Assembly: GCF_001870905.1 (NCBI RefSeq)
Contig: NZ_LNDC01000102.1
Span: 1 to 53,233, forward strand
Source: Geitlerinema sp. PCC 9228
GTDB taxonomy: Bacteria; Cyanobacteriota; Cyanobacteriia; Cyanobacteriales; PCC-9228
DNA length: 53,233 nucleotides
Direction: 5' to 3'
Positions within the stretch are counted from its first letter, which is position 1; each line of letters opens with the position of its first letter. Both the position numbers and the translations under genes were made by a program. The notes beneath the pieces were generated by a model. It was not told where the DNA came from. It made no database searches and was given only the letters and a program-made list of their open reading frames with translations. Below, one piece after another: positions 1 through 53,233 of the stretch.

Positions 1-1
1 C

Positions 2-76
2 TTTAAGAAAGATGGCTACGACTATCAAGTCAATAAAAGTCAATTATTGTCCAGTAAACAACCTATTAGGAAGTAG
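2..76 (+). CDS. 3' end of an unknown gene, cut by the left window edge
   Basis: An open frame enters from the left edge and stops at TAG 74-76, giving 24 residues rich in Lys, Gln and Ser. A perfect 10-bp inverted repeat follows 17 nt later at 93-124, as expected beyond a gene end. Nothing identifies the product. An accidental open frame of this length is also possible. Confidence 0.4.
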   Translation, partial: FKKDGYDYQVNKSQLLSSKQPIRK

Positions 77-92
77 CAGTTTTCCCTTTCGA

Positions 93-124
93 GAATAGGG
101 GGGTTGCGCGAAATCCCCCTATTC
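93..124. repeat. palindrome, possible terminator or dispersed repeat
   Basis: GAATAGGGGG (93-102) pairs perfectly with CCCCCTATTC (115-124) around a loop containing GCGCG. It is followed by GGGCAAGC, and the same order (G-run, CGCGAA core, C-run, GGGCAAGC) recurs at 12344-12376. There is no T-run, so a dispersed repeat that also ends transcription is more likely than a classic terminator. Confidence 0.6.
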
Positions 125-348
125 AGGGCAAGCTTTTCAGGGGCTTTCGGCTCTGGTGTCTTGCCGGAGTTGGTGGAAATAGGATAGGTTTTCTGGGGAA
201 TACTCAAGCAATGCCAGCTTAGGCAAGCGGCTGATGGCGAGGTGCTGTCAGCCGCTCTCTATGGGGGACCGGATTCGGTAGCGGTTGGTACGAGCTTGAA
301 GAGCGGCTTGGTATTTTTAGCAATTATTTTTTTGCGTGAGGGAATGCT

Positions 349-2625
349 ATGTTTCGCTTTCGCCCATCTGACAGACAAGAGCGCGATGGTGGTAGAGGTA
401 GAGTCGGTGCCAACCATCGCCAGACGGGTGCTGGTTCGGGTTTGAATGCGTTTGGTGGGGTGTATACGCCTTCGATTTTGACCATTCTGGGCGTGATTAT
501 GTATTTGCGCTTTGGATGGGTGTTGGGCAATGTGGGGTTGGGGGGAACGCTGCTGATTGTAACTCTGGCGACTGCGATTACGCTGCTGACGTCTCTGTCG
601 GTGGCGGCGATCGCGACAGACCGTACGGTGCGCGCTGGGGGGGCATACTATATGATTGGGCGGTCTTTGGGAATTGAAATTGGCGGGGCTGTGGGGATTC
701 CTTTGTATTTGGCGCAGGCGCTTTCTATTGCTTTGTATACGCTGGGTTTTGCGGAAAGTGTGGTGGAGACGTTTGGGGGATTATCCCATCTAGAATCGGC
801 GATCGCGTTTGGAATTACCATTCTCATTGCGGGCTTGGCGATTAAATCGGCCCAGGCAGCGATTAAGGCGCAGTATTTGATCATGGCGGCGATCGCATTT
901 TCTCTAATAGCAGTATTTTTCGGGCAGCCTGTTACTGAAACCCCCCTAGGGCTCACCGGCAGTCCCCCGGAGAGTTCTGCTAGTTTTTGGCAAGTATTTG
1001 CTGTATTTTTCCCCGCTGTCACTGGGATTATGGCTGGGGTCAATATGTCGGGGGATTTAAAAAATCCGGACCGCGCTATCCCCTGGGGCACTCTAGCAGC
1101 CGTGGGAACTGGCTATTTGATTTATATGACGCTGCCAATTGTGTTAGCCCTGCGGGTGGATGCACAAACCCTCATCAACGAACCATTGGTGATGCAGCGG
1201 GTGGCGTTTTTCGGTCCTGCAATTCAGTTGGGGGTTTGGGGAGCGACGCTGTCTAGTGCTTTGGGAAGTATTTTGGCTGCTCCCCGGGTTTTGCAGGCGC
1301 TGGCACGGGATGGCATTTTACCGCGGTGGTTGGGACCTCTCGGGGGCGGTAGCGGTCCCAATGACGAACCCCGTTTGGGGACAGTGGTGACCTTGGGAGT
1401 TGCGATTGCGGCGGTGACCATTGGCGATTTAAATGCGATCGCGCCGGTGCTAACGATGTTTTTCCTAACCACCTATTTGGTGCTGAATGTTTCTGCTGGC
1501 ATCGAATCTTTTTTAGAAAGTCCTTCGTTTCGCCCTTCGTTTTCAGTTCACTGGAGCTTGTCTTTGGTGGGGGCAGTTGGCTGCGGTGCAGCGATGTTTT
1601 TAATTGATGCCATGGCGACTGTGGTGGCGGCGGCGATTGTGCTGGCTATTTATATTTGGTTAGAACGTCGGGAGTTGGAAAGCGCTTGGGGAGATGTCCG
1701 CCGGGGGATTTGGATGGCTTTGGTCCGGGCGGGGATTCGCCGGTTGGATGCGGAGGTTGATGCCAAAAACTGGCGTCCCCACGTATTGGTCCTTTCTGGG
1801 GCACCCCGGCGTCGCTGGCCTCTGGTAGAGCTGGCTTCGGCTTTTACCCACAACCGAGGTTTGATTACGGTGGCGAGCGTGCTGACGCAGATGCGAGATA
1901 TTAGCCAGCAGGGCGCTTTGGAACAAACGATTCACGAATATCTGGCCAAAAAGGGGGTTCACTGTTTGGTGCGGGTAATTGCAGCCCCAGACCCGTTTGC
2001 GGGTACGGAACGGTTGGTGGAGGTGTATGGGTTGGGTCCGCTGGTGCCCAATACGGTGATTTTGGGGGATAGCGAGGATGCGGGGCGACGCGATCGCTAC
2101 TGCCAAAGCATTGCTACCATCCACCGTTCCCGCCGCAATGTGGTGATTGTCAGAGACGACCGGGAGCGTTTGTTTGGCAAGCGATCGCGCATTGATGTAT
2201 GGTGGGGCGGTTTGCAAGCCAACGGCGGTTTGATGATGATTCTTGCGTACTTAATGCGCACCAGCAACGAATGGCGCCACGCCCAGGTCAACGTCAAATT
2301 GGTAGTCCCCAACCAAACCGCAGCAGCCTCCGCCAGAAACAACCTCAACAACCTTGTCGCTCAAATGCGCATCGAAGCCCATCCCCACGTCATTATTGCC
2401 CAGAGCGGCAACCATGGGGGCACTGCCCGTACATTTGACGAGATTCTCCACGAAACCTCCCAAGACGCCGATTTGATCTTCCTGGGAATGGCCCCCCCAA
2501 GCGATCGCTTTAACTTCACCGAATATTACGAAGACCTCCACCGTCGCACCGCGAACCTACCTTCCACCTTGTTCGTATTAGCAGCCCCCGACTTTTCATT
2601 CTCCGAAGTTTTGAGTAAAGAATAG
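349..2625 (+). CDS. SLC12-like cation-chloride cotransporter / APC-superfamily permease
   Basis: 758 residues. After a short basic N-terminus the first membrane helix carries YTPSILTILGVIMYLRFGWV, the signature region of SLC12 (Na-K-Cl) transporters. GGAYYMIGRSLGIEIGGAVG follows in TM3, also typical of that family. About twelve hydrophobic segments fill residues 35-440. The remaining 300 or so residues are soluble and correspond to the cytoplasmic C-terminal domain of the family. It probably moves cations together with chloride across the plasma membrane; the substrate cannot be read from sequence. The ATG at 349 has a weak GTGAGGGA upstream, and the frame is open earlier without a better start. 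It converges on adhE, separated by an inverted repeat at 2631-2693. Confidence 0.85.
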   Translation: MFRFRPSDRQERDGGRGRVGANHRQTGAGSGLNAFGGVYTPSILTILGVIMYLRFGWVLGNVGLGGTLLIVTLATAITLLTSLSVAAIATDRTVRAGGAYYMIGRSLGIEIGGAVGIPLYLAQALSIALYTLGFAESVVETFGGLSHLESAIAFGITILIAGLAIKSAQAAIKAQYLIMAAIAFSLIAVFFGQPVTETPLGLTGSPPESSASFWQVFAVFFPAVTGIMAGVNMSGDLKNPDRAIPWGTLAAVGTGYLIYMTLPIVLALRVDAQTLINEPLVMQRVAFFGPAIQLGVWGATLSSALGSILAAPRVLQALARDGILPRWLGPLGGGSGPNDEPRLGTVVTLGVAIAAVTIGDLNAIAPVLTMFFLTTYLVLNVSAGIESFLESPSFRPSFSVHWSLSLVGAVGCGAAMFLIDAMATVVAAAIVLAIYIWLERRELESAWGDVRRGIWMALVRAGIRRLDAEVDAKNWRPHVLVLSGAPRRRWPLVELASAFTHNRGLITVASVLTQMRDISQQGALEQTIHEYLAKKGVHCLVRVIAAPDPFAGTERLVEVYGLGPLVPNTVILGDSEDAGRRDRYCQSIATIHRSRRNVVIVRDDRERLFGKRSRIDVWWGGLQANGGLMMILAYLMRTSNEWRHAQVNVKLVVPNQTAAASARNNLNNLVAQMRIEAHPHVIIAQSGNHGGTARTFDEILHETSQDADLIFLGMAPPSDRFNFTEYYEDLHRRTANLPSTLFVLAAPDFSFSEVLSKE

Positions 2626-2630
2626 GGCAT

Positions 2631-2693
2631 ACCGAACCTGGGAGCATGGGAAACAAAAATAAATTTATTTCCTAAATCTCCCACGCTCGGTAT
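2631..2693. terminator. inverted repeat between convergent genes
   Basis: TACCGA (2631-2636) and TGGGAG (2640-2645) pair with CTCCCA (2679-2684) and TCGGTA (2688-2693), with an AT-rich centre. It lies between the stops of the transporter gene and adhE, so it could serve both strands. A related string, taccgagcataccgagtat, occurs at 11032-11050. Confidence 0.5.
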
Positions 2694-2712
2694 CTCCCAC
2701 ACCAATATACGT

Positions 2713-5403
2713 CTAGCTCGTCGCCGCTACTTCCTTCCCTTCATCGCTGCTTTCATTACCATTTACCTCCGTACTTTCCGGGTGGAACAGGGAAGCATCT
2801 ACTCGGCAACCGCGATAAGCCAAAGTAAACAGCTCTTGTAAATCGCGAATGAGCGGATAGCGAGGATTGGCACCAGTGCATTGGTCGTCGAACGCCTGCA
2901 TCGCCAAATCTTCAATTTGCTCGTAGAACTGTTTTTCGTCCTCCGGCAAAACTTCCTTGATAGTCGCCGGAATCTCCAGTTCTTTTTTCAGATTTTCCAC
3001 AGCCTGCACCAGTTTTTCCACCTTTTGTTCTTCCGTTTCGCCGCCCAAATTCAAGTAATCAGCAATACGAGCATAACGCCACTTCGCATTGGGATACTTG
3101 TACTGCGGGAAAATCGCTTGCTTGAATGGCGCATCCGTAGCGTTGTAGCGGATAACGTGAGAAATTAACAAGGCATTGGCCAAACCGTGGGGCACGTGGA
3201 ACGTAGATCCCAGCTTGTGCGCCATAGAGTGGCAAACTCCCAAAAATCCGTTAGCAAACGCCATACCTGCCATAGTGGCGGCGTAGTGAACCTTTTCCCG
3301 AGCCTTGCGATCGCGGGCACCATTGCGGTAAGCGCTGGGTAAGTACTTAAACAGCAAACGAATCGCTTCCAAAGCCAATCCATTAGTAAACTCAGAAGCA
3401 TATACCGAAACATAAGCCTCCAGAGCGTGGGTCAAAGCATCAATGCCCCCATAAGCCGTCAGCTTCTTAGGCATGTGCATCACCAGCTCCGGATCCACAA
3501 TCGCCATATTCGGCGTCAGCGCATAATCCGCCAGGGGATATTTAATACCAGTTTTCTCATCCGTTACCACCGCAAAAGGCGTCACTTCCGAACCCGTTCC
3601 CGACGTAGTAGGAACCGCCACCATCATTGCCTTCTCGCCCAAAGGCGGCAGTTCGTACACCCGCTTGCGAATATCCATAAACCGAGTTGCCAACCCTTCA
3701 AACTCAGTTTCGGGATGTTCGTACATCAGCCACATCACCTTCGCCGCATCCATAGGCGAACCGCCACCTACAGCGATAATGACATCGGGACCAAACTTAT
3801 TCATCAACTCCACACCCCGATTGACCGTATCCAAAGACGGATCGGGTTCCACATCATAGAAGACATCGTACTTAATACCAAGTTCTTCCAATACCTCTTC
3901 AATATTGTTGGTGACCCCAAGCTCGTACAAAGGCTTGTCGGTAACAATCACAGCCCGCTGTTTGTCCGACAATTCCTTCAGAGCCGTAGAGAGGCAGCCA
4001 TATTTAAAATACACCTTCGGCGGAATGCGGAACCAAAGCATATTTTCCCGCCGTTGGGATACACTTTTGATATTCAGCAAGTGGTGGGGTCCCACATTTT
4101 CGCTGACGGAGTTACCGCCCCACGTACCGCAACCCAGGGTCAAAGAAGGATCCAGGCGGAAATTGTACAAATCACCAATCGCCCCTTGCGAGGAAGGCGT
4201 GTTAATGAGAACGCGACCCGTTTCCACCCGATATTCAAACTCCTTGATGTGTTCTTTGTTATCGGGTGCCGTATACAGCACGGCAGTATGACCGCGACCG
4301 CCAAACTCTACCAATTCGTGCGCTTTTTGGGCAGATTCTTGGAAATCTTTTGCCCAATACATAGATAGTACGGGGGAGAGTTTTTCGTAAGCAAAAGGTT
4401 CTTCCGCACCAATGACATCAACCTCCCCAATCAAGGCTCTGGTACCTTCGGGAATAGAAATGCCTGCAATTGCAGCGATTCGATCCACCGATTGCCCCAC
4501 AATTTCGGGGTTAATGCGGCCGTTTTTCAGCAGAATATTCGCAACCTTGTCCTTTTCTTCGGGGGTCAAGAAATAAGCGCCCCGTTCTTTAAATTCGGCT
4601 TTGACTTGTTCGTAGATCCTATCTTCCACGATAACCGATTGCTCGCTGGCACAAATCATGCCGTTGTCGAAGGTTTTGCTGAGCAAAATAGAGGAAACGG
4701 CCATTTTGATGTGAGCGCTGCTGTCGATGACAGCGGGAGTATTGCCGGCGCCAACCCCCAAGGAGGGATGTCCGGAAGAGTAGGCAGCCCGTACCATCCC
4801 AGGACCGCCGGTTGCCAGAATCATGTTGATGTCGTGGTGTTGCATCAACGCCTGGGATAACTCCACAGTGGGTTCATCGATCCAACCGATGATGTCTTCA
4901 GGGGCACCGGCTTCGACTGCGGCATCCCGAACGATGCGGGCAGCTTCAATGGTGCATCGCTTGGCTCTTGGGTGGGGGGAGAAGATAATGCCGTTGCGGG
5001 TTTTCAGAGTAATGAGGGCTTTGAAAATGGCGGTGGAGGTGGGATTGGTAGTGGGGATGATGCCGGCTAGGAGGCCGATGGGTTCGGCGATTTTTTGAAA
5101 GCCAAAAGATTTGTCTTCTTCGATGATGCCGCAGGTTTTTTCGGTTTTGTATTTGTTGTAGACGATTTCTGAGGCAAAGTGGTTTTTGATGGCTTTGTCT
5201 TCGATAATGCCCATGCCGGTTTCTTCTACCGCCATTTTGCCTAGGGCAATGCGTTCGGCGTTGGCGGCGAGGGCAGCTCGTTTGAAGATTTTATCCACCT
5301 GTTCTTGGGTGAAGGTGGCGTACCTTTCTTGGGCTTCTTTGACCCTACCAATGAGGGCTTCTAGTTCTTGATGGTTGGTGACTTTGGGGGATGTAACTTG
5401 CAT
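2713..5403 (-). CDS. adhE: bifunctional acetaldehyde-CoA / alcohol dehydrogenase AdhE
   Basis: 896 residues from the chosen start. The N-terminal half is a CoA-acylating aldehyde dehydrogenase with catalytic Cys251 in KTFDNGMICASEQS. The C-terminal half is an iron-dependent alcohol dehydrogenase with GGGSPMDAAKVMW for NAD binding and DALTHALEAYVS plus MAHKLGSTFHVPHGLAN for iron. It reduces acetyl-CoA to ethanol in the cytosol and reoxidises NADH during dark fermentation; AdhE typically polymerises into spirosomes. The start at 5403 (protein begins MQVTSPK) is preferred over an upstream in-frame codon because AGGAGG lies 6 nt before it (5410-5415). It diverges from nifJ, which makes the acetyl-CoA it uses. 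Confidence 0.97.
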   Translation of the reverse strand: MQVTSPKVTNHQELEALIGRVKEAQERYATFTQEQVDKIFKRAALAANAERIALGKMAVEETGMGIIEDKAIKNHFASEIVYNKYKTEKTCGIIEEDKSFGFQKIAEPIGLLAGIIPTTNPTSTAIFKALITLKTRNGIIFSPHPRAKRCTIEAARIVRDAAVEAGAPEDIIGWIDEPTVELSQALMQHHDINMILATGGPGMVRAAYSSGHPSLGVGAGNTPAVIDSSAHIKMAVSSILLSKTFDNGMICASEQSVIVEDRIYEQVKAEFKERGAYFLTPEEKDKVANILLKNGRINPEIVGQSVDRIAAIAGISIPEGTRALIGEVDVIGAEEPFAYEKLSPVLSMYWAKDFQESAQKAHELVEFGGRGHTAVLYTAPDNKEHIKEFEYRVETGRVLINTPSSQGAIGDLYNFRLDPSLTLGCGTWGGNSVSENVGPHHLLNIKSVSQRRENMLWFRIPPKVYFKYGCLSTALKELSDKQRAVIVTDKPLYELGVTNNIEEVLEELGIKYDVFYDVEPDPSLDTVNRGVELMNKFGPDVIIAVGGGSPMDAAKVMWLMYEHPETEFEGLATRFMDIRKRVYELPPLGEKAMMVAVPTTSGTGSEVTPFAVVTDEKTGIKYPLADYALTPNMAIVDPELVMHMPKKLTAYGGIDALTHALEAYVSVYASEFTNGLALEAIRLLFKYLPSAYRNGARDRKAREKVHYAATMAGMAFANGFLGVCHSMAHKLGSTFHVPHGLANALLISHVIRYNATDAPFKQAIFPQYKYPNAKWRYARIADYLNLGGETEEQKVEKLVQAVENLKKELEIPATIKEVLPEDEKQFYEQIEDLAMQAFDDQCTGANPRYPLIRDLQELFTLAYRGCRVDASLFHPESTEVNGNESSDEGKEVAATS

Positions 5404-5511
5404 TAGGAACCTCCTGCAAATGGACAAACGTCGTTTTTCTCGAACTCAAAAAGACAAGTTTCTCAAACCCCTCACGCAGGCTCAGGGGAAAGAGCAAGGT
5501 TTTGGGTAGGA

Positions 5512-5528
5512 GCGCAACGCGTGAGCGC
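5512..5528 (+). repeat. 17-nt repeat, left copy
   Basis: GCGCAACGCGTGAGCGC is the exact reverse complement of 7242-7258. It is itself an imperfect palindrome around ACGCGT. The two copies bracket most of the adhE-nifJ spacer. Confidence 0.75.
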
Positions 5529-7221
5529 CCTGTTGTACCACTGATGGTGAGTTAGTGCAATGGGAAAGGGATCTCTGGTGAATACGTGGTTTGGATCTGG
5601 TTAGTACAAAGCGATCGCGCCCTCAAGAAGATCGCTGCCCCAATACTGCGAGTTGTCTTTTTTGTTCGCTGTTGGGAAAAGTACAGGAGGATTCTCCTGT
5701 TAAAAACTAGCGTAATATCTGTGGTGGCAAATGTCCGCTAAGAAAGCAAAGATTTTCTGAAGATTTTCTGGAAACGGTTGTACGGGAATTTTTACCTGCA
5801 GCAACTCGTTTTTTTTCGAGGTAAAATCTCCCAGCCATGGACAATATCGAACGAAAAAAAACCGCTCGATTGTCCGAAGGACCGGTGCGGTAGGCACCAT
5901 CGCAGCCAACACCAACCTCCATAAGAACATTATACAAGGCCACTTTTTTCCTTAGGAAAAATTTTGGGGATACTTTGGGATCGCCTGCCAATTGTAATAG
6001 CCAGTTATTATTTCTAAGGCGTCAATTTTTCGCGGCACTGAAAGCAAGTGCAAACATATTGGTTGGCTCGCCCCTTTTCCGGCTGGAAGGCTGGCCCAGC
6101 TCAGTGACTGCTTGCTGGGTTGGTGTCCTGGCTTGCTTTTATGATAGCGCTGTCCGGCCGGCGATCGCTACCTGTAGTGTCATGGATACGTCAATAGATA
6201 AGTAAATCTGTATGCTATTATAAGAAATGAAAATTACTGCCCCAACGATTGTTTGTACCTATCGCACAAGGGGCATTCCAGCCACCATTTGCTTCTTGCA
6301 GATATCGACGCCAGCAAACGTATCGAAAGTAGCGAAAATCCCAATATCTCTTTAGATATCTGTTACCAATCGTTTTCCTTCCTAGTAGCCAAAAGAAATC
6401 TGTCACAACGGCGACAAAACATTTAGAAAACCTTAAAAATGTATTGCAAATAACACTACTCAGATCGAAAAGCAATTCTCCTTCACCAGACGCTTCGCGA
6501 ACGCAAAAATTTTCTCTTTTTTTACCTGATATCTTTTACCGCTAGCCACCAGCAAGCAACCGCCAGATAGCCACTAGTTTCAATCTTTTACATTCCTTAA
6601 CACATTGTCTTCAACCGCAAACCGCAACTGTTTCTACGCCAGCCTCACAACAGGAGAAGCCAGCAACAAACCCTATGGTGCGATTTCATTGCAATAGACG
6701 AGACTTACGCGCGGGCAAATCTTCCCAGGAGTCGCCACCTCCAAGAGCATGGATGCCCCACAGGAGTTTTCCATACAAAATCCCCTTCTCTTTACTAAGG
6801 TATTTTCAAGAAATACGGTCAATTTTAAGATTTTTTACATGAGTTTAAGAAACTTGGCTGCCGATATTTAAAAAATAACTATTCCTTTATAGTAGCACAA
6901 AAGGTGGGTTCGTAGTCGATATTAAAAAAGGATAAAAATCCCCACAAAATCGGCAGAAGGTTTTACTATAAGAAGGTGAACCCCTGGGTAGTCAGAACAT
7001 TCATTTTCTTCCCAGAAGCAACTCAAATTTTCGGGCTTCTATATGTTTGTTTGAGGATGGTAGCCCTTGTCAAATAGAAGGAACAAAAATTACGTTCTGA
7101 CAATGAGAAACCAACAGAAAATTTGCCAATATACAACCTAAACGTTGTCCTTTTTGGGTTCTTGGTCTTGGTTTCTTAATGGGGTCAAAACCCGCCCAGT
7201 TATACACACCAAACAACCAAC

Positions 7222-7346
7222 AACGATACCTAGGGGTAGCAGCGCTCACGCGTTGCGCCCCCGTGCCTGCCCCTGACCAAAGGGCTACAAAACCCATTAC
7301 CGCTACCAATAACGATATGTAGGGGCAGTGCCCCCGTGCCTGCCCT
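7222..7346. repeat. degenerate tandem element upstream of nifJ, with right copy of the 17-nt repeat
   Basis: Two copies share AACGATA, TAGGGG(T/C)AG and GCCCCCGTGCCTGCCC (7257-7272 and 7329-7344). The first copy additionally carries GCGCTCACGCGTTGCGC (7242-7258), the inverse of the repeat at 5512. The second copy ends just before the nifJ ribosome site, so upstream GTG/ATG codons in the nifJ frame lie in repeat DNA and are poor start candidates. Confidence 0.6.
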
Positions 7347-7372
7347 TCGAGTTCGACATGCCGAGAGGATTT

Positions 7373-10300
7373 ATGAGAAACAGACAGTTTGCCACCCTAG
7401 ACGGAAACGAGGCGGTAGCGCGGGTAGCCTATCGTCTCAACGAAGTTATCGCCATTTATCCCATCACACCAGCCTCTCCCATGGGAGAATGGGCGGACTC
7501 CTGGATGAGCGAAGGGCGACCCAACTTATGGGGCACCGTGCCTTCCGTATACGAAATGCAAAGCGAAGCCGGTGCTGCCGGTGCCGTACACGGGTCGCTC
7601 CAAACCGGGTCGCTGACCACCACCTTCACAGCATCCCAAGGCTTGTTGCTGATGATCCCCAACCTCTACAAAATTGCTGGGGAACTATCCAGCGCAGTCA
7701 TTCACGTGGCAGCGCGTTCGGTAGCCGCCCAGGCACTGTCCATTTTTGGCGACCACAGCGATGTCATGGCAGCCCGCGCCACCGGGTTTGCCTTGTTGTG
7801 TTCGGCTTCCGTGCAAGAAGCCCATGACTTTGCCCTGATTTCCCAAGCCGCTACGTTAGAGTCGCGGGTACCCTTCATTCACTACTTCGACGGATTCCGT
7901 ACCTCCCACGAAATTCAAAAAGTAGAACTTCTAGAAGAAGAAGACCTACAATCGCTTATTAACGACGATTGCGTTCTCAACCACCGGCAGCGCGGTTTAA
8001 CCCCAGACCGCCCCGTGGTTCGCGGCACTGCCCAAAATCCCGACGTCTTCTTCCAAGCCCGGGAATCCGTCAACTCGTTCTACAACACTTGCCCCGAAAT
8101 CGTGCAGGAGGCGATGGATCAATTCGCCGAACGTACCGGTCGTCAGTATCGCATCTTTGAATACCACGGTGCCCCCGATGCTGAGCGCGTGTTGGTTTTG
8201 ATGGGGTCGGGCTGCGAAACGGCTCACGAAACTGTAGACTATCTCACCCAACAACAGGGAGAAAAGGTTGGGGTTCTAAAAGTCCGTCTGTACCGTCCCT
8301 TCAGCGCTGAACGTCTGGTGGAAGCTCTGCCAGATACCACCAAAGCGATCGCGGTTTTGGACCGTACCAAAGAACCCGGTTCCAACGGCGAACCCCTCTA
8401 TTTGGATGTGGTCAGCGCCGTTCAAGAGTTTTGGGAAACTGCCCCTCCCAAGGTAGTGGGCGGTCGCTACGGCTTATCCTCGAAAGAATTTACCCCAGCT
8501 ATGGTCAAGGGGGTCTTGGACAATTTACGTGCCGCCAGCCCCAAAAACCACTTCACTATCGGCATTGAAGACGACGTTACCAAAACTTCGCTGCCCTACG
8601 ATCCCAGCTTTTCCACGGAACCTGACAATGTGGTGCGTGCCATGTTCTACGGTTTGGGGTCGGACGGAACTGTGGGTGCCAACAAAAACTCTATCAAGAT
8701 TATTGGTGAAGAAACTAGCAATTTTGCCCAAGGGTACTTTGTTTACGATTCCAAAAAATCCGGTGCGGTGACTGTATCCCACTTGCGCTTCGGACCCAAC
8801 CGCATCCGCAGTACCTATCTCATCGACCAAGCCAATTTTGTGGGTTGCCACCAGTGGCAGTTTTTAGAGAAGTTCAATATTCTCAAGTCGGCCTCACGCG
8901 GTGCTACTTTCTTGCTGAATGCTCCCTACGACGACCCAGGCGAGGTTTGGAATAATTTGCCCGCTGAGGTCCAAGAGCAAGTGGTGCGCAAGGAGCTGAA
9001 ATGCTACGCTATCAACGCTTATAAGGTTGCGCGGGAAGTGGGGATGGGTTCGCGCATTAACACTGTCATGCAGGTGTGCTTCTTTGCCCTCTCTGGTGTG
9101 CTGCCCCGCGCTGAAGCGATCGCGCAAATCAAAAAAGCCATCGAAAAAACCTACGGCAAGAAAGGGCAAGAAATTGTCCGCATGAACCTGCGTGCGGTAG
9201 ACCAAGCTTTGGAACGCATGTTTGAGGTACCCGTGGGCGAACCCAACAGCGATCGCCATACGGTGCCTGCGGTACCAACAAGCGCTCCCGATTTCGTGCG
9301 GGAAGTGGAAGGCAAAATGCTAGCCAAAGAAGGCGACCAGCTACCGGTGAGCAAACTGCCCTGCGATGGCAGCTACCCCACCGGCACTTCCAAGTGGGAA
9401 AAACGCAATGTCGCCCAATTCATTCCGGCTTGGGAACCGGATATTTGCATCCAGTGCGGCAAATGTATTGTAGCTTGTCCCCACGGCGTCATTCGCGGCA
9501 AGCCCTACGACGAACAGCAACTGGCGAATGCGCCGGAAACCTTCAAATTCGCCGATGTGAAGGATAAAGAATTTTCCGGCCAGAAGTTCACCATTCAGGT
9601 AGCCCCGGAAGACTGCACTGGCTGCGGCATTTGCGTGGATGTTTGCCCTGCTAAGGACAAAAGCAAGCCTTCGCGCAAAGCTCTCAATATGACGGAACAA
9701 CCGCCTATCCGCGAGTCCGAACGGGAAAATTGGGAGTTCTTCCTTAGCTTGCCCAATCCCGATCGCCGGCAGTTGAATAACGAACGGGTGCGCCAGCAAC
9801 AGTGGCAGGAACCGCTGTTTGAATTCTCTGGTGCTTGCGCTGGTTGCGGTGAAACGCCGTATTTGAAGCTGATGAGCCAGCTATTCGGCGATCGCGCGGT
9901 TATCGCCAACGCCACCGGTTGTTCTTCTATCTACGGCGGCAACCTCCCCACCACCCCTTGGGCGCACAATGCGGAAGGTCGCGGTCCTGCCTGGTCCAAT
10001 AGCTTGTTTGAGGACAATGCTGAATTTGGTTTGGGCTTCCGCCTGTCGCTCAACAAACACACCCAATTTGCTGCTGAAATGCTGCAACGCCTCAGCGGTG
10101 AGGTGGGAGACAATTTGGTGCAGCAAATCCTGCAAGCGGAACAACGCACAGAAGCCGATATTTACGAACAGCGCGAACGGGTGGCGCATCTGAAGAAAAT
10201 CCTGCAAGGCCTCAACACCCCAGAGGCGAAACAAATGATGAGCCTGGCTGACTATCTGGTGAAGAAGAGCGTCTGGATTGTCGGCGGTGACGGTTGGGCG

Positions 10301-11008
10301 TACGACATTGGCTTTGGCGGTTTGGACCACGTTCTCGCCAGCGGTCAAAATGTGAATGTGCTGGTTTTGGATACTGAGGTTTATTCCAATACTGGCGGTC
10401 AATCGTCTAAGGCTACCCCACGGGGGGCTGTTGCTAAGTTCGCTGCTGGCGGCAAACCTTCTGCCAAGAAAGACCTGGGCATGATTGCTATGACCTACGG
10501 CAATATCTATGTAGGCAGCGTTGCTATGGGGGCGCGCGACGAACACACTCTGCGCACTTTCTTAGAGGCGGAAGCCTATGACGGACCTTCTTTGATTTTG
10601 GCCTACTCCCACTGCATTGCCCACGGTATCGATATGTCTACGGCGATGCACCACCAGAAAGAGTTGGTGGATAGCGGTCGTTGGATGCTGTATCGCTACA
10701 ATCCCGATTTGGTGAAGGAGGGCAAAAATCCTTTGCATATCGATATGCGATCGCCCAAGAAACCCGTACGGGAGTCCATGTACAAAGAAAACCGCTTCAA
10801 GATGCTCACCAAGACCAAACCCGCCGAAGCCAAGCGGTTGCTCAAGGAAGCCCAAGAAGATGTCAACGCTCGTTGGGATATGTACCAATATCTAGCCAAT
10901 CGCAAGCTAGAAGAAAACGGTCACCATCACGAAGGAAATTCTTCGGAAAGCTCAGGGCAAAGCGGCAATCAAAGCTCAAACCAACAGCAAAGCCAGGCCT
11001 CTTCTTAG
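7373..11008 (+). CDS. nifJ: pyruvate:ferredoxin (flavodoxin) oxidoreductase
   Basis: 1211 residues, the normal length for a single-chain homodimeric enzyme. It oxidises pyruvate with CoA to acetyl-CoA and CO2, passing electrons to ferredoxin or flavodoxin. N-terminal domain: AIYPITPASPMGEW, the pyruvate-binding loop. Near residues 688-760 are two 4Fe-4S motifs, CIQCGKCIVACPHG and CTGCGICVDVCPAK. C-terminal TPP domain: CAGCGETPYLKL, GDGWAYDIGFGGLDH and the NTGGQSSKATPRGA loop. The start at 7373 follows GAGAGGA at a good distance and gives MRNRQFATLDG, matching the usual family N-terminus; GTG 7328 and ATG 7358 lie further upstream in repeat DNA. The tail is a Ser/Gln/Asn-rich extension. A flavoprotein gene follows 124 nt later. 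Despite the symbol, no nitrogenase genes are in view, so a fermentative or redox role is likely. Confidence 0.97.
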   Translation: MRNRQFATLDGNEAVARVAYRLNEVIAIYPITPASPMGEWADSWMSEGRPNLWGTVPSVYEMQSEAGAAGAVHGSLQTGSLTTTFTASQGLLLMIPNLYKIAGELSSAVIHVAARSVAAQALSIFGDHSDVMAARATGFALLCSASVQEAHDFALISQAATLESRVPFIHYFDGFRTSHEIQKVELLEEEDLQSLINDDCVLNHRQRGLTPDRPVVRGTAQNPDVFFQARESVNSFYNTCPEIVQEAMDQFAERTGRQYRIFEYHGAPDAERVLVLMGSGCETAHETVDYLTQQQGEKVGVLKVRLYRPFSAERLVEALPDTTKAIAVLDRTKEPGSNGEPLYLDVVSAVQEFWETAPPKVVGGRYGLSSKEFTPAMVKGVLDNLRAASPKNHFTIGIEDDVTKTSLPYDPSFSTEPDNVVRAMFYGLGSDGTVGANKNSIKIIGEETSNFAQGYFVYDSKKSGAVTVSHLRFGPNRIRSTYLIDQANFVGCHQWQFLEKFNILKSASRGATFLLNAPYDDPGEVWNNLPAEVQEQVVRKELKCYAINAYKVAREVGMGSRINTVMQVCFFALSGVLPRAEAIAQIKKAIEKTYGKKGQEIVRMNLRAVDQALERMFEVPVGEPNSDRHTVPAVPTSAPDFVREVEGKMLAKEGDQLPVSKLPCDGSYPTGTSKWEKRNVAQFIPAWEPDICIQCGKCIVACPHGVIRGKPYDEQQLANAPETFKFADVKDKEFSGQKFTIQVAPEDCTGCGICVDVCPAKDKSKPSRKALNMTEQPPIRESERENWEFFLSLPNPDRRQLNNERVRQQQWQEPLFEFSGACAGCGETPYLKLMSQLFGDRAVIANATGCSSIYGGNLPTTPWAHNAEGRGPAWSNSLFEDNAEFGLGFRLSLNKHTQFAAEMLQRLSGEVGDNLVQQILQAEQRTEADIYEQRERVAHLKKILQGLNTPEAKQMMSLADYLVKKSVWIVGGDGWAYDIGFGGLDHVLASGQNVNVLVLDTEVYSNTGGQSSKATPRGAVAKFAAGGKPSAKKDLGMIAMTYGNIYVGSVAMGARDEHTLRTFLEAEAYDGPSLILAYSHCIAHGIDMSTAMHHQKELVDSGRWMLYRYNPDLVKEGKNPLHIDMRSPKKPVRESMYKENRFKMLTKTKPAEAKRLLKEAQEDVNARWDMYQYLANRKLEENGHHHEGNSSESSGQSGNQSSNQQQSQASS

Positions 11009-11132
11009 AGCCAGTTAAGGAGTAGGGAGCTACCGAGCATACCGAGTATGGGGGTATGAAATTATCTTCCCCCTCCTCCCCCTCCTCCCACTCAAGCAAC
11101 AGCAATGGATACAAAATAAGGAGCATTCCAAC

Positions 11133-12155
11133 ATGATAGATTTACGCACGAATTACATGGGGCTGGAACTGAGAACCCCAATCGTTCCCTCTTCCGCCGC
11201 CCCTTTATCGGAAGAAGTTGACGATATCAAAAGAATGGAAGATGCCGGTGCCTCGGCAGTTGTACTGCACTCCTTGTTTGAAGAACAATTGCTGCGGGAA
11301 AAATTTGAACTCCACCACCACATGGAGTACGGCACCGAAAGCTTTCCCGAGGCACTGACCTATTTTCCAGAACCCGACGAATTCCACGTGGGTCCGGAAC
11401 TGTATCTAGAACACATTCGCCAAGCCAAAGAAAGCGTTGATATTCCCATTATTGCCAGCTTGAACGGTTATTCTACCGGCGGTTGGGTAGAATATGCCCG
11501 TTCTATGCAGCAAGCTGGTGCCGATGCCATCGAACTAAACGTTTACTACGTTCCCACTGACCCAGACGTTACCAGCCATCAAGTTGAAGACAACTACGTG
11601 AATATCCTGCGGGAAGTAGAAGCGGAAGTTTCTATTCCTGTGGCGATTAAACTCAGTCCTTTCTTCAGCAACTTTGCCCACATGGCCAAGCGTTTGGATG
11701 AAGCTGGTGCCGATGGTTTGGTGCTGTTTAACCGCTTCTACCAGCCAGATATCGATATCGAACATTTAGAGGTGTATCCCCACTTACTGCTCAGTAGTGC
11801 TTCTGACATGCGCCTACCTATGCGCTGGATTGCTTTGCTATACGGTCGCATTCGCCCGGATATGGCAGCTACCAGTGGTATCCAGCACGGTACGGATATT
11901 CTGAAAATGCTCATGGCAGGGGCAAAGGTTACCCACGTCTGTTCGGCTTTGCTGCGCCATGGCATTAATTACATTCAAACGTTGGAGAGGGAAGTCGTTC
12001 ACTGGATGGAAGAACACGAATACGATTCTGTTGAACTCATGCAAGGGAGCATGAGCCAACTCCACTGCCCCGACGAATCTTCCTACGAACGGGCGCAGTA
12101 CATGAAAGCCATTCAAACTTACCATCCCGAAACGGCCTTCCACCATGCTTCGTAA
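11133..12155 (+). CDS. dihydroorotate-dehydrogenase-like flavoprotein
   Basis: 340 residues, a TIM-barrel FMN protein of the DHOD/PreA superfamily. FMN-binding features are visible: VAIKLSPF with its Lys, and the phosphate-binding C-terminal stretch around TSGIQHGTDILKMLMAGA. In true DHODs the strand reading ELN is followed by a loop with the catalytic Cys or Ser (N-x-S-C-P-N); here residues 132-138 read IELNVYY and the loop lacks both. It is therefore unlikely to be the pyrimidine enzyme PyrD. AAGGAG lies 10 nt before ATG 11133. Its position directly after nifJ suggests a reductive or electron-transfer reaction tied to ferredoxin or pyruvate metabolism; that is inference. A clear terminator follows at 12185. 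Confidence 0.85.
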   Translation: MIDLRTNYMGLELRTPIVPSSAAPLSEEVDDIKRMEDAGASAVVLHSLFEEQLLREKFELHHHMEYGTESFPEALTYFPEPDEFHVGPELYLEHIRQAKESVDIPIIASLNGYSTGGWVEYARSMQQAGADAIELNVYYVPTDPDVTSHQVEDNYVNILREVEAEVSIPVAIKLSPFFSNFAHMAKRLDEAGADGLVLFNRFYQPDIDIEHLEVYPHLLLSSASDMRLPMRWIALLYGRIRPDMAATSGIQHGTDILKMLMAGAKVTHVCSALLRHGINYIQTLEREVVHWMEEHEYDSVELMQGSMSQLHCPDESSYERAQYMKAIQTYHPETAFHHAS

Positions 12156-12184
12156 CCGTTGATAAAACATGGCCATGCCTGGAG

Positions 12185-12216
12185 GGGCAAGCCACGGTGC
12201 TTGCCCTTTCTTTTTA
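12185..12216 (+). terminator. rho-independent terminator after the nifJ / DHOD-like genes
   Basis: GGGCAAGC (12185-12192) pairs with GCTTGCCC (12199-12206), followed by TTTCTTTTTA. It closes the nifJ transcription unit. Confidence 0.85.
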
Positions 12217-12343
12217 TTAGGAGGTATTTGCCATAGGCTGTCAGGAAGGTTTTACAAAAGTTGACAATTTTAAGATTCTCAGTACCATAGGGGGTACTTC
12301 CTAATTTTTTTATTTTCGGTTTTGCTTCCATCCAACGACCGCC

Positions 12344-12376
12344 GGGGCGTTTCGCGAAACACCCCTTAGGGCAAGC
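12344..12376. repeat. palindromic repeat with TTTCGCGAAA core
   Basis: GGGG-C-GTTTCGCGAAAC-A-CCCC (12344-12365) is nearly perfectly self-complementary and is followed by TTAGGGCAAGC. It matches the layout of the palindrome at 93-132, and a shorter relative is at 33418-33435. A dispersed repeat family upstream of or between genes is the best reading. Confidence 0.6.
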
Positions 12377-12433
12377 CCTCTCGGTCCACCTCAGCATAAG
12401 CACCGAGATCGTTGCTGTATATTTCCCCCCCAT

Positions 12434-13738
12434 ATGGTTTTTCAAAATTTTCCTTTTCGCAAGCCTTCAGTGTCTAGAAAAATTTCCCTTAGTTTGTTTC
12501 TACTGAGCGGTTTGGTGCCCCTACTGAATGGGTGTGGTAATTTTTGGAATGCCCCCACTCAAGCACAAACTGAAGAGCGCGCCCGAGACAATTCTCTGCC
12601 GAAAGTACAAAGCGCGATCGCGCAGCAAAAAATTCTCAAAAAGCCGCTTATCTACCAAGGAACCACAGCACCGCAACAGGTGGTCGCCCTGCGATCGCAA
12701 GCAGAAGGACAGTTGCAAACCCTAACGGTAGATGTGGGTGACTCCGTCCAACAAGGACAAGTTCTAGCACAACTCAACGATACCCTTTTTAAAACCAATC
12801 TTACCGAAGCGGAAGCCGAACTAGCCAGTCGCCTCGCTGAAGTCAGCCGCGCCCAAAATCAAGTCAAAAGCGCAAAGATTCAACTAGAGCAAGCACAAGC
12901 CGAAGCCGAACAAGCACAAGCCGATGCCCGACGCTTAGAGGCCCTAGCAGAAAAAGGCGTAGTTCCCGAACAAAATGCCGATTTAGCCCAAACCGAATCC
13001 GTGGTTGCCCAAAAACAAGTCCGCGCCGCCCGGGAACAAATCCAAATCGAACAAAATGCTGTAGAAACCGCACAAGAACAAGTGCGTGCCCAAAGGTCTA
13101 TTATCGCCCAAGCCCAAGAACGCCGTTCCTATACCACGCTGAAATCTCCCATTACCGGCGTAGTTTTGGAACGGGTAACCGACCCGGGAAACTTAATTCA
13201 ACCGGGAGATGAAGTTTTAACCATTGGGGATTTTCGCAATGTCAAAGTGAGGGTTTCTGTTTCTGAGCTGGCTTTGGCGGATATTCGTCAAGGGCAGCAA
13301 GTCCAAGTGCGATTGGATGCCTTTCCCAACGAAACCTACACCGGGCGGATTAGCCGCATTTCTCCGGCTGCCAACGCCGAAACCCGACAGGTGCCTGTGG
13401 AAGTGATTCTTCCCAACCCGCAGGGGCGTATTGCTAGTGGTTTGCTGGCGAGAGTTTCTTTTCCCAGGCAAACTACCGAACGAGTTGTTATTCCAGAAAC
13501 GGCTTTACATCAGGAAAACGAAGATAAAACGGCAACTGTATTTGTCTTGAATGCTCAAACCCAACCGCCAACGGTCAGGGCGCAAACCGTAAAAATTGGC
13601 GATCGCGCTCACAATGAAGTGGAGATATTATCGGGACTAGCCCCGCAAACCCGTTATGTGGTGCGCAGCAGCCGTCCTTTACATTCTGGCGATGCCGTGC
13701 GTTTGAGTGCTCTTTCAGGAAATACGAACCAAAAATGA
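12434..13738 (+). CDS. RND efflux periplasmic adaptor (HlyD/AcrA family), lipoprotein
   Basis: 434 residues. A hydrophobic signal segment ends in a lipobox (LLNGC, Cys34), so the protein is probably lipid-anchored in the periplasm. Next come a lipoyl/barrel-sandwich half (QAEGQLQTLTVDVGDSVQQG), a long Ala/Gln/Glu-rich hairpin coiled coil (about residues 110-235), the second lipoyl half (YTTLKSPITGVVLERV) and beta-barrel plus membrane-proximal domains. It would link the inner-membrane pump to an outer-membrane channel. Its stop overlaps the start of the permease gene by 4 nt (ATGA), so the two are co-translated. The substrate is unknown. No outer-membrane TolC-like gene is adjacent. Confidence 0.92.
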   Translation: MVFQNFPFRKPSVSRKISLSLFLLSGLVPLLNGCGNFWNAPTQAQTEERARDNSLPKVQSAIAQQKILKKPLIYQGTTAPQQVVALRSQAEGQLQTLTVDVGDSVQQGQVLAQLNDTLFKTNLTEAEAELASRLAEVSRAQNQVKSAKIQLEQAQAEAEQAQADARRLEALAEKGVVPEQNADLAQTESVVAQKQVRAAREQIQIEQNAVETAQEQVRAQRSIIAQAQERRSYTTLKSPITGVVLERVTDPGNLIQPGDEVLTIGDFRNVKVRVSVSELALADIRQGQQVQVRLDAFPNETYTGRISRISPAANAETRQVPVEVILPNPQGRIASGLLARVSFPRQTTERVVIPETALHQENEDKTATVFVLNAQTQPPTVRAQTVKIGDRAHNEVEILSGLAPQTRYVVRSSRPLHSGDAVRLSALSGNTNQK

Positions 13739-16700
13739 CAAATCAGCAAAAACCAATGGCTGGATTTAGTATCAGTGCGATCGCCATTCGCCGGCATATT
13801 GGCACCATTGCCATCACCCTAGCCGTCTTGGTACTGGGAACGCTCTTTCTGTTTCAAATCCCCGTAAACTTACTCCCGTCCATCACCTACCCCCGCATTC
13901 GAGTAGAACTCAGTGCCCCCGGCGTATCTCCAAAAGTAGCAGTGGAAGAAGTTACCAAACCCTTAGAAGAAGCCCTGCGGGGAACGGAAGGTGTAGTGCA
14001 ACTGTACTCGGAAACGGAAGAAGGGGAAGTGGAGGTGGATTTATATTTTGAAGCTGGAGAGGATGTGGACCAGGCTTTGAACGAGACCACCGCTGCGTTT
14101 AACCGAGTTCAAGGGCGGCTGCCTGATATTGTAGAAGACCCGCGCATTTTTAAATTTGAACCTTCCCAACTGCCAGTGTACGAATTTGGGCTGCAATCGG
14201 AATCCCTGCAAGATGTAGACTTGCGCGTCTTTGCCGATGAAGAATTAGCCAGAGAGTTAAGCATCGTTGCTGGGGTGGCTTCGGTGAATGTTTCCGGTGG
14301 CGTAACCGAAGAAGTCAGGGTGGAAATCGATCCCATACGCTTGCAAGCCTTGGGGTTGGGATTGACTGATGTTTTGGACGAACTGCGCGATCGCAATGTG
14401 GATGTAGCCACCGGACGCTTATCCGGACAAGACAGCGAACCCCTGACGCGAACCGTAGGCAAATTCGACAGCGCCGAAGAAATTCGCAATGTATCTTTTT
14501 CCGTAGCAGGTGCTGACATTCCCATAACCGAGTTTGCCAACATCATTGATGGCACCGCCGAACAGCGCGTTTTCGTCACCCTCAACGGCGATCCGGCAGT
14601 GAAAGTGAGCGTACAGAAACAACCCACCGCCAACACGATACAGGTGGTGGATCGGGTCAAACAGCGTATCAACCAATTAAAAGAAGTGGGCACCCTCCCC
14701 GACGAAATGACCTTGGTCACCACCTTAGATGAGTCGGTCTTCATTCGCGATTCCATTCAAAACGTGGCCGTGGCAGGGATTACTGGTGCAACTTTGGCAG
14801 CCGTCGCCGTACTCCTATTTTTGGGATCGCTGCGGCAGACCTTTATCATTGTTGTGGGCATTCCTCTAGCTACCTTCACCGCCGTTTTGCTCATGCGCGG
14901 CTTTGATATTTCCTTGAATGTCTTTAGTTTGGGGGGATTGGCGTTAGGCGTGGGGATTGTCATTGATAACGCCATTGTCATGTTGGAAACCATCGCCGAA
15001 GGTGCGGGGATGACCCCAGGTTCCCCTGCTGTCGAACAGCGACGGTCGAAAAATTATATTATCGAACAAGCGGAAAATAGCAGCCGCAACATCGAATCTG
15101 CCTTGCTGGCAGCCACCAGTACCAACTTAGTCTCGGTGGTGCCTTTCTTGCTGATTGGGGGATTTTTCTCGCTACTGTTTAACGAACTTATCCTCACTAT
15201 CAGTTTCGCCGTAGCTTCTTCCATGCTTATTGCACTGACCGTGGTTCCCATGCTGGCGTCTCGCTTGTTAGCCATTCCCCGTAGCAGCGGTTTATCCCAT
15301 TTTTGGTTTTTGCGTCGCTTCAACGAACAGTTCCAATCGGCTACGCGCGGCTACCAGCAGGTTCTCAAACCAGTGCTGCGCCATCGGATATTGGTCATTG
15401 CTAGTGCTTTTTTGATTTTAGGGGGCGGTAGTTTTTGGCTGGCAGGAAAATTACCCCAGGAAATTTTACCGGAAATCAATACCGGGCAAGCGCGTATGTA
15501 CGTGCAGTTTCCGTCAGGAACGAGTTTGACCGAGAACCGGAAAGTGATGCGGTTGATTGATGAAACATTATTAAAACAACCGGGCACCAAAAGTACTTTT
15601 ACCACCGCTGGTGGCTATTTATTTGGAACGAGTACTTCCCCAGATGTTTTGGGTGGGTCGAGTACCATCGAACTCAAGTCGGGAGTGGATGTGGAAGCCT
15701 ACATTGCCAGGGTACAACCAAAATTGGACCGGTTGAATTTGGTGGATACCCGGATTGCCCTGTTTCCCCAGGATGTGCGCGGGATTAATTTTAATAATTC
15801 TCCCACCCGGGAAGATGTGAGCGTAATTTTGCAGGGAGATGATACCAGTCAGTTGCAAAAAGCTGGCGAACAAGTACTCGATGCCCTCGATCGCGATGTT
15901 CCCGCTGCCAATTTTCGACCCGATCCGGAACCTCCCCAGCCAGAGGTACAAATTCTACCAAACTGGCAACGGGGGTCGGAATTTGGTTTAACTGTGAATG
16001 AAATTGGGGAAGCCGTACAAACAGCTGTGGATGGTGCCGTTCCCACCAGATTGCAACGCGGCGATCGCTTGGTAGATATTCGCGTACAGCTACCCGATGC
16101 TACGCTGACCTCGGTAACAGAACTAGAACAAGTGCCCCTGTTGGTGGGGGAGAATCAATCTTTAAAATTAAAAGATATTGCCGACGTTCGCTATGGCATG
16201 GCCCCTGCTGAAATTCAACGCCTCAACCAGCGCCAAGTCTATATTATTGAGGGAGATGTGGTAGAAGGGGCGAGTCTGGATGCCGCGATCGCACAAACCA
16301 AATCGGTTATTACCAAACTGGAACTCCCGGAAGGGGTCAGCATTGCCCCCAGTTCCGCCGAACAAACCAACCAACAATTGCAAAATGCCTTGAAACTGCT
16401 GGGAGGCTTGGCGGCATTTATGGTGTTTGTGGTGATGGCCGTTCAATACAATTCTTTCATCGACCCGTTGGTCATTATGCTAACGGTTCCCCTGGCACTT
16501 GCCGGTGGCATTGTGGGACTTTATATTACCAATACGGCGGTAGGTGCCACGGTTTTGGTAGGTGCGGTGTTGCTGGTAGGCATCGTGGTGAACAATGCCA
16601 TCGTTATGGTGGAATTTGCCAACCAAATTTATACCAGAGGGAATGTTAGCCGTTACCAAGCCATGTTACAAGCGGCCCCCCAACGCTTGCGACCGATTTT

Positions 16701-16980
16701 GATGACCACCATTACTACGGTTTTGGGGATGTTTCCCCTGGCTTTGGGATTGGGGAAAGGTTCGGAATTTCTACAACCTTTGGGTGTGGTAGTGTTTTCC
16801 GGGTTGTCTTTGGCAACGCTGTTGACGCTGTTTATTATTCCCTGTTTTTATACGTTGCTGCACGATCTGTTTCGTTCTCCCAAAGCAGCAATGGACCCCC
16901 AAAAATGGGAAGCCATCTATCAATCGCAAACCAAGACCTATCCTTCTACCCACTCGGGACAAGCCGATTGGGAACCATAG
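13735..16980 (+). CDS. RND-family efflux permease (AcrB/MdtB-like)
   Basis: 1081 residues, the full length of an RND pump. Twelve TM segments sit in the usual 1+5+1+5 arrangement: TM1 near residue 20-40, a large periplasmic loop, TM2-6 at about 340-560, a second large loop, then TM8-12 at about 880-1050. The N-terminal SAPGVSPKVAVEEVTKPLEEAL and C-terminal PILMTTITTVLGMFPLALG are family hallmarks. In TM4 the paired acidic residues of AcrB (DD) read DN in GIVIDNAIVMLE, and TM10 has VVNNAIVMVEFAN. It forms an operon with the adaptor upstream and would export a hydrophobic compound or drug using the proton gradient. Specificity cannot be told. Confidence 0.93.
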   Translation: MTNQQKPMAGFSISAIAIRRHIGTIAITLAVLVLGTLFLFQIPVNLLPSITYPRIRVELSAPGVSPKVAVEEVTKPLEEALRGTEGVVQLYSETEEGEVEVDLYFEAGEDVDQALNETTAAFNRVQGRLPDIVEDPRIFKFEPSQLPVYEFGLQSESLQDVDLRVFADEELARELSIVAGVASVNVSGGVTEEVRVEIDPIRLQALGLGLTDVLDELRDRNVDVATGRLSGQDSEPLTRTVGKFDSAEEIRNVSFSVAGADIPITEFANIIDGTAEQRVFVTLNGDPAVKVSVQKQPTANTIQVVDRVKQRINQLKEVGTLPDEMTLVTTLDESVFIRDSIQNVAVAGITGATLAAVAVLLFLGSLRQTFIIVVGIPLATFTAVLLMRGFDISLNVFSLGGLALGVGIVIDNAIVMLETIAEGAGMTPGSPAVEQRRSKNYIIEQAENSSRNIESALLAATSTNLVSVVPFLLIGGFFSLLFNELILTISFAVASSMLIALTVVPMLASRLLAIPRSSGLSHFWFLRRFNEQFQSATRGYQQVLKPVLRHRILVIASAFLILGGGSFWLAGKLPQEILPEINTGQARMYVQFPSGTSLTENRKVMRLIDETLLKQPGTKSTFTTAGGYLFGTSTSPDVLGGSSTIELKSGVDVEAYIARVQPKLDRLNLVDTRIALFPQDVRGINFNNSPTREDVSVILQGDDTSQLQKAGEQVLDALDRDVPAANFRPDPEPPQPEVQILPNWQRGSEFGLTVNEIGEAVQTAVDGAVPTRLQRGDRLVDIRVQLPDATLTSVTELEQVPLLVGENQSLKLKDIADVRYGMAPAEIQRLNQRQVYIIEGDVVEGASLDAAIAQTKSVITKLELPEGVSIAPSSAEQTNQQLQNALKLLGGLAAFMVFVVMAVQYNSFIDPLVIMLTVPLALAGGIVGLYITNTAVGATVLVGAVLLVGIVVNNAIVMVEFANQIYTRGNVSRYQAMLQAAPQRLRPILMTTITTVLGMFPLALGLGKGSEFLQPLGVVVFSGLSLATLLTLFIIPCFYTLLHDLFRSPKAAMDPQKWEAIYQSQTKTYPSTHSGQADWEP

Positions 16981-17059
16981 CCTGCTACAATTAAGGAACT
17001 TGCGCCATCGGCGTGCAATAGTGTTAGCCTAAGAAGATAAGCGATCGCGAACGGAATCG

Positions 17060-19390
17060 ATGAAGCGAAGGAGTCCTGCTCGTATTTCCTGGTTGGTATT
17101 GCTTTTCACCCTAGCGGCGGTGGGGCAAAACGCTGTAGCAACGAGCACACTAGCACAAACCACCGATACCCAAGAAACGTCCGAACCCAGTCCCAACACC
17201 TCCTCCCAACCAAGCAGCGATATGGCCTTTCAACGGGCAACGACGCTGTTAAATGTTTTATTAGGCGTATTGGTGCTGTTGTTGGCAGCCATGGTGATTG
17301 TGTTGTGGCTGCTGCGGCGTTCGGTGATTCGGGAAGTGGCGCAAGTGGTTAAATCCCATCTCAACCAGATGGAAGATTTGGAAGGGCAAATCGAAAAAAT
17401 CACTTCCACCACCCAGCAAAAACTGGATGCGGTTGACGAACTGTACGAACAGCTACAGCAGCGATCGCAAAATTTCGAACAAGAAGTTAAAAACAGCGAA
17501 GAGACCATCGAACAGTTGCGTTCGGAACTCAACCGCAGCAAAGATGAGACGACATCGGAACTGGAATCGCTGCTAGCAACGGCTAAAGAAAGTTTGCAGA
17601 GTACGCGTTCGGCGTTGAACGAACAAATGGAAGCGGTCAAAGAGGAAGTGGACAGCCAAAAACAAGAAGTTCTTACCAGCCTCCAGCAACGCCAGCAAGA
17701 CCTCAACAGCGAACTTTCCAATTTCAATCAAGAAGCCAAAGAACGCAAAGAAGAATTTTTCACGCAACTGGAACAAACCCAATCGCAGCTGCAGCCACAA
17801 CTGGAACAATGGCAGCAGCAGACGCAAGAACAGGTGAAGCAGCAACAAGCAGAAATTGTTGAACGCCTGCAATCTACAGAATCGCAACTTTCCCAAGAAC
17901 TGGAAAATTTGGGAGAACAGGTCCGCGAACAAAAGAACGAAACTCTCAAAGAGTATTCCCAGTCTCTGTCGCAATTTCGCGATCGCGTTTCCGAATTGCA
18001 GTCCATCGTACAAGGCAAACGGGATTCTACCCTGGAAAATTTAGAACAACTGGCGGACGATTTTTCCCAGCAGTTTTCCGAAATTGCCGATTCGGTTCGC
18101 GAGGAACAGCAAAAAGCCAGGCAAACGATCCAAAAATCGGTTTCGGACTTTACCCAACACTTACAAGAAGTTCAAGCCGATGCTGGCAACCGTCGCGATG
18201 AAATCTTAAAACGCATCGACGAGTTGGAACCCATGGCAGACCGCCTGGCGGAAGAGTTGCAATCGGAAGCGGAAAATCAAAAACAGTCTTTACGCGATCG
18301 CGTAGAACCTCTAGAATCGCAGTTTAAAGAACAGCTTTCCCAACTGGAAACCAGCGCCAAACAGCAGCAAGAAAACACCAACCAGCAGTTCCAGCAGCTA
18401 CAAAACGACTTACAAAACCGTCTGGAAACGTTGGAATCGGACGCGCAAAACCGCAAAGAAGCCATTCTCAAAGAACTCGGGGAACTGTCGCCGCAATACC
18501 TGGCGGATTCGTTCACTACTGATGTTCAGAAGCAATTGCAAGAACTTTCCCAAATGCTGGAAACCTTGCAAACTAACCAGCCGCAGCTATTTTACAATGC
18601 CCAGGATTACATCGATCGCGGCAACCAATTGAGAAGCGATCGCAATTACGCCGATGCGATCGCGGCCTTCGAGCAAGCGTTGGATATCAATCCCGAAAAC
18701 GTGGATGCGTGGTACTATTGCGGCATTACCCTCAGCGAAGCGCGTCAGTACGATAAAGCCGTACGCGCCTTCGATCGCGCTACCAGGTTGCAGCCGGAAA
18801 ATTCCAAAGCCTGGTGCAATCGGGGGATTGCCTTGGGTCGCCTGCGTCAATACGATGAAGCGATCGAATCTTTTGACCGCGCCTTGGAAATCAATTCCGA
18901 TTACCGGGAAGCTTGGGTGAATCGCGGCGTTGCTTTGGGGTCGTTGGAACGTTCCCAGGAAGCTTTTGAATCCTTCGACCGCGCGGTACAGGTACAACCC
19001 GACGATACCGTTGCCTGGCTAAATCGGGGATTGGCGTTGCTGGAGTTGGAACGCTACGAAGATGCTTTGGTTTCTTTCGACGAAGTCATTAGTCTCAACC
19101 CCGAATCTCAGAAAGCCTGGAACCAGCGTGGCTATGCTTTGATGAATTTAGGACGCGATCCAGAAGCTATAGAATCCTTCGACCGCGCTATCAAAATCAA
19201 GTCCGATTACGCTAGTGCCTATTACAACAAGGCTACCTGCCAGGTTTTGCAAGGCAATATCGACCCGGGATTGGAAAGCTTGCAGCAAGCGGTGGAACTC
19301 GACCCGCGCTATCGCGAAATTGCCCAAGCTGACCCCAATTTTGATGAAGTTTGGGAGGATGATTGGTTCCAGCAAATTCTGGAAGGATAG
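17060..19390 (+). CDS. membrane-anchored coiled-coil protein with seven TPR repeats
   Basis: 776 residues. The N-terminus has a signal-like hydrophobic segment (about 8-28), a Ser/Thr/Gln linker, then a strong transmembrane helix (about 60-88) ending in LLRRSV. Residues 95-500 form an unusually long Gln/Glu-rich coiled coil. The C-terminus (about 512-755) is seven consecutive TPR units, each of the form AW-x2-RG-x-AL-x13-A-x2-SFDRA, and the tail ends in EVWEDDWFQQIL. This looks like a scaffold: membrane anchor, long spacer, TPR docking platform. The partner is unknown. The ATG at 17060 lacks a strong ribosome site. It stands alone, 79 nt after the RND operon, and is followed by hairpins at 19398 and 19484. 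Confidence 0.88.
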   Translation: MKRRSPARISWLVLLFTLAAVGQNAVATSTLAQTTDTQETSEPSPNTSSQPSSDMAFQRATTLLNVLLGVLVLLLAAMVIVLWLLRRSVIREVAQVVKSHLNQMEDLEGQIEKITSTTQQKLDAVDELYEQLQQRSQNFEQEVKNSEETIEQLRSELNRSKDETTSELESLLATAKESLQSTRSALNEQMEAVKEEVDSQKQEVLTSLQQRQQDLNSELSNFNQEAKERKEEFFTQLEQTQSQLQPQLEQWQQQTQEQVKQQQAEIVERLQSTESQLSQELENLGEQVREQKNETLKEYSQSLSQFRDRVSELQSIVQGKRDSTLENLEQLADDFSQQFSEIADSVREEQQKARQTIQKSVSDFTQHLQEVQADAGNRRDEILKRIDELEPMADRLAEELQSEAENQKQSLRDRVEPLESQFKEQLSQLETSAKQQQENTNQQFQQLQNDLQNRLETLESDAQNRKEAILKELGELSPQYLADSFTTDVQKQLQELSQMLETLQTNQPQLFYNAQDYIDRGNQLRSDRNYADAIAAFEQALDINPENVDAWYYCGITLSEARQYDKAVRAFDRATRLQPENSKAWCNRGIALGRLRQYDEAIESFDRALEINSDYREAWVNRGVALGSLERSQEAFESFDRAVQVQPDDTVAWLNRGLALLELERYEDALVSFDEVISLNPESQKAWNQRGYALMNLGRDPEAIESFDRAIKIKSDYASAYYNKATCQVLQGNIDPGLESLQQAVELDPRYREIAQADPNFDEVWEDDWFQQILEG

Positions 19391-19397
19391 TTTCTGG

Positions 19398-19424
19398 GTA
19401 GGGGCGATCGCGAATTGCCCCTAC
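19398..19424. repeat. palindrome GTAGGGGC / GCCCCTAC, possible terminator
   Basis: GTAGGGGC (19398-19405) pairs with GCCCCTAC (19417-19424). It is followed by AAAAAA on the plus strand, so the T-run needed for termination lies on the minus strand. It starts 8 nt after the stop of the TPR gene. Confidence 0.6.
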
Positions 19425-19483
19425 AAAAAAGTGAAATTTTTTGCCACAACTTGCCCAAATGTGGTATTTTATTAGTAGACACT

Positions 19484-19542
19484 TTTAAATAATGGGAATA
19501 GACGCGATTTTCAAATAAAAGGCACTATTCCCATTATTTAAA
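19484..19542. repeat. 18-bp perfect inverted repeat
   Basis: TTTAAATAATGGGAATAG (19484-19501) is the exact reverse complement of 19525-19542, around a 23-nt loop. There is no T-run. It could be a MITE-like remnant, a strong RNA hairpin or a protein-binding site. Confidence 0.75.
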
Positions 19543-19604
19543 TTATAGGTCAACCGCCGCCAAAAATCAATCCCCAACCGCCAAAAAAATTTTCACCATC
19601 CAAT

Positions 19605-20300
19605 ATGGAATCGTTGCCAACAGAGAAAATTACCTGGTTCCAGCAGCAAATAATTGCTTGGGCAACAGAGAACCGGCGGGATTTTCCGTGGCGGCGTACC
19701 CAAGATGCCTACGCCGTCTTGGTGGCAGAATGCCTGCTGCAAAAAACCGGTGCCCAACAAGCCGTTGCTGTTTACGAGACAATTTTGGCGACATATCCCA
19801 CCATCGAAAGCTTGGCAGCCGCCGACTTAGAGGAACTCACCAACTTGCTGCAACCGTTGGGATTGGCATTTCGCGCCCCCAGATTGCAACAAGCAGCGGT
19901 GAAGGTGCGCGATCGCTGGGATGGGCAAATACCAAGCACAGAAACCGAATTGCTAGAATTGCCCGGGGTAGGCAATTACGTAGCGCGATCGATTTTAGCC
20001 AATGCCTATTGCCAACCCGTTGCCGTATTGGATACAAACGTAGCGCGGATTTTAGAGCGATTTTTTGGTATCCAGGGAGAACGAGTCAAATCCAGGTGCA
20101 AAAAACTGTGGCATGTAGCCGAACAGGTCGCACCTGAGACAGAAGTTGGGCATTGGAATCTTAGCGTCATGGATTTTGGTGCTTTGGTTTGTACCGCCAA
20201 AAACCCTGCCTGTGGGAGTTGCCCGCTACAAGAACAGTGCTGTGCCTGGCAAAAATCCCCAGAAAAAGCGATCGCGCCACCACCGCCAGCATCCCGCTAA
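19605..20300 (+). CDS. MutY/MIG-type adenine or mismatch DNA glycosylase, catalytic core only
   Basis: 231 residues. Visible features: Glu42 in AECLLQKT (position of the catalytic Glu of MutY), a helix-hairpin-helix LPGVGNYVA (119-127), catalytic Asp143 and Asn145 in VLDTNV, and a 4Fe-4S loop C196-x6-C203-x2-C206-x5-C212. This is a complete glycosylase core. Full MutY is about 350 residues and carries a C-terminal NUDIX-like domain that recognises 8-oxoguanine; here the protein stops just after the cluster. It may act on A:oxoG or, like archaeal MIG, on T:G mismatches. The stop TAA is genuine and the next gene converges 6 nt later, so a simple frameshift loss of the C-terminal domain is not obvious. 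Confidence is high for the family and low for the substrate. Confidence 0.85.
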   Translation: MESLPTEKITWFQQQIIAWATENRRDFPWRRTQDAYAVLVAECLLQKTGAQQAVAVYETILATYPTIESLAAADLEELTNLLQPLGLAFRAPRLQQAAVKVRDRWDGQIPSTETELLELPGVGNYVARSILANAYCQPVAVLDTNVARILERFFGIQGERVKSRCKKLWHVAEQVAPETEVGHWNLSVMDFGALVCTAKNPACGSCPLQEQCCAWQKSPEKAIAPPPPASR

Positions 20301-20306
20301 AGCCAC

Positions 20307-20699
20307 TTACATTTGGTCGCGAAACGCCGGATGCCAAACCCTACCCCGATAGGTAATCACGCACTTTTGTGCCAACCCCAGGGTTTTCAGCGGAACAGCC
20401 AACTTGTAGGGATTGCGCCAGAGATTGTCAGCCGTATCCGGATCGGGGCAATCCACAAACAAACACAGTTGTTCTTGTACCATGCGTCTTTCCAACTGAC
20501 AGTCTTCCGGAATTGCCGCCAGAGTTTTAAATCGCGATAGGGCATTGGTTTCTAAAGTCACCAAAACCTCCTTACCTTTTTGTATCTGAAGTTCGACTGC
20601 TACCTGTATTTCCAGAGTAACGAAGTCGTAGCTTGTTGTTTCCGAAACTGGGTAGGCGGATTTTGCTAGGGAAGCAAAAACAGTGCCGTTAGCGTTCAA
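20307..20699 (-). CDS. hypothetical protein, 130 aa
   Basis: I do not recognise the family. The sequence is soluble, of mixed alpha/beta character and well-behaved composition, with no TM or signal. It includes LFVDCPDPDTADNLWRNP near residue 80 and ends VWHPAFRDQM. The start is uncertain: TTG 20699 gives the longest frame and has AGAGGA only a few nt upstream, with no ATG until about residue 73. It converges with the glycosylase gene (6-nt gap) and lies downstream of the WD40 gene on the same strand (48-nt gap), so it may be transcribed with it. Confidence 0.6.
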   Translation of the reverse strand: MNANGTVFASLAKSAYPVSETTSYDFVTLEIQVAVELQIQKGKEVLVTLETNALSRFKTLAAIPEDCQLERRMVQEQLCLFVDCPDPDTADNLWRNPYKLAVPLKTLGLAQKCVITYRGRVWHPAFRDQM

Positions 20700-20747
20700 A
20701 CTTCCTCTGAAAACTCTATATTTTCTGTAAATTTTGATAGTAAAGCT

Positions 20748-21677
20748 TCAAACAAGTTGCCAAAGTTTTACCAAATTATCGTCGCTCCCTGTAGCGAACA
20801 AATGCCCTTGGGGATGAAACGCGGCGGCAAACACGTAGCTGTTGTGACCGGATAAGGTAGCCTGCACAGTTGGTTCGGCTGCCGACATATCCCAAATTTT
20901 GCTCGTTTTATCCACGCTGGCACTAGCTAGCCACCGACCATCGGGAGAAAAAGCAATACCGCGAACGCCATCGGTATGTTCGGCGAGGGTATGGACGAGT
21001 TCTCCGGTTTGGGTGTGCCATAATTTTACCGTAGCGTCTAAGCTCGCACTAGCCAACAAGTCCCGATGTGGATGGAAACAAATATCTTCAATGGGATTTT
21101 GGTGACCGGAAAGGGTTGCCGTGGCTTCGCCAGTTTCTAAATTCCACAATTTCACCGTTAAATCCCAGCTACCACTAGCGAGCATTTGACCGTCAGCGGA
21201 ACAAGCCACCGAAACAATGGGTTGGCGGTGACCGGTGAAAGTTGCTTGCAGTTCGCCGGTTTTGAGTTCGGTGAGTTTGATGGTTTTATCCCAGCTACCG
21301 GTGACCAGGAATTTTCCTTGAGGGTGAAATGCGATCGCTTCTACAGGTTTTTGGTGAACGGCTAGGGTGGCAATTTCCTCTCCCGACTCCGTTTCCCACT
21401 CCCAAACCTTGACTCTACCTTCAGAATCGCTACTGGCAATGCAGTCACCCTGAGGAGAAAAAGCAACGGCATTGACGAAATCGTCGTGACCCACCAAAAT
21501 CGGACCTTCTTCAAAGGTTTCTGATGGCGTCGTTGGTAGTTGCCACAATTGTACCGTGCCGTCGATGCTGCTACTTGCCAGCCACCGACCATCGGGACTG
21601 AAATCTAAGGAGACAACAGCGGCTGAGTGTGCTTCTAAGGTATGCTGGCACGGCCAGGTGTTTTGGATCTGGTTCAT
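20748..21677 (-). CDS. WD40-repeat protein, single seven-bladed propeller
   Basis: 309 residues made of seven WD40 units and essentially nothing else. Each unit has the GH ... D(x)5(W/L) pattern, for example LSGHQNPIEDICFHPHRD ... ATVKLWHT. Seven repeats close one beta-propeller, a protein-interaction platform. There is no signal peptide, TM, kinase or caspase domain, unlike many large cyanobacterial WD40 fusions. It diverges from the DUF5895-like gene with an 81-nt shared upstream region. Partners are unknown. Confidence 0.9.
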   Translation of the reverse strand: MNQIQNTWPCQHTLEAHSAAVVSLDFSPDGRWLASSSIDGTVQLWQLPTTPSETFEEGPILVGHDDFVNAVAFSPQGDCIASSDSEGRVKVWEWETESGEEIATLAVHQKPVEAIAFHPQGKFLVTGSWDKTIKLTELKTGELQATFTGHRQPIVSVACSADGQMLASGSWDLTVKLWNLETGEATATLSGHQNPIEDICFHPHRDLLASASLDATVKLWHTQTGELVHTLAEHTDGVRGIAFSPDGRWLASASVDKTSKIWDMSAAEPTVQATLSGHNSYVFAAAFHPQGHLFATGSDDNLVKLWQLV

Positions 21678-21758
21678 TGTTTATATTTTGTTATAAAATG
21701 GTTCCCCCTAAAATCCTATACTAAGCTGAGAGCCAACGAGATTGCAGGTGGGAAGATA

Positions 21759-22640
21759 ATGGCTACCAACTTGGAATTTGACTTTGAAGACGAACAGTTT
21801 AACGCGCCCCCATCAGCGGTGTTGCCTTGGTGCCAAATGATTAACCCTGTGGTGCGTCATGGGGAAATTCAACCTTACGGATTAGCGATTTCCGAAGAGA
21901 ATAAGAAAGCGGCTCGGGTGAAGCTAACAGACGAATGGGAAGAAGTGGAGTACGAATTTAGCTCTGGGGAAGTTGTCAAACTGCACATGACCACAACGCC
22001 GCGTTTGTTGGTTTTGCATCGCGGACCCATTTCCCTGAAAGAACGGGAAACTGGCATGACCGTGGGGCGCTTATCAGACCATTATGAAGATTTTCTTGCC
22101 GATCGCCAACGGTTTAAACCGTTTACCCGCTATTTAATTTTTCTGGTGGGAGAAAACAAAGAACTCCTACATCAGGAACCTTTGCGCATGACCCTCAGCG
22201 GTGCGGCTGGTGCAAGCTTTGGTATTGCTTACGGCTACCGACAAGGCGTCAAAGGAGAAGGGTTTACGCACGAGTTAGAACAGGCTTATGCCGAATTTCG
22301 GGGTCAACCCTACATGCCGAAAAGCGCTCTATTTCACGCACATGGCATTTTCTGTCCGTTCCTCGATGCAGTAGAAAAAGGCAGCGGCAGTGCCAGAGCT
22401 TTGGTGGCAACCACGGTGGATTTCGAGCATCCCACCGGGAGCAATATTACAAACTATTTAATTCCTTCCAACTCGCCCACCTCGCAAGTGCTGCGCCAGG
22501 CGTTTGAAGAGTACCAAGATTTCCTGCAAGATGCCAAGGATACCAGTAAAGAGCGAGACGAGGAAGGTTCCTTCGCTGACAATTCCAGTTCCTACGATTA
22601 TTCTTTTGCGAAGGATCTTTATAGCGAACCTCCCTATTAA
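21759..22640 (+). CDS. conserved cyanobacterial hypothetical protein (DUF5895-like)
   Basis: 293 residues from ATG 21759. An earlier in-frame ATG (21642) would put 39 extra residues inside the divergent WD40 gene, and 21759 has GGTGGGAAG just upstream, so the shorter start is chosen. The protein is soluble. It opens with an acidic stretch, has an internal WCQMINP and RLLVLHRGP, a Gly/Ala turn (TLSGAAGASFGIAYGYRQG) and a disordered Ser/Asp-rich tail. I recall this type as DUF5895, of unknown function; that assignment is from memory. A hairpin at 22648 follows. Confidence 0.75.
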   Translation: MATNLEFDFEDEQFNAPPSAVLPWCQMINPVVRHGEIQPYGLAISEENKKAARVKLTDEWEEVEYEFSSGEVVKLHMTTTPRLLVLHRGPISLKERETGMTVGRLSDHYEDFLADRQRFKPFTRYLIFLVGENKELLHQEPLRMTLSGAAGASFGIAYGYRQGVKGEGFTHELEQAYAEFRGQPYMPKSALFHAHGIFCPFLDAVEKGSGSARALVATTVDFEHPTGSNITNYLIPSNSPTSQVLRQAFEEYQDFLQDAKDTSKERDEEGSFADNSSSYDYSFAKDLYSEPPY

Positions 22641-22647
22641 AGTGGTA

Positions 22648-22670
22648 TCGGGTGGGGCATCCCCACCCGA
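22648..22670. terminator. hairpin between convergent genes
   Basis: TCGGGTGGGG (22648-22657) pairs perfectly with CCCCACCCGA (22661-22670) with a 3-nt loop. It sits between the DUF5895-like gene and lrtA stops and can fold in either transcript. A similar GGGTGGG hairpin is at 38805-38823. Confidence 0.65.
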
Positions 22671-22679
22671 CGGGCACCT

Positions 22680-23330
22680 TTACCTGTTCGCTACTGACGA
22701 GGCATCGCTTTTTTCAGCTTGGCTGGCTGAATAACCGTTCTGAGCGCCGTTGTTGTTCTTCCGGGGGAGTATCAAACCGTAGCCACCGTGGTTGCGTTCG
22801 TAGATGACGTTGATTTCGCCGGTTTCCTGGTTGCAGAAAACATAAAAATCGTGGTCCACCAGTTGCAACTGTTCCAAAGCTTCTTGTACGGACATGGGAG
22901 GCATGGCAAAGTATTTGGTACGGACCACACTTTCTGGCAGCTCCGGCGCGCGATCGCCAACTAGATCGTTTTCCACAGGGCGATCGGGAAGCATTTCGCT
23001 GGTTTTGGGTTGGTGGTGTTTCTTTTTCTTGCTGTTGCGTTTTTCTTTATACTTGCGCAGTTGTCGGGCAATCTTATCGCTGACGAGATCGACGCTAGCG
23101 TAGAGAGATTCGCTGCTTTCTTCAGCGCGAATAACCGTGCCGTTGGCGAAAATTGTCACTTCCGCCGTCTGTTTGTTGTTAATGCTGGGATTGCGTGCTA
23201 CGGACAAATGCACGTCCACTTCCATGGTAATGTTTTGGAAATGGTTAACAGCTTTTTCTAGCTTTTGACGCACGTATTCGCGAATAGCGTCGGTAATTTC
23301 GATATTTTTGCCGTGAATAACAAGCTTCAT
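22680..23330 (-). CDS. lrtA: long-form ribosome hibernation promoting factor (LrtA)
   Basis: 216 residues, long HPF type. The N-terminal domain (1-100, beginning [20 protein letters not shown]) matches the YfiA/HPF fold that sits in the decoding centre. A basic linker follows ([12 protein letters not shown]). The C-terminal domain (about 145-200, [20 protein letters not shown] and [19 protein letters not shown]) mediates 70S-to-100S dimerisation. In cyanobacteria this gene is known as light-repressed and is active in darkness and stationary phase. The upstream spacer is 0.7 kb, compatible with the long leader known for lrtA. The start is the ATG at 23330 with AGCGGGAGGATTG upstream. Confidence 0.95.
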
Positions 23331-24009
23331 AAATCAATCCTCCCGCTAAACAACCCATTTGTTACCAACGGTGGCTGAGGTGGGCTACAAGCCAAGCGTG
23401 CCAACGCTTCGTTCCCTCAAATCCAGCGGTTAACCTGGGGGGAGAGCGGGGCGGGTGTTGCCGCTTCCCTATACACTTGGTTCATTTGCCCGTTTTTTCC
23501 CGTGCCAGGGGGAAACCAACAAACGGTGCCGAAATTTGGAGAGTGCTTCCAGCCACAACCCTCCTGCAATTCAAGTATTGTACGATGGTTTTTCTGCTAG
23601 AAGCAAAAAAAGAGTATAAAAACCTTTCCCCGTTGACTGTCAAATGCCAGGGGCAGTGCAGGTTTTTGACTGGAAAAATAGTTCTTTAGATGCTTTTTTA
23701 AAGCGGCTACTCTCCTAACAAAAAGTACGCGAGCGCGATCGCCTCGAACATCAATCTCCTGTCATAAAACTTCCTTTATCAAAAGGGAGCAAGTCTTGAT
23801 GGCGAGTTCGATCCGTGCCCTGAAATCGATCCTATATTTACCCTAACACCTTGTATTGTAGAAAACAAAGCCTCCGTTGGTGTGTTTAAAATACTTTTCA
23901 TTCCTTGAGATTTTGTTATGTTTTTTTAGGAAATTTTTGTCCCATATGTAAAATTTCCCCTTGATTTTTTGTCCTTAATTGTATATAGCGATCGCCCTCG
24001 TACATTTCC
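23331..24009. other. 0.68-kb spacer between divergent lrtA and lipB
   Basis: No convincing gene on either strand. The part next to lrtA (about 23331-23700) probably contains the lrtA leader and promoter. The lipB side is AT-rich (23870-23990), with T-runs and a GCGATCGC just before the lipB start. No RNA gene was recognised. Confidence 0.55.
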
Positions 24010-24672
24010 ATGCTCGAAAAACGACGTTGTTGGCTTTACCAACTGGGAAAAATCCCCTACCCAGAGGCTTGGCGCTGGCAGCAAGAACTTTTGGAACAAC
24101 GCCAGCAAAACCCAGATCTAGACGACGTGCTCATTTTGCTGGAACATCCCCCCGTCTACACCCTAGGCACCGGATCCAATCCGGACTTCATACACCAGCA
24201 TACTTACTATCCAGTGTATCGCACCGAACGGGGTGGTGAGGTAACCCACCACTGTCCCGGGCAACTGGTGGGCTATCCCATTCTCAATCTCCGCCACCAC
24301 CGGCAAGACCTGCATTGGTACCTGCGCCAGCTCGAAGAAGTGCTCATTCGGGTTTTAGAAGATTGCGGACTTTCTGCCCATCGCGAAGCAGGATACACCG
24401 GCGTTTGGGTGGAAGGATACAAAGTAGCAGCCATTGGCATTAAAGTCACTCGCTGGATGACCATGCACGGTTTTGCCCTCAACGTATGCCCCGATTTGTG
24501 GGGGTTTGAAGCGATCGTCCCTTGCGGTATTACCGATCGCCCGGTGGGTTCTTTGGCACAATGGATTCCAGATATTTCCCTAAACCAAGTACGCCAGCAA
24601 GTTGCCCATCATTTTGCTAGGGTTTTTGACATGCAGTTGGTTAGTGCCCCCATTTCTAGCGACAATAGGTAA
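24010..24672 (+). CDS. lipB: octanoyl-[acyl-carrier-protein]:protein octanoyltransferase LipB
   Basis: 220 residues. It transfers octanoyl from ACP to lipoyl domains, the first step of lipoate synthesis. Family motifs are present: [17 protein letters not shown], catalytic Lys145 in AAIGIKV and catalytic Cys172 in VPCGITD. The ATG at 24010 follows a GCGATCGC-rich stretch without a clear Shine-Dalgarno sequence. It is followed by a P-type ATPase gene on the same strand with no functional link apparent. Confidence 0.95.
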
Positions 24673-24843
24673 AGAAGACAAGGCAGCCACAGTTTGCATC
24701 TGTTCCAACTGGGGCGACCCATCTTGTCTCGATCGCTTTCTTTGTTTAGGATGAACCCACCTCGAACGCGGGGTTCACAGCCAAACCACCCCACCGAACC
24801 TCGGTCACCAATAAGGAACGAAGCCGCTTACGAGAAATCACCC

Positions 24844-27684
24844 ATGACCTCTAGTGCCCAAATGCCTCCTTCCCGAGCGCCGCTGGCAGAAACCGAACCG
24901 TGTTGGCACAGCCAATCCCCCAAAGATGTGCTTTCCCATTTCAACAGCGATGGCACCAATGGATTAACCCAAAGTCAAGTTCAAACCTACACGCGCAATT
25001 ACGGTACCAACGAACTGCAAGAAGCGGGAGGGCGTAGTGCCCTCACCATTTTCATCGATCAGTTCAAAAACATCATGTTGCTGATGCTGATCGCCGTTGC
25101 CCTAATTTCGGGAAGTTTGGACCTGCAAGCCCAGAATTTTCCCAAAGATGCGATCGCCATTTTGCTCATCGTCATCTTAAACGGCATTTTGGGATTCCTC
25201 CAGGAAAGCCGTGCTGAAAAAGCCCTCGCTGCCCTCAAACGCCTCTCTGCTCCTCTAGTGCGTATCATTCGCAACGGTCAAATCATGGAAGTCTCCTCCA
25301 GGGAACTGGTTCCTGGAGATATTATTTTGCTGGAAGCCGGTGCCCAGGTAGCTGCCGATGCCCGGTTGCTAGAAGCTTCCAACCTGCAAGCGCGCGAAGC
25401 AGCTTTAACCGGAGAAGCCAACCCCAGCAGCAAAAAAGCTGATATCCAGCTAGAAGCCGACACCCCCCTCGGCGATCGCAAAAACATGGTCTTCCAAGGC
25501 ACAGAAATCATGCAGGGCAGGGGCAAAGCCGTGGTCACCAACACCGGCATGCGCACGGAACTGGGGCGTATCGCCGCCATGTTGCAGTCGGTACAAGCGG
25601 AAGCCACTCCTCTGCAACAGCGTATGGACCAACTTGCCAACGTACTCGTTACTGGCTCCATGATTCTGGTTGCCCTGGTTGTTGTGGGCGGTTCCATCTG
25701 GCAAATTGCTGCCTTCCGCGAGTTGCTGGAAATTTCCCTCAGTATGGCAGTGGCGGTGGTTCCCGAAGGGCTGCCAGCGGTGATTACCGTCACCCTTGCC
25801 TTGGGCACCCAACGCATGGTGCGCCGCCAGGCTCTCATTCGCAAACTGCCAGCGGTAGAAACCCTGGGTTCGGTGACCAGCATTTGCTCCGACAAAACCG
25901 GCACCCTCACGGAAAACAAAATGGTTGCCCAACGGATACGCACCGCGACCAGTTCTTTGCAGGTGAGCGGTCAAGGCTACGAACCCGAGGGGAAATTTTT
26001 GAGCGCAGACGATGGCGTGGAAGTCAAGCCGGAGAAAGAAGCCACCCTACCGGTTTTGCTGCTTGCTGGGGTAGCCTGTAACGATGCTGTTCTCAATTTA
26101 GAAGCGGGGGAATGGAAAATTTTCGGCGACCCCACCGAAGGTTCCCTGCTCTCCCTAGCGGGAAAAGGCGGCATCCGATACAACGACCTCAACCAGGTGC
26201 TCCCCAGAGTGGCGGAATTTCCTTTTTCCTCCGAACGCAAGCGCATGAGCGTTATCTGTCAACCACAAGAACCGCAAAAATTGGGCAACGACCAACTGGC
26301 AAAATTTCTCAGCGCCGGTTCGGAATACATTATGCTTAGCAAAGGTTCCCCCGAACTGATGCTGGAACGCTGCGGCAGCATTTATATTGGTGGGGAAGCA
26401 GGGGTACAACCCCTCAAAGATGTGTGGAAGCAAGAAATTCTTCAGGGCAACGACCAACTGGCGACTGAAGGCATGCGGGTTCTGGGGTTGGCTTATAAGT
26501 GGCTGTCGGAAATGCCCAATCCCGAACAGGAAGAGACTGCCGAACAAGAACTGGTGTGGCTGGGATTGGTGGGGATGCTGGATGCCCCGCGTTTGGAAGT
26601 AAAAGATGCGGTGGATCGCTGCCGCCATGCGGGGATGCGCCCGATTATGATTACTGGCGACCATCAACTTACGGCTGTAGCGATCGCGCAAAAGCTAGGG
26701 ATTTACAAACCTGGGGATGAAATCTTAACCGGACAAGAGATTGCCCGCCTGCAGCCGGAGGAATTAGAAAAACACATTGCTCGTGTCAGTGTATGTGCCC
26801 GCGTGGCACCCGAACACAAGCTGCGCATCGTCCAAATCCTACAAAAACAGGACCAAATTGTGGCTATGACTGGGGATGGGGTTAACGATGCCCCGGCGCT
26901 CAAGCAAGCAGATATTGGCATTGCCATGGGCATTACTGGTACGGATGTGAGCAAGGAAGCCAGCGATATGGTATTGCTGGACGATAACTTCACCACCATT
27001 GTGGCAGCGGTGGAAGAAGGTCGGGTGGTTTACACCAATATTCGCCGTTTTATTAAATATATTCTCGGGTCCAATATTGGCGAGGTGTTTACCGTGGCGG
27101 CGGCACCTTTGCTGCTCCCGGTTGCTGATGTGCCCCTGACTCCCCTACAAATTCTGTGGATGAATTTGGTCACCGATGGCTTGCCGGCGCTGGCGTTGGC
27201 TTTGGAACCCCCGGAACCCCGGGTGATGGAACGACCGCCTTTTGACCCCCGCGAAAGCATTTTTGCCCGCGGGTTGGGCTTTTATATTGTGCGCATTGGC
27301 GTGATTTTTACCATTTTGACGCTAACGCTTATGGGATGGGCATACTACCACGCTCAGGTATCCGGCGACCCGGAACGCTGGAAAACCATGGTTTTTACCA
27401 CGCTGTGTATTGCCCAGATGGGGCACGCGATCGCGGTTCGTTCCCACCGACTTACTTTGGAGACCAATCCTTTTTCCAACTTATACGTGCTGGGGGCGGT
27501 GCTGCTGACGACGGTGTTGCAGCTAATGCTGATTTACATAACGCCTTTGCGCGATTTCTTCGGTACGGAATGGCTCAATCCTACGGAACTGGCCATTTGC
27601 TTTGGCTTCAGTGCTTTAATGTTTGTCTGGATCGAACTGGAAAAAATCGTACGCCGTATCTATTTGCGATGGCGCAAAACCTAG
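24844..27684 (+). CDS. P2A-type Ca2+-transporting ATPase (PacL/SERCA-like)
   Basis: 946 residues from ATG 24844; longer in-frame starts (24694, 24751) add a Pro/Arg-rich stretch unlike the family. An N-terminal cation-ATPase domain ([11 protein letters not shown]) is followed by TM1-2 and the actuator with LTGEANPS (usual TGES). Phosphorylated Asp350 lies in [13 protein letters not shown], and the hinge Asp678 in [21 protein letters not shown]-type sequence. TM4 PEGLPAVIT and TM6 [14 protein letters not shown] carry the calcium-site residues of SERCA pumps (N and D in NLVTDG). It probably exports Ca2+ from the cytosol at the cost of ATP. Mn2+ is a possible alternative. Confidence 0.9.
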
Positions 27685-27771
27685 CCCTCGATCGCTATAA
27701 CTGGCTGAAAAACAAGCGGTTGGTCTTTTTCCCCACCACCGCTACTTCCTCCGGGATTATACGTATTAACA

Positions 27772-28929
27772 ATGTACTTACAAACTTTGTATTTACGGCA
27801 GTTTCGCAACTACCAAGAGCAGTTGGTGACTTTTTCGGCACCAAAAACCATTCTCGTGGGAGCGAATGCCCAGGGAAAATCAAATTTGCTGGAGGCGGTG
27901 GCTTTTCTAGCGTTGCTGAAAAGTTATCGCAGTACCCGCGATCGCGAATTGGTGTGCGAAGGGGCAAAAACGGGTAAAATTCGGGCGCAGGTGCAACGGG
28001 ATGCTTCCCAGGTGGATTTGGCAGTAACCCTGCGTGCCAACAGCCGGCGTACGGTGGCGGTCAACAGTACCAATTTGCGCCGCCAGTGGGAGTTTTTAGG
28101 CTATTTAAAGGTGGTGCAGTTCTCTAGTTTGGATTTGGATTTGGTTCGGGGTAGCCCTGCCCAGCGCCGCCATTGGTTGGATAATTTATTAGTACAGTTG
28201 GAGCCTTTTTACGCTCATATCCGCGATCGCTACGAACGAATTTTGCGGCAGCGCAACTCTTTACTCAAAGAAGCCAGAAAGCAACTAACCAGTGGCGAAA
28301 TCCATCCCCAAGGAGAGCGTAACGAAAATATTGCCCTGTGGAATGCCCAACTTGCTGCAGCAGGTACGCAAGTCATGCGCAGGCGCGCTCGAGCTTTGTC
28401 TCGTTTGACGCCCATTGCTAGCAAATGGCATCATGCCATCAGTGGCGGTCAAGAAAATTTAGAAATTCATTATACGCCCAATGTTAAATCCGATAATGCG
28501 GCGGTAGAATCCCCAGAAGAAATTCAAAAACAGTTTCTATACCAGCTAGAAGAAAAAGCGATCGCGGAAAAATTTCAAGGCACCACTCTAGTTGGTCCCC
28601 ATCGCGATGAGGTTACATTTGCCATCGACCGGATGCCAGTGAGACAATTTGGTTCTCAAGGGCAGCAGCGAACTCTGGTGCTATCCCTCAAATTAGCCGA
28701 ACTGCAACTCATTGAAGAAGTGGTGGGGGAACCTCCTTTGTTACTGCTAGACGATGTATTGGCAGAACTAGACCCCAACCGCCAGCACCAACTTTTAGAA
28801 GCGATTCAGGAACGGTTCCAAACTCTGGTTACCGCCACCCACTTAGAAGCTTTTGACGCTCATTGGTTGCAGACGTCGCAAATTCTGAAAGTTGATGCCG
28901 GTGAAATTTCCATCCCCCAATCTTGCTAG
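27772..28929 (+). CDS. recF: DNA replication and repair protein RecF
   Basis: 385 residues, normal RecF length. Walker A is GANAQGKS (30-37). The signature region and Walker B are seen as QGQQRTLVLSLKLAE and LLLLDDVLAELD. As an SMC-like ATPase it helps load RecA at gaps with RecO and RecR. ATG 27772 starts the canonical MYLQTLYLRQFRNY. It lies 87 nt after the ATPase gene and converges with a small membrane-protein gene 11 nt later. Confidence 0.96.
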   Translation: MYLQTLYLRQFRNYQEQLVTFSAPKTILVGANAQGKSNLLEAVAFLALLKSYRSTRDRELVCEGAKTGKIRAQVQRDASQVDLAVTLRANSRRTVAVNSTNLRRQWEFLGYLKVVQFSSLDLDLVRGSPAQRRHWLDNLLVQLEPFYAHIRDRYERILRQRNSLLKEARKQLTSGEIHPQGERNENIALWNAQLAAAGTQVMRRRARALSRLTPIASKWHHAISGGQENLEIHYTPNVKSDNAAVESPEEIQKQFLYQLEEKAIAEKFQGTTLVGPHRDEVTFAIDRMPVRQFGSQGQQRTLVLSLKLAELQLIEEVVGEPPLLLLDDVLAELDPNRQHQLLEAIQERFQTLVTATHLEAFDAHWLQTSQILKVDAGEISIPQSC

Positions 28930-28940
28930 GGAAGGCAAGC

Positions 28941-29204
28941 TCACAGGGTTTGTAGGAGCCAAGCGTAAGCCACAATTCCTACAAAAGCAACACCCAGAAT
29001 CAATTCCCGCTGCTGGTACCACAGATGTTTGCTACCTTCGATGAGAACGTGGAAGCTTTCCCGACGTTCTTGCCCCAATTCTTGCATGAGTTCCTCGACT
29101 CTGGCATCTACTTCTTCCAACGAAACTTCACCGCGTTTGTAGGCTGCTTCCAAATCGTCGAGCTTTTTCCAATACCTTCTAGTAGCTTCGATAAGGTTCA
29201 ACAT
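28941..29204 (-). CDS. small tail-anchored membrane protein, 87 aa
   Basis: The first 60 residues are charged and helical (RYWKKLDDLEAAYKRGEVS), then a single hydrophobic helix near the C-terminus (ILGVAFVGIVAYAWLLQTL) forms a tail anchor. The family is not recognised, though the layout is typical of conserved small cyanobacterial proteins. It is convergent with recF. The ATG at 29204 has a weak GAA-rich site upstream. Confidence 0.65.
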   Translation of the reverse strand: MLNLIEATRRYWKKLDDLEAAYKRGEVSLEEVDARVEELMQELGQERRESFHVLIEGSKHLWYQQRELILGVAFVGIVAYAWLLQTL

Positions 29205-29401
29205 TTTCTGAGAATGCTATGGTGTTTTGTTAACTTCTATTAAGATTTTAACGTTCCTAGCGGCAAGTTTGCAGGGAACCAAGCAGTTGGGGAATCCACA
29301 CAAGCGCGGTTCGGTTGGTTTGAAAGTACGTTACGCCAACCAGCCAAAACTGCTATTCTAAAGGAAAGTAGCATAGCCAAGTTGGTAGGTAGGGTGACTT
29401 C

Positions 29402-30064
29402 ATGTCAGTTTTCGGTATTTTGGTATTGCTAGCCGCTATAACGGGATTGTTTTATTGGATGGTTGCCAATCGCAAAGGCAAACCTATGCTTTCCCAACAG
29501 CAGCTATTTTCCTTACGTTCCCACTCGGATGATGAAGACGAACACTCCTGGCAGCAAAGGGAACTTGAGGAAGAACTCCACTCTCTACGCGCGCCAAATG
29601 GGAACGCTACCGACCAAAAAGAAAAAGATTTGGCTTTTTTGCAGCAAGGTGCCCAAAAAAGTTTTGCCAAACGCTCCATGGTACTGTATGTTAGCTTATT
29701 TTTCTTAGCGATCGCCCTTTCTGTGGGCAGCTATTATTTGGGTCGATACCACCAACAGCGTCTGGCAACACCAACCCCGGAATCAGTTCCCCAAATGTCA
29801 GAATCTACTTCCCAGGCATCTCCTCAACCTTCCTTCCGCGATGCGGTCAACGATGCCATGTCAGCAGCCGAACAGGCGCAAACGGCGGAAACCCCACAAC
29901 AGTGGAGCCAAGTAGCCGATTTATGGGAAAAAGCGATCGCGGGGATGAAATCCGTTCCTTCCTCTAGCGACAAACACGAAATAGCACAGGAAAAAGTAAA
30001 AGAGTATCAGAAATATCTACAATACGCCCGGCAAAATGCAGAAAATTCCCAGGCTACCAAATAA
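29402..30064 (+). CDS. two-TM protein with cyanobacterial C-terminal helical repeat domain
   Basis: 220 residues. TM1 spans about 2-21, then an acidic Ser/Glu-rich cytoplasmic stretch, TM2 about 92-113 (YVSLFFLAIALSVGSYYLG), a Pro/Ser linker, and a C-terminal helical domain (about 145-212) with AMSAAEQAQTA ... WSQVADLWEKAIAGMKSVP ... AQEKVKEYQKYLQYA. That last pattern recurs in many cyanobacterial membrane proteins as a TPR-like module. The function is unknown. ATG 29402 is preceded by TAGGGTGACTTC. Confidence 0.75.
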   Translation: MSVFGILVLLAAITGLFYWMVANRKGKPMLSQQQLFSLRSHSDDEDEHSWQQRELEEELHSLRAPNGNATDQKEKDLAFLQQGAQKSFAKRSMVLYVSLFFLAIALSVGSYYLGRYHQQRLATPTPESVPQMSESTSQASPQPSFRDAVNDAMSAAEQAQTAETPQQWSQVADLWEKAIAGMKSVPSSSDKHEIAQEKVKEYQKYLQYARQNAENSQATK

Positions 30065-30187
30065 ACCATAGGAGCAAAAAGGCGATCGCTTGTTCCTAAA
30101 AACACCTGCAACGCAATAAAGTCAAGATTTTTGGCAAAAAGCATCCAAAATGCTACAATAAACCAACGTTTCCAGCACATTTGCGTG

Positions 30188-31198
30188 ATGTCTTCTCCCT
30201 CTCCATCCACCGTAAAACTCAAGAAACTCCAACGCTACGTAAATTTAAAACGCCGGCAATGGCAACAGCAGTCAAGTTCCGTGGTCAAACAGAGCGAAGT
30301 TCACCAACAAGTGCAATTTATTTGCAAACACCTTTATGCCACAAATCAAGATGGTGCTAGGATCGTAGCCATTTGGTTCCAGCAAAAAATCGAGAAAGCA
30401 CCAAAAGATAGCCTCGATGGGGAAACAGTGTATTTTAAAAAAAATATAGCCAATATTTTAGAACAACTATACCAAAAAATCCATCGCTTGACAAGCAATT
30501 CTTCAGCAGCGACCTATAAAGATTCCCATAGAACCAGCGATCGCACTTTTCCAGATAATTCCCAAAATGCCGGGTTTGCCGCTCAAAACCTCCGTATGCC
30601 GCCACCAAAATCTAATGGAAGCAATTCTTCCATCTGGAACGGTAATGGGGAACGCACTTTACTCAATGAAACTCGCAGGGGCAAAAATACAATCCCCAAG
30701 GAAATTTTGGATGTGAGCGTTGTTCGCCAAGTACAGCGAAATTTTTATTATAGTTATACACCAATTATCATTCAAAACTCAGCGAAAGCTGGCGGAATGG
30801 CTTTTTTATTTGAAGGGGGATTGAGCGGACTAGAAAATTTGGTTGCCATTCAAAGAGGAGAGAAAACGGTTGAGCAAGGACTTCAAGATACTCTTTCCCA
30901 AGCGATCGAAGCTGGGGTAATTTCATCTGTTATTGTCGGGGGGATGTCAGTCATTACAATAACACCGGTCGTGGGTCCAGCTGCCATAAGTGCAATAACA
31001 GCCTCAGCGCCGATTCTAACAATTGTTGCCACCGTTCATTCTACCAAGCGTTTAATCGATATCTTTTCTAACACACCCAATTTAGAAGGAGTTGATAAAA
31101 TTCAGTTATTACTAGATTCCTATGGACTCAACGCAACCGAATTGAAGTTTCGGGATTTAGAAATAGAGGCTGACTTAGAACAATTGCGGAATCAATGA
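30188..31198 (+). CDS. unknown protein with C-terminal Gly/Ala-rich membrane-insertion-like segment
   Basis: 336 residues from ATG 30188 (an in-frame ATG at 30131 would add 19 residues). The N-terminal 90 residues are basic and helical (KLKKLQRYVNLKRRQWQQQ). Residues 100-175 are polar and probably disordered. After about 180 the protein becomes apolar, with FLFEGGLSGLENLVAIQRGE, an amphipathic helix and then SSVIVGGMSVITITPVVG followed by a second apolar stretch, resembling a helical hairpin able to enter membranes. No enzyme motif is seen. The next gene begins 18 nt after its stop and also has an apolar Gly/Ala segment, so the two probably form an operon and may work together. Family not recognised. 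Confidence 0.65.
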   Translation: MSSPSPSTVKLKKLQRYVNLKRRQWQQQSSSVVKQSEVHQQVQFICKHLYATNQDGARIVAIWFQQKIEKAPKDSLDGETVYFKKNIANILEQLYQKIHRLTSNSSAATYKDSHRTSDRTFPDNSQNAGFAAQNLRMPPPKSNGSNSSIWNGNGERTLLNETRRGKNTIPKEILDVSVVRQVQRNFYYSYTPIIIQNSAKAGGMAFLFEGGLSGLENLVAIQRGEKTVEQGLQDTLSQAIEAGVISSVIVGGMSVITITPVVGPAAISAITASAPILTIVATVHSTKRLIDIFSNTPNLEGVDKIQLLLDSYGLNATELKFRDLEIEADLEQLRNQ

Positions 31199-31216
31199 AG
31201 GAGGAGAAGCAAAAGT

Positions 31217-32227
31217 ATGGAGGAATTTGGACTCAATTTAGACGAAACTCGGTTGATGTTTAGCTTGCAATATTTCTTGACTTTAAGAGATGTTCGCGAT
31301 ACGCGCGATCGCAAATACCAAAATATCAAAAAGCAATGGCTGCAATCCTTTCAAAATTCCACCGAACTCTTTTTATCCAACCAAGCCAAACAGCAACAGC
31401 AACCAAGTTTTGACTGCCATCTCATTACCGATACCGAAACCCTCCTCAATCGGGTACGTAATATAAAGAAAACGCCAGGCAGTCAACTCACCAAACTGTT
31501 TATTTTGCTGGAAGTAACCCTTTTTGTTCCTTACTATTCCCTGCAATCCAGCCAAGACAGCCAATATGAAAAGCTAAAATTATCGGATTCCCATATTAAA
31601 AACAAATACTGCCAATCCCTCGCCAAAGCCATGGGATTACCCCCAGATTGCGTTCAACGTTTTCAAGAGAACTATAAAAAAGCTATGGAAGGCATTAGCG
31701 GTCAATGGACCAATTTGCTAGGTGGGGGATTGGTTGGCGGTTTGCTTTTGGTGGTGGCTACGGCTTTCTTTACACCGGCGATCGCAGCATTGTTAGCTCC
31801 TATTTTAGCACCGGGATTGTCGGGTGCGGCGGCTGTATCGGCCGTTTTGGCGGCGCTGGGGGGTGGCGCGATTGCTGCGGGAGGTTTTGGCATGGCTGGC
31901 GGATTTGCTGTTTTAGTGGCTGGTGGCGCGATTTTAGGCGGTGGCGCTGGCGCTGGTATGGGTTCTTTGTTGGCGCGATCGCCGGATGCAGCACTGACGC
32001 AAGCTGCTAAACTGGAAGTGGTGATGAAAGAGTTGGTTGACGTACAACAGGATATCCGCAAGGCGCAAGAAATTATCAAGGAACAACGACAAGCCATTCG
32101 TTCTTTGGAAGATAAACTGGATGAGTTGCTGGTTGATAAGAAGAAAAACAAAGAGAAAATCGAAAACCTGAAAAAGGCGATAAAATATCTGCAAGAGGCG
32201 TTAAAGCGCAATCGGGATTTGCTGTAG
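31217..32227 (+). CDS. unknown protein: helical N-domain, glycine-zipper membrane segment, C-terminal coiled coil
   Basis: 336 residues. Residues 1-165 are soluble and helical. About 165-255 is one continuous run dominated by Gly, Ala, Val and Leu, including GGGLVGGLLLVVATAFFTP, LSGAAAVSAVLAALGGGAIA and GGAILGGGAGAGMGSLL, with dense GxxxG spacing of the glycine-zipper type. About 262-336 is a Lys/Glu coiled coil beginning AAKLEVVMKELVDVQQD. GGAGGAG lies 12 nt upstream of ATG 31217. Glycine-zipper segments of this type occur in pore-forming and mechanosensitive membrane proteins and in effectors of bacterial conflict systems. Which applies here is not known. Confidence 0.7.
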   Translation: MEEFGLNLDETRLMFSLQYFLTLRDVRDTRDRKYQNIKKQWLQSFQNSTELFLSNQAKQQQQPSFDCHLITDTETLLNRVRNIKKTPGSQLTKLFILLEVTLFVPYYSLQSSQDSQYEKLKLSDSHIKNKYCQSLAKAMGLPPDCVQRFQENYKKAMEGISGQWTNLLGGGLVGGLLLVVATAFFTPAIAALLAPILAPGLSGAAAVSAVLAALGGGAIAAGGFGMAGGFAVLVAGGAILGGGAGAGMGSLLARSPDAALTQAAKLEVVMKELVDVQQDIRKAQEIIKEQRQAIRSLEDKLDELLVDKKKNKEKIENLKKAIKYLQEALKRNRDLL

Positions 32228-32282
32228 CAACCCGGTGGGAAATGCAGACGGATTGTTCGATGGCGGATTTTGTACCGGTCGT

Positions 32283-33341
32283 TCAAAAATTCGATTCCCG
32301 GTTTTCCATCTCCGCTGGCGATACGCCGACGAACTCAGCCACCACGGGAACCAACCCATCCACAACCCGCGCAAATCTGTTATAATCAATTTTGTCTGGC
32401 GTATCTTCGATGGTGTGATAGTAAGGATAGCGGAATGGTGCGGTATCGGTCACCATCAGCGCTTGATAGCCTTGCTGCCAAAACGACCAGTGGTCGGACC
32501 AACCTACACCAGGTAAATCGCTGGGTAAAGCTGCGCCTTCCGAAGGAAACTGAGTGCGATCGCGGAAAGTTCCCACAGCTTCGCGAACCCTATCGCCAGA
32601 ATCTATATTGCCCACAAATCCAATAAAATTTCCCTGGCTGGGATACCATAAATTTAGCGGTGGCGGATATTGCTGGCTGCCAGCTTCATCGGAATAGTAG
32701 CCGATGGTTTCCAAACTGATGGCGACGACAATATTTTCTTCTCGCTGCCGGCATCTTTTGGCATAAACCAGACTTCCCATCTGTTCGGTTTGGAAAAATG
32801 GCGGTTCTTCGTTGACAAATGCTACAAACCGCAAAGTACGATCGCTGGGAACTTCAGCAAACCGACGCGCCAATGCCAGCGTTGCCGCTACTCCCGATCC
32901 GTTATCGTTGGCTGCCGGCGAGTCATAAATCGAATCGTAATGCGCGCCAATTACCACAATTTCGTCGGGATGCTTGGTTCCAGGAATTTCAACAATTAGA
33001 TTAGAAAATGGTTTGCCATCGATTTGGTATTGTTGACGTTCGACGGTATATCCTGCCTGGCGAAATTCCGTTTCGATAAATTCGACAGCGGCGTTCAATC
33101 CCTCGCGATCGCTATAATTGCGAATGCCAATTTCCTCCGCTAGCATGATAACATCCTGCCGCAACTCGGCAGCGAGGTCGCTTTGTGCCGACGTCAGCGG
33201 CGGTAATTCCCCTTGGTAGCTTTTTCCCGGCATGCGCAACATAACAAACCATGGTAATGCGATCGCCATTCCTATTATGCCAGCTAGAATGGCCAAACGC
33301 GCGATCGCTGCTTGGGAAATCCATTGAACCGGTAGTTTCAC
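32283..33341 (-). CDS. membrane-anchored M28-family zinc peptidase
   Basis: 352 residues. One N-terminal TM helix (about 12-35) anchors the enzyme, and the catalytic domain should face the periplasm. Zinc-site motifs of M28 aminopeptidases appear in order: GAHYDS, NDNGSG, VNEEPPF, SLETIGYYSDE and HTIEDTPD, with SDHWSFWQQGYQALMVTDT between. All five metal ligands and the catalytic Glu can be placed. It probably trims peptides at the N-terminus, though some relatives are glutaminyl cyclases. It converges with the glycine-zipper gene. Confidence 0.88.
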   Translation of the reverse strand: MKLPVQWISQAAIARLAILAGIIGMAIALPWFVMLRMPGKSYQGELPPLTSAQSDLAAELRQDVIMLAEEIGIRNYSDREGLNAAVEFIETEFRQAGYTVERQQYQIDGKPFSNLIVEIPGTKHPDEIVVIGAHYDSIYDSPAANDNGSGVAATLALARRFAEVPSDRTLRFVAFVNEEPPFFQTEQMGSLVYAKRCRQREENIVVAISLETIGYYSDEAGSQQYPPPLNLWYPSQGNFIGFVGNIDSGDRVREAVGTFRDRTQFPSEGAALPSDLPGVGWSDHWSFWQQGYQALMVTDTAPFRYPYYHTIEDTPDKIDYNRFARVVDGLVPVVAEFVGVSPAEMENRESNF

Positions 33342-33489
33342 GATTTTCCCTCCGTATCAGATCGTATCGTACCATTTCTGAAAAACAATGATTTTCTGGA
33401 ATTTTCTAATTGCCCTGGCGGGGTTACTTCGCGAAGCGCCTCTGCAATAAAACCTCAATTATTTCTTGCAAACTTTTAAGAAAATTGGG

Positions 33490-34320
33490 TTACCTGCTTA
33501 AATTTTGGGATAGAATTTCTACGCTTACCCAAACAGCATTATATTCCGTATTGCCAATTGGGACTTGTTTGGTATTATCTAAAATTTTGACTTTAGAGTT
33601 TTTAGAAACAACACCAAGAATTTCTCCCAGAATATCTTCTCGTAAATGGGTGTTCCTTGTCATTATTACTTCATTTCCAGCTTGGGGAATCGTTTTCGGT
33701 TCAATACCACAATCTTCTAAAATATTATTTCCCGATCGCACTTTTCCTAAATACATCATGCCATCTTGTTTTTCAGTAGTTACGTATTGTAAGATGGCAG
33801 AATTTCTGTTCGGCTGGTTATCGATATCTGCACTGGGTTGGTTGCTTTCAGGAATAGTAGTATCCCGTTCATTTTCGTTCGCAAAGGCAAGCAAAAGAGG
33901 ACGAATGCCTGGCGAGTTGGCAATTTCCCTGGCTTTTTCATCTGCTTGGAGAATGCTATCCAAAGTTTGAATAAGAGTAGGTTCGCGACTAGCTGCTGCC
34001 AAATGCACCAACAATCGTTTTTTATCTTGGTCTGCTTCGGTTAGGGGATATAACCCAATCAATGCCATGCTGGCTTTACGTTTTTCAGCTTCCGTTTGCG
34101 TTTGGGAAAGAATTTCAATTAAGTCCAGAACTTGTGTGGAAAATTCTCTTGAATGTTCGTATTTTTGCTCTAGTTGTTGTACTTTTTGGTTGATTTGCTG
34201 GGATTGCCAAGAACTAAACGCGCCGAAGAGAGTTACCAACGTAATGGTCAAGATATGGAAAGTTCGCAGCCAAGATTGAGAAATAGCAATATCTTCGCGA
34301 TCGCTTTTGCTATCATCCAT
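33490..34320 (-). CDS. membrane-anchored protein with SH3-like C-terminus
   Basis: 276 residues from ATG 34320, chosen because TGGAGG lies 5 nt upstream; the frame is open to 34545 but without a ribosome site. One TM helix (about 22-40, HILTITLVTLFGAFSSW) is followed by a coiled coil (QQINQKVQQLEQKYEHS), a helical domain (about 65-150), a Ser/Asn-rich linker and a C-terminal beta domain of about 60 residues containing TRNTHLREDILGEILGVVS and ending VWVSVEIL. The last part resembles bacterial SH3 domains that bind peptidoglycan or peptides. Function unknown. It diverges from the FkbM gene. Confidence 0.7.
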   Translation of the reverse strand: MDDSKSDREDIAISQSWLRTFHILTITLVTLFGAFSSWQSQQINQKVQQLEQKYEHSREFSTQVLDLIEILSQTQTEAEKRKASMALIGLYPLTEADQDKKRLLVHLAAASREPTLIQTLDSILQADEKAREIANSPGIRPLLLAFANENERDTTIPESNQPSADIDNQPNRNSAILQYVTTEKQDGMMYLGKVRSGNNILEDCGIEPKTIPQAGNEVIMTRNTHLREDILGEILGVVSKNSKVKILDNTKQVPIGNTEYNAVWVSVEILSQNLSR

Positions 34321-34544
34321 GATAACCTCCATCATGAGCGCATATTTCTCCACTTCCATTAAAACCGGAGATATCCCGAAAAACCAGTGCGATAGCGACA
34401 GAATTTCACAAAAATTATTATTGATGCCTCGCAACCTTGCCACGCAAATCCCTATCCCGTAGATAATTCCCCTATCGGTCGTATACTTGCCAGCCCAAGC
34501 AGAGTATGCTATTGTCCGAATAAAAAAATACCTAGCTGTATACA

Positions 34545-35393
34545 ATGGCTAAAACCAAAGTTCAACTTCCAACAACTTCTGTTAAAGGACTTGTAAAAAA
34601 CACCCACAGATTTTTGCTAGGCAGACCAATTTTTTACAAGTTGAATACAACCGCTTTATTTTTTGTATTGCGAAGTCTGGGCGTTCATAACTATGAAAAC
34701 ATCAAAGTTAGCGGCGAAGCAGCCTTTTTAAAAAGCAAATGGGTTCAAAAGATTGTCTCCCAAAGCGAATATCCAGTTTTCCTGGATATTGGTGCCCATA
34801 TGGGAGAATATGCCAATCGCTTAAAAAAGCTCTATCCCCATGCTACCGTCTACGCATTTGAACCGCATCCCAAAACATTTCAGCATCTACAAACAGCCGC
34901 CGCCGAATATGCTTACACAGCTAAAAATGTAGCTTGTAGCGACGTGGAAGGCAACCTCAATCTCTACGATTATTCTGAGGAAGGTTCGGAATTGGCTTCT
35001 TTATGTGAAGGCGCGATCGACAAAATCCACCACAAACCCAACGTACAATCTTGGGAAATTCAAAGCACTACCATCGATCGCTTTATTCAAGAGTGCAATA
35101 TCACCCAAATTAACCTCATGGAAATTGACACCGAAGGGTATGAATTTAAAGTTCTCTTAGGCTGTCAGGAAGCTATCCGTAACAGAGCGATCGATATGAT
35201 TCAATTTGAGTTTAACTCCATGAATGTCTTCACGCGCGTATTTTTCCAAGATTTCCAAAATCTCTTAAAAGGCTATTGCTTGTTTCGGATATTACCTAAT
35301 GGCGGTCTGGTTTCCCTAGAACCCTACGAACCTTTGCTTTGCGAAATTTTTAGGTTTCAAAATATCGTGGCGATTCGGAAAGAATGTATGTAG
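34545..35393 (+). CDS. FkbM-family SAM-dependent methyltransferase
   Basis: 282 residues. The SAM-binding motif I is FLDIGAHMGEYANRL, motif II VYAFEPHPKTFQHL, and the FkbM-typical INLMEIDTEGYEFKVLLG follows. Such enzymes O-methylate sugars of polysaccharides or small molecules; the substrate is unknown. No glycosyltransferase genes are adjacent. The last 44 nt overlap the end of lnt on the opposite strand (35350-35393). ATG 34545 has no obvious ribosome site. Confidence 0.85.
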   Translation: MAKTKVQLPTTSVKGLVKNTHRFLLGRPIFYKLNTTALFFVLRSLGVHNYENIKVSGEAAFLKSKWVQKIVSQSEYPVFLDIGAHMGEYANRLKKLYPHATVYAFEPHPKTFQHLQTAAAEYAYTAKNVACSDVEGNLNLYDYSEEGSELASLCEGAIDKIHHKPNVQSWEIQSTTIDRFIQECNITQINLMEIDTEGYEFKVLLGCQEAIRNRAIDMIQFEFNSMNVFTRVFFQDFQNLLKGYCLFRILPNGGLVSLEPYEPLLCEIFRFQNIVAIRKECM

Positions 35394-37026
35394 TCGTTCC
35401 CAACAGCAAAAGCCACCAGACAGGCAACAGCCAATTTCCCCAGCGGACGTACCAAGTTTGCGTTTGGCGCGTATAAATGGTATCATAGTGCCAAGCGTAC
35501 TGGTTCAATGGTGAAATCCATAAGGTTCTGCCGTGGGGGTCCACAAAAGCAGAATAACCAGTATTGGTAGCGCGTACCATCCAGCGATCGCTTTCGATTG
35601 CTCTCATCACATCCAAACCGTGGTGTTGTGCCGGCATGGAAGGTGCGTAGTGAGCGTCGTTGGAAGCTGTTAAAATAAATTTGCCCCCATTTGCAGTTTG
35701 CCGGCGAAAATGTTCGGAAAACGCTGAGTCGTAACAAATTCCCACAATCGCTTTGCCGAAGGGAGTATGGAAAATTTGCTGCGGCGAACCCGGTTTTAAT
35801 TTGGCTTCTAAAGGCGACAGGCGAGAAATGAATTCTCCCAACCAATTTTCCAGGGGAATATATTCTCCCAAAGGAACCAAATTCACTTTATCGTAGTGGC
35901 TGTAAATTTCCCCATCGCCGGTTAGCGTCAGCAAACTATTGCTATAGCCGGAAGGTTTCGGGAAAAACGTTCCCAACCACGCCACCACCTTTTCTGCTTT
36001 TACTGCTTGTTGAAAGGAACTGTTCTGGCGATTAGAATGGGTCCATATCAAAGGTAGTGCCGTTTCTGGCGTTAAAACCGCATCCACCCCTTGTTTGACC
36101 AACCGGTGGTATCCATTAGTATAGCCTTGTAAAGCCAGCCTGCCTCCCTGGGAATTTAATTTAATTTCGTTGGGAATGTTCCCTTGAACGATACCAACTT
36201 GTATAGCTTCGCCGTTGGTATTGACGAGGGGAGTGACATACAAACGCCATCCCAGCAGGTGAAATCCCAAAAGTGCGATCGCGGGGGCTACAATCAAAAT
36301 ATAACGTTGTTTTGGCGGTACATTGGCAATTCCCCAGCGAAATTCCCAAATCCCTTCCGCTAGCAATCCATTGACCGTCGCGATCGCGGCCGTTACCATA
36401 GTAGGACCGGAAATTTGTCCCAAATGCAAAATCGGCAAATTGTGAGGACTTTGGCTGTATCCCAGGGAACTCCACCATAAAGGAGACTGCGACCAAAGAT
36501 GTTCCAAACTCACCCACAAAGCCACCGCCAGCAAAACCCGCCAAACCGTAGCGGCGATGGTGGATTTCTGGCGTAGCAATATTCTTCTCAAAACGCTTTC
36601 TCCCACCGCCAGCCATCCTGCCCAAAGAACTGCTAAAATCGTTCCCCATAGGGTAATGCTAACCCAACAAAAAATCGCGATCGCCAAACTAGGAAAAAAG
36701 GGAACCCCCATCCAGGTCAGAGGATGAACCCCCGTTATCCAAAATAAAGCAATTCCGTAAAACCCAACTCCCCAAATTCCCCCCAGCCAACCGCAACGCA
36801 GCCAAAAACGCCAGCCACCCAAACGATAATTTTTCTCAACCAGCCAGCTTTCATAGCGAATTGCCAGCCACAAAGGAACCAACGCCACCCATCCCAACCA
36901 CCACCAGTCAAACGGGGATGGCGTCAGACCCATAGCCAACCCGCCAACCAAAACCCATCCCCACCAAGCGGGAGAAAAAGACCCCGCCAATACCTGCGGG
37001 ATAGACTCGCGTAGCTTCTGCAGCAA
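35350..37026 (-). CDS. lnt: apolipoprotein N-acyltransferase
   Basis: 558 residues. The N-terminal half has about six to eight TM helices (Trp-rich), and the C-terminal half is a nitrilase domain with the catalytic triad placed at Glu321 (LTPETALPL), Lys380 (YDKVNLVPLGEY) and Cys431 (GICYDSAF). A final hydrophobic helix is at the end. It adds the third acyl chain to outer-membrane-bound lipoproteins at the periplasmic face of the inner membrane. It lies 16 nt downstream of the SDR gene. Tail-to-tail overlap with the FkbM gene is 44 nt. Confidence 0.93.
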   Translation of the reverse strand: MLQKLRESIPQVLAGSFSPAWWGWVLVGGLAMGLTPSPFDWWWLGWVALVPLWLAIRYESWLVEKNYRLGGWRFWLRCGWLGGIWGVGFYGIALFWITGVHPLTWMGVPFFPSLAIAIFCWVSITLWGTILAVLWAGWLAVGESVLRRILLRQKSTIAATVWRVLLAVALWVSLEHLWSQSPLWWSSLGYSQSPHNLPILHLGQISGPTMVTAAIATVNGLLAEGIWEFRWGIANVPPKQRYILIVAPAIALLGFHLLGWRLYVTPLVNTNGEAIQVGIVQGNIPNEIKLNSQGGRLALQGYTNGYHRLVKQGVDAVLTPETALPLIWTHSNRQNSSFQQAVKAEKVVAWLGTFFPKPSGYSNSLLTLTGDGEIYSHYDKVNLVPLGEYIPLENWLGEFISRLSPLEAKLKPGSPQQIFHTPFGKAIVGICYDSAFSEHFRRQTANGGKFILTASNDAHYAPSMPAQHHGLDVMRAIESDRWMVRATNTGYSAFVDPHGRTLWISPLNQYAWHYDTIYTRQTQTWYVRWGNWLLPVWWLLLLGTTTYILSESPRYFET

Positions 37027-37042
37027 AATGTTCTCTACACCT

Positions 37043-37927
37043 CTAACTGCCTAGATACCGACGAACAAAGGACTCCAAAGACTCCATCTTCATGTTAAAA
37101 GTAGACTCTAAAGTTTCTATTTCTTCCTGGGTACAGTAAAATTCATTCGCCAGCAATACGCGCAGGGTTCCCAAAGATTTCTGCAAGTCGGGATTGACAA
37201 TGCCAAACGCATCGCGAATTCCATCAAAAACAAACAAGGGAACGGTGACCACAATTGGTTCCTGCTGGAAAACCCGACCAAAAATTTGCGGCGTTTCTTC
37301 GCGCGTCATAATTTCTGGACCCCCCACGGGGAAAATTTGATTTTTGGCAGCTTCCACCATCACCGAATCAATGGCGATTTTCGCCACATCATCGGTACTC
37401 ACCGTGGAAGTGCGATTTTTGGGGTCTCCCAGTAGCAAATAAAAGCCAGTATCCCTTTGTCTTTCTGCTAAAGGAAGTAAATTGGAAGCAAAACCAGAAG
37501 GTCGCAAAATGGTATATGGCAAACCGCTGGCTTGTAGGTATTTTTCCACTTCCCGCTTGGCTTTGAAAACTGGCGAGTCTTCAAAGTTGCGGTCCGCGCC
37601 TAAAACCGATATAAAAACAAAATGTTCCACCGATGCTTCCTTAGCAAAATCAATCAGGTCTATGTTGGCGCGATAGTCCAATTCCGCTGCGCCGCCGCTG
37701 GCTTCGTTGGAACCGTGGGCACTGATAATATATTTTACCCCGCGGCAGGCCCTTTGCAAGTCCCGTTCTCGGGTTAAATCGCCGATAAAAATTTCAGCGC
37801 CGCGTTGTTCCAATTCGCTATAGTTGGAAGTGAGGCGTACGAAAGCTCTTACGGGTAACTCGCGATCGCGTAGTTGGCGGACAATCCGACGACCCAGTCC
37901 TCCAGTAGCTCCAGTCACTAAAAACAT
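37043..37927 (-). CDS. atypical SDR / NAD(P)-binding protein, Ycf39-like
   Basis: 294 residues. The nucleotide-binding motif is GATGGLGRRIVRQL at the very N-terminus, with IFIGDLTRERDLQRA as the acidic/adenine region. Downstream VEHFVFISVLGA and YTILRPSGFASNLLPL match NmrA/Ycf39-type proteins. These are often chaperone-like assembly factors rather than classic dehydrogenases; Ycf39 itself helps photosystem II assembly. Whether this paralogue does so is not determinable. It lies between xth and lnt on the same strand with short gaps (57 and 16 nt). Confidence 0.85.
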   Translation of the reverse strand: MFLVTGATGGLGRRIVRQLRDRELPVRAFVRLTSNYSELEQRGAEIFIGDLTRERDLQRACRGVKYIISAHGSNEASGGAAELDYRANIDLIDFAKEASVEHFVFISVLGADRNFEDSPVFKAKREVEKYLQASGLPYTILRPSGFASNLLPLAERQRDTGFYLLLGDPKNRTSTVSTDDVAKIAIDSVMVEAAKNQIFPVGGPEIMTREETPQIFGRVFQQEPIVVTVPLFVFDGIRDAFGIVNPDLQKSLGTLRVLLANEFYCTQEEIETLESTFNMKMESLESFVRRYLGS

Positions 37928-37984
37928 ATATCTGTCAAAATAGAGAAACGATTCCTCATATTCGCTTTCATTGTAGGTGTTTTG

Positions 37985-38770
37985 CTAGGAAATTTCCACA
38001 GTTACTGGAACGTGATCGCTAGGTTTCTCCTGCCGCCTGGGTTCGATATCGATGGAACAAGCCGTTGCCCGTTCGTGCAAACTGGGGGTGAGGTAGTGGT
38101 GGTCAATCCGCCATCCCCGGTTGCGGCGAAAACTGCCACCACGATAATCCCACCAACTGTAATGACCTCCCTCGCTGGTAAATTTACGAAACGCATCTGC
38201 CATCCCCAAATCTAGCAATTGCTGCAATGCTTTTCGTTCCGCATCCGAGGCCATAATTCGCTTGCCAATCACATCCGGGTCGTGTACGTCTCTCGCTTCC
38301 AATACAATATTAAAATCCCCGCAAACCAAAATATTGCTTTCCGCCTGCAGCCATTTTTGTAAAGTATCGTACAAAACCGCCAGCCATTTGAGTTTATAGT
38401 CGTATTTCTCGCTATCAATTTCGCCGCCGTTGGGAACGTATAAATTCACAATGCGCATGTTGTCTAGGGTTCCGGTTAAAAATCGTTTTTGACGGTCAAA
38501 CTCGGCAACCGATTCTCCTAAAAAATTGGCAAACCCCGTAGCTACATTCTCCAGCGGCGAACGACTCAAAATGGCTACGCCGTTGTAGCTTTTTTGTCCG
38601 GAAACGTATACATAATATCCTAGCTCTTCAAAAGGCGATCGCGGAAACAAATCGTCGGTAACTTTGGTTTCCTGCAAGCATAGAATATCCACAGGATGGG
38701 ATTGCAACCACTGCAAAACTTGTTCTTTGCGCGTGCGAATTGAGTTCACATTCCAAGTGGCAATTTGCAT
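37985..38770 (-). CDS. xth: exodeoxyribonuclease III
   Basis: 261 residues from ATG 38770, which gives the canonical start MQIATWNVNSIRTRKEQVL; the frame extends to 38821 but the extra residues are unlike the family. Motifs: LCLQETKV (metal Glu), YVPNGGEIDSEKYDYKL, CGDFNI, RRNRGWRIDHHYLT and the catalytic PSDHVPV. It is an AP endonuclease and 3'-5' exonuclease in base excision repair. Confidence 0.96.
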   Translation of the reverse strand: MQIATWNVNSIRTRKEQVLQWLQSHPVDILCLQETKVTDDLFPRSPFEELGYYVYVSGQKSYNGVAILSRSPLENVATGFANFLGESVAEFDRQKRFLTGTLDNMRIVNLYVPNGGEIDSEKYDYKLKWLAVLYDTLQKWLQAESNILVCGDFNIVLEARDVHDPDVIGKRIMASDAERKALQQLLDLGMADAFRKFTSEGGHYSWWDYRGGSFRRNRGWRIDHHYLTPSLHERATACSIDIEPRRQEKPSDHVPVTVEIS

Positions 38771-38804
38771 AAAAACGAAAAAGCTTATCCCTTCAGAATT
38801 TGTC

Positions 38805-38823
38805 GGGTGGGTACTGCCCACCC
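38805..38823. terminator. GGGTGGG / CCCACCC hairpin upstream of xth
   Basis: GGGTGGG (38805-38811) and CCCACCC (38817-38823) form a 7-bp stem with a 5-nt loop in the spacer after the 2-oxoglutarate decarboxylase stop. There is no strong T-run, so termination may be partial. Confidence 0.5.
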
Positions 38824-38845
38824 ATAGTCTTATTGTACATCAATT

Positions 38846-40483
38846 TCAAGTTTGACAGTGAATATTTTGAGCTTTTTCGCTTAAAAATAAATTTTCCCGA
38901 TAGTCAATGGGGCAATCAATTACTGCCGGAACTTCTTGAACCAACGCCTCTTCTAATATGGGAACCAAATCGCTAGTTTTCTCAATACGATAGCCTTTCA
39001 ATCCCATACTTTCTGCCATCTTCACAAAATCGGGATTGCCAAAATGAACGAAGGAAGCATCGCCAAATTGATGTTTTTGCTTCCACTCAATCAAGCCATA
39101 GCCACCATCGTTAAAAATTAAAGTAACAAAAGGCGTTCCCATGCGCAAAGCCGTCTCTAATTCCTGACAGTTCATCATAAAACCGCCATCTCCCGTTGCC
39201 GCTACTACCTTGCGTTCTGGATATACCAATTTGGCCGCGATCGCGCCAGGAATAGAAAATCCCATCGCCGCAAATCCATTGGAAATCAAACAAGTATTGG
39301 GGCGATCGCAATGGTAGTGACGCGCGATCCACATTTTATGCGCCCCCACATCGGAAATGGTAATATCATCCGGTCCCATAACTTGACGCAAATCGTAAAT
39401 TAATTTTTGTGGTTTGATGGGAAAACTTTCATCGTTAATATATTCTTCGTAATCGGAACGAATTTCCGAACGCAAACCAATTGCATAGGGGTCTGGTTTC
39501 CCTTGGCGATCGCAGCGGCGCAAAATTTCCGTCAAAGAATCGGAAATATCTCCCACAACTTCTACCGTAGGAATATAACTGCTGTCAATTTCTGCCGGAG
39601 TCGCGCCAATATGAACGATAGGAATTGTACCGTCGGGATTCCATTTTTTGGGACCGTATTCAATCAAATCGTAGCCAATCGCAATTACCAAATCCGTACG
39701 GTCAAAACCGCAACTAATATAATCCCTATCTTGTAATCCCACCGACCACAAAGCCAAAGGATGAGTATAGGGAATAGCGCCTTTCCCCATAAAGGTATTT
39801 GCCACCGGAATATTCAACCGCGTTGCTAGTTCGGTCACGGCAGAACTGGCATCGCTGCGAATAGCACCATTGCCCACTAAAATTAAAGGATTTTTAGCAT
39901 GGGAAATTGCTGCTGCTGCTTCGTTTAAACTTTCGTAGGAAGCATAATTTTTCTCTTTTTTATCCCGTTTTAACGGTTTGCCCTTAGCTTCCATGGCGGC
40001 GATATTTTCTGGCAAATCGATGTGTACGGCACCGGGTTTTTCTTTTTGGGCAATTTTAAATCCTTTGCGGACCACTTCTGTCACAATACTAGGACGAACC
40101 AATCGCACATTCCATTTGGTAACTGTGGCAAACATAGCCACCAAATCCAAATATTGATGGGATTCAATATGCATGCGATCGGTTCCCACTTGACCGGTAA
40201 TGGCTACCAAGGGTGCCCCATCTAAATTCGCATCGGCAACGCCGGTCATTAAATTGGTCGCGCCAGGACCTAATGTGGACAAACAAACCCCGGCTTTTCC
40301 TGTTAGCCTACCGTATACATCTGCCATAAAGGCTGCCCCTTGTTCGTGGCGGGTGGTAACAAATTGAATCCGAGATTTTCTAATGGCTTCTAGAATGTGC
40401 AGGTTTTCTTCTCCGGGGAGTCCAAAAACATATTGCACTCCTTCGTTTTCTAGGCATTGAATTAAAAGTTCGGCAGTATTCAC
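38846..40483 (-). CDS. 2-oxoglutarate decarboxylase (acetolactate-synthase-like TPP enzyme)
   Basis: 545 residues, a ThDP enzyme usually annotated as acetolactate synthase. Conserved Glu47 in TTRHEQGAAFMADVYGRLTG activates TPP, and GDGGFMMNCQELETALRMG near residue 430 binds the diphosphate and Mg. Its neighbour 53 nt upstream in the same transcript is an aldehyde dehydrogenase. This pairing is the one shown in Synechococcus sp. PCC 7002 to convert 2-oxoglutarate to succinic semialdehyde and on to succinate, closing the TCA cycle without 2-oxoglutarate dehydrogenase. No small regulatory subunit (ilvN) is present here. Assignment to 2-oxoglutarate rather than pyruvate rests mainly on this context. 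Confidence 0.85.
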   Translation of the reverse strand: MNTAELLIQCLENEGVQYVFGLPGEENLHILEAIRKSRIQFVTTRHEQGAAFMADVYGRLTGKAGVCLSTLGPGATNLMTGVADANLDGAPLVAITGQVGTDRMHIESHQYLDLVAMFATVTKWNVRLVRPSIVTEVVRKGFKIAQKEKPGAVHIDLPENIAAMEAKGKPLKRDKKEKNYASYESLNEAAAAISHAKNPLILVGNGAIRSDASSAVTELATRLNIPVANTFMGKGAIPYTHPLALWSVGLQDRDYISCGFDRTDLVIAIGYDLIEYGPKKWNPDGTIPIVHIGATPAEIDSSYIPTVEVVGDISDSLTEILRRCDRQGKPDPYAIGLRSEIRSDYEEYINDESFPIKPQKLIYDLRQVMGPDDITISDVGAHKMWIARHYHCDRPNTCLISNGFAAMGFSIPGAIAAKLVYPERKVVAATGDGGFMMNCQELETALRMGTPFVTLIFNDGGYGLIEWKQKHQFGDASFVHFGNPDFVKMAESMGLKGYRIEKTSDLVPILEEALVQEVPAVIDCPIDYRENLFLSEKAQNIHCQT

Positions 40484-40536
40484 GATTGAACTCTCCTGTG
40501 TTTTCGTTCAAACAGTTAGCAATCTATTCTGGGTAT

Positions 40537-41907
40537 TTACTCGCCTATCCAGACAGTTTTTATATTAACAAATTCCCAAATGCCTTCCCTGCCCAACTCC
40601 CTGCCGTATCCAGAAAGTTTGACACCGCCAAAAGGCAATCTCGGGTCGGATTTCACCATGCCATTGACAAAAACGGACCCGCTTGATAATTCGTTAATAA
40701 AGCGTTCGATTTCCGTTTCTTCTTGGGTCCAAACGCTTGCCCCCAAACCGTAAGGACTGCTGTTTGCCACTGCGATCGCGGTGTCGATATCCGGTATGCG
40801 GAAAAACAAAGCCACCGGCCCGAAAAATTCTTCTCGATAGGCGGGACTATCTATCGGAATATCGGTTAAAATAGTAGGCGGGTAAAAATTGCCTTGGCTG
40901 TCATTTGGGGGGCTGCCACCGCATAAAATTTTGGCTCCTTTTTCCACCGATTCTCGGACTTGCCAGTGCAAATCTTGGAGAATTTGCGGCGTGGCAAGCG
41001 GACCGAGTTGCGTATCTTCGAGCAGGGGATCGCCCATTTGTATGGTCTGAAATTTTTCCAGGAATTTTTGTTGAAATTCATCGGCGCAGGCATCGGCTAC
41101 CAAAAACCGTTTGGCAGCAATGCAGGATTGCCCGTTATTGAGCATTCTAGCTTGAATTCCGGTCTCGATCGCCTTGTCTAAATCAGCGCTGGACATGATA
41201 ATAAAGGGGTCGCTACCCCCTAACTCCAAAACCGTCTTTTTGATATGCTTGCCAGCGGTGGCTGCCAAACTGCTGCCGGCGGCTTCGCTACCGGTGAGGG
41301 TTGCCGCTTGAATGCGGGAGTCGGCAACGATTTTTTCCACGCGATCGCTTTCTACGAGTAAGGTTTGAAAGACCCCTGCCGGCATGCCCACTTCTTGAAA
41401 AATTTTCTCAATTGTGACCGCGCACTGGGGAACGTTGGAAGCATGTTTGAGAACCGCCACATTGCCCGCCATCAGGGCAGGGGCAGCAAATCGAAACACC
41501 TGCCAAAAAGGAAAATTCCACGGCATCACTGCCAAAATTGCCCCCAAAGGCTGGTAGCGCACAAAACTGTGACGGGCGTCTGTATCGATGGATACATCCG
41601 TGAGAAAATTGGGGGCTTCATCTGCATAGTAGCGACACACCCAAGCACATTTTTTAATTTCCCCCACGGCAGCTTGGATGGGTTTGCCCATTTCCAAAGC
41701 CATGAGACGGGCAAATTTGCCACTATCTGACTCTAACAGATCGGCAGCAGCACGCATCCACTGGGCGCGTCGATCGAGTGATGTGCGACGATACCGTTCA
41801 AAAGCCGTTTGCGCCGCGGCTAGCTTGTCTTCAATGTCGGCATCGCTGTGGGGGGTAAAGGTTTGCAGAGTTTCGCCGGTGGTGGGATTGATGCTTGCGA
41901 TCGCCAT
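40537..41907 (-). CDS. succinic semialdehyde dehydrogenase (ALDH family)
   Basis: 456 residues from ATG 41907, where the family-like MAIASINPTTGETLQTF begins; the frame is open to 42021 but the added residues are random-looking. Catalytic Glu228 (LELGGSDPF) and Cys262 (NNGQSCIAAKR) have the usual 34-residue spacing. It oxidises succinic semialdehyde to succinate with NAD(P). It is the first gene of a two-gene unit with 2-oxoglutarate decarboxylase. Confidence 0.9.
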   Translation of the reverse strand: MAIASINPTTGETLQTFTPHSDADIEDKLAAAQTAFERYRRTSLDRRAQWMRAAADLLESDSGKFARLMALEMGKPIQAAVGEIKKCAWVCRYYADEAPNFLTDVSIDTDARHSFVRYQPLGAILAVMPWNFPFWQVFRFAAPALMAGNVAVLKHASNVPQCAVTIEKIFQEVGMPAGVFQTLLVESDRVEKIVADSRIQAATLTGSEAAGSSLAATAGKHIKKTVLELGGSDPFIIMSSADLDKAIETGIQARMLNNGQSCIAAKRFLVADACADEFQQKFLEKFQTIQMGDPLLEDTQLGPLATPQILQDLHWQVRESVEKGAKILCGGSPPNDSQGNFYPPTILTDIPIDSPAYREEFFGPVALFFRIPDIDTAIAVANSSPYGLGASVWTQEETEIERFINELSSGSVFVNGMVKSDPRLPFGGVKLSGYGRELGREGIWEFVNIKTVWIGE

Positions 41908-42057
41908 AAACAAATTTCCTGGTGGTAGCAATTGTTTTCCCATCCAAAATAGCAAAATTTCTCCAGTCTTTAGGGCCGTGAAAAATGCATTTTCGCCAGC
42001 CATCTCCCTGTATCTCTCCATACCATCACTCTTTTTGCCAAGGAGAAGTTCTTGTTG

Positions 42058-43437
42058 TTATTCGCTGGAAATGCTAGGAGAAAGGGGAGAAAAATGACCC
42101 ATAGCTGCCGGAATTTCCCAATCCGTATCCATGGTAAACCCCTGTTGGTTGCCAGCTTCTTGACTGGCTTCGTAAGCAAAAGTACCCGGAAAATCGGGAT
42201 ATTCTTTATCGGCTTCCCGTTCCAGTTTCACTTCCCAAGAACCCGCTGCTTCTAAATTGGCAAGAAAATCAATGTTGGTATCTTGATCCGCGTAGGTAAT
42301 TTGTTTTTCAATTGCCCACTCTCCGTTGGTTAGTTGGATGGTACTTTCCAGTTTGTTTCTGCTATCTTCCCGCAAACCTCTGGCTTGGAGTTGGTATCCC
42401 CGCTGGCTGCCTACTTCTCCTCCTAAACGAACGGTCGTATTTTCTTCCCGAACCAATTGCGTTTTTCCCTTCATTTTCCAATCGGCACTGTGCAAGTGAA
42501 AACTTCCTTCTATACTAGAGTAGGGAGCCGTATATTCTGCTAAAAATTCGCTGGTAAATCCAGCGGCATTGCCCAAATCTGTGGTCCAGTGCAAGCGCGT
42601 ATTTCTATCTTCTGCTTCTCCGTGAACTTCTTGATATTCTCCTTCCCAGCTTAGCTGCCAAGCCACCTGGCGATCGCTACCGCTGCTGAGGATAAAACTG
42701 CCGCTGTAGCTAAGATTATCCTCCGTTCCTTCTAAGTTGGTTTGTAACTTCCAACTATCGCCAAAATCCACAACCAATTCACCGCTGTATTCCCGGTTTT
42801 CTTCCACACTTTCCCAAGTTCCTTGAAAGCGATCGCCATTTAACGTACCGCTAAAACGCGCGGTTTCGTCGCTGTATTCTGCTTCCCAACTGCCGTCTAC
42901 TTGCCCTTGATGGTTGAGGCTGCTATTCCAGATAAACTCGTGGTTTTCGCCGCGCCAAGTACTTTCTACATCAAAACTCCATTGTAGGTTGTTTAAATTT
43001 AAAAATCCCGCCGTATTTTCGCCCGTTTCTAGCAATAAAACAGTTTCGTAAGCAAGTTCTTCTGCTTCTTCGCCAAATTTGGTTTTTACCTGCCAATTGC
43101 CTTCTACATCAATACCAATTTTCCCGCCGTAGCGAATATTTTCTTGCACCCTTTCAATATCAAAACCAAAATTTAAATTGCCGCGATCGTTAATGTGAAT
43201 ATTGCTACCGTAATTGGTATTGCCACGGCGATAGTCCAGTTGCAGTGTTGGCTGCCAATCGTCCGTTTGTAATTGGAGTTGAAATTCTAAATTGTTGTCT
43301 GCGTCTAGTTCTCCTGCCTGGGCAGTGGTTGCCAGGAGAATACTACCGATGGCGGTGAAAGCCCACCAAGACTTTTGATACCAATCTGGCAAGCAAGTTG
43401 CCCGGAAAATCCCTTCACCTAGAGAGTGCCAAATCAT
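42058..43437 (-). CDS. exported beta-strand-rich protein, unknown
   Basis: 459 residues from ATG 43437; the open frame continues to 43551 but the longer N-terminus is not signal-like. A signal peptide is visible (WWAFTAIGSILLATTAQA, cut after AQA). The mature part is almost entirely short alternating strands rich in Trp, Glu, Asn and Gly, with recurring units such as ...GxWxxExxxxxxxxxYSGxL... and SFxLxSGSDRQ. This suggests a secreted or outer-membrane beta structure, perhaps a barrel or solenoid. No porin SLH domain or enzyme motif is seen. It lies upstream of the SSADH gene on the same strand, 150 nt away. Confidence 0.7.
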   Translation of the reverse strand: MIWHSLGEGIFRATCLPDWYQKSWWAFTAIGSILLATTAQAGELDADNNLEFQLQLQTDDWQPTLQLDYRRGNTNYGSNIHINDRGNLNFGFDIERVQENIRYGGKIGIDVEGNWQVKTKFGEEAEELAYETVLLLETGENTAGFLNLNNLQWSFDVESTWRGENHEFIWNSSLNHQGQVDGSWEAEYSDETARFSGTLNGDRFQGTWESVEENREYSGELVVDFGDSWKLQTNLEGTEDNLSYSGSFILSSGSDRQVAWQLSWEGEYQEVHGEAEDRNTRLHWTTDLGNAAGFTSEFLAEYTAPYSSIEGSFHLHSADWKMKGKTQLVREENTTVRLGGEVGSQRGYQLQARGLREDSRNKLESTIQLTNGEWAIEKQITYADQDTNIDFLANLEAAGSWEVKLEREADKEYPDFPGTFAYEASQEAGNQQGFTMDTDWEIPAAMGHFSPLSPSISSE

Positions 43438-43840
43438 AATGAAACCGAAAAAATAGGGGGATTGATGGATTCGCTTAATTATATGGCTGTTTGATGCTTG
43501 GGTATGCGGGAAGGGCGATCGCAAACCTAAAAAAAAACTAATGAGAAACATATCTTTAGCAATTCTTTAGGATCGCCATTGCTGGATATTTTTTCTAGGA
43601 ATTTCCTAAAAAACAGAGCGTTTTCTCCCAGTGCCAGGATGCCCCTTTTGTTTGATATTTTTTCTCTAGCCAATCTGGGATTGGGTTGCTTTTATTTTGG
43701 CCCACGACCGCCAAAACTGTCAGTAGCTCTTTTTGAGAACGATGGCGGCCAAAAATCCCGATATGACAAGCATTGCCACCGATCGCGCCATCGCGTTACC
43801 ATAAAATTAATATATTAAGAAATGTAAAAATTTTCCGACC

Positions 43841-45349
43841 GTGACTGTTCTTACCCATCCCACCCAAACTCAAATTGTCGTTATCGGTGCTGGCATCGGT
43901 GGTTTGACCGCAGCTGCCTTGCTAGCCAAACGGGGGTATCGCGTTCTGGTTTTCGACCAAGCCTTCGTACCGGGAGGATGCGCCTCCACCTTCAAGCGTC
44001 GGGGGTTCACCTTTGACGTTGGGGCCACTCAAGTCGCCGGCTTGGAACCAGGAGGCATCCACCACCGCATTTTCTCGGAACTAGAAACCGAACTGCCCCC
44101 AGCCACCCCCATCGACCCCGCTTGCAGCGTTTACTTGCCCCAGGAAAGCCAACCCATCAACGTGTGGCGGCAACGGTCCCAATGGCAGGCGGAACGCCAA
44201 AGACAATTCCCCGGCAGCGAACCCTTCTGGAAACTCATCCAAACCCTGTTTGATGCCAGTTTGGACTTTCAAAGACGCGACCCGGTTTTGCCGCCGCGCA
44301 ATGGATGGGATTTGTGGCAGCTGCTGCAAGCTATACGACCCCGAACCTCGATCGCCTTGCCCTATACGTTTCTTTCCGTCGCCGATGCGTTGCGGGGATA
44401 CGGTTTGGCAAGCGATCGCCGGTTAAAAACGTTTTTAGATATGCAGTTGAAACTGTATTCCCAGGTAGACAGCGAAGAAACGGCTTTGCTGTACGCCGCT
44501 ACAGCTTTGGGATTGTCCCAAGAACCCTACGGCCTGTATCACCTCCACGGTAGCATGCAAACCCTCAGCGATCGCTTGGTAACCGCTTTGAAACGCTACG
44601 GCGGCCAGCTTTACATGCGCCATACTGCAGAACGCATTCATCTAAACCAAAAAAAAGCCACTGCCGTTACCGTATGCCATCAAAAAACCGGCCAAACCCA
44701 CCGAATCGAAGCCCAACACATCGTCGCCAACGTTACCGCCCCCAATTTGGTCAAACTATTGGGAGAACAAGCCCCTGCCGGCTACCGACGACGCATCGAT
44801 AAGTTGCCCCTGGCTTCTGGCGCTTTTGTGGTTTATCTGGGAGTTACCCAAGACGCCATTCCCCCCGGTTGCCCTTCCCACTTGCAATTTTTGGATGACG
44901 GCAACCGGGAAGTAGCGGAAAACAATTCCCTGTTCGTCTCGGTCAGCCACCCAGGCGACGGTCGCGCCCCCACGGGTCAAGCCACCATTACCGCTTCTTC
45001 GTTTACCGACGTACGTAACTGGCGTCGATGCAAGGAGTACCGCCAACTGAAACAACGCTACACCGAAGATGCGATCGCCCGTTTGCAACGCTATTTCCAT
45101 CTCAATCAAGAGACCGTCGTTCACGTAGAAGCAGCCACCCCGCGTACCTTCCAACGCTTTACCGCCCGCGAAGACGGCATGGTCGGTGGGGTGGGGCAGC
45201 GGGTATCCACCTTCGGTCCGTTTGCTCTGGCAACCAGAACCCCCATAGCCGACCTGTGGCTGGTGGGCGATTCTACCCATCCCGGCGAAGGAACCGCTGG
45301 TGTCAGCTATTCTGCCCTCACTGCCGTACGCCAAATCGAACAATCCTAG
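43841..45349 (+). CDS. crtD: carotenoid C-3',4' desaturase CrtD
   Basis: 502 residues, the length of the cyanobacterial enzyme. The FAD site is VIGAGIGGLTAAALLAKRGYRV, split here as GAGIGGL near residue 17, with FVPGGCASTFKRRGFTFDVG following. The C-terminal flavin motif is DLWLVGDSTHPGEGTAGVSY. It desaturates the psi end in myxol glycoside (myxoxanthophyll) synthesis. Related carotenoid isomerases (CrtH) are an alternative, but the VGATQVAGLEPGGIHHRIF region fits CrtD. The start is GTG 43841; no ATG lies nearby in frame and no Shine-Dalgarno sequence is visible. Confidence 0.85.
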   Translation: MTVLTHPTQTQIVVIGAGIGGLTAAALLAKRGYRVLVFDQAFVPGGCASTFKRRGFTFDVGATQVAGLEPGGIHHRIFSELETELPPATPIDPACSVYLPQESQPINVWRQRSQWQAERQRQFPGSEPFWKLIQTLFDASLDFQRRDPVLPPRNGWDLWQLLQAIRPRTSIALPYTFLSVADALRGYGLASDRRLKTFLDMQLKLYSQVDSEETALLYAATALGLSQEPYGLYHLHGSMQTLSDRLVTALKRYGGQLYMRHTAERIHLNQKKATAVTVCHQKTGQTHRIEAQHIVANVTAPNLVKLLGEQAPAGYRRRIDKLPLASGAFVVYLGVTQDAIPPGCPSHLQFLDDGNREVAENNSLFVSVSHPGDGRAPTGQATITASSFTDVRNWRRCKEYRQLKQRYTEDAIARLQRYFHLNQETVVHVEAATPRTFQRFTAREDGMVGGVGQRVSTFGPFALATRTPIADLWLVGDSTHPGEGTAGVSYSALTAVRQIEQS

Positions 45350-45604
45350 TAGCAAGATTGCGCTTTGAGACTTGACAGCTTTGCGTCTGGGAGGCTTTAA
45401 TGTAAAACTATAGGCTCAATAGCTATGGCGATTTAGGAAGAATTTCTTCGCAACAACGCTGGTGCAAAGGTTCTAAGTTTCCATTGAGGAAAAGACGGAA
45501 GTTCATTCCGGGTAACGGCGCGGTTTGAAAGAAGGTACTCAACCTACTTCCCTAGCTACAGAGAAATTTCTTCGTATTTTTTGTATTTGCAAGAGGCTAG
45601 AACT
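45350..45604 (+). promoter_or_regulatory. long leader of the RNA-binding protein gene
   Basis: 255 nt with no frame. AATTTCTTCG occurs at 45441-45450 and again at 45565-45574, just before the gene; the copies lie in or next to self-complementary stretches (GAAGAA/TTTCTTC). Between them is a G/A-rich segment. Cyanobacterial rbp genes are known to be cold-induced with long leaders, so this is a likely post-transcriptional control region. The promoter would lie near 45370-45430. Confidence 0.5.
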
Positions 45605-45913
45605 TTGACGATTTACATTGGCAATTTATCTTACCAGGCAACCGAAGCTGACCTGGAATCCGTCTTTTCCGATTATGGCAGGATTAAAAATATTTCCATT
45701 CCCGTCGATCGGGAAAGCGGCCGTCCGCGGGGATTCGCTTTTGTGGAAATGTGGGAAGTGGACGCCGAAGACAAGGCCATTGAAGCCCTCAACGAAGCAG
45801 AGTGGATGGGCAGGCAGCTGCGGGTGAACAAAGCCCGCCCAAGAGAAGAACGCAAATCCAACTTTGGTGGCGGTCGCCGCAACAACCGCGGTGGCTATCG
45901 CGATCGCTTTTAA
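45605..45913 (+). CDS. rbp: RRM-type RNA-binding protein (Rbp)
   Basis: 102 residues from TTG 45605, which gives the canonical N-terminus (M)TIYIGNLSYQ; an upstream TTG at 45581 would add eight residues, and AAGAGG lies 8 nt before 45605. A single RRM has RNP2 IYIGNL and RNP1 RGFAFVEM. The C-terminus is a short Arg/Gly-rich tail (GGGRRNNRGG). It binds RNA, and family members influence mRNA localisation and cold response. A strong terminator follows at 45956. Confidence 0.93.
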   Translation: MTIYIGNLSYQATEADLESVFSDYGRIKNISIPVDRESGRPRGFAFVEMWEVDAEDKAIEALNEAEWMGRQLRVNKARPREERKSNFGGGRRNNRGGYRDRF

Positions 45914-45955
45914 TCTCTAGAGGGGATCCCTATCTTGGCAATCCTGCGATCGCAC

Positions 45956-46001
45956 AACCTTCGAGAAGCAACCAGCTGTTGGTTTCTCGGAGGTTTTTTT
46001 T
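45956..46001 (+). terminator. strong rho-independent terminator after rbp
   Basis: AACCTTCGAGAAGCAAC (45956-45972) pairs with GTTGGTTTCTCGGAGGTT with two wobble pairs, followed by an eight-T run (45994-46001). Confidence 0.92.
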
Positions 46002-46299
46002 AGGCCCCCAACCGGGAAAACCCAAAATTTGAAAATTTTGCTAAACAAACAGCTAAGCAGACATTCCTTTGCTACACTACCATTATTGATACACAACAGC
46101 GACCTGGTTTGACCCGGATGTATTCCACCAATCCTTGGAGCTACGGATCTTTGGTGTGGATTCTGGTACAATGGATTGGGATAGGGAAACAAGGTACGCA
46201 TACACGGAAACTTCAAGCAGTTACGAAAAAAAAAATGGGCGCTTGAAGGCCCTGCCTCTTTCCCAGCAGGGATGAAAAGCAACCCGTGCGGCCCCGCCG

Positions 46300-46475
46300 C
46301 CGTCAAAATGTGCTACACTTGCATTAAAGTACGTCCACCGCAGGGCGGAAAACGCTCGCTGAGGGTCCCTGTTCGCCGGGGATGGGCTAGCTCTTTTCGC
46401 GAGTCCATCTAGGCACACCCAACGAAGCGAGAATCTCACAAATTCTATTCGTGAGAGCGTCAAAGAGATACTACC
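46300..46475 (+). mobile_element. relic of an IS200/IS605-type right end with tnpB tail
   Basis: On the plus strand 46391-46462 reads a short tail containing LGTPNEARIS, which I recall as a common C-terminus of cyanobacterial TnpB proteins. It is followed by a hairpin TCTCAC (46434-46439) / GTGAGA (46451-46456) and TCAA at 46460-46463, the layout of an IS605 right end. An in-frame stop at 46388 and the lack of an upstream transposase show it is a decayed fragment. Confidence 0.5.
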
Positions 46476-47058
46476 GCTTAATTGGGGGTGAATTTTATCA
46501 CCTGGACGTAGCAAAGCTTTTCCACACAATCTAGTAACGGTCGCCAAACATTCATTCCCATTTGTATGCAGGAGCGATTTCCCCGTCGGGGGAAACCTAC
46601 AGGATACGTTTCTATGCAGAGAGTCGCCGACCCCATCTGGACTTCGGTGTCGTAGGTTGCCAGCAGCGCGATCGCTTGGCGGGAATGGCCGTACCAGTTT
46701 GAGACCGGAGTCATATTAAACCAATAGCAAACCAAGAATTATGACCGTTCCGAAATTTTGTCATCGCAGCTTGGTCGTGCCCTGAGAGATGCCAGGGCAG
46801 GAACAGATTTCCAGTAAAAAAAAACTCGAACAACCCATTGGGAAACTTTTAATTGCACCGGAAAGCCAGATTTTCCTGTTTGGTTGCTCGGGATTGACAT
46901 AACGCGATCGTTTGCTTACCGTTAGAAAGCGATCGCTTCTGTAAATTCCACCAACCGATGTGGTTCGGCAAACTTTCCATGCCAACCGCAAGCTGTCGAA
47001 GATTCAAGTTTGCTGAGATTTTAGGAGGAACACTTCCGAAAGTGGGAGTGCGATCTTT
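46476..47058. other. spacer before the acetyltransferase gene
   Basis: A minus-strand frame (46478-46735) has no ribosome site or recognisable protein. Two GCGATCG-type sites are near 46903 and 46930. A short hairpin CACTTCC ... GGGAGTG at 47031-47050 lies just before the gene. No RNA gene recognised. Confidence 0.5.
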
Positions 47059-48027
47059 ATGGCTACGATAATGACGCGCCCGTATTTAGGTGCCAAAGAT
47101 TTAAGTAAAATTACCAATTTAGTAGAAGTTTCCAACCCCACCGGATATCTCGACGGAGACACCTCCGTCTGCGAACTGCCAGCCATGCTCGCAGAACCCG
47201 AATCGGACAACTCTCGCAACATTCGCTTGTGGGAAGACGCCAACGGCAACCTCGTAGGATTCGGACAACTGCTGGTTTTTCATACCCCAGAAACCGTTGA
47301 TGGCTGGTTGATTTTCTTTACCCACCCACAAGTAAGTGGCGATGGCTTGGAATCGGAAATCATCGATTGGGCAGAACGTCGCATGCGGTGGTTGGGTCGC
47401 GAACAGCAACTGCCCGCAGTTTTGCATACTGACGTTCGTGACGATACCCTCAGCCGCCAAGCTTGGGTAGAACGCCACGGCTTCCATCGCGATCGGGCCT
47501 TCGTAACCATGAAACACGACACCCCCAATACCCTAGAATCGCGACCCATGCCGGAAGGCTTTACCCTACGTTCCGTATCCCAAAACCAAGCCGACATCAA
47601 AGCCTGGGTGGATTTGTTCAACCAATCTTTTTGCGATCATTGGAACCACCACGACATCGACGAAGCGACCCTACAACGCTGGCTTTCTAACCCCCACAAC
47701 CAATCCGATCTCAACCTGATTGCAGTTTCCTCTCGAGGAGATTTCGCCGCTTTGGGATACGGATATATTAACCCAGAAGAAAACGCTCGCACGGGGGAAA
47801 ACGTCGGCTGGATTAAGTGGTTGGGAACCCGACGCAACTTCCGCCGCCGTGGCTTGGGCAAAACCATGCTGCTAGCCACCATGCGGCAACTCTACAGCAA
47901 AGGCGTCGAAGCCGTAAAACTAAGCGTGGATGCTGACAGTTCCACCAAAGCCATGAGCTTGTATCAATCCGTTGGCTTCCAACCTTTAGAAACCTGGATT
48001 TCCTATACGAACGCTTTATATCTATAA
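47059..48027 (+). CDS. tandem GNAT-family N-acetyltransferase
   Basis: 322 residues with two GNAT-like halves. The N-terminal half (about 10-150) has degenerate motifs (NLVGFGQLLVF). The C-terminal half (about 165-320) has the acetyl-CoA loop RNFRRRGLGKTML and the motif-B end SMSLYQSVGF-type sequence (KAMSLYQSVGF). The layout is like MshD-type double GNATs, where only one half is active. The acceptor is unknown. ATG 47059 has GTGGGAG about 13 nt upstream. Confidence 0.88.
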   Translation: MATIMTRPYLGAKDLSKITNLVEVSNPTGYLDGDTSVCELPAMLAEPESDNSRNIRLWEDANGNLVGFGQLLVFHTPETVDGWLIFFTHPQVSGDGLESEIIDWAERRMRWLGREQQLPAVLHTDVRDDTLSRQAWVERHGFHRDRAFVTMKHDTPNTLESRPMPEGFTLRSVSQNQADIKAWVDLFNQSFCDHWNHHDIDEATLQRWLSNPHNQSDLNLIAVSSRGDFAALGYGYINPEENARTGENVGWIKWLGTRRNFRRRGLGKTMLLATMRQLYSKGVEAVKLSVDADSSTKAMSLYQSVGFQPLETWISYTNALYL

Positions 48028-48053
48028 AAATACGGGAGATGGAAAAACACCCA

Positions 48054-48875
48054 TTATCCTCCCATCTCCCCATCTTTTTCCCAAACCAACCTTTCAGCAT
48101 CCCTACTGGCAAGGGGAAAGTCAAATATCTGCCCCGGTTTGACAAACCCCAAAAACCCATCTGCCTTCGCATCGGGAACCGGTCCTGGCTGGTAGCCGTA
48201 CAGCCACATTTTTTGCTTGTATTTTTGAGGAAGTTTTCGTAAATGGCGATAGTGGGCGTGAACAGGAGAAGGCGAGCGAGAAGTTTCGCAGTCGTGAAAA
48301 ATAATATCCGCTCGGTCGTAGAATTTTTCCAAAGATTCTAAATGCAATTGCGTGTCTGTGGTTAGAAAAATCTTGGTTCCTCGTATCTGGAAAAACAACC
48401 CGTAACTGGGCATAATAAAATATCCCGTATCCACATGGATGACCCGTACCAACTGAAACCAAATATCCGACCAGGTAAAATATCCCTGCTGGGGAACTTC
48501 GCAGACATCAAAAAATGTATGCAAATCGGCAACGTTTCCATGAAGGGCACGCATGCCTCCGGATAGGGTATTTTCCCACAGTTGACCAGCCAAATCTTTG
48601 CTCAGATACAGTCGCGGGCGAATGCATTGGGAATCAAACTTGGTATTAAAGCCAATATATTCCAAACCGCCCACATGATCGGCGTGTAAATGGCTAATAT
48701 AAATATCCGTGATCTCGCGATAGGAGTATCCGTTGGCATGGAGCGACCAACGAATATCGCTGCCGCAATCGAGCAATAACTTATTATTGCTATCGTCGAT
48801 TAATAGTAAATTGGCTTGAAAATTATTGTCGCCGACGGTAAAAGCCGAACCAGAACCTAAAAATAGTAGTTTCAT
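48054..48875 (-). CDS. metallo-beta-lactamase-fold hydrolase
   Basis: 273 residues. It opens KLLFLGSGSAFTVGDNNFQ, with the metal motif H62-L-H64-A-D66-H67 in ISHLHADHVGG, a further ligand region TDTQLHLESL and FHDCETS. This is closest in layout to RNase Z / class II phosphodiesterase-like MBL proteins, not to lactamases. It starts 3 nt after the stop of the cyclase gene, so the two are translated from one message. The link makes a cyclic-nucleotide phosphodiesterase role possible, but the family is broad and the exact PDE signature H-x-H-L-D-H is not matched (A for L). Confidence 0.85.
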   Translation of the reverse strand: MKLLFLGSGSAFTVGDNNFQANLLLIDDSNNKLLLDCGSDIRWSLHANGYSYREITDIYISHLHADHVGGLEYIGFNTKFDSQCIRPRLYLSKDLAGQLWENTLSGGMRALHGNVADLHTFFDVCEVPQQGYFTWSDIWFQLVRVIHVDTGYFIMPSYGLFFQIRGTKIFLTTDTQLHLESLEKFYDRADIIFHDCETSRSPSPVHAHYRHLRKLPQKYKQKMWLYGYQPGPVPDAKADGFLGFVKPGQIFDFPLASRDAERLVWEKDGEMGG

Positions 48876-48878
48876 TCG

Positions 48879-51182
48879 TTAATCTTTCCGAACAGATTGA
48901 TATAAAGCCATTAACTTGGTATGAATTTCTTGGGGTTTGGCAGTAAAGCGAACGTGGAATCTAGAAGCATGGTTCGCTTCGGTGGCTAGTTGGGTGTTAC
49001 AAGCTAAAACTTTGGCATAGACATCGTATCTGGGGGTTTCTCCATCATTAGCAAAAAAGAAATTAATTTTGATGTTTTTTAAAGGTGATGGAATGCAAGC
49101 TTGAAAGCCATTGTCTACCGCAATTTCTGCTTCCTTGACTGATAGTTTGACCAAGCTACCCCAATAACAAGTATTGTTGACATGCTTGCCATCTAAAATG
49201 GAATACTGTAAAGGAATGGCTTCGCGAATCCAATATAACTTCTCTTGTTCTTTGAGTAACGATGTATTATATTTTCCTTGGATGGCATTAACTTCATATA
49301 CAGTAACGGGGGTTTGTACTCCTTTGAGATAAACTTCTTCCATGCGCCGTACTTTCACTCGATCTGCCACTTCTTCCCAGGTCGATTCGGAAATTAAAAT
49401 CTGGCCGCCTACTGTATAGGATTCGATCCGAAAAGCCAAATTGACCTGACTGCCCACAATGCCGTATTTGGTCCGTTTTTCGGAACCAATATTGCCCACC
49501 ACCACCTCGCCGGTGTTCATACCAATGCCCATTTCCAAGCTGGGCAGCCCCCAAGCTTGCATTTGCGTATTCACTTTTTCCATGGCTAATTGCATTTGTA
49601 ACGCACAAGCGATCGCCCGTTCGGTATCGTCGTGGCGGCTGGTAGGAGCCCCAAACATCACCAAGATGCCATCTCCCATAAACTCATCAATGGTGCCTTG
49701 ATACTCAGAAATAACATCAGCCATGCAAGATAAATAAAGATTTAAGACTTGGATGGCTTGCTCTGGCGAAAGACGTTCGGCAAGCATAGTAAACCCGCGC
49801 AAATCGGAGGTTAAAATGGTGACCCGACGGCGTTGTCCTCCCAGTTTCCTTTTCTCTGGGTCTTCTAGCAAGGTGGCCACCACCTCATCGCTGAGATAGC
49901 GTCCGAAGGTTTTGCGGATTTCCTTCGCCTGATGAGCCATGTATCCGGTAATGGCGATACCAGAACCCACCAAAGCCAGAAAAGGTGGCACCACAGGAAT
50001 CCACCACCCCCCTACCAAAGCGACATAGGTACCCACCAGCAAACTCCCCCCAGCCAGCAAGCTGCCGGCAAGTCGCACCAGGGAGATCCAACGTTTTTGC
50101 GGAGACAGCCGCCCCGTCCAAGCTAAGGTTGCACCAATTCCCGACCACAGCAGAATCCACAGCCACTCCACCGGTTCCGACCAAGTTTGGATGAGGGGAC
50201 GGTCGTCGAGGGCAGCACTGACGATCTGACTGGTTAGGTTGGCGTGGATTTCCACTCCTGACATACGTTCGGATAAAGTCAGCAAACCGCTGCTGAGGGG
50301 AGTAAAAAAGGCGTCTTGGAAGCTTTCGCCCACGCGACCGATTAAGACAATGCGATCGCTTGCCCAATCGTCAGGAATCCGACCTTCCAAAACATCGGTG
50401 AGGGAAACGGTATCGAAAAATTCCGTAGAACCGCGGTATTTGATTAAAATTTGATAGCCACCGGTATCGGCACGTACGTAACCGCCGTCGTTGGGTTGCA
50501 AGGGTTGAAAGGTTTCTTGGCCCAGCCGCCACTTTTGGGTCCCCTGGATGGGTTCTGGTTGAATGTTATCTTCTTGGAGATACATCAAGGCTAGGTAGAG
50601 GGCAAAGCTGTACACCATGTTGCCTTCGCTGTCGCGTAAGTATAGCAACCCCCGACGCACTCGGTCGTCAGCATCGATAATTAAATCGTTGGCACCCACT
50701 TGTTCTTTTTCTTTTAAGATAGGCGGTGGAGCGACGGCTTCGGTTTGGCGATCGCCAACGACTTTTTGAATGCCAATGAGATTGTCTGTGTTTTGGAAAA
50801 CCTCGGTCAGCTCTTCGTGACCGGGAGGAACGGGGACATCTCGGTAAATATCCAAGCCAATGGCACGGGGATTTTGTTCTTTTAGCCGGCGCAATACTTT
50901 GGCGTAAGTGCGATCGGAAAGAATGGATTGCCCCAAACGCTGAATATCCTGTTCGCCAATGCCCACAATGGCTACGCGACTGCGATTGTCTTCGGGCAAG
51001 GTCTCCCGAACGTTGCTGGGGATGGGTTGCCAGTGCATGTAGCGATCGTAAGCAGCCCACTCCCAAGACTGTAACAATCCAGTTGCACGCAAACCAATAA
51101 CGACGGCAGCTATGCTAGGTGCTGTCAGCCAAATACCAATTTGACGACGACCAAACCTATCGATCTGCTTCCATTTCCACAT
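48879..51182 (-). CDS. CHASE2-class III adenylate/guanylate cyclase with C-terminal PilZ-like domain
   Basis: 767 residues. Order: a TM helix (about 16-36), a CHASE2 extracytoplasmic sensor (about 40-335), three TM helices (about 345-425), a class III cyclase catalytic domain (about 450-635) and a C-terminal beta domain (about 660-760) with GSLVKLSVKEAEI and RFHVRFTA that weakly resembles PilZ. Metal Asp460 (TSDLRGFT) and Asp504 (FMGDG) are present, and the transition-state pair is in VNLAFR. The base-selecting position before the GD motif is Glu500, as in guanylate cyclases, but the second is Gly574 in YGIVGSQVN rather than Asp or Cys, so the product (cGMP or cAMP) is open. It is the first gene of an operon with the MBL hydrolase. 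Confidence 0.9.
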   Translation of the reverse strand: MWKWKQIDRFGRRQIGIWLTAPSIAAVVIGLRATGLLQSWEWAAYDRYMHWQPIPSNVRETLPEDNRSRVAIVGIGEQDIQRLGQSILSDRTYAKVLRRLKEQNPRAIGLDIYRDVPVPPGHEELTEVFQNTDNLIGIQKVVGDRQTEAVAPPPILKEKEQVGANDLIIDADDRVRRGLLYLRDSEGNMVYSFALYLALMYLQEDNIQPEPIQGTQKWRLGQETFQPLQPNDGGYVRADTGGYQILIKYRGSTEFFDTVSLTDVLEGRIPDDWASDRIVLIGRVGESFQDAFFTPLSSGLLTLSERMSGVEIHANLTSQIVSAALDDRPLIQTWSEPVEWLWILLWSGIGATLAWTGRLSPQKRWISLVRLAGSLLAGGSLLVGTYVALVGGWWIPVVPPFLALVGSGIAITGYMAHQAKEIRKTFGRYLSDEVVATLLEDPEKRKLGGQRRRVTILTSDLRGFTMLAERLSPEQAIQVLNLYLSCMADVISEYQGTIDEFMGDGILVMFGAPTSRHDDTERAIACALQMQLAMEKVNTQMQAWGLPSLEMGIGMNTGEVVVGNIGSEKRTKYGIVGSQVNLAFRIESYTVGGQILISESTWEEVADRVKVRRMEEVYLKGVQTPVTVYEVNAIQGKYNTSLLKEQEKLYWIREAIPLQYSILDGKHVNNTCYWGSLVKLSVKEAEIAVDNGFQACIPSPLKNIKINFFFANDGETPRYDVYAKVLACNTQLATEANHASRFHVRFTAKPQEIHTKLMALYQSVRKD

Positions 51183-51530
51183 TCAAAGGCGCTGGCGAGA
51201 TATGCTGAACTTTACGGGGTTTTTGGCGTTGCAGGAACCATTTTGGTGCCGATGGATGGGATGGTCCCCGCATCCCAAATTAGGAATTTTACTGAGCTAT
51301 TGTTAAAGATACCTTTTATAAGGAAATTTGGATATGGATTGAGAGGGTGACAAGAAAGACTTGGTTTTGCAACCGGACAAAAGGAGAACTTTTGTTGCTC
51401 GACCGTGGGTCTGCTACTTCCTCTACCTAATCTAGCATCCATTTTGCTAGCTATTCTACATCCTGCTACCTACGGGCCGATTGTTGCTCCTATTAGCAAC
51501 CCCAAGCAGCAAACCAGGCCAAGCAATACT

Positions 51531-51564
51531 CCCCCACCTCACGAAGTAAGTGGGGGTCATTGAA
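51531..51564 (-). mobile_element. IS200/IS605-like right-end hairpin relic
   Basis: CCCCCAC (51531-51537) pairs with GTGGGGG (51550-51556), with the loop including CACGAAGTA. On the minus strand it reads as a C-run, TTCGTGAGGTGGGGG and then AGTATTGC, like IS605-family ends. No transposase frame adjoins it. A MITE is an equal possibility. Confidence 0.4.
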
Positions 51565-51630
51565 CGATGCTTCCCAGGTGGGCATGATATAGGAGTCTGT
51601 TTGCAAACCTCATGCTCGCCATTTCTATCT

Positions 51631-51665
51631 AAAAAAAAAGGGAAGCTCCCTTAGGGAGCTATCCC
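51631..51665 (-). terminator. rho-independent terminator of the 66-aa gene
   Basis: On the minus strand AGCTCCC (51660-51654) pairs with GGGAGCT (51650-51644), flanked by GGGAT/TCCC and followed by a nine-T run (51639-51631). It lies 97 nt after the stop of the small gene. Confidence 0.88.
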
Positions 51666-51761
51666 TCAAATCTACCTGAAGTCGAAATTCTAAAATTCTG
51701 CGTGTTTCCCTGGAACAGCTACGCAGCGATCGCTTGGTGACAATAGCTGCAATTGCCCTAC

Positions 51762-51962
51762 CTAGCTCATAGCCGAACGGCTGCGATCGTAAGCACGGGA
51801 GCTGTCTGCATAGGGTTTGCCTTGGATGGTATTCCAGTGCTCTTCTTCCTCCATAGGCATGCCCATGGAAGCAGTGGTACGACGCAACATAGATTGCTGG
51901 CGGTTTTTAATCATGTGATGGTGACGGGTCATTAAAGCGCGAGAGCGTTCTTCAGCAGACAT
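51762..51962 (-). CDS. conserved small cyanobacterial protein, 66 aa
   Basis: Begins MSAEERSRALMTRHHHMIKN and ends with a polar tail (GKPYADSSRAYDRSRSAMS). Charged and basic, Met-rich centre, no TM. GGAGG lies 10 nt before ATG 51962, and the gene has its own terminator, so expression is well supported. I recall very similar small proteins in other cyanobacteria but cannot name a function. A GTA-N8-TAC motif lies 76 nt upstream (52038-52051). Confidence 0.85.
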   Translation of the reverse strand: MSAEERSRALMTRHHHMIKNRQQSMLRRTTASMGMPMEEEEHWNTIQGKPYADSSRAYDRSRSAMS

Positions 51963-52037
51963 GGTAAATATCCTCCGTATTGCTTGAGATTTTATGGTTT
52001 TTTTCTATCTCTAGGAATAATATATCAAAAATATTCT

Positions 52038-52051
52038 GTATCTGATGTTAC
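52038..52051. promoter_or_regulatory. possible NtcA-binding site
   Basis: GTATCTGATGTTAC fits GTA-N8-TAC on either strand. On the minus strand it lies upstream of a TATATT box (52024-52019), but the spacing is about 13 nt, not the usual 20-24, so repression or chance is as likely as classic NtcA activation. Confidence 0.35.
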
Positions 52052-52298
52052 GAAACGTACTTTTTTTATAAAACTTAATATTTTTCTTAAGCAATTCCCC
52101 TGGCACAAGAGTTTCCGGACATGGGCGCGGCAGCCACGAATCATCCTTCCCATTCCGTACCCTTGATGTAGCTTCTGGGCACGAGTTGACCAGTCGCCCA
52201 AACAAATAGCTCCCCTTTTCGGAAAATCCGCGATCGGGAAGCTATGCCAAGCTGTTGCAGGTGGCGCGACGTTCTCGCTAGGAGAATTGCGAAAAGCC

Positions 52299-52418
52299 CT
52301 ATACCGTAGACGAATCTTTGGTATTCCGACGCCGAGCCAGGGTCAGCAACAAATAAACGGTAAGTAGATAGGCAGTGGCTAAGACTGGGATCATGAGGTG
52401 CATATGTGTATATGTCAT
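52299..52418 (-). CDS. candidate small single-TM protein, 39 aa
   Basis: ATG 52418 to TAG 52299 encodes MTYTHMHLMIPVLATAYLL and then a further apolar run ending in LARRR and a polar tail of eight residues. One transmembrane helix (about 8-28) with a positive C-terminal flank is typical of small thylakoid or respiratory subunits. I could not match it to a known Psa, Psb or Pet subunit. No Shine-Dalgarno sequence is visible (CTAGCTGACTT before ATG). Confidence 0.45.
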   Translation of the reverse strand: MTYTHMHLMIPVLATAYLLTVYLLLTLARRRNTKDSSTV

Positions 52419-53003
52419 AAGTCAGCTAGATTTTGTATGTAAGAGCGGACAAACAGCGAAGCAAAATCGAAGTAGGGACCCAGATGCGGAGAAGCTGAGC
52501 CAAACCCCCATGGGAAAGCTGACGAACCGAGGCGAGCTCAGAACTGTATTATTCTCTTCGCCAAGGTCGTTTGGCTGCTCTAGCAAAGCTACCTAGATGA
52601 GGTGGTGAGAAGTTCCTCTGAGGGACCGAACAAGTTTCTCCCTAAGAGAATCGTTACAAAGCTATGCGAAGTTAGGGCAAGTGCGCGGCTCTTTGGGAAC
52701 CCGCTCCTCGAACCCACTTTCGGTTATGCAGTTGTAGGAATGTCTCTGACATTTAATATAACACGGAATTGAACAAATTCCCAGGCTCTTTACCGATAAA
52801 ATCAAGCCCCCCTAGCTATAATCTTAGTCAATCTACGGTCAATGGCAGCGAGGGGGAGTTCGGAGCATTTCTTTAAAAATTTGCAAGAAATAATTAGGAT
52901 ATCTTTGTAGAGCACATCGCGAGACAAATTTAACCGGAAAATTGGCCAATGCCAGAAAAGCATTGTTTTTCAGAAATGGATGGGCAACTGAGAGGGTCTT
53001 TAA
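52419..53003. other. unassigned region, possible structured RNA
   Basis: No gene with a start signal. 52440-52735 is rich in short purine-pyrimidine complementary words and has an AT-rich promoter-like stretch (ATTTAATATAAC, 52750-52761) at its right end, reading leftwards. It could be a leader for the 39-aa frame or a separate RNA. No match to tmRNA, RNase P, 6S or SRP RNA could be made by eye. Confidence 0.35.
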
Positions 53004-53199
53004 ACGGCAACAAGATTTCCCATTTGCTCTTGCAGCGGGAAATTGGGCGGCCAAATAGCGACTCCTATCCCCCAGGATAGCTCCTCTACCAGGAAATCCC
53101 ACCGGTGCCATTTTCCTGGTTGCTCTTCTCCGCTTCTCGTCCGAAGCGGCTCAAGTAAAACTTTCGGTAGCTTGGAATCCCCGTCGCTTTAGCGCGGGG
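53004..53199 (+). mobile_element. IS605-type tnpB tail relic with right-end hairpin
   Basis: The frame ending at TAG 53090-53092+100 (53190-53192) has the tail SSKTFGSLESPSL, like TnpB C-termini. The stop codon lies inside a hairpin: CCCCG-T-CGC (53079-53087+100, i.e. 53179-53187) pairs with GCGCGGGG (53192-53199). The frame is closed by a stop at 53001-53003, only about 62 codons upstream, so no functional TnpB is present. A second hairpin TGGGGC/GCCCCA (53215-53230) follows at the window edge. Confidence 0.45.
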
Positions 53200-53233
53200 A
53201 GGAAAAGCGCCTCGTGGGGCTTTAGCCCCATTT

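Follow-up and report, generated by a model that had tools for sequence, protein, structure and literature searches.

A Cya2-type cyclase gene followed by an Apyc1-family phosphodiesterase gene: a predicted cGMP operon of cyanobacteria

Overview

Two adjoining genes in the cyanobacterium Geitlerinema sp. PCC 9228 are likely to be an operon dedicated to a single second messenger, cGMP, which would be made by the first gene product, a Cya2-type class III nucleotidyl cyclase, and hydrolysed by the second, an MBL-fold protein of the Apyc1 family. In the mechanism that we propose, the membrane-bound receptor cyclase would sense something outside the cytoplasm through its CHASE2 domain and make cGMP; the soluble Apyc1-family enzyme, made together with it, would hydrolyse cGMP to 5'-GMP, and the signal would stay low and brief. 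According to one review, cGMP is more abundant in cyanobacteria than in other bacteria, and they have one known cGMP phosphodiesterase (PMC4284465); according to another, few bacterial targets of cGMP are known (PMC10117731). The operon offers a candidate remover of the product of Cya2-type guanylyl cyclases and, in some relatives, a candidate cGMP receiver within the same gene run; for the Apyc1 family, so far linked with phage anti-defence, it suggests a possible and testable cellular role.

The locus

The window is the whole stretch of DNA analysed, 53,233 nucleotides of Geitlerinema sp. PCC 9228 (assembly GCF_001870905.1, contig NZ_LNDC01000102.1, positions 1 to 53,233, forward strand). 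The features discussed below are as follows, with their basis in brackets.

48879..51182, minus strand: Cya2-type CHASE2 class III nucleotidyl cyclase, 767 aa, predicted guanylyl cyclase (ORF with ATG, Pfam, PDB match)
50130..51110, minus strand: CHASE2 sensor domain, residues 25-351 (Pfam PF05226)
49296..49829, minus strand: class III catalytic domain, residues 452-629 (Pfam PF00211)
49683..49685, minus strand: Glu500 codon, equivalent of Cya2 Glu488 (alignment to 2w01 and 6fht)
48882..49262, minus strand: C-terminal extension of the cyclase, predicted PilZ-like (predicted model, fold match)
48876..48878, no strand: 3-nt gap from cyclase stop to MBL start (sequence)
48054..48875, minus strand: predicted Apyc1-family MBL-fold phosphodiesterase, 273 aa (ORF with ATG, PF23023, 7u2r, fold)
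48675..48692, minus strand: HLHADH metal-binding motif, residues 62-67, SHLHADHVGGLE (sequence)

The distance of 3 nt between the cyclase stop and the MBL start, given by the first-pass annotation, is exact by both the ORF coordinates and the junction sequence; the two genes are presumably carried on one transcript.

The cyclase

Pfam places CHASE2 (8.3e-69) and Guanylate_cyc (2.5e-27) in the cyclase, whose top natural PDB match is Cya2 itself (2w01, E 2.3e-76), and the metal Asp, the Asn and the Arg are retained in the alignment. Its CHASE2 and class III domains, the Glu at the E488 place and the C-terminal extension mark the Cya2 type; all are common to Cya2 (Sll0646) of Synechocystis PCC 6803, and copies in congeners of that strain are 50-54% identical to the window cyclase over the full length. 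The enzyme is of Cya2 type, and cGMP is the probable shared signal: the Glu responsible for GTP specificity in Synechocystis Cya2 is present, so that GTP would be the substrate and cGMP is the predicted product. In Cya2 the exchange E488K, which puts Lys at the Glu488 place, gives an adenylyl cyclase (PMC5995499). The Geitlerinema genome has 18 class III matches, and the nine other class III domains inspected in it carry Lys at this position; adenylyl cyclase was set aside as the likely activity of the window protein, its substrate position being Glu and not Lys. The portions of the Cya2 literature consulted do not mention a phosphodiesterase partner.

The C-terminal tail of the cyclase aligns with 45 relatives, S. 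salina Cya2 included, and its predicted model matches the PilZ protein 3kyf (Z 13.0, rmsd 3.3, 115 aligned), which points to a PilZ-like fold; a Pfam search of the cyclase did not find a PilZ domain. The c-di-GMP motifs of PilZ domains are RxxxR and [DN]xSxxG, and both are absent from the tail in 46 of 46 aligned rows.

The MBL-fold protein

Family profiles, sequence matches and fold all lead to Apyc1. The Pfam matches are Anti-Pycsar_Apyc1 (2e-20), Lactamase_B (6.4e-11) and Lactamase_B_2 (3.2e-8), with a score for PF23023, the Apyc1 family, of 73.7 bits against a curated cut-off of 50; the best PDB sequences are Apyc1 proteins (7u2r, E 1.3e-25). In the fold comparison 7u2r again ranks first (Z 29.6, rmsd 2.0, 239 aligned), and the three Apyc1 structures span Z 27.1-29.6 against 24.1 for the next, non-Apyc1 fold. 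The protein is predicted to be an Apyc1-family cyclic-mononucleotide phosphodiesterase and not a strict class II enzyme: strict class II requires HXHLDH, and the motif here is HLHADH, as had been read at first pass.

The motif residues H62, H64, D66 and H67 are conserved in 81 of 81 aligned proteins, and the further metal ligands H147, D174 and H206 are in place. Glu72, likewise present in 81 of 81, lies five residues past the last motif His as in 7t28, a spacing by which it would correspond to the catalytic Glu E74 of SBSphiJ. The catalytic Tyr contributed by the second protomer in SBSphiJ, Y112, would map to Tyr113 of 7t28, which faces Ala110 here; this position does not discriminate, because among the Apyc1 structures 7u2s has Asn there and 7u2r a gap. 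The MBL protein shares with Apyc1 (PDB 7U2R, 7U2S, 7T28; PMC9117128) the Pfam family, the fold, HxHxDH, the other ligands and the E74-equivalent Glu, at 27-31% identity in the structural alignment. Apyc1 is known, however, as a phage anti-Pycsar protein with bacterial relatives, whereas here the gene is chromosomal and stands behind a predicted receptor guanylyl cyclase. Apyc1 and its bacterial relatives cleave cyclic mononucleotides with relaxed base specificity (PMC9117128), hydrolysis of cCMP and cUMP being a mark of the family. The main substrate might therefore be one other than cGMP; we nevertheless infer that cGMP is the physiological one.

Atypical class-II phosphodiesterases are defined by [T/S]HXHXDH (PMC9293780), which SHLHADH of the MBL protein fits; the motif alone decides nothing, because a cyanobacterial RNase Z carries THMHGDH. 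Members such as Rv1339, YhfI and C. glutamicum CpdA have this motif, the MBL fold and predicted cNMP hydrolysis in common with our protein, although the fold of YhfI scores Z 23.3 against 29.6 for Apyc1. The profile NF041851, one equivalog model and not the whole atypical class-II group, gives 25.4 bits against a cut-off of 400. With Slr2100, the known cGMP phosphodiesterase of Synechocystis, the protein shares the predicted removal of cGMP in a cyanobacterium.

Conservation of the pair

It had been suggested at first pass that the downstream MBL protein might degrade the product of the upstream cyclase, and that the pair be looked for across cyanobacteria. Directly upstream of the MBL gene, the 292-genome sample has a cyclase of the same type at 13 of its 16 close loci, and the named scan (best 80 of 88) has one at 44 of its 59 cyanobacterial loci; 14 of these 59 MBL loci lack a cyclase in the gene run. 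This conservation, together with membership of the Apyc1 family and not of RNase Z, supports the suggested degradation as a prediction.

At 48 of 79 loci (from the best 80 of 88) the immediate neighbour of the MBL gene is a cyclase that lies on its strand and no more than 400 nt away; of 201 other genes on these contigs, 0 have such a neighbour. The control is small, and P values of this test overstate the effect because of relatedness among the loci. Adjacency of cyclase and MBL genes is more than chance. The scan used cyclase and cNMP profiles built from 10 and 5 sequences, respectively, and 17 neighbours were confirmed or rejected with Pfam (38 Pfam-scanned proteins in all, of several kinds). 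The 80th locus, L130, has no called MBL ORF and was inspected by hand outside the 79; L161 has no MBL match.

In the genus to which S. salina belongs, all 5 genomes searched carry the pair; their Cya2 domains share 69-98% identity with 2w01, none being identical. All 15 genomes with a close MBL protein also carry a Cya2-type cyclase. At least 47 genomes have this cyclase type—a lower bound, as the top three cyclase candidates were scored in most genomes—and the MBL match is missing in 32 of these 47. Glu and Gly are not special to paired cyclases, because they occupy the substrate positions in 14 of 19 unpaired copies (a set that excludes the paired L186), with Asp/Thr in three and Lys in two. 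In two genomes (L184, L185) the MBL gene is retained, and the surviving cyclase copy next to it has Asp/Thr and not Glu; at L023 a second MBL copy with a lost motif follows an intact cyclase. Among the six distant homologues of about 30% identity in the phylum sample (L017-L022), no adjacent same-strand cyclase was found where inspected, the 4.6-kb contig of L017 being partly covered; at L043 a 31%-identical cyclase lies 2.2 kb off. Pairing is conserved in many cyanobacteria and is not universal.

Alternative explanations

The MBL protein could be a general scavenger of cAMP, cGMP, cCMP and cUMP, encoded in the cyclase operon but working for every class III cyclase in the cell. The relaxed specificity of Apyc1 (PMC9117128), the abundance of class III matches in the genome, the homologues in other phyla beside Lys (adenylyl-type) cyclases and the existence of stand-alone copies, such as L113, would all suit such a role; we think it unlikely, since in cyanobacteria a single cyclase type, whose substrate positions hold Glu and Gly, recurs as the neighbour. 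It is more improbable that the enzyme cleaves another phosphodiester—a cyclic dinucleotide, a 2',3'-cNMP or RNA ends—and that the pairing reflects cross-talk, perhaps via the PilZ-like tail. The tail itself and the catalytic breadth of the MBL superfamily (PqqB, PhnP-family and RNase Z folds reach Z 20-24) speak for this reading, but the Apyc1 structures outrank the rest, the tail lacks both c-di-GMP motifs, and one phage Apyc1 is described as acting on cyclic mononucleotides and did not set off a sensor of cyclic-dinucleotide loss (PMC12657218).

We see very little chance that the pair is a defence operon of Pycsar type that carries an off-switch of its own: in a PADLOC scan of the two proteins, PycC models do match the cyclase (best 6e-25), and Apyc1 was discovered as a phage anti-Pycsar protein (PMC9117128), but the PycC matches fall on the catalytic domain common to class III cyclases and none on the MBL protein, a CHASE2 sensor accompanies a guanylyl-type site in the cyclase, and the pair recurs across cyanobacterial families. 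Least credible is an RNase Z paralogue that stands beside a cyclase by chance. A weak match to the RNase Z profile TIGR02651 over residues 2-72 favours it, but at 59.8 bits this is below the cut-off of 292.95; the RNase Z of the same genome is a separate gene (C63:2037-2951, 372.2 bits), and fold and conserved pairing likewise argue against it. In a tree the MBL protein groups with Apyc1; a branch of length 4.59 and SH-aLRT support 100 separates it from the five RNase Z proteins of cyanobacteria, and we excluded the RNase Z candidate on profile, tree, fold and the separate gene. Of the first-pass proposal to place the protein among both RNase Z and class II phosphodiesterases, the separation from RNase Z stood; the class II side was compared by fold only (YhfI, yeast PDE1), the tree being built without YhfI, PDE1 and Rv1339.

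Neighbouring genes and a wider circuit

With the cGMP operon as the preferred reading, the genes around the pair suggest further parts. A DUF928 protein is often encoded upstream in relatives, and some relatives encode downstream a channel of MscS type that includes a cNMP-binding domain; in L098 and L103 the channel gene and the MBL gene share 4 nt. The downstream channel count in the named scan (best 80 of 88) is 10, including the short cNMP proteins L067, L068 and L071; Pfam shows no MscS domain in L067. The channel beside the pair has the domain make-up of bCNG channels, which combine the MscS fold with a cNMP-binding domain, and this holds for the relatives and not for the window. A search of the Geitlerinema genome did not find an MscS-cNMP channel, the best match being an MscS protein without a Pfam cNMP domain. 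Where present, the adjoining channel may be the receiver of the signal.

We put forward tentatively, and with more doubt than belief, a full cGMP circuit of an extracytoplasmic DUF928 partner, a CHASE2/PilZ-like guanylyl cyclase, an Apyc1-family enzyme that switches the signal off and an MscS-type channel gated by cGMP. Were this circuit true, Apyc1 enzymes would be the off-switch of cellular cyclic-nucleotide modules across several phyla, and in the phage anti-Pycsar proteins the enzyme would have been put to a further use. The gene pair is not described in the portions of open-licence literature searched, which is weak evidence that it is unreported; new here are the upstream DUF928 and downstream MscS-type cNMP channel of relatives and the cyclase or cNMP-protein neighbours in other phyla, where a minority of homologues adjoin other cyclases, some with Lys, or cNMP-binding proteins. 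Viral homologues (L139-L160) have no cyclase, DUF928 or channel match nearby; among the neighbours of viral homologues that were scanned, 6 of 10 matched phage families.

Gene arrangement and enzyme family

In the window, the MBL-fold (metallo-beta-lactamase-fold) gene starts 3 nt after the end of a cyclase gene, and a convergent ORF lies beyond it. The window is a complete contig of a 4.8 Mb genome in 223 contigs, so upstream context stops 2 kb past the cyclase.

51182-48879, minus strand: cyclase gene, 767 aa (ORF)
48875-48054, minus strand: MBL-fold gene, 273 aa (ORF)
47059-48027, plus strand: convergent ORF, 322 aa

The first-pass annotation had proposed that the MBL protein could degrade the product of the upstream cyclase, and the two computational tests it named—tree placement and conservation of the pair—both support this. 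The proposal can also be sharpened: the enzyme belongs to the Apyc1 family, its substrate is, judging from sequence, probably cGMP, and its gene neighbourhood is conserved, some relatives having a candidate receiver there.

The Pfam profile Anti-Pycsar_Apyc1 scores 73.7 bits on the MBL protein (cut-off 50); the NCBIfam models for RNase Z (59.8 bits, cut-off 292.95) and cyclic-nucleotide PDE (25.4 bits, cut-off 400) fall far under theirs. Three solved Apyc1 proteins are the top PDB sequence matches, with the single sequence and with a 15-member profile alike, and the same three align best with the predicted AF2 model (pLDDT 81.0, pTM 0.83; poor at residues 104-112 and the tail), with Z scores of 29.6, 28.7 and 27.1 and rmsd of 2.0-2.2 over 231-241 residues. 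The next folds matched by the model are PqqB (Z 24.1), YhfI (23.3), RNase Z (21.7) and yeast PDE1 (20.4). In a 73-row tree, a branch with support 100 sets apart five RNase Z proteins, and the window protein falls in a 17-row set (support 92) that is cyanobacterial except for L110; this is a quick-method tree with SH-aLRT support only, many weak inner forks, and YhfI, PDE1 and Rv1339 left out.

Residues H62, H64, D66, H67 and E72 are present in 81/81 aligned proteins (the window's plus the best 80 of 88 loci from a scan of named genomes), H147 in 80/81, and D174 and H206 in 79/81; the proteins that lack them, L131 and L138, are truncated. Excerpts of PMC9117128 describe broad cleavage of cyclic mononucleotides by Apyc1 and likewise by closely related bacterial proteins. 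Given the profile, structures, tree, kept residues and Apyc1 chemistry, the best-supported function by homology is that of a cNMP phosphodiesterase. Outside this alignment, the second MBL copy of genome G229 (L023, equal to L038:7989-8774) has NLHSDK in place of the HxHxDH motif and still lies behind a full-length cyclase; this copy is perhaps dead or regulatory.

The adjoining cyclase

The cyclase carries CHASE2 and class III catalytic domains (Pfam), and the metal Asp pair, catalytic Asn and Arg are all found. Its closest natural PDB match is the Synechocystis guanylyl cyclase Cya2 (2w01, E 2.3e-76); 6fht, which ranks higher, is a phytochrome fusion, and at the position of the Glu shared by 2w01 and the window its aligned sequence has Lys. 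The Cya2 E488K mutant is an adenylyl cyclase, according to excerpts of PMC5995499. Ten of 18 cyclase-domain matches in the window's genome were inspected: Glu occurs in the window's copy only, and Lys in the other nine. Cya2-type cyclases adjoining MBL genes have Glu in all whose motifs were read, and Gly wherever the second motif was read in the same ORF.

The last 127 residues (window 48882-49262) correspond to the Cya2 extension, described in the same excerpts of PMC5995499 as lacking structural characterisation and as important for the stimulation of activity. Its model (pLDDT 85.7, pTM 0.80) suggests a fold like that of PilZ, with 115 residues aligned to 3kyf at Z 13.0 and rmsd 3.3; most structures matched at Z ≥9.3 are titled PilZ or c-di-GMP receptor. 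Pfam gives no PilZ match on the cyclase, and c-di-GMP motifs are absent from the extension in 46/46 rows. The prediction for Cya2-type cyclases is a PilZ-like C-terminal extension that lacks the c-di-GMP motifs.

Conservation of the pair in cyanobacteria

Across 292 genomes of the phylum, 21 match the MBL protein at E ≤1e-10, and the close type (54-65% identical, the window itself aside) occupies 16 loci in 15 genomes. In 13 of these 16 the immediate same-strand neighbour upstream is the cyclase, at 3-116 nt, distances that depend on the chosen start codons; the exceptions are L024, L025 and L029. In L024 and L025 the MBL gene comes after a DUF3854 gene and a TPR gene, which also stand ahead of DUF928-cyclase-MBL in L028 and L031. 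The DUF928-cyclase part is absent between the TPR and MBL genes of L024 and L025, and the cyclase type is found elsewhere in those genomes with Asp/Thr at the substrate positions. At E 1e-120 this cyclase type occurs in at least 47/292 genomes, including all 15 with the close MBL; 32 of the 47 have no MBL.

Among the best 80 of 88 named-scan loci, 59 are cyanobacterial; a cyclase is the next same-strand upstream gene within 400 nt in 44 of these, and 45 have one within a run of at most three genes. The genus containing Synechocystis salina has the pair in 5/5 genomes, with Cya2 domains 98, 96, 96, 75 and 69% identical to 2w01. Counting against pairing, 14 of the 59 have no cyclase in the run; a channel gene is next in two of these (L085, L090), and a contig end is near in two others (L086, L138). 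Compared with other genes on the same contigs, a cyclase adjoins MBL in 48/79 loci (0/201 for other genes) and a cNMP protein in 14/79 (4/201), both tests being inflated by relatedness of the loci.

Neighbouring genes and a possible signalling circuit

In L029, L034 and, as two copies, L033, the gene after MBL encodes an MscS-type channel whose C-terminal domain binds cNMP by prediction; such a channel lies within 800 nt after MBL in 13/59 cyanobacterial loci (best 80 of 88): L059, L063, L064, L072, L073, L085 (same contig as L029), L088, L089, L090 (with a 92-aa ORF between), L092, L094, L098 and L103, the last overlapping MBL by 4 nt, as in L098. Channel identity rests on Pfam for L029, L033, L034 and L059, and otherwise on BLAST matches (41-66%) with the L034 channel and a purpose-built cNMP profile. 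The channel is divergent in L102, follows a DUF928-cyclase run without MBL in L182, and is replaced by a short cNMP-binding protein in L067, L068 and L071. The phosphate-binding segment reads PRTA in the four channels inspected; Thr in this segment can favour cGMP, but is not decisive.

The genes, their families, the intact sites and the conservation are results of the analysis; beyond these, we infer that the receptor cyclase would make cGMP on an outside cue, that the adjoining hydrolase would limit its level and duration, and that the channel in some relatives, and other cNMP-binding proteins elsewhere, would respond. The chemistry is already known; the novelty seems to lie in how the genes are arranged.

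A DUF928 gene lies directly before the cyclase in 11/13 paired loci (L026-L038 range; Pfam-checked in two), though not in the window or L032, and in the run in 33/59 cyanobacterial loci (best 80 of 88); elsewhere in the window's genome there are four DUF928 matches. The DUF928 protein may partner the CHASE2 sensor, and an apparent signal peptide is present in the three sequences read.

Homologues outside cyanobacteria

Twenty-one of the best 80 of 88 loci are titled non-cyanobacterial. L110 and L119 may be misbinned, since L110 falls inside the cyanobacterial tree set and L119 is similar by identity. Of the remaining 19, 7 have a class III cyclase or cNMP-binding protein within a same-strand run of at most three genes; the other 12 have no such gene by this rule.

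Non-cyanobacterial loci with a cyclase or cNMP-binding protein in the run
L116: response-regulator cyclase
L123: cNMP proteins on both sides of MBL
L124: cyclase
L125: Crp-like protein
L129, 6631-8762: cNMP with CAAX protease (Legionellaceae)
L130, 6052-12113: CHASE2 cyclase overlapping MBL, then cNMP protein, then cNMP-PAS-GGDEF (tight run, Magnetospirillum MAG)
L133, 7995-12574: cNMP-patatin phospholipase, then Cache cyclase (Legionellaceae)

L134 falls outside the three-gene rule, with a CHASE2 cyclase in fourth place of a tight run. Lys occurs in the cyclases of L116, L124, L133 and L134, and Asp and Ala in the L130 cyclase. Through the L130 run a cyclic mononucleotide might be coupled to c-di-GMP, and the Legionellaceae cNMP-patatin and cNMP-CAAX proteins are possible cyclic-nucleotide-controlled effectors. 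A further 22 MBL homologues (L139-L160) come from viral contigs roughly 25 to 543 kb long and form one clade (SH-aLRT 87), with phage-family matches in 6 of 10 neighbours scanned.
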